Assembly: GCA_030491005.1 (NCBI GenBank)
Contig: JAKZMJ010000005.1
Span: 124,001-188,000, forward strand
Direction of reading: 5' to 3'
Length of the DNA stretch: 64,000 nt
Source of the DNA: Sulfurospirillum sp.
GTDB lineage: Bacteria > Campylobacterota > Campylobacteria > Campylobacterales > Arcobacteraceae
Under the pieces are notes generated by a model. It was not told the origin of the DNA. It did not search any database and saw only the letters and a program-made list of their open reading frames with translations. The position numbers and the translations under genes were made by a program. Positions 1 to 64,000 of this stretch are shown one piece after another; positions within the stretch are counted from its first letter, which is position 1; the number at the start of each line of letters is the position of its first letter.

Positions 1-272
1 TCGTTTATTAGTCTTCTTGTTAATTTATCTCCTTTTGGTGTCCAAGGAATAGAAGTGTTGGTTAATTCACTTTGTAAAGCTTTTAATAAAGACATAAAGT
101 CCCAAACTGCAAAAATATGAACTTTCATAAAAACCCCAATATCTTCTATTGATTTAATATTTGTATATAATTCATGATTAATTAACTGTGTTCGTAAGAG
201 TTGAAGAGAATTTTCAATTTTATTTATTTCTGTCATATTATTAAAATTTTCAATTTTATTTATTTCTGTCAT
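1..272 (-). CDS. DUF3050 family protein, 3' part outside the window
   Basis: The minus-strand frame is open from an ATG at 272 to the window edge. About 90 residues are visible, including [16 protein letters not shown]-like sequence (here [16 protein letters not shown]) and the following IPWTPKGD and RRLIN. I recognise this as the N-terminal half of DUF3050, a family of about 230-260 residues whose function is not established and which is usually placed near the haem-oxygenase-like fold. A second in-frame ATG lies at 236 because the first 12 codons are tandemly duplicated. Neither start has a strong ribosome binding site; a weak AGAAAG lies upstream of the outer one, so the start is uncertain. 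Confidence 0.75.
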
Positions 273-282
273 ATTATTAAAA
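211..282. repeat. Two exact tandem copies of a 36-bp unit
   Basis: Bases 211-246 and 247-282 are identical. The unit is 12 codons long and covers the start codon and first residues of the DUF3050 gene, so duplication adds 12 residues in frame and a second start codon. A degraded third start-like sequence (CTTTCTATTTTATTTTTT) follows. Confidence 0.9.
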
Positions 283-430
283 CTTTCTATTTTATTTTTT
301 AAAATGTATTTTTACAAAAAAAATATTAAGATGTTATTAGATTTATACTTTAATTTTCAGAAAAATTAATATATTACTTATTTTTACATAATAAAAGATT
401 ATGATTAACGATGGTTTTAAACACTTATGA

Positions 431-436
431 TATAAT
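431..436 (+). promoter_or_regulatory. -10 box TATAAT ahead of the small membrane-protein gene
   Basis: A perfect TATAAT lies 23 nt before the ATG at 459 and downstream of an earlier in-frame ATG at 411. A transcript from here could not include the earlier ATG, which supports the start at 459. No convincing -35 box is visible. Confidence 0.55.
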
Positions 437-458
437 CGCCTTTTATATAAGGAAAAAT

Positions 459-866
459 ATGGAAGATATAAAAGTACCCTTAGAACTTGTATCAGTTTTT
501 TTATCTATAGTTGTAGTTATTGCAATGGGATATAAGTTTTATCAGTATAAACAAAATATGGATATATTAAAAACGCTAGAACAAATGAAAATTAATAAAA
601 AACTAGCACTAGAAGATAAAGATTTTGTTTCTAAAAATATACAAGAGTATAAAACTGAACTAATGAAAAGTGAAGCAATAACAAAGTTGGTTTATCCTGT
701 TTTTATAACTATTGCTGCTGCGTTATTATATTTTTTAAATTTATCCGAGGCTATGATACATTTTAATGTTGTTGTTGTTGTTTTTTTATTTTTACACCTT
801 AATAAGCTACATACAAAAAATTTATTAATTTTTTTAGAAAAATTAAACTCTAGTGAGAAAAAGTAA
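459..866 (+). CDS. Small membrane protein of unknown function (two or three membrane segments, central coiled coil)
   Basis: The predicted protein has 135 residues. A hydrophobic segment near residues 9-26 (VSVFLSIVVVIAMGYKFY) is followed by a charged helical stretch rich in K and E, then by two closely spaced hydrophobic segments near residues 80-112. I do not recognise the family. I start at 459 because AAGGA lies 5 nt upstream and a TATAAT lies between this ATG and the earlier in-frame ATG at 411. The stop codon is 3 nt before hisH, so it may be co-transcribed with the histidine genes, but nothing in the protein suggests a role there. Confidence 0.65.
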   Translation: MEDIKVPLELVSVFLSIVVVIAMGYKFYQYKQNMDILKTLEQMKINKKLALEDKDFVSKNIQEYKTELMKSEAITKLVYPVFITIAAALLYFLNLSEAMIHFNVVVVVFLFLHLNKLHTKNLLIFLEKLNSSEKK

Positions 867-869
867 AAA

Positions 870-1481
870 TTGACTGCTATTATAGATTATAATATTGGAA
901 ATTTAGCTAGTGTTTACAATGCTTGTAAGTTTTTAAAGCAAGAAGTACATATAGTACAAGATCCAGAAAAGTTAAAATTATTTGATAGAATTATATTACC
1001 AGGAGTTGGGGCTTTTAGTTCTGCTATGGATTCTTTAGTACAAACTGGAATGAAAGACTCTATAATCCAGTATGCCTTAAGTGGAAAAAATATGCTGGGT
1101 ATTTGTCTTGGAATGCAATTACTTTTTGATACTTCAGAAGAATTTGGTAAGCACATTGGTCTTGGTCTAATAAATGGAACTATAGTCAAATTTGACAAAT
1201 CTAAAATGAGTAAAAATGAAAAAATTCCACATGTAGGTTGGAATACTATTAATACACATGATAATCACACTTTATTTGAAGGTTTACAAAATCCTTATTT
1301 ATATTTTGTACATTCTTATCATGTAAAAACTAGTAAAAACAATATCATAGGTAGTACAAATTATGGATATGAATTTACAAGTGCAGTACAAAAAGATAAT
1401 ATATATGGCTTTCAGCCACATCCAGAAAAATCTCATAATAATGGTTTGCAAATATTAAAAAATTTTATAAATCTAAAATAA
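870..1481 (+). CDS. hisH: Imidazole glycerol phosphate synthase, glutaminase subunit HisH
   Basis: HisH hydrolyses glutamine and channels ammonia to HisF for the cyclisation step of histidine synthesis. The 203-residue protein has the full class I amidotransferase triad: Cys79 in GICLGMQ, and His184 and Glu186 in QPHPEKS. The N-terminus (AIIDYNIGNL) and the oxyanion region PGVGAFSSAM are typical. The start is TTG at 870; the family N-terminus begins right after it and no ATG is available. hisA follows 10 nt downstream. hisF is not in the window. Confidence 0.95.
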   Translation: MTAIIDYNIGNLASVYNACKFLKQEVHIVQDPEKLKLFDRIILPGVGAFSSAMDSLVQTGMKDSIIQYALSGKNMLGICLGMQLLFDTSEEFGKHIGLGLINGTIVKFDKSKMSKNEKIPHVGWNTINTHDNHTLFEGLQNPYLYFVHSYHVKTSKNNIIGSTNYGYEFTSAVQKDNIYGFQPHPEKSHNNGLQILKNFINLK

Positions 1482-1491
1482 GGTATAAAAG

Positions 1492-2205
1492 ATGACAATT
1501 CTACCAGCTATTGATTTAAAAGATGCAAAAGCAGTAAGGCTTAATAAAGGTTTAATGAATAGTGCCAAAATTTACTCACATGAGCCTTGGAGGCTTGCTA
1601 AAGAATTTGAAGAACTAGGAAGTACATGGCTTCATATAGTTGATTTAAATGCAGCATTTTCTGGAAAACCAGAAAATTTAGAAACAATTAAGAAAATTAT
1701 TCAAAACTGTAATCTAAAAGTTCAAGTTGGTGGTGGAATAAGAGACGAGCAAACTATTAAAATGTATATTGATTTAGGAGTTTCAAGAGTAATCTTAGGC
1801 TCAATTGCACTTAAAAATCCAAAATTTGTAAAAGATATGGCAAAAAAATATCCTATTGCTGTGGGTATTGATGCACTTAATGGAATGGTAGCTGTTGAAG
1901 GTTGGGCAGAAGTTTCAAATATAAAAGCTACATCTTTGGCAAAAGAGTTTGCAAATGCAGGAGTACAAGCTATTATTTGCACAGATATTAGTAAAGATGG
2001 TATGTTATGTGGTGTAAATGTTGAATTTACTCAAGAAATTGCACTTGCATCTGGTATTGATACTATTGCATCAGGTGGAGTTAAAGATATCAATGATGTT
2101 AAAAGATGTAAGGAAAATGGTAACATTGCAGGTATGATTGTTGGAAAAGCTTTTTATGAAAAAACACTAGATTTAAAAGAAGGTTTTGAATTTTTAAAAT
2201 CTTAA
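1492..2205 (+). CDS. hisA: Phosphoribosylformimino-AICAR phosphate isomerase HisA
   Basis: HisA performs the Amadori rearrangement of ProFAR to PRFAR, giving the substrate of HisHF. The 237-residue (beta/alpha)8 protein carries the catalytic Asp8 in [12 protein letters not shown] and Asp127 in VGIDALNG. The phosphate-binding glycine motifs QVGGGIR and ASGGVKD are present, along with the TDISKDG segment. It is co-directional with hisH and separated from it by 10 nt containing AAGG, so the two are almost certainly one operon. Confidence 0.96.
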
Positions 2206-2232
2206 GTTATTTATATAAGAATAAGGTTTGAT

Positions 2233-3153
2233 TTGGGAATAAAAGTAAAACTTTCTAAGAAGCAAATTAATAATATAATTAAAGATTATGATATAGTTCT
2301 TGAAAAGATATTTGAAACAAAAGATGGAATAAGTGACACAACTTATATAGGTATAGATAAAAATAATACAAAATATATATTTAAATTATACGAAAAATCA
2401 TCAATATATGAAGTAAGAAATGAAATAACTCTACTTAATACTTTATCTTATCTTCCCTTAGCTAAATCTTATACAAACATTGAAAATATTAAAATGTATA
2501 ATTCAAAAGTTTTTGCCTTATATTCATATATTCAAGGAAGCTCACCTGTATTAATACAGTCTTCACATATCGTGCAAATAGCCAAATTCATTAGTATTTT
2601 TCATCAAAAATCAAAAAATATTATCTTAGCAAACAAGGCTATGAATATTTCACAAATATTAAAAACTTATCTGAAAAATATCATACAGCATCAAAATATT
2701 TCAGTAAAATTAAAATATGATTTATTAGCTTATAATCTAAAAGTTCACAATATTTCTTTTGAAAATAATTGTATTATTCATGGTGATTTATTTCCTGATA
2801 ATACAAAATTCAACGAAGGTGTTTTAACAGGAGTTTTTGATTTATCCCAAGCTTGTAAAAGTAGCAGATATTTTGATATTGCTATTATCATAAATAGTTG
2901 GTGCTTTAAAAATGATATTCTTGAGTTAAAACTTATTCAAGATTTTTTAGATGTATATAATACTTATTCAAATTTAAATATTACTATTGATTTTTTAAAA
3001 AAGTATATCTTATATACAGCTTTCTTTTATGCCTTAAAAAGACTAAACAATTCAATTAAACTTATTAATTTCAATCAAAACACTTATGAAAATACAGAGT
3101 ACTTACTAAAATTCAAGTATATTGACAAATTAAATACTAGAAATATCCTATAA
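2233..3153 (+). CDS. APH-fold small-molecule kinase, resembles type II homoserine kinase
   Basis: The 306-residue protein has an aminoglycoside/choline-kinase-like fold. The Brenner motif is HGDLFPDN, with His183, the catalytic Asp185 and Asn190, and the metal-binding Asp is 203 in VFDLSQA. The N-terminal GISDTTYIGI and IFKLYE segments resemble the nucleotide-binding lobe of the ThrB2 type of homoserine kinase. Phosphorylation of homoserine is therefore the best guess, not a demonstrated activity; a related sugar or amino-alcohol kinase is possible. The start is TTG at 2233 with AAGG just upstream, 27 nt after hisA. It is probably transcribed with hisHA. Confidence 0.7.
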   Translation: MGIKVKLSKKQINNIIKDYDIVLEKIFETKDGISDTTYIGIDKNNTKYIFKLYEKSSIYEVRNEITLLNTLSYLPLAKSYTNIENIKMYNSKVFALYSYIQGSSPVLIQSSHIVQIAKFISIFHQKSKNIILANKAMNISQILKTYLKNIIQHQNISVKLKYDLLAYNLKVHNISFENNCIIHGDLFPDNTKFNEGVLTGVFDLSQACKSSRYFDIAIIINSWCFKNDILELKLIQDFLDVYNTYSNLNITIDFLKKYILYTAFFYALKRLNNSIKLINFNQNTYENTEYLLKFKYIDKLNTRNIL

Positions 3154-3158
3154 ACTTT

Positions 3159-3275
3159 TCTTTAATCTTAGAGAATTTAGCACAACACACAAAGAAGAAA
3201 AGCTCATAGCAATTCCTGCATACAGGGGACTTAACATAATAGAAAAATAGGATATAAAACACCCTCAACTAAAGG
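3159..3275 (-). pseudogene. Remnant of the copA 3' end
   Basis: This segment repeats, in the same orientation, the last 117 or so bases of the intact copA gene at 4413-4530 with only a few differences. Read on the minus strand it encodes the copA C-terminus, including LCVVLNSLRLK, and ends in its own stop (LKKSL). One base is missing near 3247, which breaks the frame. With its partner it brackets the Abi_2 gene as imperfect direct repeats. It probably marks where the original copA end lay before the cassette arrived. Confidence 0.8.
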
Positions 3276-3349
3276 TTGTGTTCATTGTTTTCACTTATAA
3301 GATGAAGTCCTATGTGATATTTTTTTAACATATTATACAAACTATTTTA

Positions 3350-4234
3350 TTATAAAGATGAGTATCCCATTCTTTTTATCTCTATTTTATACTTTTTAAT
3401 TAATTCATCAAGTTTTATTTGCCAATGATTATCTTCGCTAATTATATTCATCATATATTCGCACATTACTAGTGTATTGTAAATATATTTTTTACTTTCA
3501 AAATTAAACTTACCTGCCAGTTTTTTTGGATTCTTAGGTAAAATAAAATCTACAGTAAATTTTTTATTCCACACTCTTGAATGATGTGCAGCTGTATTTC
3601 TTACAATTGTTAAATGATGTAAAAAAGAGGAAAGAATTTTTTCATCTAATTCATAATATTTTGATATAAGTTGTCGGTATTTTCTTTCTTTTATATTACT
3701 GTACCAGTTTGAAATTTGTCCCATAGTCATCACTTCAACACAAACCCAAATAGCTGGTAATTCATCACTATATTTTTTAAAATTATGTTGTAGAAAAACT
3801 TCATTTTTATTTCTATGTATTTCTGATTTTAATTTAGTCAATGTTTTATTATATATTGAGGGACATAAGAATATCTGAGGCTTTAAGTGTGCATGAGAAC
3901 CAAATGTTTCTGATAGATGGTATGTAAATTTACTTCTAATAGATACTTCAATTCTTTCAATGGCATCAAGAAGTAAAAGTCTAAGTTCTCTATCAAAAAT
4001 ATATAAATCTATAACATCTTCAAAAAATGTTTCTTTTTTAAAAGTATGATTATCATGATCTTTTTCAAATAAAAGCCAATACCCTGCCAGTCGATAATAG
4101 TTTAAGTTGGCAAGATAATGTTTTGCTTTTTCTTCATTACAAAAGTTCATACCTCGTGATTTTAATTATGATATTTGTTCATCAAGATTTAAAAATGGTT
4201 TGTTAAATGATTGTTTAGTAGTATTATTATTCAA
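3350..4234 (-). pseudogene. Abi_2 (AbiD/AbiF-like) HEPN protein with a nonsense codon near the N-terminus
   Basis: The protein has the Abi_2 signature YYRLAGYW and, towards the C-terminus, RNTAAH. That is the R-X4-H motif of HEPN ribonucleases, often seen in phage-exclusion proteins. The true start is probably TTG at 4234: AGGAG lies 7 nt upstream and the frame reads NLDEQIS, the usual start of the family. Codon 23 is TAA (4166-4168), after which LKSRGMNF continues in frame. Only a 266-residue product from ATG 4150 could be made without readthrough, and it lacks the conserved N-terminal helix and has a poorly spaced Shine-Dalgarno. I treat the gene as probably inactive. A sequencing error at the stop would restore it. 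Confidence 0.8.
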
Positions 4235-4245
4235 AAAGTAACTCC

Positions 4246-4341
4246 TCAGGGTGAGCATTGTAAAGAGGCTTGAAGAGTGTTATTAATAAGATTATAAGAT
4301 ATATATCCTAAATGTTTCCTTTGATTATCAATTTGATTCAT
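4246..4341 (-). CDS. Possible 31-residue leader peptide ahead of the Abi_2 gene
   Basis: A short frame begins MNQIDNQRKHLGYISYN and its TGA stop touches the GGAG of the Abi_2 start, which is a translational-coupling geometry. The same frame is open back to the copA stop. There is only a weak GAAAAG upstream and no recognisable family, so it may be chance. It lies inside the segment bracketed by the copA repeats. Confidence 0.25.
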   Translation of the reverse strand: MNQIDNQRKHLGYISYNLINNTLQASLQCSP

Positions 4342-4398
4342 CTTTTCAAATTCTATTTTAATGTTGATTATGGTCAATAAAAGTTTATCATAAGATTT

Positions 4399-6573
4399 CT
4401 ATAATCTATACATCTTTAATCTTAGAGAATTTAGCACAACACACAAAGAAGAAAAACTCATAGCAATTCCTGCATACATAGGACTTAACATAATAGAAAA
4501 AACAGGATATAAAACACCAGCCGCTAAAGGTATACCTAAGCTGTTATAAAAAAATGCCCAAAAAAGATTTTGTTTTATTATCTTCATCGTTTTAAAAGAT
4601 AGATTTATACTTTTTAGAACCAAGCTAATATCATTGTTCATTAAGATGATATCTCCTGCATCTTTGGTAATATCGCTACCTGAATTTAAAGCAATTCCAA
4701 TATTGGCTTGTTTGATACAAATCGCATCATTTAAACCATCTCCTACGAACATAACTTTATATTTTTTTTGTAGTTCTTTTATAAATTCATATTTATGAGG
4801 AGGTAAAGCTTGGGCATGAACTTCTTTTATACCTAATTGTAAAGCTATATGTTTAGCTGTTATCTCATTATCTCCTGTTAGTAAAACAGGAGTAATATTT
4901 TTCTTTTTTAAATCATCTATTAGTTTTTTAGCTCCTTGTTTTAAGCTATCTTCTAAAGATATAACTCCTACACATATTTTATCTATACTTACTAAAATAG
5001 CACCATTTCCTTCTTTTAGAATATTGTTAAATAAATTTAAATGAAACTTAGAAATAGTGATATCATTTTCATTCATTAATGCTTGATTTCCAATTAAAAT
5101 ACTTTTATTATCTGTTTTAGCACTTAAACCTCTTCCTGCTATTTCTTTAAATTCTTTTATTGTTTCATTACTTTTGATATTTTGATTTTCTACATATTTT
5201 ATAAGTGCCTTAGAAATAGGATGTTCGCTTAATTTTTGTACAGATGAAATTAAGGCTAAATATTGTTTATTTATATGTATATCTTTAACACTAATTTCAC
5301 CTTTAGTTAAAGTACCTGTTTTATCAAAAACTACATATTGTATATCTTTTATTACTTCTAAAACCTCAGGATTTTTTATTAAGATACCTTCTTTTGCTCC
5401 TTTTGAAACAGAGCTAACTATGGCTATAGGAGTAGCAAGTCCTAAGGCACAAGGGCAAGAAATAATAAGAACACAAATTGATGCTAAAATAGCACTTAAA
5501 GTATCTCCTACAATAAAATACCATACAAGAAAAGTCAGTATACAAATGAATATAACTGTTGGCACAAAAACATTTGCCACTTTATTAGCAAACCTTGCTA
5601 TTGGCATTTCTTGGCTTTGTGCTTTTGCTAATAAATCAATAATTTTAGAAATAGTGGTATCGTTTGAATTTGTTAAAACCTCTACATATAATAAACCATT
5701 TGTATTTAATGTTCCAGCACTAACTGTTTGACCAATAGTTTTATAAATAGGCAAGGACTCACCCGTTATCATGGAAGCATCTATATCAGCCCCACCTTTT
5801 ATGATGATACCGTCAGTTGATATTTTTTCACCTTGTTTAACTAAAACTATATCTTTAATATTTAAATCTTTTACATCTACTATTTTAAGCTCATCATTTT
5901 TTAAAACTAAACTGGCTTTTTGAGGAGCTAAGTCCATAAGTTTTTTTAAAAAATCACTAGCTTTCGCGCGTGATCTCTCTTCTAATAGACGACCTAATAA
6001 AACAAAAGTGATAATAACACTAGCCCCATCAAAATAAATAAATCTTAAATGAGATGGAAATAACTCAGGAAAAAGAACAACAAAAGCAGAATAAAAATAA
6101 GCAGCACTAGTCCCAAGGGCTACGAGTACATTCATATCATAGTTTTTATGCCTTAATGCTTTATATGCAAGGGTATAAAACCTAGAACCTGCATAAAACT
6201 GCACAATACTAGCAAGGAAAAACATTATATAAGTATTAAAGTTTTCAAGTGGAAAAAAAACAAAATAAAACATTGTTAAAGTTAAAGTAAAAGAAGTTAC
6301 AAATACATTTCTTAAATCAAGATATGCTTTTTGTTTAATTTCTTCTAAAGCTTCTAAATCCTCAACAACACCGTAACCTAAAGATTTTATCTTAGAAATT
6401 AGTTTATATTTATCAAGTATTTCTTTGTCTATTATAAACTGCCCAGTATTTGAAGTAAAACTTACTTTGGAGTTTTGTAAACCTTTTAATTTTTTTGTGA
6501 CTTTTTCAATTCCATTTGAACAATTTACACAAGTCATGCCAGAGATATTTAAATTTATTATTTCTTTTGCCAT
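4399..6573 (-). CDS. copA: Copper-translocating P1B-type ATPase CopA
   Basis: This ATP-driven Cu(I) exporter of the inner membrane has 724 residues. Domains in order are an N-terminal heavy-metal-associated domain (Cys15 and Cys18 in GMTCVNC), membrane helices, an actuator domain with TGES at 270-273, the transmembrane metal site CPC at 373-375, the phosphorylated Asp417 in DKTGTLT, the nucleotide-binding domain with GDGLND and C-terminal helices. The final residues (LKMYRL) differ from those of the duplicated remnant at 3159-3275 (LKKSL), suggesting that the 3' end was replaced when the Abi cassette inserted. copZ is 9 nt upstream. Confidence 0.95.
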   Translation of the reverse strand: MAKEIINLNISGMTCVNCSNGIEKVTKKLKGLQNSKVSFTSNTGQFIIDKEILDKYKLISKIKSLGYGVVEDLEALEEIKQKAYLDLRNVFVTSFTLTLTMFYFVFFPLENFNTYIMFFLASIVQFYAGSRFYTLAYKALRHKNYDMNVLVALGTSAAYFYSAFVVLFPELFPSHLRFIYFDGASVIITFVLLGRLLEERSRAKASDFLKKLMDLAPQKASLVLKNDELKIVDVKDLNIKDIVLVKQGEKISTDGIIIKGGADIDASMITGESLPIYKTIGQTVSAGTLNTNGLLYVEVLTNSNDTTISKIIDLLAKAQSQEMPIARFANKVANVFVPTVIFICILTFLVWYFIVGDTLSAILASICVLIISCPCALGLATPIAIVSSVSKGAKEGILIKNPEVLEVIKDIQYVVFDKTGTLTKGEISVKDIHINKQYLALISSVQKLSEHPISKALIKYVENQNIKSNETIKEFKEIAGRGLSAKTDNKSILIGNQALMNENDITISKFHLNLFNNILKEGNGAILVSIDKICVGVISLEDSLKQGAKKLIDDLKKKNITPVLLTGDNEITAKHIALQLGIKEVHAQALPPHKYEFIKELQKKYKVMFVGDGLNDAICIKQANIGIALNSGSDITKDAGDIILMNNDISLVLKSINLSFKTMKIIKQNLFWAFFYNSLGIPLAAGVLYPVFSIMLSPMYAGIAMSFSSLCVVLNSLRLKMYRL
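4413..4530. repeat. copA 3' end copy of the imperfect direct repeat
   Basis: This is the intact counterpart of 3159-3275, in the same orientation and differing at a handful of positions plus one single-base indel. The two copies enclose about 1.14 kb holding the Abi_2 gene. Confidence 0.85.
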
Positions 6574-6582
6574 ATTAGTATT

Positions 6583-6789
6583 TTAAGCCTCTATAATATC
6601 AAATCCAATATCAGACATCTCAGTTTTAAAAAGTTTTTCTTTCTCTTCATCTTTTATATTAAGTGTTACTTCTTTTGGATTGCTGTCTAAATTAACTTCA
6701 ATTTCTCCAAACTCATCTTCTAAACTAGCCTTAATTAAGTTAGCACACTTAGAGCAGGATATATTTTGTGCTTTAAAAGTCTTTTGCAT
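6583..6789 (-). CDS. copZ: CopZ-like copper chaperone (heavy-metal-associated domain)
   Basis: The 68-residue single HMA domain carries its metal-binding pair at Cys12 and Cys15 (SCSKC). Such proteins carry Cu(I) in the cytoplasm and hand it to the HMA domain of CopA, which is encoded 9 nt downstream on the same strand. The N-terminus lacks the usual GMxC wording (NISCSKC instead), but length and fold pattern fit. Both genes are likely transcribed together from the AT-rich gap upstream of 6790. No copper-regulator operator could be identified with confidence. Confidence 0.88.
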   Translation of the reverse strand: MQKTFKAQNISCSKCANLIKASLEDEFGEIEVNLDSNPKEVTLNIKDEEKEKLFKTEMSDIGFDIIEA

Positions 6790-6840
6790 ATTTTTCCTTA
6801 GTTTATATAATTTCGTACCATCATAACATATAATTTTTTG

Positions 6841-8079
6841 CTAAACCTGATAGAATTGCGAAAACAATAAAATATCAGAAGAATTCTTATTTTCCTTATG
6901 TTCAAGTATTAGCTCATTTATTATTTTACCAATAGCAGGTGCGAAAGTAATTCCCAACCACCCCAAGCCAGTTGCATGTACTAAGTTTGAATATCTTTCA
7001 TCAAAGCCTAAAATTGGCATATCATTTGGAGTTAATGGTCTAAATCCAGACCATTGCACAATATTTTTCATCTCAAAATCTTTTGTGTATAAAGCTAAAT
7101 TATGTTTTATACTATCAATTTGTTTTTTTACAATAACATCACTAGTACTTCCTAATTCTAATTTAGAAGTTATTCTAACTGTATTTTTTCTTGGAGTCAT
7201 GGCTATGAATAAATCAGCAAATAAAGCACACATCTTTGGTTTTAAATCTTCTTGCATTTCAAAAGTTAAAGAATAACCTTTTGCTGGTGTCATTAAAAAA
7301 GAAGTTTTACTTTGTTTCATTAAATTTGTATTTGCACCCGTTGATAAAATAAAAGTATCAGCTTTATATGAATGCTTACTTGTATGTACTTGCACTACTT
7401 TATTAGAAGAAAATTCAAGATGTTTAACTTCTTCATTATAAATAAACTCAACTTTTTTTTCTAAAAGATAATTTTTAAGCTCAAACATCAACAAAGCAGG
7501 GTCTAAGTGTCCATTTTGTTTTAATAAAATAGAACCTATTATCTTATCATTCACACAAGGCATATATTCTTTTGTTTCATCTATATTTAGTATTTTATAT
7601 TTGCTTGTATCTTGACATAAAATCACTTTTTTATCAAAACTTTTTTGTTCTGTATAAATCATCAAAATACCATCTTGTCTAAAATGAAAGTCCATTTTAT
7701 CTTCTTTGCTCATAAAAGAATAATAATCTAGTGAAATTTTTCCATATCTCTCAAATAATCCAAGTGTTTTTTTAAGTCTTTTTTTATTTGCATTTAGAAC
7801 AAAAGAGCCTAACCACTTGTATAAATTGAAATCCAAAGAAGGATGAATATTTACAGGAGATTCGCCTTTTAACATAAGCTTAAAAGTATCTAATAAAACA
7901 TCAGGTGAGCTTAGAGGGTTTTTAGAAAAAGCCGATAACATACCTGCATTGCCAAATGATGTTCCATTTGTTATATCTTTTTCATCAATTATTGTGATTT
8001 TATTTGGGCTTTTGCATAAAAAATATGCCGTCATCAAACCAATAATTCCACCACCAATTATAAGAATATCTTTACTCAT
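6841..8079 (-). CDS. FAD-dependent oxidoreductase, D-amino-acid dehydrogenase (DadA) family
   Basis: The 412-residue protein begins with a dinucleotide-binding motif (IIGGGIIGLMTAYFL) and has the DadA-type GTSFGNAGMLS segment. It ends with the family C-terminal FAD signature (SGFRPLTPNDMPILG and ATGLGWLGITFAP). Such enzymes oxidise D-amino acids or related imino/amino acids at the membrane and pass electrons to the respiratory chain. The substrate cannot be read from the sequence. It has its own likely promoter and therefore may not belong to the neighbouring CoA-ester locus. Confidence 0.82.
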   Translation of the reverse strand: MSKDILIIGGGIIGLMTAYFLCKSPNKITIIDEKDITNGTSFGNAGMLSAFSKNPLSSPDVLLDTFKLMLKGESPVNIHPSLDFNLYKWLGSFVLNANKKRLKKTLGLFERYGKISLDYYSFMSKEDKMDFHFRQDGILMIYTEQKSFDKKVILCQDTSKYKILNIDETKEYMPCVNDKIIGSILLKQNGHLDPALLMFELKNYLLEKKVEFIYNEEVKHLEFSSNKVVQVHTSKHSYKADTFILSTGANTNLMKQSKTSFLMTPAKGYSLTFEMQEDLKPKMCALFADLFIAMTPRKNTVRITSKLELGSTSDVIVKKQIDSIKHNLALYTKDFEMKNIVQWSGFRPLTPNDMPILGFDERYSNLVHATGLGWLGITFAPAIGKIINELILEHKENKNSSDILLFSQFYQV

Positions 8080-8112
8080 TTTAACTCCAAAAGTTATATA
8101 TAATGAATACGA

Positions 8113-8118
8113 ATTATA
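8113..8118 (-). promoter_or_regulatory. -10 box (TATAAT) upstream of the DadA-like gene
   Basis: On the minus strand TATAAT lies 34 nt before the ATG at 8079, and TTGGAG stands as the ribosome binding site in between. No clear -35 box is visible. Confidence 0.45.
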
Positions 8119-8168
8119 TCATATTAAGTTTAGAGTTAAAATTTATTTGAGTTTTATTTATATTTGGT

Positions 8169-9011
8169 TTATTGCATTACTTGATGTAGTTTTGAACAAT
8201 GCTTAAGATGAATATTTAGACCATTCATATCATTTAAGATATCTTGAAAGCTATGAATATGTGCATTATAAATATAGATAAATATTTCATCATCTTTTTT
8301 TAAATAATGTTTTTTACCAAAGTTTGCATAAGCAGTTGCACCTGCTGCTATTAAGATACCTTTTATATCTTTTATATTTTTTATAAAAGGACTTAATTCT
8401 TCTAAAGGTCCACAATCCTCTTGAGTATTAAATTTATCAATCATCCAAGTTTTTAAAGTATCAAAAAAGTATGAATACGAATTAACAGCTGAGGTGGTTC
8501 CATAATCATGAACTATTCCATCTCTTTTAATAAAAGAACAAATATGATAGTCATTTAAAATACCATCTTTAGTAAAATTATCAATTTCGATAAATTCATT
8601 TGAAATACCTTTTGAGTTTTCTCCCCAATTTTTTTTTGTACTTAATTTAGTTCCGTCATTTACTCTAATACTACAGTCATTAAACGCTGCAAATAATTTA
8701 GGCTTTAGGTCAATTAATTTATCATTCTCATATACAAAGTCGCACAATAATGCAACTTCTGCTTCAACTTGTAAAAAGTCACAATTATTATGATTTATAC
8801 TATCACTTGATATTGGAAATTCTTTTAAAAAACTATTATGATCAGGAATATAAAAAGGAAATAAACCCTTAGGTGCGTCCTTTATATCTGTTTTAATTTG
8901 TGCAAATTCATCACCTTCACCAGCTTCATCTAAGTGATTTGCAAAATTACCAGCAACCCCAAAACCTAAATAGTCTTTTAATATATCTACATTATAAATA
9001 TGTTTTTTCAT
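8169..9011 (-). CDS. DUF5718 family protein, FAH-like fold
   Basis: The 280-residue protein matches my memory of DUF5718, common in Campylobacterota: LGFGVAGNFANHL at the N-terminus, APKGLFPFYIP, EVALLCD and AAFNDCSIR. The last two resemble the acidic metal-binding patches of the fumarylacetoacetate-hydrolase superfamily, so an FAH-like hydrolase or decarboxylase role is plausible but unproven. It lies 42 nt downstream of the aldolase gene on the same strand and could be the last gene of the catabolic operon, though the family also occurs elsewhere without such neighbours. Confidence 0.7.
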   Translation of the reverse strand: MKKHIYNVDILKDYLGFGVAGNFANHLDEAGEGDEFAQIKTDIKDAPKGLFPFYIPDHNSFLKEFPISSDSINHNNCDFLQVEAEVALLCDFVYENDKLIDLKPKLFAAFNDCSIRVNDGTKLSTKKNWGENSKGISNEFIEIDNFTKDGILNDYHICSFIKRDGIVHDYGTTSAVNSYSYFFDTLKTWMIDKFNTQEDCGPLEELSPFIKNIKDIKGILIAAGATAYANFGKKHYLKKDDEIFIYIYNAHIHSFQDILNDMNGLNIHLKHCSKLHQVMQ

Positions 9012-9053
9012 CTTTTTATCTTTTTAATTTATTATTTCTATTCTCAAAAATTC

Positions 9054-10037
9054 TTAAGAAAAAAATCTTTTTTGAACTTCTTCTTGTAATTTCAATCCAG
9101 AAAAATTAGCTCTTTGAACTAATTCCCAAAAATATCTATATGTAGCTCTATCATGTAATTCACCATCATATTGTATTGGTCCCCATTGTGCATCTTGTGC
9201 TGCTAGTAAAATATTTTGAGCATCTTGTACTTCACTAAATTCTGGCTTCATGGCATCAACAATTGCTTGTATTTGTGTTGGGTAAATAGACCACATTCTC
9301 ATAAAACCAAAAGAATTTCTAGCAATTTGCGCATCTTTAAATGTTTGATATGGATTTTTTAAATCTAGTGTTACATTATGGCAAGGAATAATATGATTAG
9401 AAATAGCAGCTTGTGCTACTTTTGCTTTTGCTGCGCTTATTAGTTTGTGTTCAAACTGCCCAGGACTTCTCATATTTGACGCATGAATAGCACCTTGATA
9501 ACCTGAAACAAAATCCATTAATCCAAAATCTAAAACTTGCATCCAAGGTAAAGTAGCTATTTTTTCTACATCTCTTAAGGCACCATGAGTTTCTACTAAA
9601 ACATGAATAGGAATTTCTCTTTTAATTCCAGCTTCTTTACATTTTGCTTGTATATACTCAATTTGTGTCTTAATATCTTCATAACAATGTGATTTTGGTA
9701 AAGTTATATATGCTAATTTAGAACCTGCCCCTGGAACTAAAATATCAACATCAGTTCGCCAATGTTCATTTGCATGATCATGAATTCTACAACCAGCCAT
9801 TGCGTATTTATTTGCGTCTGAATTTACAACTCTTACTATCATATTAGCATGTTCAACTTCTTGTCCCGTTTGTGCTCCATCTTCACAATCACAAGTTATA
9901 TCAAATATTGGTCCTAATTTTTCTTGCATTCCCATAGCTTTTAAAATTAGTTTTTCACTTCCTGCGAAATGCTCACAAGTTGGAATAATAGGTAAAGATT
10001 TTCCTGAATCAAATAGTGCTTTGTTTGGGTGTGTCAT
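9054..10037 (-). CDS. HpcH/HpaI aldolase / citrate-lyase-beta-like CoA-ester lyase
   Basis: The 327-residue protein of the CitE/malyl-CoA lyase superfamily has the metal-site motif DITCDCEDGAQTG, with the DxEDG acidic pair. It also has HVLVETHGALRDV and a C-terminal FMRMWSIYPTQIQAI corresponding to the family's G-K-x-x-HP-Q-I region. Enzymes of this type cleave or form malyl-, methylmalyl- or citramalyl-CoA. Next to a mesaconyl-CoA-hydratase-like gene, cleavage of beta-methylmalyl-CoA or citramalyl-CoA is the likeliest role (inference). AAGGAAAT precedes the ATG. Confidence 0.8.
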   Translation of the reverse strand: MTHPNKALFDSGKSLPIIPTCEHFAGSEKLILKAMGMQEKLGPIFDITCDCEDGAQTGQEVEHANMIVRVVNSDANKYAMAGCRIHDHANEHWRTDVDILVPGAGSKLAYITLPKSHCYEDIKTQIEYIQAKCKEAGIKREIPIHVLVETHGALRDVEKIATLPWMQVLDFGLMDFVSGYQGAIHASNMRSPGQFEHKLISAAKAKVAQAAISNHIIPCHNVTLDLKNPYQTFKDAQIARNSFGFMRMWSIYPTQIQAIVDAMKPEFSEVQDAQNILLAAQDAQWGPIQYDGELHDRATYRYFWELVQRANFSGLKLQEEVQKRFFS

Positions 10038-10047
10038 AATATTTCCT

Positions 10048-10076
10048 TTTTATTTTATTTTATTTTATTTTATTTT
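10048..10076. repeat. (ATTTT)n simple sequence repeat between two genes
   Basis: About five ATTTT units span the stop codon of the MaoC gene (10070-10072) and the space before the ribosome binding site of the lyase gene. Slippage here would change intercistronic spacing and the last residues of the hydratase. Confidence 0.8.
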
Positions 10077-11137
10077 TTCTTTGGAATGATAACTGTATAA
10101 TCCAAATCTAAAACGATATTTTTAAGATATTTTCCATTTTCATCAAATCTTGATTTTACATCATTTGATTTCATATTCTTTAAAGCCACAGTTCTAAGGC
10201 GCAATAGTCCGATATCTTCTCTGTTTAAATCTATTTTTTCTAAAACTTCACTATAAGCATATATGGTATCTCCTGCAAAAGTAGGATTTGCATGAGCTCC
10301 TGCATTTATTGCATAAATCCATTGGGCATTTTGTAAACCATTAAATGAAATGCTTCTAGCAATGGATATAACATGCCCACCATACATAAGACGCTTACCA
10401 ATAGGAGTGCTTTTCATCATAAAATCATCAAAATGCACTTTTGCATTATTTTGGTAAAGCTTAGTTGCTAAGGTATGGTCACTATCATCAATAGTAATAC
10501 CTTCTGTATGATTTAATCTTTCATTTTCTTCATAATCTTCCCAAAAATATGTACCGCCTGTTGCATTTGTATCAATATTTTGTAAAGTTGGAATGTTGAT
10601 ATTTTTACTTATAGTTGTAGTTTTTGCAAAAGTAGGAACTTCATTTATTCCAGAGTTTTTACTTTTGTCTTTTTTATGTACCATAACCCAACGCTTAAGG
10701 TTTAATATTTCTTCATTATTTTGATTGTAACCAATAGAATGCACATAAACTACTCCACTTTTACCACTTGAGTTTTCCTTTAAACCAATAACTTGGGTTT
10801 CAAGTCTTACTGTGTCACCTACAAAAACAGGATTTAAAAAAGATACTTCAGCATATCCTAAATTTGCAATTGCATTTAAAGAGATATCTTGTACGGATTT
10901 AGCAAAAGTTAAATGAAACATCAACATATCATCAAGTGGTCTTTTCTCATATCCAAATTCTTGTGCTAAAACATCACTTGAATGAAGTGCAAATCTACTT
11001 CCTGTTAGTGCAATATAAAAAGAAACATCTCCTTGTGTTATTGTTCTTGGAAGTGGATGGATTATTTTTTGTCCGATTTTAAAATCTTCAAAAAAATTAC
11101 CCTTATTTATCTTAGTACTTATTTTATTTATTGACAA
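10070..11137 (-). CDS. MaoC-type dehydratase with two hot-dog domains, like mesaconyl-CoA (2-methylfumaryl-CoA) hydratase
   Basis: The protein has about 355 residues. The N-terminal half carries FFEDFKIGQKIIHPLPRT, LNAIANLGYAEVSF and VGDTVRLETQVIGLKENSSG. This wording, especially SLNAIANLGYAE and GLKENS, matches the mesaconyl-CoA hydratase family of the ethylmalonyl-CoA and methylaspartate pathways. The C-terminal half is a second hot-dog domain. I choose TTG at 11137 as start because a perfect AAGGAG lies 6 nt upstream, directly at the stop of the synthetase gene. An earlier in-frame ATG at 11185 would overlap that gene by 38 nt. Hydration of mesaconyl-CoA or itaconyl-CoA is predicted. Confidence 0.82.
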   Translation of the reverse strand: MSINKISTKINKGNFFEDFKIGQKIIHPLPRTITQGDVSFYIALTGSRFALHSSDVLAQEFGYEKRPLDDMLMFHLTFAKSVQDISLNAIANLGYAEVSFLNPVFVGDTVRLETQVIGLKENSSGKSGVVYVHSIGYNQNNEEILNLKRWVMVHKKDKSKNSGINEVPTFAKTTTISKNINIPTLQNIDTNATGGTYFWEDYEENERLNHTEGITIDDSDHTLATKLYQNNAKVHFDDFMMKSTPIGKRLMYGGHVISIARSISFNGLQNAQWIYAINAGAHANPTFAGDTIYAYSEVLEKIDLNREDIGLLRLRTVALKNMKSNDVKSRFDENGKYLKNIVLDLDYTVIIPKKK

Positions 11138-11147
11138 TTTAATCTCC

Positions 11148-13670
11148 TTAAAATGAACTTTGACCGATTTCTTTAAATCGTTCAAAAAGTGTAATAGTTC
11201 TATTCGCCCAATTTATTCGTGATTTATCAACTAATTCATCGCCAAATTGTATAACTTCTTTACCATTTTTTAAAGCTTCATTATATGCACTAATCATATC
11301 TTGTGCTTTTTTTACTTCTGCTTTTTTTGGTGTAAAAATATCATTTACATATTCTAATTGAATAGGGTGTAATACTGCTTTTCCATCACAACCTAAATAA
11401 AAGGCATCTTTAGTACTAGCTTCACAAGAAAATTCATCTGCTACGTCAAAATGAGGTCCATCAATAACGATTTTTTCATAAGCTCTTGCAGCTAAACAAA
11501 TTTGACTCATATAATGAAACATAGCTTTATAACTATGTTTAATACTTATTTGTAATTTTTGTGCTAAATTATTTGTACCAATTATTATACATTTTAACTT
11601 TTCACTTGAAGCACATATTTCTTGAATATTTAATACTCCTAAAGGTGTATCAATCATAATCATTAATTCTAATTTTGGATTAATATTCACTATAATTTCT
11701 TGGGCTTTTAATACATCTTCAGCACTTTCAATACTTGCAAATAAAATACCATCAATATCAAGATTTTTTACTAATTCTAAATCTTTTTTTATATTTGATG
11801 AGTTTAATTTATTCACCTTGATAACTTTTTCAGAATCACCAAATTTTGAATCTTTTGTAAACTCATTTTTTATTAGTTTTCTAGCTAATTCTTTTTGTTC
11901 TTCTAAAATAGCTTCAAAATCAAAAATAACACAATCAGCTAAGACCGTTCTTGATCTTTGAATATTTTTTTCATTGTAAGCTGGAACAAATAACATAGAT
12001 CTTCTTGGTCTATAAATTTCCATTTGAAGTTTTGGTATAAAATCATTATTTAATTTTAGAATATTTTTAATAAGTTCTTTTCTTAAAACTTTTCCATTTT
12101 TTGTTTTAGGATAATCATCTACTATATAAATTTGTTTAGGTGCTTTATATTTAGCAAGGTTTTTTTGTCCAAACTCTAAGATATTTAGCTCATCTTCTTT
12201 GCTTAGTTTTTTATCACTTAAAATAGCAATTGCCACAATCGTTTTATCAGCAGCAACATCAAGACCAATAGCCACACAATCAGCTACGTCTTTATGTGTT
12301 TTAATAACTCGCTCAATTTCATGTGGACTTACTCTAAAACCAAAGGTATTTATGATGTCATCTTTTCGTCCTAAGAACCAAATATATCCATCTTTATCTT
12401 TTTTCGCATAATCACCTGTAAAAAAATAGCCATTTCTTTTTACTTGTGCAGTTTCATCTTCTAAGTTCCAATACTCTAAAAATAAACCTGGATTATCAAC
12501 TCCTATACAAATCATACCTTCTTCTTCAACTCCTGCTTCTTCTAATGTTGCAGGATTTAGAAGTTTTACATTATGACCTGGCTGAACAAAACCAGCAGAC
12601 CCTGGTCTTATTGGTCTATACTTTGAATGAGAAATATAATAAGAGAATTCACTCATACCAATTGCTTCAAAAATATCTTGCTTAAATCTTTCTTTCCAAA
12701 GTCCAACCATCTCAGAAGATAAATGCTCACCTGCACTCATACAATATCTCAAACTTGGACAATCTTCAATAGTAAAATTAGTTTTTTGTAATATTTGTCT
12801 ATAAATAGTAGGTACTCCTATAAATATAGTACATTTATGTTTTTTTATTAACTCAACCCAAGACTTAGCATCGTTTGCACCTTCATAAGCTATTACCGTA
12901 TGTCCTTTGTATAAAGGGTCCATAAGTGCTGAACCTAAAACATAAGTCCAATTAAACTTTCCAGAGTGCATGATTCTGTCATTTTCTTTAAAATCAAACC
13001 AAAATTCACTAGCAGGTGCTCGTCCTACAAGTGATCTATGTGAATGTAAAACACCTTTTGGAAAACCAGTTGTTCCTGAAGTATAAACTAAATAAGCAGG
13101 TTCTCCTGATTTTGAATTATAAAAATCATTTTCATTGCTTGCTTTATTTATAACTTCTTCAAAAGAGTATAAAGTAGCACCATGTGGTTTTTTAAGCTCT
13201 TTTATATTCGTAGTTCCTGAGACAATAATATGATGTAAATTATCTAAGTTTTCTAAATAAGGTAATAAAATATCATAAATAGAGGCAGAAATAACAATGG
13301 CTTTTGCTTGTGAATCACTTGCTAAATACTTAACTTCTGTTCCACTTAGAAGTGTAGAAGTTGGAACTGCTACAATTCCTGATTTTATACTTCCAAAAAA
13401 TGATATAGGATAAGCAAGTGAGTTTTTCAAACAAATTAACACTCTATCTCTTGGCGATAAATTAATACTTGTTAGAAAATTTGAAAATCTAGTTGATTGG
13501 TCATTTAAATCTTTATATGTAATCTCACTAGTTCCAAGTTTACTATCTTCAATTATCATAGCAATTGAGTTTTCTTTTTTTGTACCAATGTGTGCATAAG
13601 TACAAGCAGTTCCAATATTTAAAAATTCTGGAACTTCTATTTCTAATTGTGGGTATTGTTCTAAATTCAT
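11148..13670 (-). CDS. Fusion of an AMP-forming acyl-CoA synthetase with a CitE-like CoA-ester lyase
   Basis: The protein has 840 residues. Residues 1-545 are an ANL-superfamily synthetase: YTSGTTGFPKG near 196-206, the adenylate-binding GMSEFSYY, YFFTGDYAKKD near 415-425, and the C-terminal catalytic Lys527 in PKTKNGKVLRKEL. Residues 552-840 are a citrate-lyase-beta/citramalyl-CoA-lyase-like domain beginning YRPRRSMLFVPAYNEKNI, with the acidic pair in FDFEA near 584-586 and the GCDGKAVLHPIQLEYVN substrate loop. Both halves look complete. The arrangement suggests one polypeptide that activates an acid to a CoA ester and cleaves (or condenses) a downstream hydroxyacyl-CoA, with the hydratase encoded next door acting in between. 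Confidence 0.88.
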   Translation of the reverse strand: MNLEQYPQLEIEVPEFLNIGTACTYAHIGTKKENSIAMIIEDSKLGTSEITYKDLNDQSTRFSNFLTSINLSPRDRVLICLKNSLAYPISFFGSIKSGIVAVPTSTLLSGTEVKYLASDSQAKAIVISASIYDILLPYLENLDNLHHIIVSGTTNIKELKKPHGATLYSFEEVINKASNENDFYNSKSGEPAYLVYTSGTTGFPKGVLHSHRSLVGRAPASEFWFDFKENDRIMHSGKFNWTYVLGSALMDPLYKGHTVIAYEGANDAKSWVELIKKHKCTIFIGVPTIYRQILQKTNFTIEDCPSLRYCMSAGEHLSSEMVGLWKERFKQDIFEAIGMSEFSYYISHSKYRPIRPGSAGFVQPGHNVKLLNPATLEEAGVEEEGMICIGVDNPGLFLEYWNLEDETAQVKRNGYFFTGDYAKKDKDGYIWFLGRKDDIINTFGFRVSPHEIERVIKTHKDVADCVAIGLDVAADKTIVAIAILSDKKLSKEDELNILEFGQKNLAKYKAPKQIYIVDDYPKTKNGKVLRKELIKNILKLNNDFIPKLQMEIYRPRRSMLFVPAYNEKNIQRSRTVLADCVIFDFEAILEEQKELARKLIKNEFTKDSKFGDSEKVIKVNKLNSSNIKKDLELVKNLDIDGILFASIESAEDVLKAQEIIVNINPKLELMIMIDTPLGVLNIQEICASSEKLKCIIIGTNNLAQKLQISIKHSYKAMFHYMSQICLAARAYEKIVIDGPHFDVADEFSCEASTKDAFYLGCDGKAVLHPIQLEYVNDIFTPKKAEVKKAQDMISAYNEALKNGKEVIQFGDELVDKSRINWANRTITLFERFKEIGQSSF

Positions 13671-13681
13671 TTTAATACTCC

Positions 13682-14815
13682 TTATATTTGACCAAATGGC
13701 CAGTTTTCTTTAAATGTATGAAGAGGCATTTTATTTAATACTTTTAATGCAAAATTTTGATCTTCTTTTTTTAAACTTTTTAAAGCATAAGCTCTTAAAA
13801 TATTTTGTAAAGACTTACCAAACATCGGAGGATCTAACATCTGACCTTCGTATCTAATAGCACCACTTAAAAGTGCATCAGCATCAAGTGCTGCTTTTAA
13901 GATAAAAATATCTTTTTCTATTTCTTTAGGGCTTGGAGTAAAAGCAACTTTACAAATATTTATATGATTTGGAGTGATTACTTGTTTTCCTGTTAATCCC
14001 ATAGCAGTTTCTCTTTTAGCATGAGCATATACATGTCTTGAAGCATCATCACCATGTAAATCTAACCATCTTCTTATATCTTTTTTCTCTAAACAAGAAT
14101 CAGGAAGTGAGTTTGGTGTTAAAAGTACTTCAACTCCACCAATAACTCCTTTACCTTGGATACGCGCTTCCATTGTTAGAATATTAAAAAATGTTTCTAA
14201 TTCATCAATCCAACCTTGAGGAGTGATTTTATAAGCCATAGCTTTTGAGAAATCATGAATACCAAATACTACATGTTGAACAGTTGAATGAGCCATTAAA
14301 TCAGATGCAATTTGTAGTGATTTTGGATGCTCTATTATTGGCTGAATTGTTAAATTACTTCCAATTGAAACTAACCAAGAAGATAAATCTCTAATTTCAG
14401 CATCTCCATAAACTTCACCAGCTTTTGCTAAAACAATTACATCAATATATTTGTGAACTTGTCTAATTAATTTTAAATCTTCTTCATACTCTTCTGTTCT
14501 AAAAGGGTTTATTCTAATAGCAATTTGAAAATCACGTTGTGGGAATTTAGGAAGCTCTTCAAGTAAAAGCTTTCTTGACATTTCTTTCATTCTACAACCA
14601 TCTTCTAAATCAAATAACAAAGTATGAGCTTTAGTTTTATAAGCATGTTTTTGAAGTCTTAATTTCGCCTCTTCTATACTTTCATAGTTACCATCAAGGG
14701 GATTAAATTTAATTGGAGGATAATAAATCTGTATACCTGGCCAAAGTCCTCCAAGAACTGGAGTTAAATCATCATTTGCTGTTAATTTTGATAAGTCAAT
14801 TATTGACGAAGTCAT
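13682..14815 (-). CDS. Second HpcH/HpaI aldolase / CitE-like protein (long form)
   Basis: The 377-residue CitE-superfamily member has LLFDLEDGCRMKEMSR (acidic metal-binding residues), IRINPFRTEEYEEDL, IIEHPKSLQIAS and a C-terminal ITPNHINICKVAFTPSPKEI region. It is distinct from both other lyase domains in this locus and longer than typical malyl-CoA lyases, with extra sequence before residue 50. It is the first gene downstream of the divergent promoter region and 11 nt ahead of the fusion gene, so it heads the operon. The substrate is unknown; a malyl-CoA-type ester is likely. Confidence 0.78.
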   Translation of the reverse strand: MTSSIIDLSKLTANDDLTPVLGGLWPGIQIYYPPIKFNPLDGNYESIEEAKLRLQKHAYKTKAHTLLFDLEDGCRMKEMSRKLLLEELPKFPQRDFQIAIRINPFRTEEYEEDLKLIRQVHKYIDVIVLAKAGEVYGDAEIRDLSSWLVSIGSNLTIQPIIEHPKSLQIASDLMAHSTVQHVVFGIHDFSKAMAYKITPQGWIDELETFFNILTMEARIQGKGVIGGVEVLLTPNSLPDSCLEKKDIRRWLDLHGDDASRHVYAHAKRETAMGLTGKQVITPNHINICKVAFTPSPKEIEKDIFILKAALDADALLSGAIRYEGQMLDPPMFGKSLQNILRAYALKSLKKEDQNFALKVLNKMPLHTFKENWPFGQI

Positions 14816-15141
14816 TTTAATACCTTTATATTAATTTTTATGAAATATTCATAATGTATTTTGGAATTTAATCATAGTAATATATGCTAAAACTTTATTT
14901 ACAATATTAATATTTAAATTTTATATTATATTTATACTTCTACATAGCCTTATATACAGAGCTTTATCTGAAAGTGAAAATTCTTTTTCTCATATATTGA
15001 GATTAATATTTCTGAAAATATCGTATAGTGCAATAAAGATTTTAAAATTTATTTGCATTTTTTGTATTTTTTTACTAATAAATAAAGAATTAATTTTATA
15101 CAATGATTTAGTAGAAAATATAATAAATAAAGAGTATAGTT
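14816..15141. promoter_or_regulatory. Divergent intergenic region between the CoA-ester operon and iclR
   Basis: This is 326 nt of strongly AT-rich DNA with no open frame of interest. It must contain promoters for the lyase operon (leftward) and the IclR gene (rightward). Several TATAAT-like hexamers occur and none is clearly best. The IclR operator is probably here, but I could not identify a convincing palindrome. Confidence 0.5.
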
Positions 15142-15873
15142 TTGCAAAATCAAAATAAATCCTTAAGTAGAGGTTTAAAAATCTTAAAAGTTATATTGTT
15201 TAGTGATAAACCATTAACTGCAATATCTTTATGTCAAGAATTAGATATTGATAAAAGTACAATGTCAAGATTAATTACATCTTTGATGAATGAAGGATTT
15301 ATAAAGTACTTAAATAACAGCAAAGAAATAATTAAAGCAGATCTTATGGATAGTATGACACTTAAAGCTAAAAGAGTGATACTAGTTGAACAAACACAAG
15401 ATTTACTTGAAGACATATTTAATTTAACACAAGAATGTACCTATTTAGCAGTTAGAGAAAATAACTCTTTGATTTATTTAAATCAAGTTGATAATTCTAC
15501 AAGAGTAATTAAAATGAGAGATACAAAAGGTTTACTAGCTCCTTTACATTGTACGGCATTGGGAAAAATCTTATTAGCATATGACAATATTGATATTTCA
15601 CAAATTAATTTAACTTCATATACAAAAAATACTTTAACTAAAATTAGATTTATTAAAAAAGAATTAGAAAATATAAAAAAGAATCATTATGCAATTGGGA
15701 GTGAAGAATATGAATATGGTTTAAGTTCACTAGCTGTTGGAATCTTTGATAAAGATAAAAATTTATTAGCTTGTGTTGGTATTTCTGGATTAAGCTCAAG
15801 ACTTGATAATAACAAACTTCATGAATATTCTAAGGCTATATTAAAGCTTTGTACTAAAGCTATTAATATATAA
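15142..15873 (+). CDS. IclR family transcriptional regulator
   Basis: The 243-residue protein has a winged helix-turn-helix at residues 5-60 (LSRGLKILKVILF then DKSTMSRLITSLMNEGFI) followed by the IclR effector-binding domain (CTALGKILLAY near 130-140 and the C-terminal ACVGISGLSSR). It is divergent from the CoA-ester-lyase operon, the usual arrangement for a pathway-specific regulator that senses a carboxylic acid or its CoA ester. The start is TTG at 15142; the sequence directly after it fits the family N-terminus and no upstream ATG is in frame. Confidence 0.88.
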   Translation: MQNQNKSLSRGLKILKVILFSDKPLTAISLCQELDIDKSTMSRLITSLMNEGFIKYLNNSKEIIKADLMDSMTLKAKRVILVEQTQDLLEDIFNLTQECTYLAVRENNSLIYLNQVDNSTRVIKMRDTKGLLAPLHCTALGKILLAYDNIDISQINLTSYTKNTLTKIRFIKKELENIKKNHYAIGSEEYEYGLSSLAVGIFDKDKNLLACVGISGLSSRLDNNKLHEYSKAILKLCTKAINI

Positions 15874-15913
15874 GATTTAATCTGTATTTTTCTTTAGCTC
15901 AAACTATCATTTA

Positions 15914-16681
15914 TTAGTTTATTAATTGAGAGTTATTTTCATATACATGAAAATATTTTTCTTTAAGAACTTTTGCATATGGAAGTATCAGTACTTCTTG
16001 CATATCTTGAAATTTTGAAATAGAAATAACTTTTCCAACTTTTAAACCTTCAAAAAAGATATTATCTTTTCCTGAAGTTATAACCTCATCTCCTATATTT
16101 AAATTAAACGCAATAGGAATATACTTTATAAGTAAATATTTTTTATTTCTACTTGTATGTACAATACCAGGGGCATTGTTACTACCTATAAAAACAGCAT
16201 AATTACTTTTTTCATTTCCATTTAATAAAGCTTTTGATCTTCCATTATCATAAATTACAATTCCAGCAGCATATTCATCAAAAATTAAAGCTTCAATAGT
16301 ATTAGTTGTTTTTGGTAAATCTAGCCAAACTTTTGTAAAATCATTTAAATCAATATAAGAAATCACTCTAGCAATTTTTACTTTATATGGTTTTTGTTTT
16401 AATCCCTTTATAGAGCTTAGTAAAGTATCCATTTTTGATTGGCTAATTTCGTACAACAATTTATAGTTTCGTAATGTTTTGATATCTTTTTGTAGCTTTT
16501 CAATAGTTGATACTTGTAAAAAATACTTTTCTTGAGTACTATTAATATCATTCATCATATTAATATAAGATTCTTTCATTGTAGAAAATATTGTTATCTT
16601 CTTACTTAGTGATTTATCTAAATTAAAAATATAAGATAAACCAATTAGTAGGGCGAAAAATAGAAATACAAGTTTACTCAT
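15914..16681 (-). CDS. mreC: Rod shape-determining protein MreC
   Basis: The 255-residue bitopic periplasmic protein of the elongasome has an N-terminal membrane anchor near residues 3-18 (LVFLFFALLIGLSYIF). A coiled-coil stretch near 40-90 is followed by the beta-barrel region (VITSGKDNIFFEGLKVGKV). It links cytoplasmic MreB to the peptidoglycan synthases. The start overlaps the mreB stop by 8 nt, consistent with coupled translation. mreD is not next to it here. Confidence 0.92.
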   Translation of the reverse strand: MSKLVFLFFALLIGLSYIFNLDKSLSKKITIFSTMKESYINMMNDINSTQEKYFLQVSTIEKLQKDIKTLRNYKLLYEISQSKMDTLLSSIKGLKQKPYKVKIARVISYIDLNDFTKVWLDLPKTTNTIEALIFDEYAAGIVIYDNGRSKALLNGNEKSNYAVFIGSNNAPGIVHTSRNKKYLLIKYIPIAFNLNIGDEVITSGKDNIFFEGLKVGKVISISKFQDMQEVLILPYAKVLKEKYFHVYENNSQLIN

Positions 16682-17702
16682 TTGTAATTAGTTTTAATAA
16701 CGCCTCTTGATCTAATACATTACTAGTACCATAAGCAACGGCTAATAATGGCTCATCTGCTACTTTAACTGGTAGCTTAATAATATCTGTTAAATATGTA
16801 TCTAAACCTCTAATTAATGCACCACCACCTGTTAGTGTTACTCCATTATCAACAACATCACCTGCTAAATCAGGTGGCATCTCTTCTAATAAAGACTTCA
16901 CAGCTGAAACAATCTCTCTTAAAGGTTCTTTAATCGCAGTTCTAACACCTTCACTTCCTAATTCAATAGTCGATAATAAACCTGAACTATCTCTACCTTT
17001 TACTTTTATTCTTAACTCTTCTTCTAATTTAACTGCTGTTCCAATTTCGATTTTAATATTCTCAGCAGTTCTCTCACCTATATATAAATTATAATTTTGT
17101 CTTACATAATCAATAATAGCTTTATCAAACTTATCACCTGCAACCTTAATAGACTTTGATAATACTAAACCACCTAAAGAAGTAAGCCCTATCTCAGTAG
17201 TCCCTCCACCTATATCAACAACAACATAACCAGATGGGTCAGATACTGGAATTCCAGCACCAATAGCTGCAGCCATTGGTTCTTCTACTAAAAACACTTC
17301 TCTAGCCCCTGCACTATATGCAGATTCTTTAACTGCTTTTCTTTCAACTTGGGTAATTCCATGAGGAATACATATGATTATTCGTGGACTTATAAGTCTT
17401 TTTCTTTTGTGAGCTTTTCTAATAAAATACCTTATCATTCTTTCTGTCATTTCAAAATCAGCAATAACGCCATCTCTCATAGGACGAACAGCTCTTATAT
17501 TTAAAGGAGTTTTTCCTATCATTTGTTTAGCCTCTTGTCCTACAGCTAAGATTCTATCTTTTCCATATTTGTCATGTTGTACAGCAACAACAGAGGGTTC
17601 ATTTATTATAATACCCTCTCCTTTAATTGATACAATGGTATTAGCAGTACCTAAATCAATTGCCATATCTTTTGAAAATAAACCTATTAATTTATTAAAC
17701 AT
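16674..17702 (-). CDS. mreB: Rod shape-determining actin homologue MreB
   Basis: MreB is the cytoskeletal ATPase that orients lateral wall synthesis. The 342-residue protein has all actin-family phosphate loops: MAIDLGTANTIV at the N-terminus, YVVVDIGGGTTEIGL in the middle and TLTGGGALIRGLD near 290. Length and sequence are fully typical. It lies 15 nt after clpX on the same strand and overlaps mreC downstream. Confidence 0.97.
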   Translation of the reverse strand: MFNKLIGLFSKDMAIDLGTANTIVSIKGEGIIINEPSVVAVQHDKYGKDRILAVGQEAKQMIGKTPLNIRAVRPMRDGVIADFEMTERMIRYFIRKAHKRKRLISPRIIICIPHGITQVERKAVKESAYSAGAREVFLVEEPMAAAIGAGIPVSDPSGYVVVDIGGGTTEIGLTSLGGLVLSKSIKVAGDKFDKAIIDYVRQNYNLYIGERTAENIKIEIGTAVKLEEELRIKVKGRDSSGLLSTIELGSEGVRTAIKEPLREIVSAVKSLLEEMPPDLAGDVVDNGVTLTGGGALIRGLDTYLTDIIKLPVKVADEPLLAVAYGTSNVLDQEALLKLITNE

Positions 17703-17717
17703 ATATATATTCCCTTC

Positions 17718-18944
17718 TTAAGCTATTTTTACTTTGTCTTCTTTTAATACAATTTCTTTTGTAATTGTAATAGTTTTATCTTTATAATTTGGCAAGTCAA
17801 ACATAATATCAAGCATAATATCTTCTAAAATAGACCTAAGACCTCTAGCTCCAGTTTTACGCTTAATTGCTTTTTTAGCTATTTCTTTAAGTGCTGTTTT
17901 ATTAAATTTTAAAAGCACATTATCTATTTCAAATAATTTAATATATTGTTTCGTAAGAGCATTTTTTGGCTGACTTAGTATATGAATCATATCATCTTCA
18001 CTAATTTCATTAAGTGTTGTTATCATATGTAATCTTCCAATTAATTCAGGTATTAATCCATATTTTATTAAATCATGAGCTTCAACATCATGTAAAACAT
18101 TTTTCATATCTGCTTTACTTCTTTTTTCTTGATTAAATCCTAAAACATTTGAACCTAGTTTTTTTTGAATAATTTCTTCTATTCCATCAAAAGCTCCACC
18201 ACAAATAAATAAAATATTACTTGTATCAACTTGAAGTGCTTCTTGTCCTGGATGTTTTCTGCCACCATTTGGAGGAACATTAACACTAGCTCCTTCGATA
18301 ATTTTTAACATCGCTTGTTGAACACCCTCACCTGAAACATCTCGTGTAATTGATCTATTCTCACTCATTCTAGCAATTTTATCAATTTCATCTATAAAGA
18401 TAATTCCTCTTTGGGCTTTGTTAATATCTCCACTTGCAGCTTGAACTAATCTTGTAATGACATTTTCAACATCATCTCCAACATAACCAGCTTCTGTTAA
18501 TGATGTGGCATCAGCAATAGCTAAAGGAACGTCTAAATATTTTGCAATAGTTTGAACTAAAAGAGTTTTTCCAGATCCAGTTGGTCCTATTAATAATACA
18601 TTTGATTTATTAATTTCAATATCATCATCACTTGGTTTATATTTAAAAATTCTTTTATAATGATTATAAACAGCTACACATAAAACTTTCTTAGCCCTAT
18701 CTTGTCCGATTACATAATCATCTAAAATTACCTTTAATTCTTTTGGTGTTTTTAATACAATTTTTTTATCTTCTTTTTCTGCTTTTTTGCCTGTATCATT
18801 TTCATCTGAGATATTATAATCTTCTTCCATAATGTCATAAGCTGCATTTACACACGACTTACATATACAAGCACTATCACCTGCTATTACTGGATTGTCT
18901 TTTGAATCAATTGTTCCACAAAAACCACATTTAAGTTTTTTCAT
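17718..18944 (-). CDS. clpX: ATP-dependent Clp protease ATP-binding subunit ClpX
   Basis: This AAA+ unfoldase feeds ClpP. The 408-residue protein starts with a C4 zinc-binding domain (CGFC and CICKSC in the first 35 residues), then Walker [10 protein letters not shown], Walker [13 protein letters not shown], the RKH substrate loop (GGRKHPGQE) and the IGL-type ClpP loop, which reads LGSNVLGF here. Its ATG overlaps the lpxA stop by 4 nt. clpP is not in the window. Confidence 0.97.
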
Positions 18945-19741
18945 TTTTCCTTAGTCTCCTGTTTTCTATTAAAAGGTATTCCCCGTTTTGTATTAAGTAC
19001 AAAATTAGCTAATTCATGGATATTACTATTTGTGCTTGTTTGTAGTAATTCTTTAGCTGTATCGCTTATTGTTTTACTAGATTCAAATAATGATTTATAT
19101 GCTCTTTTAAGCTCATCAATTTCATCTCTGTTTTTAAATTTTCTTCTTAATCCATTTAAATTTAGACCTCTTAAAACTGCTCTATTACCTTGGGCTAAAC
19201 AAAATGGAGGTATATCTTGCGTTACCACTGAACCACCTGCTATCATAACATTTGAACCAATTTTACAAAACTGATGTATAGGAGTTAATCCACCTATTAC
19301 TACATTATCTCCTAATTCAACATGACCTGCTAATGTGGCAACATTTGCTAAAATACAATTATTTCCTAAAATAACATCATGGGCTATATGTGTATAAGCC
19401 ATAAATAAATTATTATCTCCAAGCTTAGTTATGCTCCCTCCACCTTTAGTTCCAGGGTTAAAAAGTGTGTATTCTCTTATCTTATTATTATCTCCAATAA
19501 TAAGTTCAACTTTTTCACCATCATACTTTAAATCTTGGGGAATAGTTCCTATGCTTGCATGTGAAAAAATATGATTATTTTTGCCTATTGTGGTATATCC
19601 TGCAATTACACTATGGGAATCAATAATCGTTCCATCACCTATTATTACATTTTTTTCTATTATACTAAAGGCTCCGATGCAAATATTATCTCCTAATTTA
19701 GCACCTTTTTCAATAATCGCTGTTTGATGTATTTTATTCAT
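18941..19741 (-). CDS. lpxA: UDP-N-acetylglucosamine acyltransferase LpxA
   Basis: LpxA adds the first acyl chain to UDP-GlcNAc in lipid A synthesis. The 266-residue left-handed beta-helix protein has many hexapeptide repeats, the catalytic His in [11 protein letters not shown], and the C-terminal helical domain ([22 protein letters not shown] region). It is placed between fabZ (6 nt gap) and clpX (4 nt overlap). Confidence 0.96.
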
Positions 19742-19747
19742 TTTACA

Positions 19748-20191
19748 TTACTTATCAACAATCATAGCTTTAAGCTGTGCTTGTGCTACAAGAGTATCAT
19801 CAACATATGCTTTACCATCTAATACTATTAGATTTTGTCTTAGTTTTAGTATCTTTATTTTATAAACAAGTCTATCTCCAGGTACAACTGGTTTTCTAAA
19901 TTTTGCCTTATCTATACTCATAAAATAAATCACTTTATTTTTTAACTCTTCATCTGGAATATCACTACTTTTGAAAGCTAAAATTCCTCCAGCTTGTGCC
20001 ATACCTTCAAGTATCATTACACCTGGATAAATAGGATGATCTGGAAAGTGTCCCATAAAAGCAGGTTCACTAATAGAAACATTTTTAAATCCTTCAATAA
20101 AATCACCTTTTTGTATATGAGTTATTCTATCAACTAATAAAAAAGGGTATCTATGGGGAAGAACTTTTTGTATTTGTGTTATATCTAACAT
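19748..20191 (-). CDS. fabZ: 3-hydroxyacyl-ACP dehydratase FabZ
   Basis: The 147-residue single hot-dog dehydratase of fatty acid synthesis has the typical [11 protein letters not shown] near the N-terminus. The active-site segment is [23 protein letters not shown], read here in two parts, with the catalytic His and Glu. It lies 6 nt upstream of lpxA, the common lipid A operon order. Confidence 0.96.
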
Positions 20192-20274
20192 TGGGTATCC
20201 TAGTTTTATTTATTATTGCATTCTAAAATAAGGCATTTTATCTAAAATTTGATTAAGAATAGCCTAATAGAAAA

Positions 20275-21318
20275 TTATTTTTCTATTATTTTTGCAACAT
20301 TTTGGGAGCTTCCAGTTTGTAAGTATTTTCTTAAAATTTCAGCATTTTTAAAAAAGTCTTTTCTATTAAATGCTTCATACTCTCCATACAAATTATCAAC
20401 ATTTACCTCATCTTGTATATATTCTTTATGAATAGCTTGTTTATTCATTTTATGAAAAAATATATTTGCAAGTCCAACAAATGGAACTTTAAGAAAAGTT
20501 TTTGCAATCATATAGTCTATTTTTTTAGCAATATAACTAAGAACAAAAGGAGTTCCAATAAGTGCTGATTCAAGTGTAGCTGTACCTGAACAAATAAATG
20601 CAAATTTGGCTTTTAATAAAGAAGAATGAGTATCATTAGAAATAATAAAATCACTTAAATCTCCATAAGTTAGAGAAATATATTCTTGTGAAAAGTTTTT
20701 AGGAATTACAATAATATTTTGTTGATTTTGAATTTTTTTTACTAATTGCCTAAAAATTGGCATATGGTTTTTAATCTCACTTTTTCTTGACCCTGGCATA
20801 TATACTATTATATTTGAAGTAGAAATTGTTGTTTTATATTCTTTTATTTCATCTACAAGAGGGTGACCAACATATTTTATTTTATTTTGATCATTATAAA
20901 AAGTATGTTCAAAAGGAATGATAGAGCAGAGATGTGTACAATACTTTTCTAATTTTAAAACTCTTTTTCGCTTCCAAACCCAAACTTGAGGTAAAATATA
21001 ATAAATGATTTCTTTGTTTGGATATTTTTCTTTTATCTTTTTTGCTAAAGGTAGATTAAATCCTGATGAATCCAAAAGTAATACTTTATCACAAGAAGCA
21101 GCAAGTTCAACTAACTCATCTCTTAATTTGAAAAAAAAACTTAATTTTTTAATAACATCTACAAAACCCATAATAGCTAAATGACTTAAGTCATATAAGG
21201 GTGTTCCTAATTGTTTATCAAAAACACCTAAAAATACAGTATCACTACTTAGATATTTTTTAAGCTCTTTTAGATGAACATTTGATGAGCTTTCTAATGC
21301 ACATACTAATAAGTTCAT
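20275..21318 (-). CDS. lpxB: Lipid-A-disaccharide synthase LpxB
   Basis: This GT19 glycosyltransferase joins UDP-2,3-diacylglucosamine and lipid X. The 347-residue protein has YYILPQVWVWKRKR, YVGHPLVDE, MPGSRKSEIKNHMPI and the donor-site CSGTATLESALIGTPFVLSY. It is slightly shorter than the E. coli enzyme, as usual for Campylobacterota. Its ATG overlaps the queH TGA (ATGA), so translation is probably coupled. An 83-nt gap separates it from fabZ. Confidence 0.95.
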   Translation of the reverse strand: MNLLVCALESSSNVHLKELKKYLSSDTVFLGVFDKQLGTPLYDLSHLAIMGFVDVIKKLSFFFKLRDELVELAASCDKVLLLDSSGFNLPLAKKIKEKYPNKEIIYYILPQVWVWKRKRVLKLEKYCTHLCSIIPFEHTFYNDQNKIKYVGHPLVDEIKEYKTTISTSNIIVYMPGSRKSEIKNHMPIFRQLVKKIQNQQNIIVIPKNFSQEYISLTYGDLSDFIISNDTHSSLLKAKFAFICSGTATLESALIGTPFVLSYIAKKIDYMIAKTFLKVPFVGLANIFFHKMNKQAIHKEYIQDEVNVDNLYGEYEAFNRKDFFKNAEILRKYLQTGSSQNVAKIIEK

Positions 21319-22388
21319 ATTAAGACTTCTTTAACATCTTCATAAGTAAGAGCATCTAAATGTATCTCATATTTACCATCAATTACTTTATCTAAAACTA
21401 TAATAGTAGATAAGCCATATACATTATTCGTAATTTTATTTCTAATATTTAATTCTGATTCAAAAGTAGGAGGATTAAACATAAGTTCTTGTACTGTTTC
21501 GTAAGTACTATTTCCAATTTCATTGAATATTTTTAAATCTAAGACTTTAACTTCATCTTTATTCAAATAAGATATTTCATCTTTTTCATACACAATTCTT
21601 CCTGTCATCTTTTTTCTACTTAATTTTGAATAAGATAAAACATAAGAAGCTACTATTTGTTTATCAATCATTGTTTTAGCACTTAGAAGTCTATAATTTA
21701 AAAATCTTTGTTTAATAATTTTATAAGGAATATTTTTATTTTCATATTCATTTCTTTTTTGATAAAGCAGTAATTTACTCTGAATTGATTGAGGCAGTAT
21801 TTGTTGTGAAATAGGAGAAAACATCTCAGACATAACTTTATTTTGCATTTGTCTTTGAGGCAATAGACCAAATAAACAACCACAATAATTTTGTCTATAA
21901 AGTGAATGCTCTTTTACTAGTTTACCTTGTATCTCAGAACCATTTCCTGCTTTATAATCTTTAAATACAAATTGTATATTATATTTTTTTTCTAAATCAT
22001 TTCCTATTTTTTGAAGCTTTTCTTGAGATTTTTTAGGTGATATTAATAAAGTTGTTGTGAATTTATCATGACTTAATTCAATGGCTTTTAATACAGAGTT
22101 TTCTAATCTATCATCAAAACATACAGTACATCTATCACCTTTTTCTGGTTCATTTTCCAAGCCTTTTACTTTTTTTAACCAAGCTTCTAAATTATAAGCA
22201 CCTTCTAAAAGTTCAATACTTAGTTTTTTACAAGAATATGCAACATCTAAATATCTTAATCTATATTCTTCATAAGGATGAATATTTGGATCATAAAAGT
22301 AGCCTAATAGTTTTTCATCTGGATAATCTTCTTGAATTCTTTTTAAAAAATAATGCGAATCTACGGCACAACAAATATGTATTAACAA
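21315..22388 (-). CDS. queH: Epoxyqueuosine reductase QueH with a C-terminal extension
   Basis: QueH reduces epoxyqueuosine to queuosine in tRNA. Metal/Fe-S cysteines appear in LLIHICCAVDS, RCTVCFDDRL and NYCGCLFG, matching the DUF208 domain (residues 1 to about 190). The last 165 residues form an additional domain I do not recognise. I set the start at TTG 22388: AAAAGG lies 6 nt upstream and the -10 box at 22413-22418 lies within the first codons of the longer frame, which begins at 22424. It overlaps lpxB by 4 nt. Confidence 0.88.
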   Translation of the reverse strand: MLIHICCAVDSHYFLKRIQEDYPDEKLLGYFYDPNIHPYEEYRLRYLDVAYSCKKLSIELLEGAYNLEAWLKKVKGLENEPEKGDRCTVCFDDRLENSVLKAIELSHDKFTTTLLISPKKSQEKLQKIGNDLEKKYNIQFVFKDYKAGNGSEIQGKLVKEHSLYRQNYCGCLFGLLPQRQMQNKVMSEMFSPISQQILPQSIQSKLLLYQKRNEYENKNIPYKIIKQRFLNYRLLSAKTMIDKQIVASYVLSYSKLSRKKMTGRIVYEKDEISYLNKDEVKVLDLKIFNEIGNSTYETVQELMFNPPTFESELNIRNKITNNVYGLSTIIVLDKVIDGKYEIHLDALTYEDVKEVLI

Positions 22389-22412
22389 AATAAACCTTTT
22401 ATTTTTTTTTCT

Positions 22413-22418
22413 ATTATA
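22413..22418 (-). promoter_or_regulatory. -10 box TATAAT of the queH-lpxB transcript
   Basis: The minus strand reads ACTATAATAG 25-30 nt before the TTG start at 22388. Its position inside the longer alternative frame argues against that longer start. It lies 30 nt from the divergent lipoprotein gene. Confidence 0.5.
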
Positions 22419-22447
22419 GTACAATATTTTAAAACAAAGGATTAGGT

Positions 22448-22831
22448 ATTAGTAAAATATTATACATATTCATCATCGTCTTTTTTTTATCTTCTTGTTC
22501 TTCAAAACAAGCTCTTTTAACATCAAGTGCAACGATACTTATAAAAACTCCACAAATGAAGTTTTATGATAAGGGTTTTATTCTTAAATATAAAAATTAT
22601 ACACAAGTTCAGATATTCTCAGCTGGTATTATTGTATTAAATTTAAAAATTTATAAAAATAAGATATGCAAAGATACATTTAAATGTCAAGATTTAAAAA
22701 GTTTTAATAAACAATATTTACATAAATCGTATAGCTTGAATTTTATCAAAAACTTATTTGAACAAAATGAGAAAAATATAGTGCATAGAGATAAAAAGAA
22801 TAAAATTTTAATTAAAATTAATAAAGATTAA
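22448..22831 (+). CDS. Small lipoprotein with a probable ATT start codon
   Basis: The frame encodes a classic lipoprotein signal: a hydrophobic run ILYIFIIVFFLSSCSSKQA with lipobox LSSC, so the product is probably lipid-anchored. The mature part is lysine-rich, about 105 residues, of unknown family. No ATG, GTG or TTG precedes the signal: the in-frame region starts after a TAA at 22430, and the only near-start codon is ATT at 22448, 6 nt after AAAGGA. A later ATG at 22556 would discard the signal peptide. The stop is 3 nt before thiL. Confidence 0.65.
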   Translation: MSKILYIFIIVFFLSSCSSKQALLTSSATILIKTPQMKFYDKGFILKYKNYTQVQIFSAGIIVLNLKIYKNKICKDTFKCQDLKSFNKQYLHKSYSLNFIKNLFEQNEKNIVHRDKKNKILIKINKD

Positions 22832-22834
22832 TTT

Positions 22835-23662
22835 ATGAATAAAGAAGATTATTTTATAAAACAGTTTAGCAAAAAAAGTAAAATTATAGGTGATGATGGA
22901 GCTGTTATAAGTAAACATATATATAGCAGTGATTTGTTTTTTGAAGATGTCCACTTTAAAAGAAAATGGATGAGTTTAAAACAAATAGCAAGAAAAGCCA
23001 TGTTAATTAATATCTCAGATGCTATTGTTATGAATGCACATCCAAAATATGCCTTATTAAATATTGCCATTCCCACACATTATACAAAAGCCAATTTAAA
23101 AGAATTAAGCAAATCATTTCTAAAAACAGCAAAAAAATATAATATAGAAATTATTGGAGGAGATACCATCTCTAATAATAAGCTTCATATTTCTATTAGT
23201 ATTATTTCTACAAGTAAAAATCCAATTTTACGATCAAATACTAAAAAAGGTGATTTTTTGTGTTACACAAGTACTCTTGGAACTTGTAAAAGAGACTTAG
23301 ATATTTTGTTAAATGATGGCAAAATATCAAAAAAATCAAAATTTTTAAAGCCACAATTAAAGCCAAAGTTTTTTTATGAAATATCAAAATATCTTACATC
23401 TGCTTTAGATATATCAGATGGATTATTTCATGATTTAGAAAAACTTTCAAAATCTAGTAAAATAGGAGTTAAGTTTTTTAAAAATATTTCAGATGAAATA
23501 GGATGCTCAGGAGAGGAATATGAAATTTTATTTTCCTTTGATAAAAAAAACCTAAAACAAATCAAAAAAATTGCAAAAAAACATAAAGTAAAATTAAATA
23601 TTTTTGGCAAAGCCATCAAGGGACAATATAAATCAGGATGTCAAAATCACCATTTTAATTAA
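22835..23662 (+). CDS. thiL: Thiamine-monophosphate kinase ThiL
   Basis: ThiL phosphorylates thiamine monophosphate to the active cofactor TPP. The 275-residue PurM-like protein has IGDDGAVI, LFFEDVHFKRKWMS, INISDAIVMNAHP, IIGGDTISNNK and ALDISDGLFHDL. It is somewhat shorter than the E. coli enzyme (about 325), typical for this group. It lies between the lipoprotein gene (3 nt) and truD (26 nt), all on one strand. Confidence 0.93.
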   Translation: MNKEDYFIKQFSKKSKIIGDDGAVISKHIYSSDLFFEDVHFKRKWMSLKQIARKAMLINISDAIVMNAHPKYALLNIAIPTHYTKANLKELSKSFLKTAKKYNIEIIGGDTISNNKLHISISIISTSKNPILRSNTKKGDFLCYTSTLGTCKRDLDILLNDGKISKKSKFLKPQLKPKFFYEISKYLTSALDISDGLFHDLEKLSKSSKIGVKFFKNISDEIGCSGEEYEILFSFDKKNLKQIKKIAKKHKVKLNIFGKAIKGQYKSGCQNHHFN

Positions 23663-23688
23663 AATACATAATATAACTAAGGAAAACA

Positions 23689-24753
23689 ATGTATAAATTA
23701 CAAAGATATTTAAACCATGCACGAATTGATGTACTTTTCAAACAAAACAAAGAGGATTTTGTAGTAACTGAAGTACCTTTATATGAATTTAGTGGGGAAG
23801 GTGAACATCTAATCTTAAAATTTAGAAAAAAAGATTTAACCACATGGGATGCTTTACAAATATTTGCAAAACATTTTGGATGTAGATCGAGGGATATAGG
23901 CTATGCTGGATTAAAAGATAAGAATGCAATGACTGTTCAATACATATCTATTCATAAATCCCATGAAGATAAATTAGAATCATTTAAGCACGAACAAATC
24001 AAAATACTAGAACATACTTATCACAAGAATAAAATAAAAATCGGACATCTAAAAGGAAATAAATTTTTTATAAGATTAAAAAGAGTAAATGTAATAAATT
24101 CTCGAAAAATTGAAGATATCTTAAAAAAATTTGTTAATTTTGGTATGCCTAATTATTTTGGATTTCAAAGATTTGGAATTGATGCTAATAATCATGAAAA
24201 AGGTGAGGCTATAATAAATGGGGAGTTAAAAGAAAAAAATAGAAAACTAAAACAAATGTTTGTTAATGCTTATCAAAGTGATTTATTTAATAAAGCTTTA
24301 TCTAAAAGAATAGAAATATCAAAATTAATAGATACTTTTGAAGCAAAAGAGATTTATGAAAGATTAAATTTACCACATAAAAGTGTAGAATTAATGAAAA
24401 AACAAGAACACCCTTTTAAATTAATAATGGGGGATTTAATGTGCCATTATCCTCATGGAAAGATTTTTCATATTGAAAACTTAGAAGATGAGGTTGAAAA
24501 GTTTAACTTACGAAATAGAGTACCAACTGGTTTATTATGTGGGGAAAAAGTAAAAAAAAGTGTAGGTTTAGCATATGAATTAGAAAAAGAATTTGACAAA
24601 GTAAGTAAGGAAAATGGTGCAAGAAGATATTTTTGGATTTTTCCAAGTGATATTCAAAGTGAATATAAAGAAGATAAAAACTGGATGCATATACAGTTTT
24701 TTCTTCCAAAAGGTTCTTATGCTACAGAATTAATAGCCGAGTTAATTCATTAG
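23689..24753 (+). CDS. truD: tRNA pseudouridine(13) synthase TruD
   Basis: TruD makes pseudouridine 13 in tRNA(Glu). The 354-residue protein has the catalytic Asp in GYAGLKDKNAMTVQ and FFIRLKR. It also has NYFGFQRFG at the start of the TRUD insertion domain and the C-terminal motif LLCGEK. AAGGAAAAC directly precedes the ATG. Confidence 0.94.
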   Translation: MYKLQRYLNHARIDVLFKQNKEDFVVTEVPLYEFSGEGEHLILKFRKKDLTTWDALQIFAKHFGCRSRDIGYAGLKDKNAMTVQYISIHKSHEDKLESFKHEQIKILEHTYHKNKIKIGHLKGNKFFIRLKRVNVINSRKIEDILKKFVNFGMPNYFGFQRFGIDANNHEKGEAIINGELKEKNRKLKQMFVNAYQSDLFNKALSKRIEISKLIDTFEAKEIYERLNLPHKSVELMKKQEHPFKLIMGDLMCHYPHGKIFHIENLEDEVEKFNLRNRVPTGLLCGEKVKKSVGLAYELEKEFDKVSKENGARRYFWIFPSDIQSEYKEDKNWMHIQFFLPKGSYATELIAELIH

Positions 24754-24841
24754 AATATTATCAATTTTGCTAGAAGCTCATTTTTTAATTAATAAAGTTT
24801 TTTATTTATTTAGTATAAAATCTTTAATGAGAAAAGCATAA

Positions 24842-25711
24842 ATGCTGGCACAAATAGCCAATTCTAATGATATTGACATTATTTATATATCAGTTGAAGA
24901 ACAAATAAATACAAAAAATCTTAAGAATTTCATTAAAACAAACTTAGAATTAAACAATATATATTCTTATAAAAATAAAAAAATTTATCTTTCTTATATC
25001 TTCGAACTAAAAGAGTATCAAATTAGTATCTTTCCCCTATCTTTGATACCTATCTTTTACATTTTTACTAATATAAAAATGGATACAAATACATTATTTA
25101 TTTGTAATGATTTTTTTATTTTATATAAAAATTTAAAACCATATTACTTTAAAAAAACAAATAATACAATAAGTACAAAAGATATAAAAACTTATATTAA
25201 ATCAAAACTAAATTTAGAAGTATTTCAAGTACGAATAGTTTCAAAAGAAGAAGAAAATACTTATATTAAGAACTATCAAGTAAATAAATATCAATACAAA
25301 TTTATATACTTAGATACAAATAAATCATTTGTATATTATTTCTTATATGTTGTTTTAATATTTTCTTGTTTTTTTTATTTTTTTGAGAATATAACAAATA
25401 ATAAAACCAAAAGTAATAATAGCCTACAAGAACAAAAACAATTATCATCAAAGCTTGAAGATATTAAAAAACAAAAAGAATTCACATATATAAGTAAAAT
25501 ACTATTGCGTATTTTTGAAGAAGAAAAAAAATTAAATATCAATATCATATCTATTTCTTACAATAATAATAAAATAGATATGATTGTATCTAGTACTAAA
25601 AAAGATAAGCTGTTTGATTTATTAAGTGTTTTTACTTCAACAAAAATAAATAATATTAATCATGAACAAAATAAGTATATATTAAATGCTACAATTATCC
25701 AAGCTAAATAA
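24842..25711 (+). CDS. Bitopic inner-membrane protein, GspL/PilN-like by position and topology
   Basis: In the 289-residue protein the N-terminal ~165 residues look cytoplasmic and beta/alpha-mixed. One membrane helix near residues 172-192 (FVYYFLYVVLIFSCFFYFF) is followed by a coiled coil (LQEQKQLSSKLEDIKKQKE). A small C-terminal domain of ferredoxin-like pattern (NIISISYNNNKIDMIVSS) closes the protein. That layout is the one of GspL/PilM-PilN assembly proteins. Sequence identity to any family is not recognisable, so the call rests on context: a GspE ATPase gene lies two genes downstream. It overlaps the next gene by 26 nt. Confidence 0.55.
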   Translation: MLAQIANSNDIDIIYISVEEQINTKNLKNFIKTNLELNNIYSYKNKKIYLSYIFELKEYQISIFPLSLIPIFYIFTNIKMDTNTLFICNDFFILYKNLKPYYFKKTNNTISTKDIKTYIKSKLNLEVFQVRIVSKEEENTYIKNYQVNKYQYKFIYLDTNKSFVYYFLYVVLIFSCFFYFFENITNNKTKSNNSLQEQKQLSSKLEDIKKQKEFTYISKILLRIFEEEKKLNINIISISYNNNKIDMIVSSTKKDKLFDLLSVFTSTKINNINHEQNKYILNATIIQAK

Positions 25712-26342
25712 AAAGTTTTCCCAACTTGCTTTTAGAATAAAAGTAGAATTATACTTGTTGCCTTTTATTATTTGTTATTTGATATTTTTTATCTATAAAA
25801 ATGAACAAGAGCCTTATGTATCAAATAATCTTGATATCATAAGAAATATACAAATCATAGAAAATAAAAAATTTAATCAATCTTTTGTAAAAATTTTAAA
25901 AAAACTAGATAGTTTTTTTCATACAAATAAAATCAAGATAAATTCTATTATTAGTAATAATAAATCAATTACTTATGATTTAAATATTAAAAAAGAAAAG
26001 TTTTTATTATTAAGTTGGCACCTAGAACAAATAAATAAATTTTCTGCTATAAGTTCTTTTGAATTTAATGAAAAGCATTTATTTATCACTATTACTTTTC
26101 AAAAGTTTTATTTTAAAAAACCTATTTTTCTAAAAGAAAGAATATCAAGTCTTTTTTTTAAACAAGACAAATTTTTTATTGAAGCTATTGTGGGTCAGAT
26201 GGTATTTATTAATAATAAATGGTTAAAATTAAATGATTATATCAATAAATATAAAATTGTCCGTATTAATAAAGACCATATTTATCTTCAATACATGGGC
26301 AAAAATAAAAAAATTAGGTTATACAAATATGCAAACAATTAG
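25686..26342 (+). CDS. Membrane-anchored protein with GspM/PilO-like layout and a GspC/PilP-like C-terminal motif
   Basis: The 218-residue protein has a single membrane helix near residues 24-40 and then a periplasmic domain. The C-terminus reads VGQMVFINNKWLKLNDYI followed by a VRINKDHIYLQ strand. This pattern resembles the small beta domain found at the end of GspC/PilP proteins, in which a Val-hydrophobic-Asn-Gly/Asn-Lys-Trp phrase is common. Together with the flanking genes it suggests an inner-membrane platform protein of a type II secretion or type IV pilus-like machine. The overlaps on both sides (26 and 14 nt) indicate one tightly packed operon. Confidence 0.55.
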   Translation: MLQLSKLNKKFSQLAFRIKVELYLLPFIICYLIFFIYKNEQEPYVSNNLDIIRNIQIIENKKFNQSFVKILKKLDSFFHTNKIKINSIISNNKSITYDLNIKKEKFLLLSWHLEQINKFSAISSFEFNEKHLFITITFQKFYFKKPIFLKERISSLFFKQDKFFIEAIVGQMVFINNKWLKLNDYINKYKIVRINKDHIYLQYMGKNKKIRLYKYANN

Positions 26343-27687
26343 TGATTTTATAATTGACTACGAATTTTTATCAAAATATGATTTAAAAAGTTTACAACAA
26401 AACTTATTACTTCCTTTTGCAAACGATACAATATATACAAAATATTTTAAATGCTTAGGCTCTAATACATCAAATATTGTAGAAAAAAATCTAATACAAT
26501 ACATAGATGTTTCAAGTTCTGATATAAATTTCTTTTTAAGTGACTTTAAGCACAGGTATGACTTATTTAGCTTATCTAAACGTGCAGTAAATTCAGAAAA
26601 TATTAATCATACTTTCATAGAAGATTTTTTTTCTTTATTGATTAAAAATTCTATAAAAAAAAGAGCAAGTGATATCCATATAGAAAGTTCAGAATTCTTA
26701 ACTACTATTAGGTTACGAATAGATGGCATATTAAAAGTATTTTTTAATTTAGATAAAAAATTTAATACCATAATTAGTTCATATATAAAAATGTATTCAA
26801 ACTTAGATATTGCTCAGCGTCGCCTAGCTCAAGATGGAAGATTTAATTTTAATTTTGATGATGAAAAATATGATTTTAGAGTATCTATTATTCCAACTAT
26901 CTTAGGTGAGTCTATTGTTATTAGAATTTTAGATAATAAAAGTGTAGAAAAAAACATATCAAATTTAAACTTTTCAAAAAATATTTTGAGTACTTTAAAA
27001 GAAACTATCAAGTTAACACAAGGTTTGATTTTAATCTCAGGACCAACTGGTTCTGGAAAAACAACAACCCTTTATGCAATATTGAAAGAATTAAATAATA
27101 ATACAAAAAAAATTATCACTATTGAAGACCCTGTTGAGTATAAGATAAAAAATATTCAACAAATAAATATTAATGATAAAATAGGTTTATCTTTTGAAAA
27201 TATTTTAAAGAATATATTAAGACAAGACCCTGATATTATATTAATCGGTGAAATAAGAGATACTTTCTCACTTAAAATCGCACTACAAGCTTCTTTAACT
27301 GGTCACTTAGTATTAGCTTCCATTCATTCAAATGATTGTGTTGAAACTATTTCGCGATTATTTGACTTGGATGCTGATTTATTTTTAATAGCAAATACTT
27401 TAAAATACGTTATTTCACAAAGGCTAATTCTTAATATTTGTCAATATTGTAAAAATAAAAAATGCGAAAAATGTAATTTTACAGGCTTTATAAATAGAAG
27501 TCCTATTGTTGAGGTTTTAAAAATAAATAAAAATATTTCATCAATGATTTATGAAAAGCAAGACTTAGAAAAAATACGAGAATTTTTACAAAAAAATAAA
27601 CACAAAACAATGTTTGATGATGGAATGATAAAAGTAAACGAGCAAATAAGTACCTTAGAAGAACTACAAAAGATAATACACTTATAA
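26329..27687 (+). CDS. Type II secretion / type IV pilus assembly ATPase (GspE/PilB family)
   Basis: The 452-residue protein powers pseudopilus or pilus extension. It has the N1 region ASDIHIESS, Walker [14 protein letters not shown], the Asp box (TIEDPVEY), Walker B DPDIILIGEIRD, the His box (TGHLVLASIHSND) and a tetracysteine zinc site (CQYCKNKKCEKC). The N-terminal domain is short. I use the ATG at 26329 rather than an upstream alternative at 26233, because the latter would overlap the previous gene by over 100 nt. Downstream genes are separated from it by an IS element. Confidence 0.9.
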   Translation: MQTISDFIIDYEFLSKYDLKSLQQNLLLPFANDTIYTKYFKCLGSNTSNIVEKNLIQYIDVSSSDINFFLSDFKHRYDLFSLSKRAVNSENINHTFIEDFFSLLIKNSIKKRASDIHIESSEFLTTIRLRIDGILKVFFNLDKKFNTIISSYIKMYSNLDIAQRRLAQDGRFNFNFDDEKYDFRVSIIPTILGESIVIRILDNKSVEKNISNLNFSKNILSTLKETIKLTQGLILISGPTGSGKTTTLYAILKELNNNTKKIITIEDPVEYKIKNIQQININDKIGLSFENILKNILRQDPDIILIGEIRDTFSLKIALQASLTGHLVLASIHSNDCVETISRLFDLDADLFLIANTLKYVISQRLILNICQYCKNKKCEKCNFTGFINRSPIVEVLKINKNISSMIYEKQDLEKIREFLQKNKHKTMFDDGMIKVNEQISTLEELQKIIHL

Positions 27688-27722
27688 GAAATAGATTATT
27701 TTTTGAAGTATTATAGTTTTTG

Positions 27723-29270
27723 CAGCAATTCTAAGTGAAAATTTATATAGCTAAAATCTTCCAAAATAATATCAAAAATCACTACTAAGCAAATTCACTA
27801 AAACCCTTTATTTAAAGGCTTTATCAAGCTTTTTAATACCTAATTTTAGCTATAATATATCCTATAAAAGCCCATAAACAGGAGTGTTTAAACAAATGAG
27901 ACAGACAAATATTTTCGATTTTTTAATAGAATCATTTACAGATAATATATCAAATGTAGAAGATACTAGAAAACAAAGAACAAATCTAGTTTATAGTTTA
28001 AAAGATATTATATTATCAGCATTTAGTGTATTTTATTTTCAAAATAAATCTTGCTTAAGTTTTCAAAGGGATATTGATACAAGAAAAGGTATCAGTAATG
28101 CACAAACTATGTTTGGAATATCTGATATACCAAGTGATAATCATATACGAAACATGTTGGATAAAATAACACCCAATAGTTTTAAAAAAGTATATGAAAT
28201 AATACTTGATAAGTTAAGAGATATAGGAATATTAGATAAATTTTATTTTAAAGATGATTATATGCTTGTAGCATTAGATGGTACTCATTATCATTCAAGT
28301 AAAAATATATCTTGTAAATGTTGTCAAAGTAAAACTAATAGTGATACAGGTGAAGTACATTACTATCATAGTGTTATAACTCCAACAATAGTACATCCTG
28401 ATATAAAAAAAGTTATACCATTGATGCAAGAGTTTATATCAAATAATGATGGTAAAGATAAACAAGATTGTGAAGTAAATGCTTCTAAAAGATGGCTAGA
28501 TAGTTTTAATAATCCAACTAATAAAAAACTTATTATTTTAGGTGATGATTTATATTCAAGAGAACCTATGATAAAAAAAGTATTAGATAAGAGCCATTCA
28601 TATATATTTGTAGCTAAACCAACATCACATAAATACTTATATGAACAAATAGAAATGATAAAAAATCTAAATACTATTGATACAAAAATAATATCCAAAA
28701 TGATTAATGGTAAAAAGCAAATTTTTACATATAACTATATTAATAATTTAGCAATTAAAAATCCACAAGGAGATACACAACATCCACCACAAGAAGTAAA
28801 CTGGTGTGAAGTTATAGTTACTAATGCTACGGGTAAGAAACTATATCATAATAGCTTTGTTACTGATATATCTTTGAATGTAAATAATGTTATAGATATA
28901 GCAACAGCAGGACGAAGTAGATGGAAAATCGAAAATGAAAATAACAATACTTTAAAAACTAAAGGCTATCATTTAGACCACAACTTTGGTCATGGAAAAG
29001 AAAATCTATCTAAAACACTTTGTAGCCTTAATATATTAGCTTTCTTATTTCATACAGTACAAGAACTTGATGATGATTTATATATGGAACTTCGTGATAA
29101 TATTGGTAACAGAGAAGAGTTCTTTGTAGGTATTAATTTTTTAACAACAATGTTTAATTTTAAAAGCTTTAATAAAATGTTGGAATATATACTTATTGCT
29201 CGCCAGACCGAAGAGAATGTAGATATGAAAGGATATATTATGTAGTTTTATTTTTGGGTTAGAATTGCTG
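27723..29270 (+). mobile_element. Complete insertion sequence, about 1.55 kb, DDE transposase
   Basis: The ends carry the exact 12-bp inverted repeat CAGCAATTCTAA (27723-27734, and its complement at 29259-29270). TAGTTTTT lies just outside both ends (27714-27721 and 29271-29278, with one extra base on the left), which looks like an 8-9 bp target duplication. One full-length transposase gene lies inside. The element sits 35 nt after the GspE-like gene and ahead of the arginine kinase gene. The IS family is not assigned; ends and protein suggest an IS4-superfamily/ISNCY type. Confidence 0.85.
27896..29245 (+). CDS. DDE transposase (IS4-superfamily-like, family unassigned)
   Basis: The protein has about 449 residues. 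Likely catalytic acids are Asp in LVALDGTHYHSS, Asp in ILGDDLYSREP and Glu in RWKIENENNNTLK, followed by the conserved GYHLDHNFGHGKENLS and LNILAFLFHTVQEL segments. An in-frame GTG at 27884 overlaps the GGAG ribosome binding site, so ATG 27896 is the better start (spacing 11). TATAAT at 27851-27856 is a likely promoter. The frame is intact, so the element may be active. Confidence 0.85.
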   Translation: MRQTNIFDFLIESFTDNISNVEDTRKQRTNLVYSLKDIILSAFSVFYFQNKSCLSFQRDIDTRKGISNAQTMFGISDIPSDNHIRNMLDKITPNSFKKVYEIILDKLRDIGILDKFYFKDDYMLVALDGTHYHSSKNISCKCCQSKTNSDTGEVHYYHSVITPTIVHPDIKKVIPLMQEFISNNDGKDKQDCEVNASKRWLDSFNNPTNKKLIILGDDLYSREPMIKKVLDKSHSYIFVAKPTSHKYLYEQIEMIKNLNTIDTKIISKMINGKKQIFTYNYINNLAIKNPQGDTQHPPQEVNWCEVIVTNATGKKLYHNSFVTDISLNVNNVIDIATAGRSRWKIENENNNTLKTKGYHLDHNFGHGKENLSKTLCSLNILAFLFHTVQELDDDLYMELRDNIGNREEFFVGINFLTTMFNFKSFNKMLEYILIARQTEENVDMKGYIM

Positions 29271-29287
29271 TAGTTTTTAGCTTAAAC

Positions 29288-29316
29288 TTGTAAATATAAT
29301 AAAATGTAGTTATAAT
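29288..29316 (+). promoter_or_regulatory. Promoter TTGTAA-17-TATAAT for the arginine kinase gene
   Basis: TTGTAA (29288-29293), a 17-nt spacer and TATAAT (29311-29316) lie between the IS end and the AAAAGGAG of the next gene. The promoter is outside the IS, so arginine kinase expression does not depend on readthrough from upstream. Confidence 0.65.
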
Positions 29317-29343
29317 ACTTTATCAAGCAAAAGGAGCTTTATA

Positions 29344-30372
29344 ATGGATTATCCAATTTTTACAAAAGAAAATACATCTTTAATGTCCAAACATCTAAGT
29401 GAAGATATTTTTGATAAATTGAAAACACTAAAAACCTCAAATACTGTTACCCTAGAACAAGCTATTAACTCAGGAATTAAAAACCCAGATAGTGGTATTG
29501 GTATTTATGCAGGAGATGAAGAATCATATAGCGTTTTTGAAGATTTATTTGATCCCATTATAAAAGAATATCATGGTTTTTCAAAAAATGACAAACATCA
29601 AAGTAATCTAAATGCAAATGATTTAGTAGCACCAAATCCTGATGTTGATGGTAAATATATTATATCTACAAGAATTAGAGTAGGAAGAAATATAAAAAAT
29701 ATACCTTTAGGTCCTGCTATTTTAGATGAGCAGAGGTTAGAAGTAGAAAGCCTTGTATCAAAAGAGTTAAGTAATTTTGAAAATGATTTATCAGGTACAT
29801 ATTATCCTCTTGATGGTATGAGTGAAGAAAATAAAAATACTCTAATACAAGATCATTTTTTATTTAAAACAGGAGATAGATTTTTAGAAGCAGCAGGATT
29901 AAACAAAGATTGGCCAAAGGGTCGTGGTATTTATCATAATGATGAAAAGACTTTTCTAGTTTGGATTAATGAAGAAGATCAACTAAGAATAATATCTATG
30001 CAAAATGGTGGAAATATTAAAGAAGTTTTTGAAAGACTTTGCAGGGCAATCAAAAAATTAGAAGAAAGTATGTCCTTTTCTTTTAATGAACACTTAGGAT
30101 ATATTACTTCTTGTCCTACAAACTTAGGTACAGCTATGAGAGCTAGTGTTCATATAAAATTACCAAATTTAGCACAAAATATGAAAGAATTTGAACAAAT
30201 AACAGACAAATATTATCTACAAATAAGAGGAATTCACGGAGAGCATTCACAAAGTGAAGATGGCATTTTTGATATTTCCAATAAAAGAAGACTTGGGGTT
30301 ACTGAAGTGCAGTGTGTACAAGATATGTATGATGGTGTTGTTGCATTAATAAAAAAAGAACAAGAATTATAA
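29344..30372 (+). CDS. ATP:guanido phosphotransferase, arginine kinase type (phosphagen kinase)
   Basis: The 342-residue protein is a full-length phosphagen kinase, not the shorter McsB protein-arginine kinase. It has the guanidino-specificity loop DSGIGIYAGDEESY near 49-62 and the nucleotide-binding STRIRVGRN near 108-116. Glu210 (NEEDQLR), Cys257 (ITSCPTNLGTAMRASVH) and Glu300 (RGIHGEHS) line up with Limulus arginine kinase Glu225, Cys271 and Glu314. Predicted reaction: ATP + L-arginine to phosphoarginine, a fast cytoplasmic energy buffer. AAAAGGAG precedes the ATG. Such enzymes are mostly animal and rare in bacteria. The gene lies 12 nt upstream of a pseudopilin gene and is probably co-transcribed with it. 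Confidence 0.93.
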   Translation: MDYPIFTKENTSLMSKHLSEDIFDKLKTLKTSNTVTLEQAINSGIKNPDSGIGIYAGDEESYSVFEDLFDPIIKEYHGFSKNDKHQSNLNANDLVAPNPDVDGKYIISTRIRVGRNIKNIPLGPAILDEQRLEVESLVSKELSNFENDLSGTYYPLDGMSEENKNTLIQDHFLFKTGDRFLEAAGLNKDWPKGRGIYHNDEKTFLVWINEEDQLRIISMQNGGNIKEVFERLCRAIKKLEESMSFSFNEHLGYITSCPTNLGTAMRASVHIKLPNLAQNMKEFEQITDKYYLQIRGIHGEHSQSEDGIFDISNKRRLGVTEVQCVQDMYDGVVALIKKEQEL

Positions 30373-30384
30373 TATAAGATATTT

Positions 30385-30786
30385 ATGAAAAAATCTTTTT
30401 CTCTTCTTGAACTCATTTTTGCTATTGTTGTTTTAGGTATTATTGCATCTTTTGCAATACCTAAATATATGGATACAAAAAATTCTGCTGTCATATCTAC
30501 TATTAAACGGGATATTTTAACTGTTAGTACTTCAGTACAAAGCTATTACTTAATTAATCAAAAACTTAATAAAATTTCAGATGCCGTGACATTACATTCT
30601 AAGCATTGGACAATTGAAGATAAAAAAATTACATTTAAAGATAATAATAAAAATTGCTTAATATTAGAGCTAAAAAATGATACTACGGGAGTATATTTAG
30701 ATCAAAGTATTATAAAAAATTCTGGAAAAATATGCGAAAAGTTAAGTCAAAGTGGCGTGATTTCAAAAAAAACTTCTTTGTACTAG
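30385..30786 (+). CDS. Type IV pilin-like protein / pseudopilin
   Basis: The 133-residue protein has a class III signal: a short basic leader MKKS, then FSLLELIFAIVVLGIIASFAIP, given here in two parts as FSLLELIFAIVV and LGIIASFAIP, with Glu at mature position 5. Prepilin peptidase would cleave before the Phe and methylate it. The small globular domain has two cysteines near residues 93 and 118 (KNCLILEL, KICEKLS) that could form a disulfide. It fits the GspE-like cluster upstream of the IS, suggesting that the IS split a pilus/secretion locus. Prepilin peptidase and GspF/GspD are not in the window. Confidence 0.88.
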   Translation: MKKSFSLLELIFAIVVLGIIASFAIPKYMDTKNSAVISTIKRDILTVSTSVQSYYLINQKLNKISDAVTLHSKHWTIEDKKITFKDNNKNCLILELKNDTTGVYLDQSIIKNSGKICEKLSQSGVISKKTSLY

Positions 30787-30831
30787 ACTAAGACAATATC
30801 CCACATCCTCTACACATAGAACTATTTCTCT

Positions 30832-31191
30832 TTATGCTCTAAATTGAGGATTATACATTCCTGAAAAAATACACATATAGAAAAATATTAAGAAAAGAAA
30901 AAATATTTTGTATTGACTAATACTTTCTTTTCTTTGATTTAGTTTGAATATACAAAAAATAAATATTATTAACAATAGCCATAATATAAAACTTAATATA
31001 TTTTGATAACTTTTTATATCTAATATATTAAGAAATGATATAAAAGCACCTATATATAAAAGGATATACAAATAAAAAGATTTTATAAAGTTTTCAATCT
31101 TAATACCATGATAAAAAAAAATTACTATTGTAATTGACAAATAAACAATTATATTAGTAAAAATAATTATTTTTAAGATTTTATAATTCAT
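30832..31191 (-). CDS. Small hydrophobic membrane protein, unknown function
   Basis: The 119-residue protein has four predicted membrane segments (near residues 7-25, 38-56, 64-80 and 94-112) and few charged residues. The family is not recognised. It lies downstream of another unknown gene on the same strand (34 nt) and may share its transcript. Confidence 0.5.
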   Translation of the reverse strand: MNYKILKIIIFTNIIVYLSITIVIFFYHGIKIENFIKSFYLYILLYIGAFISFLNILDIKSYQNILSFILWLLLIIFIFCIFKLNQRKESISQYKIFFLFLIFFYMCIFSGMYNPQFRA

Positions 31192-31225
31192 TTTACTATC
31201 CTTGGTATTCTTTTATACTTCTATT

Positions 31226-31786
31226 TTAGTTTTTATTCAAAGTAAAATTATTTTCTTTTAGAAATTGTATAATTTGTAGTTTCTTATCTCCACAATTAAT
31301 ATGAAAAATATTATCTATGTGAATGCTACACTTTTCAATTTCTTTTCCATTATCATCCAAAGCTATAATAGTAACAATATCATTTAAAATATTATCAATT
31401 ATTCCTATAATATCTATTTCTGTATCTTTACTAAGACCAATAGAAACAACTATTTTATTTATTTTAACGGTTTCTATAATATCAAATAGAACACTATCTT
31501 TTTTATTATTACTATTAAGTTTAATTTCTGAATATTTACCTTTAAAATTTTGAGATAAAAAGTAAACTTTTTTATCATAATCACTATCTTCATCTATTCT
31601 TGAAATAGAATCTATTTTAATAATCTCATATCCTAAGTAAATACCATCATTTGATAAAGTTCTCAATCTAATAAAATTACTATCCATTGTATCTATAACA
31701 CCCAATGAGAAATCTTGTAAATTATCATTTTTATATATTGATATTAATTTTTTCTTTTCCATATATTCAATTAATTTATGTAGCAT
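31226..31786 (-). CDS. Soluble protein with two related beta-rich repeats, unknown function
   Basis: The 186-residue protein has two halves that resemble each other. ISIYKNDNLQDFSLGVID with a following KIDSISRI (residues about 15-62) aligns with VSIGLSKDTEIDIIGIID followed by HIDNIFHI (about 112-165). The pattern of short strands resembles an Sm/SH3-like barrel duplicated in tandem, but I cannot name a family. It has no signal peptide and no membrane segment. Confidence 0.5.
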   Translation of the reverse strand: MLHKLIEYMEKKKLISIYKNDNLQDFSLGVIDTMDSNFIRLRTLSNDGIYLGYEIIKIDSISRIDEDSDYDKKVYFLSQNFKGKYSEIKLNSNNKKDSVLFDIIETVKINKIVVSIGLSKDTEIDIIGIIDNILNDIVTIIALDDNGKEIEKCSIHIDNIFHINCGDKKLQIIQFLKENNFTLNKN

Positions 31787-31856
31787 ATATTGTCCTTATA
31801 ATTTGTAAGTGCCAAAACCTTTCTATCCATTTGGTTTTAGTGCATAGCCATTCGTA

Positions 31857-32276
31857 TCAACTTTTTAAATTAAATTTTTCATTAATTTTAGGATTAAAAA
31901 ACATCAAAGATATTAATATGCCTTCTAAAATAAATGATATATCATTAAACATAGCTTCCAATGGATTCATAACAATTGCACCATTTATAAGATAAAATGG
32001 AAAAAATATTACTACAAGAGTTATATATATAACTCTTGCCCAGTTTTTAAATTTCCACAATCCAATTGTTGAAATAATGAGCAAGATTAATACACTAAGT
32101 GACACTGATAACAAAATAGCTATATTAGTACTCATATCTTCATTTTCAACTTGTGTTAAATATTCTTGTAAAATCAAAGGAAGTGTATCTATTAAAGTCA
32201 TACTTGCTATTATAGAAACAAGAGTACTTCCTAAACCTACAATTAATATCGTCCTAAATAATGTTGTAATTAACAT
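31857..32276 (-). CDS. Four-helix membrane protein, unknown function, adjacent to ccoG
   Basis: The 139-residue protein has four hydrophobic segments (about 8-32, 50-72, 82-104 and 112-128). The GLWKFKNWARVIYI phrase between helices 2 and 3 is typical of small DUF-type membrane proteins with a conserved loop Trp. The start is 2 nt from the ccoG stop, so it is likely co-transcribed with ccoG; a link to cytochrome oxidase assembly would be guesswork. Confidence 0.5.
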   Translation of the reverse strand: MLITTLFRTILIVGLGSTLVSIIASMTLIDTLPLILQEYLTQVENEDMSTNIAILLSVSLSVLILLIISTIGLWKFKNWARVIYITLVVIFFPFYLINGAIVMNPLEAMFNDISFILEGILISLMFFNPKINEKFNLKS

Positions 32277-32278
32277 AT

Positions 32279-33667
32279 CTACTTCTTTTTCTTCAACTTA
32301 TCAACACTTGGATATATAAAAACCAATTTTCTAAAAACTTTAACTTTCCCTGGCTGATCCATAGAATAAGCTTTTATAACTATCGAAATAGGAGTATCTT
32401 TTGTTTTATCATTAACTAATATTTTATTAGTTTCAAGAATTACGATTTTTTTGGCTAAACTTTTTGGACTTAAAGTAAAAGGTCTAAATCTTTTTATTTT
32501 TATATCTTTATTATTCATTATTTCTAAATTAAATTTATGTTTTCTTGAATCAGTATTTTGAAATAAAAATATATAATTATTCGCAACTCTATTATTTTCT
32601 TTAATTTTATATAATTGTGTGGTTTTATTTACATTTAATAACATATTTTCTTTTTTTCCAGCCATTACAACTAGCAAGCCTAATATTGCAATTAAAATAA
32701 ACCCATACATAAGTGTAGATTTTCTAAGTACTTTTGTGGGTATATTTTTCATTGTATTATTTGTACTTGACCATTTTACTAATGATTCTTTTCCTAGTTT
32801 TCCCATAACACTAGTACAGGCATCTACACATTCTAAACAATTAATACATTCTAATTGTAATCCTTTTCTAATATCTATATGAGTAGGACATACAGTAACA
32901 CAAGATTCACAAGTAGTACATTCATTATTACTTGCTAAGTCTTTTAGCGAAAATATAATTTTGTCTTTTTGTTCATTATAAATATTTCCACCTCTATTTG
33001 TAGAATAAATAGATTGTAAAGTGTCATCATCATATAAGACAGATTGTACTCTTGAATAAGGACAAATATAAACACAAAAATCTTCTTTTAATTTTATGAC
33101 ATCATAAATCAAAAAAGCTGTTATACTTAAAACAATACCTATTAATAAACCATGCTCACTTGGATTTTGCATATAAGTAAAAAAATCTTCAGGGGGTACA
33201 AAAAACCAAATAAAATCAATGGAAGCTAGAAGTGAGAGAACTGACCAGATAAGAACAGCTACAATTTGTTTTACTTTATTTTTTGTTTTTGAATAATCAG
33301 GATCTTTTTGTTTATTTTTAATTCGTCTTAAACCTAAAAGTTTAGACTCTATAAGGTCTCTGTAAACTACTCTAAATATTGTTTGAGGACATGCCCAACC
33401 ACACCAAGCCCTTCCTCCTATTGCAGTTGCTGCAAATATTCCTAAAAATAATAACATTAGTAAAAAAGGTAAGATATATAATTCTTGCATATCAAAAGCA
33501 ATACCCATAAGGTGTAATTGTTTTTTATCAAAAGATAATAAAAAAATATGATTATCATTTATTCTTATAAATGGAATAGCAAACGATACTATGGTTGCAA
33601 AGGTATACATATAATAGCGTTTAATTCTAAAAGAACTTTTTTTAATTGATTTTACATTGTTAGTCAT
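32279..33667 (-). CDS. ccoG: Cytochrome c oxidase accessory protein CcoG (FixG/RdxA)
   Basis: This membrane iron-sulfur protein assists copper insertion or assembly of cbb3-type cytochrome oxidase. The 462-residue protein has N-terminal helices, the conserved RAWCGWACPQTIFRVVYRD, a second cysteine pair in FCVYICPYSRVQ, and a 2[4Fe-4S] ferredoxin-like domain (CTTCESCVTVCPTHIDIRKG and CINCLECVDAC). A periplasmic Ig-like C-terminal domain ends the protein. Its presence implies a microaerobic respiratory chain. The ccoNOPQ genes are not in the window. Confidence 0.94.
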   Translation of the reverse strand: MTNNVKSIKKSSFRIKRYYMYTFATIVSFAIPFIRINDNHIFLLSFDKKQLHLMGIAFDMQELYILPFLLMLLFLGIFAATAIGGRAWCGWACPQTIFRVVYRDLIESKLLGLRRIKNKQKDPDYSKTKNKVKQIVAVLIWSVLSLLASIDFIWFFVPPEDFFTYMQNPSEHGLLIGIVLSITAFLIYDVIKLKEDFCVYICPYSRVQSVLYDDDTLQSIYSTNRGGNIYNEQKDKIIFSLKDLASNNECTTCESCVTVCPTHIDIRKGLQLECINCLECVDACTSVMGKLGKESLVKWSSTNNTMKNIPTKVLRKSTLMYGFILIAILGLLVVMAGKKENMLLNVNKTTQLYKIKENNRVANNYIFLFQNTDSRKHKFNLEIMNNKDIKIKRFRPFTLSPKSLAKKIVILETNKILVNDKTKDTPISIVIKAYSMDQPGKVKVFRKLVFIYPSVDKLKKKK

Positions 33668-33747
33668 GAAAATCCTTTCTTCTTAATTATACATCAAATA
33701 AACTTAAGATTATAAAGACAATTATAATTTAAGATTATATTAAGTAC

Positions 33748-34701
33748 TTATATTATTATAAGTTTTTGTGATTTAAATATATATAATATTTTCTTATAAA
33801 TAAATTCTATATGTTGAGCTTGTAAGCAAAGCCTTGAATGTCCAATATATTTTAATCTTTCTTCTTTACTTAATTCTTTTTGTAAATACTTCTCTACAAT
33901 GTCATCATCAACGCCGTATATAGGGTCACCTACAATTTTATGACCAATTGAATATAAATGTACTCTAATTTGATGTTGTCTTCCTGTTATTGGCACTGCT
34001 TTTACTATGGTTTGATTTTTATTCTCATCATATTTTATGGGATAAATTATAGTTTTTGATTCTTTTCCATCTTGTGCAGTTGCCATTCTAACACCTATTT
34101 TTTTACCTTCTTTTCTTATGGCTTTATTTATTATGATTTTATTTTCTATCTTGCCTTCTACAATAGCTAAGTATGACTTTTTAAATTCTTTATTTTCAAA
34201 CATAGTTTTTAATACTTTTTCACTTTTTTTATTTCGTGAGCATAGGATTAGCCCTGATGTTTCAGCATCAATTCTATGTACTAAATTAGCATTAGAGCCA
34301 AAAAAATACCTAACTTCATCTAATAAGGAATAAGAAGTTTTTTTGGATATTGGGTGAACTATAAGATGTGTTGGTTTATCAAAAATAGCAAAATCTTTAA
34401 ATGTGGCTAAAGGTTTTAAACCTCTGCTTTGTCCTTCAAATACGGCTATGTATATATATTCTTCTTTCGTGTAATCTGATATTTTATAAGCATTATTATT
34501 TGAATCAAAAATTCTTCCACGACTTAAAAATCTTTGAGATAGTTTTAAATCTAAACTTAAATCTTGTATTAAAACTAATTGAATTTTTTTTTGTATTGGT
34601 ACAAAATATTGTTTTAATACGAAAGGCAAGGGCTTTTCCTTTTTTTTAAATATAAAAAATAATAATTTTATTCTTTGTTTAAAATTTCTATTTTTTAGCA
34701 T
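33748..34701 (-). CDS. RluA-family rRNA pseudouridine synthase
   Basis: The 317-residue protein has the catalytic Asp in LVHRIDAETSGLILC, the preceding FDKPTHLIVHP and the C-terminal TGRQHQIRVHLYSIGHKIVGD, all RluA-type. An N-terminal S4-like region is weak or absent (SQRFLSRGRIFD might be a remnant). The start is uncertain because the first 25 residues are strongly basic and not conserved in my memory. Which rRNA position it modifies cannot be told. Confidence 0.88.
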   Translation of the reverse strand: MLKNRNFKQRIKLLFFIFKKKEKPLPFVLKQYFVPIQKKIQLVLIQDLSLDLKLSQRFLSRGRIFDSNNNAYKISDYTKEEYIYIAVFEGQSRGLKPLATFKDFAIFDKPTHLIVHPISKKTSYSLLDEVRYFFGSNANLVHRIDAETSGLILCSRNKKSEKVLKTMFENKEFKKSYLAIVEGKIENKIIINKAIRKEGKKIGVRMATAQDGKESKTIIYPIKYDENKNQTIVKAVPITGRQHQIRVHLYSIGHKIVGDPIYGVDDDIVEKYLQKELSKEERLKYIGHSRLCLQAQHIEFIYKKILYIFKSQKLIII

Positions 34702-34777
34702 TAAAATTTATGCAAATTTTTATCTTTTTTTGCTAGTATAGCGTAGTTAAAATTTGATAAAAATCATAAGGAATTTT

Positions 34778-36109
34778 ATGGTAGAGAGATATGCAAGAAA
34801 AGAAATGAGTGATAAATGGAATATACAAGCTAAATATCAAGCATGGCTAGATGTTGAGCTTGCAGTTGTAAAAGCTTGGTGTAAATTAGGTTTAATTCCT
34901 AAAGATGATGCAAAAAATATTATATCAAATGCTAGTTTTTCAGTTAAAAGAATAGATGAAATAGAAGCTATTACAAGGCATGACTTAATAGCTTTTACAA
35001 CTTCAGTATCTGAAAGCTTAGGAGATGAGTCACGATGGTTTCATTATGGTATGACATCTTCTGATACAGTTGATACAGCTGTTGCCTTACAAATGAAAAG
35101 TTCAATAGAGCTTATTATTAAAGATGTAAAAATGTTAATGAAGTCTATTAAAAAAAGAGCAAATGAGCATAAAATGACTCTTATGGTAGGACGATCTCAC
35201 GGTATTCACGGTGAGCCTATAACTTTTGGTTTAGTTTTAGCTGTTTGGTATGAAGAAATGAAAAGGCATTTAAAAAATTTAAAAGAAACTAAAAAAATCA
35301 TTTGTGTAGGTCAGGTATCTGGTGCTATGGGAAATTTTGCTCATGCACCTTTAGAGCTTGAAGAATATGCTTGTAAGGAACTAGGTCTAAAAGTAGCAAA
35401 AATTTCTAATCAAGTAATTCAAAGAGACAGATATGCAAGATTAGCAACTTCTTTAGCACTATTAGCTTCAAGTATTGAAAAATTTGCCGTGCAAGTTAGA
35501 CATTGGCAAAGAACAGAAGTTTATGAATGTGAAGAATTTTTTGCAAAAGGTCAAAAAGGAAGTTCTGCTATGCCACATAAAAGAAATCCTATTTTAACAG
35601 AAAATATAACAGGACTTGCTCGAATGATCAGAGCTTATGCCACTCCTGCTATGGAAAATGTGGCTCTATGGCATGAAAGAGATATATCTCATAGTTCAAC
35701 AGAGAGATTTTGGCTACCAGATGCTTTTGTTACAAGTGATTTTATGTTACATAGAATGAATAATGTAATAGCAAATTTAACAGTATTTCCTGATAATATG
35801 ATGAAAAATTTAAATTTAACAGGTGGGCTTGTATTCTCACAAAGAGTATTACTTGAACTTCCACTTAAGGGATTAAGCAGAGAAGATGCTTATAAAATAG
35901 TACAAAAAAATGCAATGAAAGTGTGGGAAGCTTTACAAAACGGAAAAGCTACTACAAATGAAAAAGGTGAGTCTTTGTATTTGCAGTATTTATTAGACGA
36001 TGTTGAACTAGGAAAATCTTTAAGTAAAGAACAAATTAAACAGTGCTTTTCTTATGATTATTACACAAAAAATATAAATGCAATTTTTAATAGAGTATTT
36101 AAAAAATAA
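34778..36109 (+). CDS. purB: Adenylosuccinate lyase PurB
   Basis: PurB acts twice in purine synthesis, releasing fumarate from SAICAR and from adenylosuccinate. The 443-residue fumarase-superfamily protein has MVERYARKEMSDKW at the start, HYGMTSSDTVDTA, the catalytic His region VGRSHGIHGEPITFG, and the signature GSSAMPHKRNPI. I start at ATG 34778, since AAGGA precedes it at the right distance; an upstream in-frame start adds only eight non-conserved residues. nrdA follows 21 nt downstream. Confidence 0.95.
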   Translation: MVERYARKEMSDKWNIQAKYQAWLDVELAVVKAWCKLGLIPKDDAKNIISNASFSVKRIDEIEAITRHDLIAFTTSVSESLGDESRWFHYGMTSSDTVDTAVALQMKSSIELIIKDVKMLMKSIKKRANEHKMTLMVGRSHGIHGEPITFGLVLAVWYEEMKRHLKNLKETKKIICVGQVSGAMGNFAHAPLELEEYACKELGLKVAKISNQVIQRDRYARLATSLALLASSIEKFAVQVRHWQRTEVYECEEFFAKGQKGSSAMPHKRNPILTENITGLARMIRAYATPAMENVALWHERDISHSSTERFWLPDAFVTSDFMLHRMNNVIANLTVFPDNMMKNLNLTGGLVFSQRVLLELPLKGLSREDAYKIVQKNAMKVWEALQNGKATTNEKGESLYLQYLLDDVELGKSLSKEQIKQCFSYDYYTKNINAIFNRVFKK

Positions 36110-36130
36110 TTAAAGTTTTGAGGTAAATAA

Positions 36131-38515
36131 ATGGCAATAATGATTAAAAAAAGAAATGGACGAAAAGAAGTTTTAGATATTACAAAAATACAGAAAATGA
36201 CACATGAATCTACTATGGATTTATCTAATGTAAGTCAAAGTGAGTTGGAACTTGATGCACAAATTAAATTTATAGATGGTATGAGTTCAGCTGATATTCA
36301 AGATGCGCTTATTAAAACAGCAGTTGAAAAAATAGATATAGATGTTCCAAATTGGACCTTTGTTGCTGCAAAATTATTTTTATTTGATTTATATCATAGA
36401 GTAGGGCGAACCACAGGTGGAATAAAAGGTCAAGCCTATGGTCACATAAGTGCATATATCAAATATGCACAAAGTGAAAATAGAATAATCCAAAACCTAG
36501 AACAAGGTTATGACTTAGATGATTTAAACTCACATATCGACCCCAAGCGTGATTTTGCCTTTAATTATCTTGGCATTAAAACCATGTACGATAGGTATTT
36601 ATTAAAAGATAAAAACTCAAATGTTATCGAACTACCTCAGCATATGTTTATGGCTATTTCTATGTTTTTAGCACAAAATGAAGAAAATAAACAAGAAAGA
36701 GCAATAGAGTTTTATAATTTAATTTCTAAATTTGAAGTGATGTTAGCAACTCCTACTTTATCAAATGCTAGAACAAATAGACATCAATTATCATCTTGTT
36801 ATATAGGTTCAAGTCCTGATAATATTGAAGGTATTTTTGATGCTTATAAAGAAATGGCATTATTGTCTAAATATGGAGGTGGTATTGGTTGGGATTGGAA
36901 TACTATTCGTTCACTTGGAGGAATGATTGATAATCATAAAAATGCAGCAGGTGGAACTGTACCATTTCTAAAAATTACAAATGATTTGGCATTAGCTGTT
37001 GATCAATTAGGTACAAGAAAAGGTGCTATTGCTGTTTATTTAGAACCTTGGCATATGGATATAGTTGATTTTATTGATTTAAAGAAAAACTCAGGAGAAG
37101 AAAGAAGAAGGGCTCATGATTTATTCCCTTCTTTATGGATAAGTGATCTTTTTATGCAAAGGATTTTAGAAGATTCTCACTGGACTTTATTTGATCCTTA
37201 TGAGGTTCAAGATTTATCTTTATTGTATGGAGAAGCTTTTACAAAACGCTATGAAGAATATGAAAATGATGATAGTATCACAAAAGATAGAATGAAAGCA
37301 AAAGATTTATGGAAAAAGATTTTAACTTCTTATTTTGAATCAGGAAGTCCATTTTTATGTTTTAAAGATAATGCAAATAAAGCTAATCCAAATAAGCATA
37401 CAGGACATATAAGAAGCTCAAACCTTTGTACAGAAATTTTTCAAAATACAAAGCCAAATCATTATAAAATAAAATTTGAATTTGAAGATAATAGTGTTGT
37501 AACTTATGAAGAAGAAGATATGATTTTATTAGATTCAGGAATTAGTAAAAAAGCAAATAAAGTTACTGCACTTGACTCAATAAATAAAAAAAGAATATTC
37601 ATAGTTGAAAAAGAAAAAATAGATGGCGATACAGCTGTTTGTAACTTGGCATCTATTAATTTAAGTAAAATAAATACAAAAGAAGATATACAAAGAATAG
37701 TGCCAATTGCAATTAGAATGTTAGATAATGTAATTGATTTAAATTTTTACCCATTAAAAAAAGTAAAAGTAACAAACCTAAAAACAAGAGCAATAGGTCT
37801 TGGAGTTATGGGTGAAGCTCAGATGTTAGCTGAGGCTGGAATTATATGGGGGAGTGATGAACATTTTAGAAAAATAGATTTTTTAATGGAAACTATTTCT
37901 TATAATGCTATTAAATCTTCTTCAAATTTAGCTTGTGAAAAAGGTTCTTATCCTACATATGATGGTTCAAATTGGAGTAAAGGAATAATGCCTTTTGATC
38001 ATGCACCACAAGCTGTAAATGCTTTAGTTAAAAGAGATTTATTTGATGATGCTTGTAATTGGGATAGCTTAAGAGAAAAAGTAAAAAAAGATGGTATTAG
38101 AAATGGCTATTTAATGGCAATTGCTCCTACTTCATCTATTTCTATTTTAGTAGGAACTACACAAGCCATTGAACCTGTTTATAAAAGAAAATGGTTTGAA
38201 GAAAATTTATCAGGATTAATACCTGTTGTTGTTCCTAATTTAAGTCCAGATACTTGGGTTTATTATACACCTGCTTTTGAAGTTGAACAAACTAAGCTAA
38301 TAAAAGCAGCAGCCATTAGACAAAAGTGGATAGATCAAGGACAGAGTCTAAATATTTTTATGAGTTTAGATAAAGCAAGTGGAAAGTATTTGCATGAAAT
38401 CTATACCTTAGCTTGGAAGCTTGGTCTAAAATCAACTTATTATTTAAGATCACAATCTCCTGAAGCTTCTAATGATATAGAAGATAGAAGTTTAGAATGT
38501 GTTGGTTGTCAATAA
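36131..38515 (+). CDS. nrdA: Class Ia ribonucleoside-diphosphate reductase, alpha subunit
   Basis: NrdA reduces ribonucleoside diphosphates under aerobic conditions. The 794-residue protein has an N-terminal ATP-cone (about residues 4-95), LSSCYIGSSPDNIEG with the first redox Cys and SNLCTEIFQ with the active-site Cys. It also has AVCNLASINLSK with the second redox Cys, LEPWHMDIVDFIDLKKN, and the C-terminal swinging pair CVGC. Everything needed for activity is present. nrdB is 21 nt downstream. Confidence 0.96.
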   Translation: MAIMIKKRNGRKEVLDITKIQKMTHESTMDLSNVSQSELELDAQIKFIDGMSSADIQDALIKTAVEKIDIDVPNWTFVAAKLFLFDLYHRVGRTTGGIKGQAYGHISAYIKYAQSENRIIQNLEQGYDLDDLNSHIDPKRDFAFNYLGIKTMYDRYLLKDKNSNVIELPQHMFMAISMFLAQNEENKQERAIEFYNLISKFEVMLATPTLSNARTNRHQLSSCYIGSSPDNIEGIFDAYKEMALLSKYGGGIGWDWNTIRSLGGMIDNHKNAAGGTVPFLKITNDLALAVDQLGTRKGAIAVYLEPWHMDIVDFIDLKKNSGEERRRAHDLFPSLWISDLFMQRILEDSHWTLFDPYEVQDLSLLYGEAFTKRYEEYENDDSITKDRMKAKDLWKKILTSYFESGSPFLCFKDNANKANPNKHTGHIRSSNLCTEIFQNTKPNHYKIKFEFEDNSVVTYEEEDMILLDSGISKKANKVTALDSINKKRIFIVEKEKIDGDTAVCNLASINLSKINTKEDIQRIVPIAIRMLDNVIDLNFYPLKKVKVTNLKTRAIGLGVMGEAQMLAEAGIIWGSDEHFRKIDFLMETISYNAIKSSSNLACEKGSYPTYDGSNWSKGIMPFDHAPQAVNALVKRDLFDDACNWDSLREKVKKDGIRNGYLMAIAPTSSISILVGTTQAIEPVYKRKWFEENLSGLIPVVVPNLSPDTWVYYTPAFEVEQTKLIKAAAIRQKWIDQGQSLNIFMSLDKASGKYLHEIYTLAWKLGLKSTYYLRSQSPEASNDIEDRSLECVGCQ

Positions 38516-38536
38516 AATAAGAAATTAGGAAAAATA

Positions 38537-39568
38537 ATGAACGGTAGATTTGAAAAAAAAATCATCTATAATCCTTCTAGTACAGAAAGTATAAATGATA
38601 GAAAAACATTTGGAGGACATCCAGATGGAATGTTAAATTTTACAAAAGCTAAATATACTTGGGCATTAAAATTATGGGATACTATGGAAGGGAATACTTG
38701 GTTTCCAAAAGAAGTACAAATGACAGGAGATGCTAAAGATTATAAATACTTATCATTTGCTGAAAAAAGAATGTATGATTTAGTTTTATCTCAGCTTATT
38801 TTTATGGATTCATTACAAACAAATAATATTATGGATAATATGAACCCTTATATAACAGCACCTGAAATTAATGCCATATTATCAAGACAAGCATATGAAG
38901 AAGCAAATCATTCAAAATCTTATGCTGTTATGGTTGAGTCTATTTCTAATAATACAGATGATATTTATGATATGTGGAAAACAGACCATATGTTACAAAA
39001 AAAGAATTTATTCATAGCTACTATTTTTTCTAATTTAGGTGAGAACTTAACAGATGAAAATATGATTCTTGCTATGTTTGGAAATCAAATACTAGAAGGT
39101 ATGTATTTTTATGCAGGATTTGCCGCCATGTATGCTTTAGGAAAATCAGGTAAAATGTTAGGATCTTCTCAAATGATTAGGTTCATTCAAAGAGATGAGG
39201 TAACACATCTTTTATTATTCCAAAATTTAATTAATAGTACAAGACAAGAGAGACCTGAACTATTTACAAAAGAGTTAGAACAAAAAGTACGAAAGATGAT
39301 AAGAGATGCTGTAGATATAGAATCACAATGGGGTGCATATATAACTCAAGGACAAATTTTAGGTTTTACAGATGGTATTATTAGACAATATATTCAATAC
39401 TTAGGAGATAGAAGACTTGAAGCTGTTGGATATGCACCTGAGTATGGAGTAAAACATCCAATACCTTGGGTTGATGGATATAGTTCCTTCAATGACCAAA
39501 GAACTAACTTTTTTGAAGGTAATGTCGTTAACTATAGTAAAGGTTCAATAGATTTTGATGATTTTTAA
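38537..39568 (+). CDS. nrdB: Ribonucleoside-diphosphate reductase, beta subunit (radical generator)
   Basis: The 343-residue ferritin-like protein holds the diiron-tyrosyl cofactor. Iron ligands appear as the [16 protein letters not shown] helix and the [11 protein letters not shown] helix, and the C-terminal tail ([12 protein letters not shown]) would dock on NrdA. GAAATTAGGA upstream serves as ribosome binding site. It forms an operon with nrdA. Confidence 0.95.
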
Positions 39569-39590
39569 AAAAACAATTAAGAAGAAATAA

Positions 39591-39923
39591 ATGAAAAAAT
39601 TAACTGCATATTACTTAAACAAAGATATTCTTTTTAAAGATATAAAAAGCGTTAATCCAAAAGAAATTAAAAGTAGAAAAAAGCTTGATATATTTATCTC
39701 TACTTCTATTGCTAAAGAATATTATTCGATATTTATAATAAATGCAAAAAGTAGGTTTTTAAAAAAAAATGCAGATGATTTGATGATACTTTGTGAAAAA
39801 CTTAAAATATATGCCGATCATAATTTTAGACATAAAGAACTTTTAATATCTTCACCTCTTTGTTCAAAAGCAAAAAAATATTTACAAGATAATAAATGGA
39901 AAATACGAATTGATTTTATGTGA
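39591..39923 (+). CDS. Conserved-looking small basic protein, unknown function
   Basis: The 110-residue soluble protein is rich in Lys, with a mixed alpha/beta pattern (LDIFISTSIAKEYYSIFII near the middle) and a CEKLKIYADHNF stretch. I do not recognise it. It lies 22 nt after nrdB and overlaps coaX by 14 nt. That implies an operon with nrdAB-coaX-hisG but not a function. Confidence 0.55.
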   Translation: MKKLTAYYLNKDILFKDIKSVNPKEIKSRKKLDIFISTSIAKEYYSIFIINAKSRFLKKNADDLMILCEKLKIYADHNFRHKELLISSPLCSKAKKYLQDNKWKIRIDFM

Positions 39924-40542
39924 TATTGGAAATACTAGTTTTCATTTTTTAATTAATGGTATTGAAAAAAAATATTTATTATCTGAAGAATTAGAGCATT
40001 TTACACAAAAAGTATATTATATTAGCGTAAATGAAGAAGCTAGTTTAAAACTTATAAAACACTCTAAGCAATGTATAAATTTAGAAAAAGATATAAAATT
40101 TGAAACTTCATATATAGGTATTGGCATAGATAGGAAAATGGTTTGTTATGATATCAAAGATGCAGTGATCATAGATGCAGGAAGTGCTATAAGTGTAGAT
40201 ATTATAGAAAATTTTCAACATCAAGGTGGTTTTATTCTTTTGGGACTTAAAGCTCTTACAAATAGCTATACTAAAATTTCGCAAGTTCTTAATGTGGATT
40301 TTAATACAAAGCTAAACTTAGATAAACTTCCATTAAATACTAAAGATGCTATTTCTTATGGTATTTTAAAGTCTATAATATTACCTATTAAAGAAGTATC
40401 AAGTAATAAACAATTAATATTTACAGGTGGAGATGGAAAATTTTTAAGTGAATTTTTTCCAAATAGTATAGTTGAAGAACATTTAATATTTAAAAATATG
40501 AAAAGGATAATTAATGCTAAGCATTGCGTTACCAAAAGGTAG
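39910..40542 (+). CDS. coaX: Type III pantothenate kinase CoaX
   Basis: CoaX performs the first step of coenzyme A synthesis, with the feedback-insensitive enzyme type. The 210-residue ASKHA-fold protein has CDIGNTSFHF (phosphate 1), VIIDAGSAISVDII (phosphate 2 and catalytic Asp) and LIFTGGDGKF (adenosine). It is shorter than average (about 250), as in other Campylobacterota. The start is TTG at 39910, within the previous gene's last codons, which places DIGNT at its normal distance from the N-terminus. Confidence 0.9.
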   Translation: MILCDIGNTSFHFLINGIEKKYLLSEELEHFTQKVYYISVNEEASLKLIKHSKQCINLEKDIKFETSYIGIGIDRKMVCYDIKDAVIIDAGSAISVDIIENFQHQGGFILLGLKALTNSYTKISQVLNVDFNTKLNLDKLPLNTKDAISYGILKSIILPIKEVSSNKQLIFTGGDGKFLSEFFPNSIVEEHLIFKNMKRIINAKHCVTKR

Positions 40543-41122
40543 AATAGCAAAAGAAACTTTAGAGAAATTTGAAGATGCTTTTAAGGAAAAGTTTGTATTT
40601 ATGAATAGAAAATTAATACTAGAAAAAGCTGGTTTTAAATTTTTAAATGTTAGAAATCAAGATGTTCCTACTTACGTGATTCATGGAGCTGCTGATTTAG
40701 GTGTGGTTGGACTTGATGTATTAGAAGAAAAAGAATATGACCTTATAAAACTACTAGATTTAAAACTAGGACTTTGTAAGGTGGCATTTGGTTTTGTAAA
40801 AGGTAATAAAGTAGATTTTACAAAAAGTAATATCAAAGTAGCTACAAAACATGAAGTAATTACAAAAAAATACTTTGAAGAAAAAGCTATGGCTGTAGAT
40901 ATTATAAAACTTTATGGTTCTATTGAATTAGCTCCATTAGTTGGGCTATCTGATTGTATAGTTGATATTGTTGAAACAGGTGCAACTATGAAAGAAAATG
41001 GCTTAGAAGTTGGAGATACTATTATGCAAAGTAGTGCTTATTTAATAGCTAACAAGAACTCATTTTATGCTAAAAAAGATTTGATATTTGCCTTAAAAGA
41101 CAAAATACAAAGTGTACTTTAA
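40514..41122 (+). CDS. hisG: ATP phosphoribosyltransferase HisG, short form
   Basis: HisG starts histidine synthesis by joining ATP and PRPP. The 202-residue protein has MLSIALPKGRI, GAADLGVVGLDVLEE and the PRPP loop IVDIVETGATMKENGLEV. It lacks the C-terminal regulatory domain, so it is the short type that needs HisZ as partner; hisZ is not in the window. It overlaps coaX by 29 nt and the methyltransferase by 1 nt. Confidence 0.94.
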   Translation: MLSIALPKGRIAKETLEKFEDAFKEKFVFMNRKLILEKAGFKFLNVRNQDVPTYVIHGAADLGVVGLDVLEEKEYDLIKLLDLKLGLCKVAFGFVKGNKVDFTKSNIKVATKHEVITKKYFEEKAMAVDIIKLYGSIELAPLVGLSDCIVDIVETGATMKENGLEVGDTIMQSSAYLIANKNSFYAKKDLIFALKDKIQSVL

Positions 41123-41820
41123 TGGGTTTAGAGTTATATGCTAAAATTGAAGAATATTTAGGTATTGATGAAGAAACAAAAAGTATTCATAAAAGTTTTT
41201 TAAAGATAATTTTTGAAAAAGAATTTAAAAATATTATAGATATTGGCTGTGGGAAGGGTGCTTTTATAATGCACTTATTAGCAAATCAAATTAAGGCTTA
41301 TGGTATTGATTTAAGTACTGAACAAATCAAAGTATGTAAGTCTTATGGTTTAAATGCCAATTGTTTGGATATAAAAGATATTAAAGATAAGTTTGATTGT
41401 GCTACAGCTATATTTGATCTTGTAAATTTTATTCCCAATAATGAATTATTACAGTTTTTCAAAAATGTTAATAATGTTTTAATAGATGGTGCTTATTTTA
41501 TTTTTGATGTTAATACTTTATTTGGTTTTGAAGATATAGCTCAAGGTGTACTAAATATCAATTTAGATGAAAAATTCATAGCTGTAGATGCAAACTTTGA
41601 AGATGATAAACTATATACAGATATTACACTTTTTACTAAAAATAAAAATGATTTATATAATAAAGAAGAAGATAGTATAGTTCAATATTATTATGAAATA
41701 CAATATTTAAAACAAGCATTAAAAGATAGTAATTTTGAAGTAGAGAATATAATAAATCTGAACTTATATAGTAATGAAAAAGCAGATAAAATAATCTTTA
41801 TTTGCAAGAAGATACAGTAA
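41122..41820 (+). CDS. Class I SAM-dependent methyltransferase, substrate unknown
   Basis: The 232-residue protein has the SAM-binding motif I IIDIGCGKGAFIMHL near residues 37-51, an acidic motif II end (AYGIDLS) and motif IV-like CATAIFDLVNFI. It ends with FEVENIINL and a C-terminal beta strand. The substrate cannot be deduced. It shares the ATG/stop base with hisG, so it is the last gene of the nrd-coaX-hisG run. Confidence 0.8.
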   Translation: MGLELYAKIEEYLGIDEETKSIHKSFLKIIFEKEFKNIIDIGCGKGAFIMHLLANQIKAYGIDLSTEQIKVCKSYGLNANCLDIKDIKDKFDCATAIFDLVNFIPNNELLQFFKNVNNVLIDGAYFIFDVNTLFGFEDIAQGVLNINLDEKFIAVDANFEDDKLYTDITLFTKNKNDLYNKEEDSIVQYYYEIQYLKQALKDSNFEVENIINLNLYSNEKADKIIFICKKIQ

Positions 41821-41831
41821 AGATTGATGAT

Positions 41832-42060
41832 TTAGTTTAAATCCAATTTTATTTTTCGCTTTTTCCAATCAGACATATAAACACTCATAAAATTATAAAA
41901 CAACTTATTGTGATTGGTATGAATAAGATGTGTGAGTTCATGAAAAACTACATATTCTATACATTGAGTTGATTTTTTTATAAGTTCAGAATTTAGATTA
42001 ATATAAGATTTAGCAGGATTACAACTACCCCACCTTGTTTTCATCTCTCGTATTTTATAA
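41832..42060 (-). pseudogene. 3' fragment of a YgjP/DUF45-type metallopeptidase, cut by the IS3-family element
   Basis: The remaining sequence reads YKIREMKTRWGSCNP, then VVFHELTHLIHTNHNKLFYN with the HExxH zinc motif. This is the C-terminal third of a YgjP (WLM/SprT-like) protein. The frame runs straight into the left end of the IS at 42061. The missing N-terminal two thirds are not found beyond the other IS end, so the gene is truncated, not merely interrupted. A 70-residue product from ATG 42044 is unlikely to be active. Confidence 0.82.
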
Positions 42061-42144
42061 TGTCCCCAGATAAAACAACCGATTAATAAAATATTTTTAT
42101 TCCAATAGATACAATATAAAGATAAGAAAAGAGGATATTACATT

Positions 42145-43394
42145 ATGAGTAGAAAAAGAACAACATACACAGCAAGTTTTAAAGCAAAATTAGTTTTAGA
42201 AGTTTTAGAGGGAACAAAGACATTAAATGAGATAGCAACACAATAAGAGTAAAGGACAACTTGTGATTAATATCACAAGGCAAACTGTCGAATGTATTAC
42301 CAAAGAATTTATTAAATTGGAAGAAACAGTTTTTAGATAATGCAAGTTTAGCATTTGATAAAAGTGCTTTAGTTAAAGAGTATAAAATAGAAATTGAAAC
42401 ACTACAAAAAGATAAAGATAATATGGCAAAGAAAGTTGGTGAATTAACTTTAGAGAAAGATTTTCTTGAGGGAAAGCTCGTAAGCTTGGTATCATTAAAT
42501 AAGAGAAAAGAGATGATTGATATCAAGCATAAACTATCATTAAATAAGCAATTGAAATTATTAGATATATCTAAAACAGCATACTACTATGAACCTGTAA
42601 TACCATTTAGTTCTAATGAAGATATGAAGCTTTTAAATACGATAGATGTAATACACACAAAGCACCCATACTATGGTACTAGAAGGATAGTTAAACTCTT
42701 GGCTAGATTGGGTTTAAATGTTGGTAGAAAACTGATAAAAACAGCTATGAAATTTATGGGTATAAGAGCATTATATCCTAAGCTTAGAACTACTTTAGCT
42801 AATAAAGAACATAAGAAATACCCATACCTTTTAAAAGAGTTTAAAAATGATAAAAATCAAGTAATCATAGATACTCCAAATAAAGTATGGAGTACAGATA
42901 TAACTTATATTCGACTAGAGAAAGGCTTTGTTTATTTGGCTGCTATTATACATTGGAATACTAAGAAGATATTATCATGGAAGTTATCTAATTCAATGGA
43001 TGTATCCTTGACAACTAGTGTATTAAATGAAGCATTATCTCTATATCCAAGACCTGAAATAGTAAACACAGACCAAGGTAGCCAATACACTGCAAATGAA
43101 CATATTAAAATATTAGTAGATAATGATATATCTATATCTATGGATGCAAAAGGTAGGAGTATTGACAATATTGTTATTGAAAGATTTTGGAGAACATTAA
43201 AATATGAAGATGTATATCCATCTTCATATAAAGATATCAAGGAGGCAAGAAAAGGAATAGATGAATATATCAATATTTACAATAAAGAGAGATTACATTC
43301 TGCAATAGATTATTTAACACCAGATGAAGCATATTATAATTGTGCTAATGATAAATGTTATAATGCTAAAGAAGTGTTACTAAAGGTAGCTTAG
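42145..43394 (+). pseudogene. IS3-family transposase with a hairpin-bearing insertion in its HTH region
   Basis: The gene starts MSRKRTTYTASFKAKL (helix-turn-helix of IS3 OrfA) with GAGGA upstream, but stops at TAA 42244. The OrfA frame resumes at 42291 with NVLPKNLLNWKKQF, then continues without a break into the rve integrase core. Catalytic acids of the DDE triad sit in VWSTDITYIRL, NTDQGSQYTA and DNIVIERFWRTLKYE. Between 42247 and 42290 lie about 44 extra bases with the perfect hairpin CTTGTGAT-TAAT-ATCACAAG. OrfA and OrfB share one frame here, unlike the usual -1 frameshift layout. Confidence 0.85.
42260..42279. repeat. 20-nt hairpin inside the IS3 transposase insertion
   Basis: CTTGTGAT and ATCACAAG flank a TAAT loop. 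GACA and TGTC lie further out (42255-42258 and 42286-42289), making a larger imperfect stem. This looks like a tiny palindromic insertion within the coding sequence. Confidence 0.6.
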
Positions 43395-43534
43395 AGGTTT
43401 GGAATATAAATATATTTAGGATTGGTATTGACAAAGAGGGACAGTATAATTCGATACTTAAAAGCTCGAAATTTTCGCAGTTTTCACTTGTTCTTTTCCA
43501 AGGTTTTGTTAGACAATCGCCAATTAATAACGGC

Positions 43535-44210
43535 TTACGGTAAAATAGTTTTGTTTATTTTGTCTAAATTATTTTTCATTGCCTTGTCAAATTCTTTTTC
43601 ACTTATATCTGAAATAATTATATTATTTGTTAAATCATATAAACTAATTTTAACTACACCAAAAAATTTTTTTACTGTTTCTACAGATTTTAAAAATTTA
43701 TTTTGAAAAACTTCATCTGTTATTCTTCTGCCTTCCGTTCGTTCTCTTACTTTGGTGTATCTTCTAGCTTCTTCAATATCAATACTTACAAATCTTATTT
43801 CTACTTCATAATCTCTTTTTAATGCTCTTTTAATATTTTGTTTTTGTATTGGATAATGTGCAAAATTACCATCTAAGATAAATGATAAATCATTTTTGAA
43901 AGCATAGCTTACTAAAATATCAACTGCTTTAGAACTTGCTCTTTGAAATAGGTGAGAATTGTGTCCATTATAATGTGGACAATGTTTTCTAATGTTATCA
44001 GCTTCAACAGTATCAATTTTTAATTGTTTAGTTAACTCTTCTGCTAACTCACTTTTTCCAGCTCCTGGACTACCTGCTGTAAATATCAATCTTTTATCTT
44101 TTGTATTATGTTTAAAAGTTATAGTTTTTAAAAAATCTTTATTTCCATTAACATAGTCTATTGCTTTATGACTTATTTGCTCTTCTGTTAAATTCTCAAT
44201 TAATGCTTTA
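43535..44210 (-). pseudogene. Zeta-toxin-like kinase, main part (5' end cut off by an IS5-like element)
   Basis: The frame encodes an AAA-type small kinase: Walker A TAGSPGAGKSE, EADNIRKHCPHYNGHNS (the DxxR-type substrate region of zeta proteins), FILDGNFAHY and RERTEGRRI. Zeta kinases phosphorylate UDP-N-acetylglucosamine or related sugars and act as toxins or phage-defence effectors. The preceding sequence LTEEQISHKAIDYVNGNKDF is in frame up to 44210, where the IS begins. The first 12 codons lie beyond the IS at 45598-45635. An ATG at 44089 could give a 184-residue product retaining the P-loop. Confidence 0.82.
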
Positions 44211-45595
44211 AGGGAACCTCTAAAAATAGCATTTAAAAACCACTTTCCAAATATTTATTAAAAAATATCAGAATATAAATTTTATTTGAGAAAATATGAC
44301 AATTTCAACTATAAATTATCTATAATTTACTCTTGAAATAGTGATAATATTCACTATTTTGTTGATATATTATCAACTTTTCATAATTGGTATATTTTTT
44401 AACCTTACTAATTGTTCATATCGTATAAAGTTATAAGTAAGATTTAAAAGTCCTGTTAGGGATTTAATCCTATCAATGCCAATAGCTTTTAAAGATAGAG
44501 CTTTATTCATAGAGGTTGTGAATGTTCCAAATATATGTTCTACTCTTACTCTAGTTTTTGAATATTTATGATTGAGTTTGTGTTGAGCATTAGTAAGTGG
44601 TTTATTTCTATATGCTCGATTGATAACTTTTGAGTTTACATTATTTTTTTGAAGATAGTCTTCTATCTCTTTTGATTTGTATGCTGAATCAGCATACAAT
44701 GTAGTATCATCTTCATTGATAAGTTCTTTAATTACTTGTGAATCATGAGTTGATGAGGGTGTTACAGTATAAGTAGATATTACTTTAGTTTTTTGATCAA
44801 CTGATATATGATTTTTATATCCAAATTCTCTAGTTTTATACTTGGTAACCCATCTGGCATCTATATCTTTTTGAGCTAATTTATTTTTATTCTTTCCAAA
44901 CTCTAAAGGAATAGCACCTTTTTTAATATCAGCATTATCTTGCCTTTTATTTCTTTGTTTAGGTACTTTGATGAAGCTAGCGTCTACAAGTGTTCCCTCT
45001 TTAGCAATAACACCATTAGATAAAAGTTTAGCAGTAAAAATATCAAATAGTTTTTTTGATAAATCTTTCTCTTTTAGTTCTTCTTTAAATAGCCAAATTG
45101 TATTTCTATCAGGTACATTATCACCTATTTGGAGACCTAGAAAATTCATAAAAGATAATCTATCTTTGATTTGAAATTCTGTTTGTTCATCCGATAAATT
45201 GTAGTATCTTTGAAGTATAATTATTTTGAACATTAAGAGTTTATCATATGGTTTCCTACCAGCATTACTTTTTTTATCTTCTTTCATTAATGATTCTTCA
45301 ATAGGTTGTCTAAATAATTCCCAATCAATAATTTCATTTAACTTTTGTAAAGGTGGTTGATGCTTTTTAATCTTTTCTAGCTGAAACTCATAATCAAATA
45401 ATCCTGCCATAATATACTCACTTTTTATAATAATTTATGTTGTAATTATAGCTAAATAGTGGTATCAAATGCTTTAAATAATAGCTTTATAGAGAGTTAT
45501 TTGTAAATTTATTTGGATTAAATAAAAGACTTATTTTATGATTTTCTAAGTATTTGAAAATTATGTGATTTTTTGTCTATTTTTAGAGGTGCCCT
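44211..45595 (-). mobile_element. IS5-like insertion sequence, 1385 bp, with a TA target duplication
   Basis: The ends read AGGGAACCTCTAAAAATAG at 44211 and the complement of AGGGCACCTCTAAAAATAG at 45595, inverted repeats with one mismatch. TA flanks both ends (44209-44210 and 45596-45597). Removing the element plus one TA joins the zeta-kinase fragments in frame, which confirms both ends. A full transposase gene lies inside. Confidence 0.92.
44373..45410 (-). CDS. IS5-family transposase
   Basis: The 345-residue DDE transposase has an N-terminal DUF772-type domain (GRKPYDKLLMFKIIILQRYYNLSDEQ). Catalytic acids are Asp in LVDASFIKVPKQRN, Asp in LYADSAYKSKEI and Glu in RVRVEHIFGTF. The frame is complete and starts with MAGLFDYEFQL, so this element is probably functional and a recent arrival. 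Confidence 0.92.
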   Translation of the reverse strand: MAGLFDYEFQLEKIKKHQPPLQKLNEIIDWELFRQPIEESLMKEDKKSNAGRKPYDKLLMFKIIILQRYYNLSDEQTEFQIKDRLSFMNFLGLQIGDNVPDRNTIWLFKEELKEKDLSKKLFDIFTAKLLSNGVIAKEGTLVDASFIKVPKQRNKRQDNADIKKGAIPLEFGKNKNKLAQKDIDARWVTKYKTREFGYKNHISVDQKTKVISTYTVTPSSTHDSQVIKELINEDDTTLYADSAYKSKEIEDYLQKNNVNSKVINRAYRNKPLTNAQHKLNHKYSKTRVRVEHIFGTFTTSMNKALSLKAIGIDRIKSLTGLLNLTYNFIRYEQLVRLKNIPIMKS

Positions 45596-45597
45596 TA

Positions 45598-45635
45598 TTA
45601 TTTAAAACTTGTTGTATTAATTCTTTATCACTCAT
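45598..45635 (-). pseudogene. 5' end of the split zeta-toxin-like kinase gene
   Basis: ATG at 45635 with AAGGAAA upstream encodes MSDKELIQQVLN and then meets the IS end. Joined across the IS with one TA removed, the frame continues KALIENLTEEQISHKA and on to the P-loop. This is the native start and ribosome binding site of the kinase gene. Confidence 0.85.
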
Positions 45636-45659
45636 TTTATTGTTTCCTTTTTCTTTTTT

Positions 45660-45875
45660 TATACAAATTACACCCCTGTGATTGAATATCCACTCTTGAT
45701 AATCTTACTAATCATTGAGGTTGATAATTTCAGATGTGTTGCTATCTTGACTTGTGTATATCCATCTTTATAAGCACTTAGTATAGCTAAATCTCTTTTT
45801 ATCTTAGTATCGGTTTCATAAAGTCGAAGTATATCATAAAGGTGGATATTCAATCACAGGGGTGTATATTGTATA
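45660..45875. mobile_element. About 216-bp miniature element with 32-34 bp terminal inverted repeats
   Basis: The ends (45660-45693 and 45842-45875) are inverted copies over about 34 bp with two or three mismatches near the outside. The shared core is CACCCCTGTGATTGAATATC. The interior codes for a helix-turn-helix peptide like the C-terminal tail of REP-associated (Y1) transposases. The arrangement resembles a REPIN-type or MITE-like non-autonomous element. No clear target duplication is visible. Confidence 0.7.
45668..45853 (-). pseudogene. Helix-turn-helix tail fragment of a REP-associated-type transposase
   Basis: The 61-residue frame includes AILSAYKDGYTQVKIATHL then KLSTSMISKIIKS, a helix-turn-helix typical of the C-terminus of Y1/RAYT-like transposases. 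No catalytic HUH or Tyr motif remains. Both ends of the frame fall within the terminal inverted repeats: the last codons (SGYSITGV and stop) are part of one repeat and the first codons part of the other. I regard it as a remnant, not an expressed gene. A small DNA-binding protein is the alternative. Confidence 0.55.
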
Positions 45876-45941
45876 TTTGAAAATATCAGATTGAGGTTTT
45901 TTAGAAAGTTAAGATATAGTAATATAAATATAAATTAGGTT

Positions 45942-46970
45942 TTGACAAATAATATGAAAGATATAGTAACTCTTGAACAATATGCAATAGAACTGTGTGA
46001 TGATGGGATATATAATCATTATGGAATGTATACTACAGATAACAAAGATGCTATATTTCCATTAAAAGTATCAGATACAGAAATATTACTTATCCCAGCT
46101 CCAGAGTTTTCAAGATTTTTATATCGTGGACAAAATGAATATTTTGATATTTGTAAACCTATGATTTTAAGACCAATGAAATATGAAGTGAAATTAATAT
46201 CAATATTAAAAAAATTAGAATTTATTAATGCTTTGAAAGTTCATCCATTATCAAAATTATTTAAAGAAAAATATTTTTTAGAGAAATATCCTCAATTTCC
46301 AAATTATAAGCTAAAAATTGATTATGAGGCAATTGCTCAACATTATGAGTTTAAAACAAATCATTTAGATTTTACAAGAGATAAAGATATAGCAATGTTT
46401 TTTATGACTTGTAAATACGACCCTAAAACAAAAAAGTATACACCAATTACAGATAATTCATCTGGTGTGTTATATTCATATGATTTAAAACTAGGAATTA
46501 TGGATAACAAACATATTATTAATCCAATAGGATTTCAACCATTTTCACGACCAGATAAACAAAAAGCTTTCTCTATTGTATTCAAGAAAAATGTAAATTT
46601 TAATAAATTTAATTTTGCCATAAAAGAAAATATTGTTTTAACTAAAGAACTTTCAGAAAAATATTTTGAAATGTTCGATGAAGGTAAAATACTTTTCCCT
46701 AAAGATGAAGTAAGTGAATTAGCTTATGAAATACAAGGTAGTGAATATATCTCAAAAGATACTATTGAGTACTATTCAACAATCAGTAAAATTCCAAAAT
46801 TAAAAATAAATAAAATCCTTAAAAAGAATAATATAATAGTGACTGAAAACAAGTATGGCTTTAATATTTGTAATAGAAACTTACATATACAAAATATTAT
46901 GAAAATAATGCAAGACTTAGATAATAGAATACACCCAAGCGGTACATGTGGTCATATAGAAATACCATAA
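45942..46970 (+). CDS. FRG-domain protein (putative defence-associated)
   Basis: The 342-residue protein has the FRG hallmark: RFLYRGQNEYFDI near 58-70 with Arg62-Gly63, and AIAQHYEFKTNHLDFTRDKD near 125-145 followed by IAMFFM. This matches the QHxxxxTxLLDxTxDxxxAxxF pattern of the family. FRG-domain proteins are of unknown biochemistry and are often found in phage-defence neighbourhoods, which fits the adjoining DUF262-DUF1524 gene and zeta kinase. The C-terminal ~100 residues are unassigned. TTG 45942 and ATG 45954 are both possible starts; neither has ideal Shine-Dalgarno spacing. Confidence 0.8.
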   Translation: MTNNMKDIVTLEQYAIELCDDGIYNHYGMYTTDNKDAIFPLKVSDTEILLIPAPEFSRFLYRGQNEYFDICKPMILRPMKYEVKLISILKKLEFINALKVHPLSKLFKEKYFLEKYPQFPNYKLKIDYEAIAQHYEFKTNHLDFTRDKDIAMFFMTCKYDPKTKKYTPITDNSSGVLYSYDLKLGIMDNKHIINPIGFQPFSRPDKQKAFSIVFKKNVNFNKFNFAIKENIVLTKELSEKYFEMFDEGKILFPKDEVSELAYEIQGSEYISKDTIEYYSTISKIPKLKINKILKKNNIIVTENKYGFNICNRNLHIQNIMKIMQDLDNRIHPSGTCGHIEIP

Positions 46971-47018
46971 TAGTAAATTAAAATTATGATTTAAAATAAG
47001 ACATTATCAGAATAAGGA

Positions 47019-47024
47019 TATAAT
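47019..47024 (+). promoter_or_regulatory. -10 box TATAAT ahead of the DUF262-DUF1524 gene
   Basis: TATAAT lies 28 nt before the ATG at 47053, in the 82-nt gap after the FRG gene. It suggests the nuclease gene can be transcribed on its own. No good -35 box is seen. Confidence 0.45.
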
Positions 47025-47052
47025 CAAATTATATAAAATATAAAGGCATAAA

Positions 47053-48822
47053 ATGGCAAATGAAATATTTAGTCCAGAACATTCATCTTTAAATGGACTT
47101 TTTACAGAAGGTATTAAATATATTATCCCAACTTATCAGCGACCTTATTCTTGGGAAAGTATTGGTAAAAATGACAGAAATAATCAAATTAATAATATGT
47201 GGGATGATTTTTTTAATTTCTACACAAATTCAAATGATGATAATCGAGAATATTTTTTTGGTTCAATTGTTGTTTTTAAAAAAGATGGTTTTTCACAAGT
47301 TGTAGATGGGCAACAAAGACTTACCTCATTATTATTATTATTTTCAGCAATGAAATGTTTTTTAGAAAATCTTCAAAAAGATGAATCAAGTTTTGATGAA
47401 GCTATAAAAAACTTTCTAAATGGAGCTTTATTAACTTTTAATAAATTACTGTTTAATGAAGAAGGACTAGATTTAACTCAATCATTAAAAGTGAAAATAG
47501 AACGAGCAAGTGGATTTAACTTTGATGAAATTCTAAATAAAGTAATAAATTGTGAAGATGGAAATATTGTTTTACAAAATATTGAAGATAAATATAAAGA
47601 TATAGCCAATAGATATTTTAACAATAGAGATTTCTTTATCAGACAATTAAATATAGCCTTTTTAGATAATGATATTTTTACAAAAGAAAAAGCAGAAGAA
47701 CTTAATAAATTTGGTAGATTTTTAAGAACAAAAATATCTGTTGTTGTAATCAATACAATAAATTTTGAAACTGCATATAATATGTTTGAGGTTCTAAATA
47801 ATCGTGGCTTACCACTTTCGGCAAAGGATTTATTTAGAAATTTTATTATTAGTGAGTTTGATAAAAATAAGCAAAAAGAACCTGAGAAGAAATGGAATTC
47901 TTTAGAAGAAAGTTATGAAGTTACAAGTGATTTTTTAGGTAGATTTATAGAAAGTCAAACTGGTTATCAAATACAAAAGTCATCTTTTAATGCTTTATTA
48001 GATTATTATAAATCTTTTTCTACGATAGGTTCAAAAATTGAATCACTTTACACTAAAATTGATTATAATCTAAATTATTATACTATGATTTTAAATGAAG
48101 AAAATATAGAAAATAAATCTATTCGAAATAAAATAAAGTTTATTAAATTTTTGGGTCATGAAAAATATAGTGTAAACTTTTTATTAACACTTTTTAGAGC
48201 ATATAAATATGATGGAAAAGAAAACAAAGAAGTTTTAGATTTTTTAACATTATATGAAAAACTGAGACTTTATGTACTTTTAACACCATATAAAAGATTT
48301 TCAAGTTCACCTATATATAAAGCTATACGAGCATTAAATTTAAATGATTTTACTGAAGCTAAAGAATCAATTACCATAGATAAAGAAGCTCATAGTGAAC
48401 TTAAATCTCTAATAAGTAATAAAAATTATGACAATTGGAATGCAAAACTTTTAATCAGTAAATTTTTATTTAACCAATATTCTACGTTAGAAGATGTTGT
48501 AGAACATGACGTGAATTTTAATAAAGCAACTCTTGAGCATATACTTCCTCAAACACCTGCAAAAAATACAAATTGGTTAAAGAATTTCACTTTAAAATTT
48601 AGAAATGACATGACATATAAGTTAGGAAATTTTACTTTATTAACACATAATATGAATTCAAGAGTAAAAAATTATGATTTTACAAAAAAACAAGGTGAAT
48701 ATAAAAAAACAACTTTACATATAACAAATAATTTAAGTAAATTAAACTCAATTGATGAAAATTATTTTACGAATAGACATAATGATATTGTTAAGGCAAT
48801 TTATGATGATTTAAATTTATGA
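47053..48822 (+). CDS. DUF262-DUF1524 protein, single-chain GmrSD-like type IV restriction nuclease candidate
   Basis: The 589-residue protein has an N-terminal DUF262 (ParB-like NTP-binding) domain with IIPTYQRPYSWE near 24-35 and VVDGQQRLTSLLLLF near 83-97. A helical middle region follows. The C-terminal DUF1524 His-Me finger nuclease domain has ATLEHILPQ with His496, LGNFTLLTHNMNSRVKN near 524-540 and YDFTKKQGEY. GmrSD, BrxU and SspE proteins share this design and cut modified DNA (glucosylated or hydroxymethylated cytosine, or phosphorothioate-dependent). Which modification this one senses is not evident. It probably acts with or beside the FRG protein encoded upstream. Confidence 0.88.
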   Translation: MANEIFSPEHSSLNGLFTEGIKYIIPTYQRPYSWESIGKNDRNNQINNMWDDFFNFYTNSNDDNREYFFGSIVVFKKDGFSQVVDGQQRLTSLLLLFSAMKCFLENLQKDESSFDEAIKNFLNGALLTFNKLLFNEEGLDLTQSLKVKIERASGFNFDEILNKVINCEDGNIVLQNIEDKYKDIANRYFNNRDFFIRQLNIAFLDNDIFTKEKAEELNKFGRFLRTKISVVVINTINFETAYNMFEVLNNRGLPLSAKDLFRNFIISEFDKNKQKEPEKKWNSLEESYEVTSDFLGRFIESQTGYQIQKSSFNALLDYYKSFSTIGSKIESLYTKIDYNLNYYTMILNEENIENKSIRNKIKFIKFLGHEKYSVNFLLTLFRAYKYDGKENKEVLDFLTLYEKLRLYVLLTPYKRFSSSPIYKAIRALNLNDFTEAKESITIDKEAHSELKSLISNKNYDNWNAKLLISKFLFNQYSTLEDVVEHDVNFNKATLEHILPQTPAKNTNWLKNFTLKFRNDMTYKLGNFTLLTHNMNSRVKNYDFTKKQGEYKKTTLHITNNLSKLNSIDENYFTNRHNDIVKAIYDDLNL

Positions 48823-48973
48823 GTTTAAAAGTTTCAAAATATATTTAAAAGAGAGTGTAAAATTAACTTCTCATAAATTATTAAACTAATTAATTTTTGG
48901 AAACGAGTGTATAGTTTGAAAATTTAAGCGTTTAAGTATAAAATAATGAGATTATAAAATTAAAAGGATTATT

Positions 48974-49204
48974 ATGCCATACATAAATATCAAAATGACA
49001 AAAGAAGATGGTGGTGCTACAAAAAAACAAAAAGAAAAACTAGCAAAAGGCATAAGCAAACTTTTTGATGATATCTTTAAAAGAGGTGGAAAAACAGCTG
49101 TTATCACAATAGATGAGGTTGCAACAGATAATTATTTTATAGGTGGAGAGAGTATAAGTAAAATTAGGACAAAATCATCTAAATTTAAAAAAGATTTACA
49201 ATGA
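48974..49204 (+). CDS. 4-oxalocrotonate tautomerase family protein
   Basis: The 76-residue protein begins MPYINIKMTKEDGGA, with the Pro2 that becomes the catalytic amino-terminal proline after Met removal. It continues with the typical QKEKLAKGISKLFDDIF helix and VITIDEVATDNYFIGG. This is the length and pattern of the small tautomerase family, whose members isomerise dienols or have unassigned substrates. AAGGATT precedes the ATG. It stands alone between the defence genes and the aldo/keto reductase. Confidence 0.88.
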   Translation: MPYINIKMTKEDGGATKKQKEKLAKGISKLFDDIFKRGGKTAVITIDEVATDNYFIGGESISKIRTKSSKFKKDLQ

Positions 49205-49297
49205 GATTAGTGTTTATACTTGGCTTGTTTACATCTTTATGAATGATTTATGCTTGAATTATAAATTGATAAAGTAAAAATATGCTAAAATATTGCT

Positions 49298-50317
49298 ATG
49301 AAATATAAATACATAGGTAAATCAGGATTAAGAGTAAGCCCAATTTGTTTAGGAACCATGACATTTGGAAGTACAACTACAGAAAAAGAAGCATTTAATA
49401 TACTTGATTGTGCATATGATCAAGGTGTTAATTTTTATGATACAGCTGAGATATATCCCGTTCCTCCAAAGGTCGATTATGAGGGCGAAACTGAAAAAAT
49501 TGTAGGCAAATGGTTGCAAAGCAAACCTAGAGATTCTATAATTTTAGCTTCTAAAGTAAGTGGAGCATCTTCTGGCTGGTTCGTTCCTACCACTAGACAT
49601 GGTTTAACTGCTATTGATTCTTTTCATATAAAAAAAGCAATTGAAGGAAGTTTAAAAAGATTAGGCACTGATTATATAGATTTATATCAGATGCACTGGC
49701 CAGATGAAATTGTGCCTTTAGAAGAGTCTTTAAAAGCTTTTGATGAACTTGTACATGAAGGGAAAGTAAGATATATAGGAACATCAAATGATAGTTCTTA
49801 TGGACTTACTAAAGCAAATGAAATAGCTAAAAATAAAAGTTTAAATAGATTTCAATCAATTCAGAATAATTTTTCACTTTTAAATCCAAGATTTTTAGAT
49901 GAATTAGCAAAGGTATGCGAAAAAGAAGATATCTCTTTATTGCCTTATTCTCCAATAGCAGGAGGAATGTTAAGTGGTAAATATAATTTAGGTTTATTTC
50001 CACAAGACTGTAGATTTACAGCTTATAAACAAAATCGTAGTAAAAGAGTAAGAGCTATGACTAATAGATTTGTAAATGAAAAAACAATAAAAGCTACCAA
50101 AGAATATATGAAACTAGCAAACGATTTAAATATAAGTGTGGTTACTTTAAGTGTAGCTTATTCTAAAAATTTTGATTTTGTAGCGTCTACAATCATAGGT
50201 GCTAGACTTTTAAGTCAGCTTGATGAGTCCTTAGAAGCTATGGATATACAACTAAGTACTTCTAGCATGGATAGAATTAAAGAAATACAAAAAGATATTA
50301 TGTATCCTATGGGATAA
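49298..50317 (+). CDS. Aldo/keto reductase (Tas-like)
   Basis: This NADPH-dependent carbonyl reductase has the (alpha/beta)8 fold and 339 residues. It has the Asp-Tyr part of the catalytic tetrad in NFYDTAEIYPVPP, Lys in IILASKVSGAS, His in YQMHWPDEIVPLEES, and the cofactor-binding TIIGARLLSQLDES. Residues and length resemble the E. coli Tas/YghZ branch. The physiological substrate is unknown. Confidence 0.9.
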   Translation: MKYKYIGKSGLRVSPICLGTMTFGSTTTEKEAFNILDCAYDQGVNFYDTAEIYPVPPKVDYEGETEKIVGKWLQSKPRDSIILASKVSGASSGWFVPTTRHGLTAIDSFHIKKAIEGSLKRLGTDYIDLYQMHWPDEIVPLEESLKAFDELVHEGKVRYIGTSNDSSYGLTKANEIAKNKSLNRFQSIQNNFSLLNPRFLDELAKVCEKEDISLLPYSPIAGGMLSGKYNLGLFPQDCRFTAYKQNRSKRVRAMTNRFVNEKTIKATKEYMKLANDLNISVVTLSVAYSKNFDFVASTIIGARLLSQLDESLEAMDIQLSTSSMDRIKEIQKDIMYPMG

Positions 50318-50321
50318 GTAT

Positions 50322-50627
50322 TTATTCTTTTGTTTTTTTTGAAGGTAAATATTTAAATAAAAAGTATATCACTGCTAACATAATTATTATAGTGATAATT
50401 GGTACGAATGCAATATCAACATCAGAGGTACTACCTCTTTGATAGTTTTTTGGTAAAAATAAGAACATACAAGAAAGAAACATAAAAGAAGAAGTCATTA
50501 CAGCTATTAAATGAGCAAAAACTTTATGAAACTTTGTTATATAAAAATCTTTTATTATTTTCCATGTAATAAAACCAGCAGTAAATGTAATCACAAGAAC
50601 AATGATTTTATCATAATTAGCTTCCAA
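50322..50627 (-). CDS. Small three-helix membrane protein, unknown function
   Basis: The 101-residue protein has three hydrophobic helices near residues 7-26, 37-60 and 72-92, the last followed by a Lys-rich tail. I do not recognise a family. It is convergent with the aldo/keto reductase gene (4 nt gap) and co-directional with the thioredoxin-like gene upstream (80 nt). Confidence 0.5.
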   Translation of the reverse strand: MEANYDKIIVLVITFTAGFITWKIIKDFYITKFHKVFAHLIAVMTSSFMFLSCMFLFLPKNYQRGSTSDVDIAFVPIITIIIMLAVIYFLFKYLPSKKTKE

Positions 50628-50707
50628 ATTTAAATCCTTTGATATTTTTAATTAGCAAAGTATAGCTTATATGAACTTTAGCATAATTTAATATGAAAAC
50701 TTATATC

Positions 50708-51073
50708 TTAGTTTTTAAAAAAAGTTTTTACATTTTCTTTTATTGTTTTAACACTTACTAGTCCAGCTTCTTTTGCTATAACTTTTCCATTTTTAATATA
50801 AAGTAAAATAGGCATGCTATAAACTTCAAACTTTTTAGTTAGAATTTTATTCTCGATACTAACTTTATAGATTTTTACATTATCTTCTGGGTTATTTGCT
50901 TGATATTTTGTTAAGCTTTTACCTAAAGCATCACAAGCAGGTCAATAAGAAGCATAAAATTCTACTATTACATTTTGATTTTTGATTTTTGTATCAAAGT
51001 TGCTAGAAGTTAATTCTTCAAAAGCAAATACTTGAATAATACAAAAAAACAATATTATTAATATTTTTTTCAT
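50708..51073 (-). CDS. Periplasmic thioredoxin-like protein, probable selenoprotein (UxxC)
   Basis: Reading through one in-frame TGA (50942-50944) gives a 121-residue protein. It has a signal peptide (MKKILIILFFCIIQVFA, cleavage after Ala17), then VIVEFYASY-TGA-PACDALG and a cis-Pro-like SMPILLYIKNGK. Aligned with thioredoxins (FxAxWCxxC), the TGA at codon 44 replaces the first, nucleophilic Cys of CxxC, and the resolving Cys is present. A bacterial SECIS-like hairpin lies immediately downstream. The frame shows normal thioredoxin sequence on both sides and AAAGGAG 6 nt before the ATG, so a decaying pseudogene is less likely. Insertion of Sec needs selABCD, which are not in the window. Confidence 0.8.
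50908..50936 (-). promoter_or_regulatory. SECIS-like stem-loop downstream of the in-frame TGA
   Basis: On the minus strand GCTTT-AGGTA-AAAGC forms a perfect 5-bp stem with an AGGTA loop. It is extended by TTGT/ACAA after a symmetric 3x3 internal loop. The loop begins 17 nt after the TGA. From memory, the E. coli fdhF element has AGGUCU in the loop at the same distance. This is what SelB would bind to direct selenocysteine insertion. Confidence 0.75.
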
Positions 51074-51153
51074 TCTCTCTCCTTTGTAATTTACAAGCAT
51101 AATAACACAATTTCGTGTATTGTATGTGTAATCATATTGTGGGGTTATTGCAT

Positions 51154-51657
51154 TTAAATATCAAAATCACCTTTGATTTGTTTTACCCATTTTTCTAATC
51201 TATCTTGTGTTAAATCATCTTGATTTTCTTCATCAATAACTAAGCCTATAAACTTACCATCCATTACAGAATTCGATTCTTCATAATCATAACCATCAGT
51301 TGATGTATGCCCTATGATTTTTGCATCTTTTACTTTTTTATATAATAAAGATATTGCTTCAGCAAATGTATCACCATAACCTTCTTGATCTCCTAAACCA
51401 AGTAAAGCAATAGTTTTATTAGAAAAGTCTATCTCATCTAATATTACTTCAAAATCTTCCCAATCTGATTGTAAATCACCTTCGCCCCAAGTTGAACTAG
51501 CAAAAATAAGTTTATCAAAAGAAGATATTTGTTTAGCAGAACTAGTACTTACATCAATCAATTCTACATATTCTTCACCTATAATATTTACTAATCTTTC
51601 GCAAACATCTTTTGTCATACCACCATCGCTACCATATACTAATCCTATATTTTTCAT
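51154..51657 (-). CDS. fldA: Flavodoxin
   Basis: The 167-residue long-chain flavodoxin carries FMN and one electron at low potential. It has an N-terminal phosphate loop (LVYGSDGGMTKDV, altered from the usual GSxTGNT), the isoalloxazine-binding SSTWGEGDLQSDWEDF and ALLGLGDQEGYGDTF. In Campylobacterota flavodoxin is typically an electron acceptor of pyruvate:acceptor oxidoreductase. The thioredoxin-like selenoprotein gene lies 80 nt downstream on the same strand; the link may be coincidental. Confidence 0.92.
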   Translation of the reverse strand: MKNIGLVYGSDGGMTKDVCERLVNIIGEEYVELIDVSTSSAKQISSFDKLIFASSTWGEGDLQSDWEDFEVILDEIDFSNKTIALLGLGDQEGYGDTFAEAISLLYKKVKDAKIIGHTSTDGYDYEESNSVMDGKFIGLVIDEENQDDLTQDRLEKWVKQIKGDFDI

Positions 51658-51768
51658 TACGTACCTTTTTTATTAAATAATTATTTATATATTAAATTCA
51701 TTATATCAATTAATTGATAAGTATTTGCATATATTCATTATTTTATCAATATGTATTGCTGGTACTTC

Positions 51769-53118
51769 TTAAAATAATTCAATCATCTTACTAACTTCAT
51801 CTACACAGTAAGTTTTTAATTTTAATTTTAATTTTGTTTCTTTTGCTATAACTGCTTTTTTAATGCCTTGTGCTTGGGCTTCTTTAAGTCTTAAATCTAT
51901 AGAATACACATCTTTTATTTCTCCTGTTAAAGAAACTTCGCCTATAAAAATAGATTCTTTTGAAATTGGTCTATTTCTAAAAGATGAGATAATAGCAGAT
52001 ATCACAGCTAAATCAGCAGAACTTTCTTTTATCTTAATTCCACCAGAAATATTAACAAATACATCATAAGAATTTAAAGGTAAATCCATTTTTTTCTCCA
52101 ATAGTGCTAAAAGCATAGTAAGTCTACTTCCATCAAATCCAGTAGCTGATCTTTTTGGATTTGGGTTTGTACTTTGTGATACTAAGGCTTGCACTTCTAA
52201 TATTAAAGCACGGCTTCCTTCCATAACTACAGTTAAAGCTGAACCACTTTGTGCTTTTGTTTTGTCAAAAAACTTTGAAGTTATATCTTTAGCGCTTAAT
52301 AAGCCATCATTTGTCATTTCAAAAATGCCTATTTCAGAAGTTGAACCAAATCTATTTTTAAAAGCTCTAAGCATTCTTAAATCCTTAGATGACTCACCCT
52401 CAAAATATAAAACAGTATCAACCATATGCTCTAATACCCTTGGACCTGCGATACTTCCATCTTTTGTAATATGTCCTATTATAAATATAGATATATTTGT
52501 TTCTTTTGCTTTTCTCATAAGTTCAAATGTTATTTCTCTAACTTGTGAGACAGATCCTGGGGAGGAAGTTAAATTTGAGGAATATATAGTTTGAATAGAA
52601 TCAATTATAAGTACTTCGTAATTATTTTTTGTTAGTTCATCTTGTATTTCTTCTAGTTTTATCTCGCTTAATAAATATAAATTATCATGGTTAGCATCTA
52701 GTCTATTAGCTCTTAACTTAATTTGTCCAGCACTTTCCTCACCTGAGACATACAGTACTTTTTGTTTGGCTTGGGCAATAGAACCTGCGATTTTTAAAAG
52801 TAAAGTTGATTTACCAACTCCTGGACTTCCTCCTATTAAGGTAAGACTTCCAGGAACTATTCCTCCACCTAAAACTAAATCAAATTCATCATTATGTGAA
52901 GAAAACCTGACAATATTATCTTGTTTTACTTGTGTAATTGGTATAGCTTTTGATGAGGCATGTATGAGTTGTGAGCTTTGTTTTAAAACTTCTTGTTGTT
53001 CTTTGCTTAATTCAATAAAAGAATCCCATCCTCCACAATTAGAGCATTTTCCAAGCCATTTACTAGTTTGAAAACCACAGTGTTGACACTCAAATAATAA
53101 GTTCTTTTTTTTGGACAT
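51769..53118 (-). CDS. radA: DNA repair protein RadA
   Basis: This RecA-like branch-migration ATPase has about 449 residues. It has a C4 zinc finger (FECQHCGFQTSKWLGKCSNC), Walker A GGSPGVGKSTLLL, the RadA-specific KNRFG motif (LRAFKNRFGSTSE) and a C-terminal Lon-protease-like domain (FVNISGGIKIKESSADLA). I start at ATG 53118, preceded by AAAGGA; an upstream in-frame start would add five residues and swallow the ribosome binding site. Confidence 0.95.
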   Translation of the reverse strand: MSKKKNLLFECQHCGFQTSKWLGKCSNCGGWDSFIELSKEQQEVLKQSSQLIHASSKAIPITQVKQDNIVRFSSHNDEFDLVLGGGIVPGSLTLIGGSPGVGKSTLLLKIAGSIAQAKQKVLYVSGEESAGQIKLRANRLDANHDNLYLLSEIKLEEIQDELTKNNYEVLIIDSIQTIYSSNLTSSPGSVSQVREITFELMRKAKETNISIFIIGHITKDGSIAGPRVLEHMVDTVLYFEGESSKDLRMLRAFKNRFGSTSEIGIFEMTNDGLLSAKDITSKFFDKTKAQSGSALTVVMEGSRALILEVQALVSQSTNPNPKRSATGFDGSRLTMLLALLEKKMDLPLNSYDVFVNISGGIKIKESSADLAVISAIISSFRNRPISKESIFIGEVSLTGEIKDVYSIDLRLKEAQAQGIKKAVIAKETKLKLKLKTYCVDEVSKMIELF

Positions 53119-53215
53119 TTTTTTCCTTTGCAATACTGTGTAATAGTATAATCAAAATGATATTTTCTTTCTTAAATGTATTTTTATAACTTAGAAACTT
53201 TTTATTCGTACTTAT

Positions 53216-53267
53216 ATCTAAATATATCATAGTATGTATTTAGATACATACTATGATATATTTAGAT
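53216..53267. repeat. Perfect inverted repeat, 24-bp arms, 4-nt loop
   Basis: Arms 53216-53239 and 53244-53267 pair completely around TTAG. The centre is TATGTAT-TTAG-ATACATA. There is no T-run after it, and it lies about 100 nt beyond the start side of radA, so it is not a standard terminator for that gene. Confidence 0.9.
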
Positions 53268-53343
53268 TATAATACAATTATTTATATATGATAATATTGA
53301 ATTAATAATAAGCTATTAATCATATATGCAAACTAAAATACAT

Positions 53344-53375
53344 ATTTTGATACATATTAAAATATGTATCAAAAT
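53344..53375. repeat. Perfect inverted repeat, 15-bp arms, 2-nt loop
   Basis: ATTTTGATACATATT and AATATGTATCAAAAT flank AA. The heptamers face the opposite way from the other two palindromes (ATACATA first, TATGTAT second). Confidence 0.9.
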
Positions 53376-53423
53376 TAATATAAATAGTATTTAAATTTAT
53401 TTATAAATTTATATGTACATAAA

Positions 53424-53447
53424 TTTTATGTATTTATATACATAAAA
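53424..53447. repeat. Perfect inverted repeat, 10-bp arms, 4-nt loop
   Basis: TTTTATGTAT-TTAT-ATACATAAAA has the same architecture and heptamer order as the centre of the 53216-53267 palindrome. Confidence 0.9.
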
Positions 53448-53630
53448 ATATACATATTATATATTGATTTATATTAAATTAAATTATATAAAATTTATTA
53501 ATTGTAAAATAATTATATTTAATATAAATCATAATATAATATATATTATAGTTAGTATTAAAATTTGTAAGATACCATATATAAATACTTTGATATATAA
53601 TATAAATTTATAAATTCTTCTTATTTAATA

Positions 53631-53658
53631 TTGACAAAGTATATGTATTTGTTATATT
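53631..53658 (+). promoter_or_regulatory. Promoter TTGACA-16-TATATT with embedded TATGTAT boxes
   Basis: TTGACA (53631-53636), 16 nt and TATATT (53653-53658) form a strong consensus-type promoter. One TATGTAT is in the spacer (53642) and two more (53660, 53672) lie between the -10 box and the ribosome binding site. A repressor bound there would block its own transcription. Confidence 0.7.
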
Positions 53659-53690
53659 ATATGTATAAAAATATGTATTGGAGATATATA

Positions 53691-54179
53691 ATGAATTATT
53701 TGAACTATACTTCAGAAGAAATGTTCTCATCGACACAGTTAATACGAAATAGTAAAACAATCTTTGATAAGCTGCAAAAGAACAAAGATATTCAAAAGGC
53801 TATTATATTAAGAGATGGAAAACCTAGTTTTATACTTTTAGATTTTCATTTTTATGAAAAACTAATGAGAGAACATATAGACTTACTAAAATCCTCAAAC
53901 TTAAAGCATAAAGACATTCCTAGTGAAGACAAGCAAAATTTTGTTCAAAATATCCCTGAAAAGCCTACTACTGCTAATATTGAGGATAAAACTATTCAAG
54001 ATACAAAAATAAAACAAGAGCCAAAAATAGAAGAAAAAGAAGAATCACAAACAAGTAATCAAATCAATGAAAATGATTTAGAGAAAGCTTTGGCAGAAAT
54101 CGAGCAATTAGATTTAAAAAAGTTTAAAGATAACAAAGAAGATAACCCTAAGCCATTAAAGGAATTTTGGGATAAATAA
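53691..54179 (+). CDS. Phd/YefM-like antitoxin-domain protein with a long charged tail, no toxin partner
   Basis: The 162-residue protein has residues 1-65 reading like a Phd/YefM fold: SSTQLIRNSKTIFDKLQ, AIILRDGKPSFILLDFHFYE and KLMREHIDLL. The remaining ~95 residues are Lys/Glu/Gln-rich and probably disordered, ending LKEFWDK. GGAG at 53680 precedes the ATG by 7 nt. An upstream in-frame TTG coincides with the -35 box and is not used. The next gene is ilvE, so no toxin is encoded nearby. The heptamer boxes in the promoter suggest autoregulation. It may be an orphan regulator recruited from a toxin-antitoxin module. Confidence 0.7.
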   Translation: MNYLNYTSEEMFSSTQLIRNSKTIFDKLQKNKDIQKAIILRDGKPSFILLDFHFYEKLMREHIDLLKSSNLKHKDIPSEDKQNFVQNIPEKPTTANIEDKTIQDTKIKQEPKIEEKEESQTSNQINENDLEKALAEIEQLDLKKFKDNKEDNPKPLKEFWDK

Positions 54180-54248
54180 ATTCTTTCATTAGATTTTAAT
54201 TTAATTTTAGTTAAAATTCTGTTGATATAATAGATTGTAGGGATATTA

Positions 54249-55169
54249 ATGACAGAAGCTAAGTATATTTGGATGGATGGCAAGTTTGTTAGTTGGAATG
54301 ATGCAAAAATTCATATTTTAAGTCATACTTTACATTATGGTAATGGTGCTATTGAGGGTACTAAAGCATACAAAACCCACGACGGAAGATGTGCAATTTT
54401 TAAGTTAAAAGAGCATACAAAAAGACTTATGTATTCTTCTAAAATGACTTTATTAAATGTGCCTTTTAATGAAGATACATTAAATAAAGCTCAAGTAGAA
54501 TTATTACAAAAAAATGAACTCTTTGATGGTGCTTATATACGACCATTAGTATATTTAGGTTACGGAGTTATGGGACTTTATCACAAAGAAGCACCTGTTC
54601 ATGTTTCAGTTGCAGCTTGGGAGTGGGGAGCTTATTTAGGAGATGAGGGTCTACAAAAAGGCGTTCGTGTTAAAATAGCTTCTATGACAAGAAATTCAAA
54701 TACCTCAGGTATGGGTAAGGCAAAAGCAGTTGCCAATTATCTTAACTCTCAAATGGCAAAATTTGAAGCAGTTGAGTGTGGTTATGATGAGGCATTATTA
54801 AGAGACGATCAAGGTTATATCGCTGAAGCCAGTGGGGCTTGTTTTTTTATAGTTAGAGATGGTGTTCTTATTAGTCCACCAAATGATAATTCATTAGAAT
54901 CAATTACACAAGCAACTGTTATTGATTTAGCTCATGATTTAGGCTATAAAGTTCTTAGACGAAAATTAACAAGAGAAGAAGTATATATAGCAGATGAAGC
55001 ATTTTTTACAGGAACTGCTGTTGAAGTAACTCCTATACGAGATATTGATGCTAGAATAATAGGTGAGGGCAAAAGAGGACCAATTACAAAAATATTACAA
55101 GATGCTTATTTTGATGTAGTTGCAGGTAAAAATGACAAATATTTAAAAAATTTAACATATATTAATTAA
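54249..55169 (+). CDS. ilvE: Branched-chain amino acid aminotransferase IlvE
   Basis: This PLP enzyme transaminates branched 2-oxo acids to Leu, Ile and Val. The 306-residue class IV aminotransferase has HTLHYGNGAIEGTKAY, YIRPLVYLGYGVMG, MGKAKAVANYLNSQMAKFEA (with the PLP-binding Lys region), AEASGACFFIVRDG and EAFFTGTAVEVTPI. These are standard family motifs. Confidence 0.95.
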   Translation: MTEAKYIWMDGKFVSWNDAKIHILSHTLHYGNGAIEGTKAYKTHDGRCAIFKLKEHTKRLMYSSKMTLLNVPFNEDTLNKAQVELLQKNELFDGAYIRPLVYLGYGVMGLYHKEAPVHVSVAAWEWGAYLGDEGLQKGVRVKIASMTRNSNTSGMGKAKAVANYLNSQMAKFEAVECGYDEALLRDDQGYIAEASGACFFIVRDGVLISPPNDNSLESITQATVIDLAHDLGYKVLRRKLTREEVYIADEAFFTGTAVEVTPIRDIDARIIGEGKRGPITKILQDAYFDVVAGKNDKYLKNLTYIN

Positions 55170-55183
55170 AAAAAGGAAAATAC

Positions 55184-56257
55184 ATGCCAATAGATAATGA
55201 CTATTTTAAAAATAAACAACAAAATCAAAATGGATCGAACGGGGGAGGTGGTGATTATAGACCTCCTTTTGAACCACCTGAGATATTTAAAAACTTAGGT
55301 AAAAAAGCAGGTATTATTTATGCTATTGTTGCTGTACTTGCTTTATTGTTTTTCGTAAAACCTTTTATTATCGTAGAATCTGGTCAAGTTGGTATTAAAA
55401 GTACAGCAGGTAAATATGAGGAAGAGCCTTTAAGACCAGGTTTTCATCTTTATATTCCTGGAGTTCAAAAAGTTAGACTTGTTGATACAAAAGTTAGACT
55501 TATGAATTATAAAACAGTAGAAGATATGAGTGGTTTTGATTCAGGCATTAGAGTTAATCCTGCAATTTCTATTTTAGATGCAAGAGGTTTACCTGTTTCT
55601 ATTGAATTAACTGTTCAATATAGATTAACAGCTGATGGAGCTCCTAAGACTATCGCTAATTGGGGACTTTCTTGGGAAGACAAGATTATTAACCCAGTTG
55701 TAAGAGATATTGTAAGAAATGTAGTTGGAACTTATACAGCTGAGGAATTACCAACAAAAAGAAATGAAATTGCATTAAAAATAGAGCAAGGTGTACGAGA
55801 TAATATTGATGCTTTACCATCAAAACCTGTTGCACTTTTATCAGTTCAATTAAGAGAGATAGTTTTACCTCAAAAAATAAGAGAGCAAATTGAAAGAGTA
55901 CAAATAGCAAATCAAGAAGCAGAAAGAGTAAAATACGAAGTTCAAAGAGCAAAACAAGAAGCTGAGAAAAAAGCAGCCTTAGCAATAGGAACTGCACAAG
56001 CTAAAAGAATTGAAGCTAAAGGTATAGCTGATGCAATAACTATTGAAGCTAAAGCACAATCGCAAGCAAATATTGCTATTGCAAAATCTTTAACTCCAAA
56101 TTTGTTAAAAATGCAACAAATAGCAATTCAAGGTAAATTTAATGATGCACTAAGAGTAAATAAAGATGCAAAAATCTTTTTAACACCTGGTGGTTCAACT
56201 CCAAATATTTGGGTTGATACGAAGAGTACATCAAGAAATAGTGTAATTAGTCAATAA
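55184..56257 (+). CDS. SPFH/prohibitin-family membrane protein
   Basis: In the 357-residue protein a flexible Gly/Gln/Asn-rich N-terminus precedes one membrane helix near 45-63. The SPFH domain (VESGQVGIKSTAGKYEEEPL and following) comes next, then a long coiled coil near 230-290 rich in Ala, Glu and Lys (RVKYEVQRAKQEAEKKAALA). Prohibitin/HflK-type proteins form large ring scaffolds in the membrane and restrain FtsH-type proteases. It follows ilvE by 14 nt. Confidence 0.9.
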   Translation: MPIDNDYFKNKQQNQNGSNGGGGDYRPPFEPPEIFKNLGKKAGIIYAIVAVLALLFFVKPFIIVESGQVGIKSTAGKYEEEPLRPGFHLYIPGVQKVRLVDTKVRLMNYKTVEDMSGFDSGIRVNPAISILDARGLPVSIELTVQYRLTADGAPKTIANWGLSWEDKIINPVVRDIVRNVVGTYTAEELPTKRNEIALKIEQGVRDNIDALPSKPVALLSVQLREIVLPQKIREQIERVQIANQEAERVKYEVQRAKQEAEKKAALAIGTAQAKRIEAKGIADAITIEAKAQSQANIAIAKSLTPNLLKMQQIAIQGKFNDALRVNKDAKIFLTPGGSTPNIWVDTKSTSRNSVISQ

Positions 56258-56292
56258 TACTAAGAGTATGATTGATTTCTTAGGATAAAAAT

Positions 56293-56964
56293 ATGTGTAT
56301 CGAAAAAATAAATTGGGATAAAGTAAATGGTTTAGTACCCGTAGTTACCCAAGATAATACTAGTAATGAAGTTTTAATGTTAGCTTATATGAATAAAGAA
56401 GCATTAAAACTTACATTAAAGACAAAAAAAGCACATTATTATAGCAGAACAAGACAGAGCTTATGGAAAAAAGGCGAAACTTCAGGACATATACAAGATG
56501 TCAAAGATATTTTAATTGATTGTGATAATGATACAATTTTATTAAAAGTTGATCAACATAAAGTAGCTTGTCACACAGGAAGAAAATCTTGTTTTTACAC
56601 TAATTTAGAAACTGGAGAAATTGTTAAAAGTAGTATCGTAAATTCTTCATCTAGCAGCATAGAAAAATTATATAATATTATTTGCCAAAGAAAAAATACA
56701 GATCCTACTAGCTCTTATACGGCAAAACTACTTCAAGGCAAGAGTAATTATATGTTAAAGAAGGTTTTAGAAGAGGCTAGTGAATTTACTTTTGCGATAA
56801 AAGATAATGATGAAAAAGAAATCATTTATGAATCAGCTGATTTGCTTTACCATTGTTTAGTTGCTCTTGCATCTAAGAATATCACCCCTGAACAAATACA
56901 AATAGAGCTAGAAAGACGATTTAAATTTTCAGGAATACAAGAGAAGAATTCTCGTTCTAAGTAG
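56293..56964 (+). CDS. hisIE: Bifunctional phosphoribosyl-AMP cyclohydrolase / phosphoribosyl-ATP pyrophosphatase HisIE
   Basis: HisIE performs steps two and three of histidine synthesis. The 223-residue protein has HisI at residues 1-110 (VLMLAYMNKEALKLTL, SLWKKGETSGH, the metal site DCDNDT, and CHTGRKSCFY). HisE spans about 130-220 (SYTAKLLQGKSNYMLKKVLEEASE and ESADLLYHCLVAL). The histidine genes in this window are scattered: hisHA, hisG and hisIE are in three places. The 3' end overlaps the convergent MFS gene by 8 nt. Confidence 0.95.
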   Translation: MCIEKINWDKVNGLVPVVTQDNTSNEVLMLAYMNKEALKLTLKTKKAHYYSRTRQSLWKKGETSGHIQDVKDILIDCDNDTILLKVDQHKVACHTGRKSCFYTNLETGEIVKSSIVNSSSSSIEKLYNIICQRKNTDPTSSYTAKLLQGKSNYMLKKVLEEASEFTFAIKDNDEKEIIYESADLLYHCLVALASKNITPEQIQIELERRFKFSGIQEKNSRSK

Positions 56965-58048
56965 AAGGCATTTTACTTGTTTTGATATTTAAGAATACAA
57001 ATGATATCAAAGCAAACAGTGCAGAATAAAGAAATAAATACTCACCATATAATTTTCCAGCACTTAAAGCTCCTATAAATCCACCTAAACCATAAGCAAT
57101 ACCGTACATAAATTGTTGAGCTAATTTTTTATTCTCATATAAAGTATATAAATACATAATAATAGCACTATGATATAAACCAAAAGAAAAAGCATGAATA
57201 CTTTGTGTGGCATATATTATTATAAGATTATCTGGAAATAAATACAACAATAACCACCGTAGAGCCGTAATGGCAATTGAAAACTTGATAATATTTAGTA
57301 AATTCTTTTTTAATAAAGGTGCTTGAAAATATAACATTACAATTTCACATATAACACCAAATGCCCATAAATAAGATATTGCTTCTAAAGAAATGCCTTG
57401 TTCTAACTCATAAATTGTAAAAAAATTATAAAATGACCCAAAACTTACTTGCATAAAAAATAAACTTAACCAAAATGACCAATATTTTAAAAAAGAAAAT
57501 CTCTTATATGAGATTTCTTCTTTATGGGAGATATCATATTTTAATAAAACAAAAGAAAAGAATATGGTAAAAACTATAGTGATAAAATAATAATGTATTG
57601 CAATATTAGGTTGATTTAAAAATTTAGCTAAGATAAGAGCAATTAGCATAAAACCTAAAGAGCCAAATAGTCTTGATTTTCCATATTTTTGCTTACCTAA
57701 ATTTTTCAAGGCAATTACTTCAATATAAGGAAGTATAATACTCCAGCCAATGCCCAAAAATAGATTTGTAATCATAAATAAATAAAAGCTATGAATAGTA
57801 AGATAAAACATAGCTGTTGAAATCAAAGAAATAATAAGAAATATTTTAAAAATTCTTTGATTTAATTGTATTTTATTTAGAAAAACAAAAGGTGTAATAA
57901 ATCTAATTAAAGGTGCAATTGCAAAAATAATTCCAATTTCCAATGTAGAATATAAAAGATTTTTTAATACTGTTGGCATAAAAATGATATATACAGCAAT
58001 AGCTGCAAAATAAAAAAAATAAAAGGCAGATAAATTAAAAAACAACAT
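56957..58048 (-). CDS. MFS transporter (MFS_1-like / HcaT type)
   Basis: The 363-residue protein has about 11-12 membrane helices and no other domain. The first helix pair contains FYFFYFAAIAVYIIFMP, and the loop after helix 4 has KNLGKQKYGKSRLFGSLGF, the R-x-W/F-G-S-x-G signature of the LacY/HcaT-like MFS branch. That group includes nucleoside and phenylpropionate permeases. The substrate is unknown. It shares its first base with the RDD gene stop (TAATG), so the two are translationally coupled. Confidence 0.8.
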   Translation of the reverse strand: MLFFNLSAFYFFYFAAIAVYIIFMPTVLKNLLYSTLEIGIIFAIAPLIRFITPFVFLNKIQLNQRIFKIFLIISLISTAMFYLTIHSFYLFMITNLFLGIGWSIILPYIEVIALKNLGKQKYGKSRLFGSLGFMLIALILAKFLNQPNIAIHYYFITIVFTIFFSFVLLKYDISHKEEISYKRFSFLKYWSFWLSLFFMQVSFGSFYNFFTIYELEQGISLEAISYLWAFGVICEIVMLYFQAPLLKKNLLNIIKFSIAITALRWLLLYLFPDNLIIIYATQSIHAFSFGLYHSAIIMYLYTLYENKKLAQQFMYGIAYGLGGFIGALSAGKLYGEYLFLYSALFALISFVFLNIKTSKMPST

Positions 58049-58509
58049 TATTTTTGGTAAATAAGACTTGTTCGTGAAAGAATATCATAAAATGTTTTCT
58101 TGTCTTTTCTAAAAAAAGGCATAAAAAGTAAAAGAAATGTTAGCATTGTAAAAGCCATACAAAAATATCTAAATAAAGCTTGAACTGGCGATATCTTATT
58201 ATTAGTAGTATTATTTACTAAATATAAATTATATGCTTTCAATCCTGGGGTTTGGGATGTTCTTATCCAAAATAAGACAATAATGATTAAATGAGTAATA
58301 ATAATAAGAGACCAAGCAAAACTTCTTTGTTTTGCAAATTCTTGTAGGCTTCCAATTATTAAGTAAATTACTATATATAATATGGGTATAGTAATTAAAA
58401 AAGAATCTATTATAAAAGCTTTAAATCTCGTAAATAAGGGAATGAAAAATATTTTTTCAACAGTATTTGATTTTTCTTTTTGCTTATTTATTTTATTCTT
58501 TTTTTTCAT
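58048..58509 (-). CDS. RDD-family membrane protein
   Basis: In the 153-residue protein a Lys-rich N-terminus leads into RFKAFIIDSFLITIPILYIV, which holds the Arg-Asp pair that gives the RDD family its name. Three predicted helices and the typical TPGLKAYNLYLV segment between helices 2 and 3 are present. Function is uncertain; some members are ion transporters. It lies between pyrE (5 nt) and the MFS gene (1 nt overlap). Confidence 0.85.
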   Translation of the reverse strand: MKKKNKINKQKEKSNTVEKIFFIPLFTRFKAFIIDSFLITIPILYIVIYLIIGSLQEFAKQRSFAWSLIIITHLIIIVLFWIRTSQTPGLKAYNLYLVNNTTNNKISPVQALFRYFCMAFTMLTFLLLFMPFFRKDKKTFYDILSRTSLIYQK

Positions 58510-58514
58510 TTATT

Positions 58515-59126
58515 TTAGTTGTTTTTACTTCCTGGCTTATATGCTTGGGATTTTCCTTCTTTACATAAGGGACAATTAGAAGGTTCATAAATGTCAAAAA
58601 CAAAATCTTCAAGTGCAAAAAGAGGTTTATCTAAAGGTAATTTACAATTTTTTTGTCTTTGCAATTTACTATTTCGCCTTGTACAAAAACCTCTATTTGC
58701 TAATGCAGCATAAGCTACAACTTGCCCACCATTTTTTTCTATCTCATTTGCCGCTTCTAATGCTGAACCACCAGTTGTGATAATGTCTTCACAAATTAAA
58801 AATTTTTCATTTTGCTTAACTTCAAAACCTCTTCTAATAGTCATTTTTGTATTCACTCTTTCAGCAAATATAAATCTAACTCCTAACTGTTCTGCTAAAG
58901 CATAACCAGATATTATACCACCAAGAGCAGGTGAGCAAATGGCATCAATATGGATACCAGCATCTGTGATTTGTTTGGCTAAGGCACTTGCTAGTATCTT
59001 CGCAGTTTTGGGGTCTTCTAAGACTTTTGCAGATTGTAAATAGTACTTAGAATGGTATCCACTACTTAGTTTAAAATGACCTTCTAAATAAGCATTAGAA
59101 TCTTTATATATTTGTTCTATATTCAT
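58515..59126 (-). CDS. pyrE: Orotate phosphoribosyltransferase PyrE
   Basis: PyrE converts orotate and PRPP to OMP in pyrimidine synthesis. The 203-residue protein has the PRPP-binding loop [21 protein letters not shown] and the [17 protein letters not shown]-terminal segment. The long-form features of the epsilonproteobacterial enzyme are present, with a Cys-rich tail (NCPLCKEGK). It starts directly after the frr stop. Confidence 0.94.
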
Positions 59127-59127
59127 A

Positions 59128-59685
59128 CTAAACCTTAAGTATTTCTTGTTCTTTTGTTTTTAAAATATCATCACAGGAGTTTACAACTGTGTTGGTTATT
59201 TTTTGAATTTCATCAAGTGCTTTTTTATTCTCATCGTCAGAAATATCTTTGTCTTTATGCAAAGTTTTTATTTTATCATTTGAATGTTTTCGTATATTTC
59301 TAATTGCTACTTTTGCATTATCAGTCATAACTTTTGCACCCTTTGCACTTTCTTTTCTTTGCTCAACAGTCATGGGTGCAAAATATAGTTTTATTATTTC
59401 TCCATCATTATTTGGATTAACACCTATATTTGCATTTTGAATTGCTTTTTCAATTTTTTCTAATAGATTTTTTTCCCATGGATTAACAACGATAGTTGTA
59501 GCATCTGTGGCTATTACTGAACCAACTTGAGTTAATTGTGTTTGTGTACCATAATAATCTATCTTAATGGCATCTAAAACAGAAGTAGTGACCTTTCCTG
59601 TTCTTAGTGTTTTATAATCACGTCTTAAAGCTTCAATTGATTTTTGCATATTTTCTTTTGCATTAGTGTATATATCTTCTAACAT
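59128..59685 (-). CDS. frr: Ribosome recycling factor
   Basis: This factor releases ribosomes from mRNA after termination, together with EF-G. The 185-residue protein has domain I helices ([21 protein letters not shown]), the hinge and domain II ([33 protein letters not shown]), and the C-terminal helix ([20 protein letters not shown], read here as [14 protein letters not shown]). Length and sequence are typical. Confidence 0.96.
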
Positions 59686-59690
59686 ATTTA

Positions 59691-60644
59691 TTATTCCCCT
59701 TTATTTTTGATTAGCATAATACTTGATCTTGTATAAATATTCGTAGCTAAAGATAGTCTAATCCTATTTTTTTTTAAGTACTTGTTTATCTTAAGTTCAA
59801 TAATACCATTATTAGCAACAATATTTGACCAACCATAGCCTGTAATAAACAACTTTAGATTTTTTAATTTTGGATTTACTTTAGCATATACGGTTTTTAG
59901 TATACCATCTTTTGGATAAATTAAAGGCTCCATCCATTTGACATCAATTGTTTTATATTTAAAAACTTCTCTTAAGCTAGTCTTTGAGGATATTGGTATT
60001 CTCCTTATATTTAAAACATCTGAATTTGTATAAACTGAACCTGGACTTTGGTTAAATATTGCATCAAATTTAAATTTATTTATTTCTTTAAAAACTTTTT
60101 GATTATATTCTCCAAAGGGATAAACATAAGTGTTTACTTTTTGATTTAATTTTTTAAAAATCAAATCTAAACCTTTTTTAGTATCTTCATATATCTCATT
60201 TGAACCAAGATGAGTTAGGTGTTTGTGGGAATAAGAATGTAAAGAAATATCACCATAGTTCGATATTTCTTTGATTTGTTTCCAAGTTAAAAAATCTTTA
60301 TAATTATCATCTATAGCTTTTACATAAAGTGCTAAGACAAATGGGTATTTGTATTCTTTAAATATTTTAAAAGCATGAGTATAAAAACTTTTATATCCAT
60401 CATCAATCATTAAAAGAACCCAATTATCTGGTATAGTTTCTTTTTGATTTAATTTTTCAAGTAAATCAGAAAGACTAACAACCTTATATGAATGTTTTTT
60501 CAAAAACTCAAATTGTTCTATTAATTTAATACTTGATATATTAGTACTTGGGTGTTTGAATTCATTAAACCTATGATAAACAAATACATGAGCATTTGCA
60601 TTAAGGTATAAATAAGATATAAAAAGAAGTAAGAAATACTTCAA
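59691..60644 (-). CDS. Secreted polysaccharide deacetylase (NodB-like)
   Basis: The 317-residue protein has a signal peptide of about 18 residues ([18 protein letters not shown]). The NodB domain motif 1 reads [17 protein letters not shown] and motif 2 reads [16 protein letters not shown] with the two metal-binding His residues. [13 protein letters not shown] and a beta-rich C-terminal extension of about 90 residues follow. It probably acts on a periplasmic or surface glycan containing N-acetyl sugars. The gene lies 6 nt from secG and frr on either side. Confidence 0.87.
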
Positions 60645-60650
60645 TTTATC

Positions 60651-60992
60651 TTACTTGCTATTTGGAATAACTGGTACAGCAGGTACTAATGGAATTTGTT
60701 TGCTAGTATTAGGTTTAGCAGGTATTAGCCTGTCAGTTTTTACTGTATCGACTACACTTTGTTGTTTTTGTTGATTATATATATAACCAAGAGTTAAGGT
60801 ATTAGTAACAAATAATAAACCAAGTGTCATAGTGATTTTTGTTAAAAAACTAGCAGGACCTTTTGCTCCAAATAAAGAATCATTACTACCACTATAGGCA
60901 CCAAGACCTATACTAGAACTTTTTTGTAATAATACTGATATAGTTAACATTATTGCTAAAACAAATTGCACTATTAAAAGAGATGATGACAT
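60651..60992 (-). CDS. secG: Protein translocase subunit SecG
   Basis: This is the accessory channel subunit of SecYEG. The 113-residue protein has two membrane helices (LIVQFVLAIMLTISVLLQ and ITMTLGLLFVTNTLTLGYIY) separated by the conserved GLGAYSGSNDSLFGAKGPASFL loop, given in part. A Pro-rich C-terminal tail (LVPAVPVIPN) ends it. It is the first gene of the leftward secG-deacetylase-frr-pyrE-RDD-MFS run. Confidence 0.93.
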   Translation of the reverse strand: MSSSLLIVQFVLAIMLTISVLLQKSSSIGLGAYSGSNDSLFGAKGPASFLTKITMTLGLLFVTNTLTLGYIYNQQKQQSVVDTVKTDRLIPAKPNTSKQIPLVPAVPVIPNSK

Positions 60993-61095
60993 ATTTACTT
61001 TCCTTGTTGAAAAATGGAACCTATTTTACCTTAAATTTATTTAAAAAAAGTTAAAATTCTTTAAATTTACTAAAAAGAAAGTAGAACTTATAAAT

Positions 61096-61791
61096 ATGCT
61101 TATACAAAAAGAATTTTCAAAACATGCATTTGAATACGATAATTTTAATATTATCCAACAATTAGCAGCAAAAGCATTGGTTCGAGATATAACTAATCAA
61201 CCTAAAAGAATACTAGAAATAGGCTCAGGTTCAGGGCAGGTGGTAAAATATATTACTTGGGATTTTGATTTATATACAGCAGTAGATTTTTCAGCTTCCA
61301 TGTGCGAAATACACCCAAAAAGAAAAAATCTTAATATTATGTGTTATGATTTTGATTCAGATAAATTTATAAAAAAAATGCAAAATGAATATTTTGATAT
61401 CATCATTTCCTCTTCATCTTTACAATGGTCAAAGAATTTACCAAAACTATTAGAACATTTAAGTAAAATTACAAAAACTTTTTATGCCGTTTTATTTACT
61501 TCTAATACTTTTAAAAGTATACAAAATATCACTAAAATTTCATCACCCATTCTTTGCCAAGAAGATATTAAAAGTGCTTTTTTAAATAACTTTGAGTGTG
61601 AATTTGATATATTGACTTATAAATTAGAATTTGAAAATAAAAAAGAATTATTTGCTTATATTAAAAAATCTGGAGTGGCTTCTAATACTAAAGCACTAGA
61701 TTTTAAAAATGCAAAAAAATTATATAAGGAATATAAAGTAAATTATTTAGAATTTGAGCTTATTTTTGTTAAAGCTATTTCTAAATCATAA
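61096..61791 (+). CDS. SAM-dependent methyltransferase, BioC-like
   Basis: The 231-residue protein starts FSKHAFEYDNFNIIQQLAAK, close to the BioC N-terminus. SAM motif I RILEIGSGSGQVVKYI follows, then AVDFSASM and FDIIISSSSLQWSKNL, where Leu-Gln-Trp is typical of malonyl-ACP O-methyltransferase. A role in biotin synthesis is therefore likely, but no other biotin gene is in view. The last 49 nt overlap the convergent ThiD2-like gene. Confidence 0.75.
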   Translation: MLIQKEFSKHAFEYDNFNIIQQLAAKALVRDITNQPKRILEIGSGSGQVVKYITWDFDLYTAVDFSASMCEIHPKRKNLNIMCYDFDSDKFIKKMQNEYFDIIISSSSLQWSKNLPKLLEHLSKITKTFYAVLFTSNTFKSIQNITKISSPILCQEDIKSAFLNNFECEFDILTYKLEFENKKELFAYIKKSGVASNTKALDFKNAKKLYKEYKVNYLEFELIFVKAISKS

Positions 61792-62147
61792 AGTTCATAT
61801 CTTATGTATTTAAAGTTTTCACTATCTTTTACTGAATTTAGCTTGAAAAACTCTTCTAATACTCTTGCACTTTCTTGAGCTCTTTTAAAATTTGCTACAA
61901 GAATAGATTTTAAATCGTTTCGTAATTGCTCACTAGGAGTAGACTGTTTTAAAACATCATTTTTGATATCTCTTGATTTTAGTAAGTTATCATATTGTGC
62001 AACTCTACTTTTATGCCTTAAGACTTTGAGTTTATAAGATATTTCTTTGTTGTTATAAATATATCTAAATATATCTTCAACAACACGAATACCTTCTCTT
62101 AACCTATTCAAATTTGCATCAAGTAATCTTAAAGTATTTTGTTCCAT
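61743..62147 (-). CDS. ThiD2-like protein (thiamine-biosynthesis-associated)
   Basis: The 134-residue helical protein begins RLLDANLNRLREGIRVVEDIFRY, continues SYKLKVLRHKSRVAQYD and has FKRAQESARVLEEFFKL. This is the ThiD2 (PF17792-type) pattern, a domain found alone or fused to ThiE and reported to act in hydroxymethylpyrimidine phosphate kinase complementation. The identification is from memory. thiL is present at 22.8 kb but not linked. Confidence 0.75.
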   Translation of the reverse strand: MEQNTLRLLDANLNRLREGIRVVEDIFRYIYNNKEISYKLKVLRHKSRVAQYDNLLKSRDIKNDVLKQSTPSEQLRNDLKSILVANFKRAQESARVLEEFFKLNSVKDSENFKYIRYELYDLEIALTKISSNSK

Positions 62148-62169
62148 TATAAGCTTATTTAAAATGTAT

Positions 62170-62201
62170 AACTATACTCTTGAGTACTCAAGAGTATAGT
62201 T
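62170..62201. terminator. Perfect 32-nt palindrome at the end of the Bax-inhibitor-1 gene
   Basis: The 16-nt half-site ACTATACTCTTGAGTA-type sequence pairs completely with its complement and has no loop. It lies 2 nt after the stop of the leftward gene and is followed on that strand by TATACATTTT. A terminator is likely, though the T-run is poor; a binding site is possible. Confidence 0.6.
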
Positions 62202-62203
62202 TA

Positions 62204-62896
62204 TTAGTCATCACTATTAAAAATACCTAAAATTTGTAATAGTGATATAAATAGATTAAAAAAGTCTAAATATAAAGATAAGGCAGCTTCAATTGGAGAA
62301 TCATATCCACCTTTTATGATTTGCTGAGTATCATATAATATGAAAGCAGAAAATAGTAAAGCTCCACCACTGGCAATTAATAGTTGAAACATTGATGACT
62401 GGAAAAATATATTTGATATACTTGCTACTATCATTATGATAAGTGCAATAAATAGCATTTTCCCCATAGATGAAAAGTCTCTCTTAGTTGACATTGCAAA
62501 CATAGATATTCCACCAAATGCAACTGAGGTCATTAAAAATGCTTGCCCAACAATAGAAGCTCCTCCTGGCATGGAAAAAATAGATGTTAATAGGGGTGCT
62601 ATTGTTAATCCTGAGATAAAAGCAAAAGCAAATAAAACAGCTAAGTTAACACCTGGAATATGTTTAACTCTAGGAATTACAAACCAAATTAATGCAATTT
62701 CAATACCAAATAATAGCCAATATATTCCTCCCATTAAATAAGATACAATATCAAGCCCAATATAAGCTCCAGCAGTTGCTGCTAAAAGTGAACCTGCAAA
62801 TAATTGATAAGTTGCTTTTAAAAAACTCATTAATTTTATTCTTGATGAATCCATAGTTTGATTCGATTCGTGAGATAAATAATCTCTATTATACAT
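62204..62896 (-). CDS. Bax inhibitor-1 (BI-1/YccA) family membrane protein
   Basis: The 230-residue protein has seven predicted helices after a short cytoplasmic N-terminus (MYNRDYLSHESNQTMDSS). It has the conserved FISGLTIAPLLTSI and the C-terminal SAFILYDTQQIIKGGYDSPI, with the acidic residues that form the pH-sensing pair, and ends LYLDFFNLFISLLQILGIF. Bacterial members are putative ion channels or modulators of FtsH. The physiological role is unknown here. Confidence 0.92.
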   Translation of the reverse strand: MYNRDYLSHESNQTMDSSRIKLMSFLKATYQLFAGSLLAATAGAYIGLDIVSYLMGGIYWLLFGIEIALIWFVIPRVKHIPGVNLAVLFAFAFISGLTIAPLLTSIFSMPGGASIVGQAFLMTSVAFGGISMFAMSTKRDFSSMGKMLFIALIIMIVASISNIFFQSSMFQLLIASGGALLFSAFILYDTQQIIKGGYDSPIEAALSLYLDFFNLFISLLQILGIFNSDD

Positions 62897-63145
62897 AATT
62901 AAAATCCTTTCTTTTTTATATTAATACCACATTTTATTCTTTTAATCTTAATATTTACTTTAATAAATTCTAGCATTAGTTTTAACTAGTTATTTTGCTT
63001 GTAAATTTACTTAAATAATTCTATTTTCTTTGTACGAAATTCTTTTTGCTTTAAGCATTATTGTTGTAAAATATTTTACAAATTTATCATAATACTATAC
63101 TTAATTTTTCAATAAAAATTACCTTGATTGAAGGAGAACTCATAT

Positions 63146-64000
63146 ATGAATGTTAAAAAATTTTTAGCTATTGTTACAATAATAGGAATTATATCTTTTC
63201 CTATTGTAGTTGATAAGCTTATAAGTAAGGCTGTCATAAATGAAAAAAATACTTTACTTACTTATGGTCTTGAATTAAATGTTAAAAAAGAATTTGGCTT
63301 TTTTGGTTCTAAAAGAGATATTGAACTTACTATCATAGATGCTGAAATTTTTTTTAAAACACTCTTGATTAAACTTGATATTAAGATTTTTGAGAAAAAA
63401 CAATTAGCAAATTTCTTTTCTACTTCTAAAATAGATGATGTTTTAAAAGGAATGAAATTTAAAGGTAATATTATAACAAATAATTATTTGCCAAATGATT
63501 ATGAGATTAATTTAGCTTTAAAAAAACTATCTACGAAAATAATGAGTGTGGTTTCTGTTGAAAAAGATTTAGAATTTATAATAGATTTATTAGAAGAAGA
63601 GATTGTTGAATTCAAGATTATACTCAATGCAAATAATGAAGATGATTATACTATAATTCTAAAAGATATAAAAAAAGAAATGAATATTAAAGGTGAAAAA
63701 ATATTCTTTGAGTTTGCAGATAATAAACTTGTTAAAGAAGATAATATGTATACTTATACGATAAATAAACAAATCTTTAAAACAAATAATAAAACAAACA
63801 ATAAAGCAAATATATCTTTAAGTATGAATAATTTCAAAGAAACTTACTCCTATGATGATGAGTTCAATCAATTTCTTGATATATCCTTAAATGATTATGA
63901 ATTATTTACAAAAACATTCAATCTTAAGGTATTAAAGTTTTTTATGAAAATAAAAACTAGTTCAAAAAAAGAAATTGTAAATAATGATTTTTTACTTAAT
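63146..64000 (+). CDS. Signal-anchored protein, unknown function, 3' end outside the window
   Basis: ATG at 63146 with a perfect AAGGAG 9 nt upstream opens a frame that stays open to the end of the window (285 codons). The N-terminus (MNVKKFLAIVTIIGIISFPIV) is a signal peptide or membrane anchor. The rest is a charged soluble domain with repeated beta-strand-like segments. The layout recalls the DUF945 (YdgA-type) proteins, but the sequence match is not good enough to name it. Confidence 0.7.
   Translation, partial: MNVKKFLAIVTIIGIISFPIVVDKLISKAVINEKNTLLTYGLELNVKKEFGFFGSKRDIELTIIDAEIFFKTLLIKLDIKIFEKKQLANFFSTSKIDDVLKGMKFKGNIITNNYLPNDYEINLALKKLSTKIMSVVSVEKDLEFIIDLLEEEIVEFKIILNANNEDDYTIILKDIKKEMNIKGEKIFFEFADNKLVKEDNMYTYTINKQIFKTNNKTNNKANISLSMNNFKETYSYDDEFNQFLDISLNDYELFTKTFNLKVLKFFMKIKTSSKKEIVNNDFLLN

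Follow-up and report, generated by a model that had tools for sequence, protein, structure and literature searches.

Does an in-frame TGA at the active-site codon of a thioredoxin-like gene mark the end of a broken reading frame, or is it read as selenocysteine (Sec)? The question is raised by a minus-strand locus in the window, the whole stretch of 64,000 nucleotides that was analysed, where a first-pass annotation had proposed a Sec-containing periplasmic thioredoxin hidden by a single TGA. Direct reading of the minus strand recovered this interruption as described. The translation reads MKKILIILFFCIIQVFAFEE...VEFYASY(TGA)PACDALGK..., with the interrupting codon given in brackets. Based on the comparative evidence presented below, we propose that the gene encodes an exported thioredoxin with Sec inserted at the UGA, and we put the probability of this reading at about 93%. 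The features of the locus are compiled in Table 1.

Table 1. Features of the putative selenothioredoxin locus, in coordinates of the window.
Feature	Position	Strand	Description and basis
Putative selenothioredoxin gene	50708..51073	(-)	121 residues if the UGA is read as Sec (U44); start ATG at 51073, stop TAA at 50710-50708, by direct reading
Predicted Sec codon 44, in-frame TGA, first position of UxxC	50942..50944	(-)	sole in-frame TGA (50944-50942), read directly, and relatives
Resolving Cys codon 47	50933..50935	(-)	invariant in the alignment of relatives
Probable signal peptide, residues 1-17 (MKKILIILFFCIIQVFA)	51023..51073	(-)	cleavage expected before FEE; by sequence
Candidate SECIS hairpin	50908..50936	(-)	apical 5-bp stem 50929-50925 / 50919-50915, loop AGGTA 50924-50920; outer helix TTGT 50936-50933 / ACAA 50911-50908
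Ribosome-binding site AAAGGAG	51079..51085	(-)	by sequence; also in the nearest relative
Imperfect inverted repeat ATACACGAAATTGTGTTAT (ATACAC..GTGTTAT), upstream of the gene	51102..51120	(-)	repeat shared with the nearest relative
Upstream neighbour, long-chain flavodoxin, FldA type	51154..51657	(-)	TIGR01752, 194.9 bits
Downstream neighbour, 101-aa membrane-like protein, no family assigned	50322..50627	(-)	TTG start; kept in the nearest relative

With Cys placed at the Sec position, the protein matched PF00085 with 60.7 bits (Pfam cut-off 23.5); with the TGA left in, the match was 52.7 bits. The score against TIGR01068, the NCBIfam equivalog for canonical thioredoxin, was 61.1 bits and fell below the cut-off of 96.8. 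Therefore, we refer to the gene as thioredoxin-like and do not file it as TrxA. No NCBIfam model scored above its cut-off for the full Sec form, and in current annotations, genes of this kind are therefore probably truncated, labelled as pseudogenes or missing. A single-sequence AlphaFold2 prediction of the Sec-to-Cys protein was discarded (mean pLDDT 41). By inspection, the N-terminus has a basic start, a hydrophobic core and an FA-FE junction, which are kept in nearly all Sec-type relatives. The inverted repeat upstream of the gene is possibly a regulator site (operator) or the terminator of the flavodoxin gene.

A search of 104 genomes of the family Arcobacteraceae yielded 22 Sec-type genes, distributed over 20 genomes and six genera. 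Every one of them contains a single TGA, located in each case at this codon and followed by xxC, in an otherwise intact frame, so that the position on the first CxxC Cys with the resolving Cys retained, first noted for the gene in the window, recurs in 22 of 22 Sec-type relatives. An order-level profile search (399 genomes) added a gene from another family with the TGA and the same hairpin (G316) as well as a fragmentary one from that same other family (G390), and a scan of the collection for relatives gave a single locus, identical to that of G041. In the alignment of orthologues proposed by the first-pass annotation, codon 44 is either TGA or Cys and nothing else, with 45 distinct homologous sequences carrying Cys at the Sec position. 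Hits with TAG or TAA apparently inside the gene (G077-G079, G011) were considered as cases of alternative Sec codons and rejected, as the active site of these hits contains Cys and their stops are located where the alignment ends.

The Sec genes group together in the protein tree and swap with Cys genes only a few times (4 changes vs. 18.8 for shuffled labels, 0/500 shuffles; the tree is built on few columns and many of its forks are unresolved). The Cys gene L029 of G092 has TGT instead of TGA next to an intact hairpin, and thereby resembles the remnant SECIS structures that were described in Cys genes with a Sec ancestor (PMC1794560). Cys paralogues of the same family, CPPC-type exported thioredoxins such as L057 and L049, share length, signal peptide and fold with the Sec form at ~40-48% identity, but have TGT or TGC in place of the TGA and lack the conserved hairpin. 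Sec-type and Cys-type exported thioredoxin genes were also observed in tandem in one genome (G091, L078:1445-2228, minus strand). Downstream of the TGA, dN/dS was 0.36 for the gene compared to its nearest relative and 0.08-0.18 in six other pairs, and values upstream of the TGA were similar. Because dN/dS indicates purifying selection in this part, we conclude that the frame 3' of the TGA is translated.

The hairpin that had been pointed out behind the TGA, GCTTT-AGGTA-AAAGC extended by TTGT/ACAA, is present, and its loop begins exactly 17 nt past the TGA. We analyzed it by synonymous-codon resampling (2000 trials encoding the same peptides) and by covariation. Of the 20 distinct Sec-type sequences, 19 retain a complete 5-bp stem, compared to a mean of 4.5 and a maximum of 10 in the 2000 synonymous recodings, and the mean minimum free energy of the Sec-type sequences was -7.0 kcal/mol vs. 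-3.2 +/- 0.4 kcal/mol under recoding. Only 7 of the 45 Cys sequences have a complete stem, and the folding energy of the Cys sequences is near their own expectation. Changes on both sides of the stem were found at three pairs, and the covariation score was higher than in any of the 500 shuffles or any slid control; neither the number of doubly changed pairs nor further pair types exceeded the shuffles in this test. The second loop base is an invariant G among the Sec-type sequences, and the geometry between codon and hairpin is kept among the Sec-type genes. The claim that random decay would not account for this arrangement is borne out by the shared codon position of the TGA in all 22 Sec-type relatives and by compensatory changes that keep the stem. 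The hairpin also fits the SECIS element described for Epsilonproteobacteria (PMC4607533), a 5/6-bp hairpin in which one G of the loop is invariant. Judged by these comparisons of nucleotide sequences, the hairpin very probably represents a bacterial SECIS element under structural selection.

The source genome (G000; a 2.69-Mb draft of 33 contigs, 97% complete with 3.4% contamination) encodes all of selA, selB, selC and selD, the genes whose presence the first-pass annotation had suggested to check. SelB was detected with 272 bits, over the cut-off, and selA (554 bits) adjoins the gene for tRNA-Sec(UCA). SelD (350 bits) contains a single in-frame TGA in the first part of its gene (SAG(TGA)AAKMGPCDL), at the known Sec position of SelD. 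With SelA, SelB, tRNA-Sec and a TGA-containing SelD present, the genome therefore possesses a complete Sec pathway and another selenoprotein of textbook type. Among the family genomes, selB was found in 19 of the 20 with a Sec-type gene vs. 51 of the 84 others (P = 0.003, which is indicative only since the genomes are related); the Sec-type genome in which selB was not seen (G096) is an 86% complete draft. As a separate observation, a FecCD-type permease frame near selA contains one in-frame TGA (contig C2, L009:2611-3069, minus strand; LLGAFILL(TGA)ADSIAR), for which mutation, sequencing error and suppression are alternative explanations.

If the UGA were a genuine stop, the gene would be a decaying copy or would give rise to a truncated peptide only. 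In its favour, translation table 11 gives an open frame no further than codon 43, and the full Sec form exceeds the cut-off of no NCBIfam model. However, the recurrence of the TGA in 22 of 22 otherwise intact Sec-type genes, the purifying selection behind it and the conserved distance to the hairpin render this reading extremely improbable. The UGA could also be read as another residue without involvement of SelB, for example as Gly by an extra tRNA(UCA) or as Trp by a near-cognate tRNA. In favour of this, two additional tRNA(UCA) genes of the source genome have a glycine-type acceptor end, and genes located next to them contain many TGAs that fit Gly. Yet the pattern of these tRNAs occurs in only 2 of the 104 family genomes (by a strict pattern that misses G067), whereas the thioredoxin TGA is kept in 20, and tRNA-Gly(UCA) is therefore a weak rival reader. 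Moreover, relatives show only Cys at this position, the active site would be lost with Gly or Trp, and the constraint on the hairpin is specific to the TGA genes. We consider decoding as another residue very unlikely, while the glycine-type tRNAs could compete at the thioredoxin UGA to a minor extent. Genome-wide reassignment of UGA was dismissed: 6 of the 63 ORFs of at least 100 aa in the window end in TGA, and no other plausible gene in the window has an internal TGA. In sum, insertion of Sec at this codon is supported, and both the observation and the interpretation of the first-pass annotation hold: selB and selC are present, and close relatives are free of decay, with dN/dS after the TGA well below 1.

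While checking selC, we came across the extra UCA-anticodon tRNAs of the source genome (L139:143-233 on contig C23 and L138:12-103 on C7). They differ from selC by U73 and by an acceptor end of G1-C72 and C2-G71, as in tRNA-Gly; the variable arm is long. Each is followed by a K-x-x-Y-H-I gene with no family assigned (L139:271-960 on C23). On C23, where the tRNA cassette abuts a tRNA-Arg gene, a lipoprotein gene, an unnamed gene and a FecR-domain gene contain 10, 9 and 10 in-frame TGAs, respectively (L141:2647-5374). A further copy on C2 (L162:4802-6952 and 10614-11999) has lost the tRNA and is adjoined by insertion elements. When two copies in the source genome were compared, aligned TGAs coincided in 8/10 and 9/9 cases, with one pairing with GGA, whereas in the third gene only 7/12 coincided and the partners were mixed. 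The FecR match was 50.6 bits with TGA read as Gly, the one residue tried for this gene, and the He_PIG match of a copy in G049 was 46.9 bits with Gly vs. 39.6-43.1 bits for six other residues and X.

In G049, the same tRNA and gene are located beside a lipoprotein frame with ~33 TGA and 3 TAG codons (C159, L137:957-3608), and TGA seems to serve as a stop in a Phd-like gene of this small contig. They also occur in G067 (L161:5350-9985), a single-contig genome, and contamination is therefore not a general explanation of the cassette. Here, a surface gene on the minus strand (8795 to ~5500), situated between tRNAs with the anticodons UCA and CUA, contains 21 in-frame TGA and 2 TAG codons before TAATAA; both TGA and TAG may be sense codons in this gene. 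Copies of the UCA tRNA and the K-x-x-Y-H-I gene were found in four other families of the order (L163, L164, L154 and L155 in G310, G150, G213 and G104), with TGA-bearing frames near some of them. Matches to the extra tRNA pattern on two viral contigs were discarded as chance hits with no tRNA there, at least one of them inside coding sequence. No relatives of the tRNA-linked gene were detected in the viral collection, in plasmids or in phages, the latter searched with the G049 version.

Genome-wide use of UGA for Gly is listed for Absconditabacteria and Gracilibacteria only, and contaminating contigs can mimic such cases (PMC8629427). The copies described here are possibly a portable UGA = Gly cassette inside a standard-code genome. 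As glycine-type UCA tRNAs stand beside surface genes full of Gly-fitting TGAs, we lean slightly toward three meanings of UGA in one bacterium, namely stop ordinarily, Sec in the presence of a SECIS element and SelB (thioredoxin, SelD), and Gly in surface-protein cassettes with their own tRNA(UCA). If true, the selenothioredoxin would be a natural test of how SelB and the hairpin prevail over both the release factor and another tRNA that reads UGA. Real tRNA-Gly(UCA) cassettes would make the organism a rare example of a single codon being read in three ways depending on its context, a side finding that is possibly more important than the thioredoxin itself.

For the thioredoxin, we propose the following mechanism of Sec insertion. 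SelB and Sec-tRNA-Sec would be recruited by the hairpin that closely follows the UGA, Sec would be incorporated and translation would run on to the TAA, a step for which the comparative evidence is strong. The product would be an exported thioredoxin-fold oxidoreductase with the active site U-P-A-C, from which the signal peptide, judging from the N-terminus, would be removed after export. A periplasmic location is suggested by the conserved signal-peptide-like N-terminus and by a dsbD neighbour in two genomes. In the periplasm, the protein would serve as a selenol/thiol reductant, with Sec attacking disulfides or other oxidised groups and Cys47 probably resolving the selenylsulfide according to established thioredoxin chemistry. 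The dsbD gene is located directly downstream on the same strand in G086 and G087; the source genome has DsbD as well, but not adjacent. Because dsbD directly follows the gene in these two genomes, a periplasmic reductant fed by DsbD appears to be the likeliest role, and we give re-reduction by DsbD somewhat better than even odds.

A selenothioredoxin that is not fed by DsbD could instead take part in SelO-linked redox control or in the detoxification of peroxide or of selenium/metals, or it could function as an oxidase or isomerase, which we regard as possible if less probable. SelO is a protein AMPylase with redox links, and its gene (PF02696, 444 bits) lies divergent from the selenothioredoxin gene in 10 Sec-type loci (e.g., L074:2-1417, minus strand, and nine alike). 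It is thus a commoner neighbour than dsbD, which is adjacent in two genomes but not in the source genome; in the window, the neighbour is a flavodoxin. However, SelO is not known to occur in a periplasmic form in bacteria, whereas the selenothioredoxin has a probable signal peptide. SelO was not found in the source genome, which does have DsbD; therefore the link to SelO is not general, and a SelO partnership as the main role was set aside.

UxxC thioredoxin selenoproteins (PF00085) are, as the first-pass annotation had stated, an established family (PMC9312934, PMC13188914) and were counted already in 2006 (PMC1794560). Its remark that a periplasmic member would be unusual is partly right: in the open-access literature, we found no paper on a periplasmic one and no report of an exported, Arcobacter-type selenothioredoxin, while the location itself is suggested by the N-terminus and the dsbD neighbours. 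One thioredoxin selenoprotein was reported in Epsilonproteobacteria, the phylum of our gene, by Cravedi et al. 2015 (PMC4607533), and may belong to the same subfamily. Our gene shares with the known family the Pfam domain, Sec as first residue of CxxC and a hairpin after the UGA. It appears to differ by a conserved signal peptide and by forming an Arcobacter-type subfamily beside Cys paralogues. TlpA/ResA/DsbE-type thioredoxins and the C-terminal domain of DsbD are likewise exported CxxC folds tied to DsbD or CcdA, but match our protein, a plain thioredoxin domain with a predicted Sec, only weakly at the profile level. UxxC thioredoxin selenoproteins being a known class, we therefore propose that the gene represents a new, secreted, unmodelled subfamily. 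It would add a conserved exported branch to the selenothioredoxins, and the Cys paralogues in the same cells, together with the switches between Sec and Cys in close relatives, offer a good setting for studying what Sec buys a periplasmic reductant.
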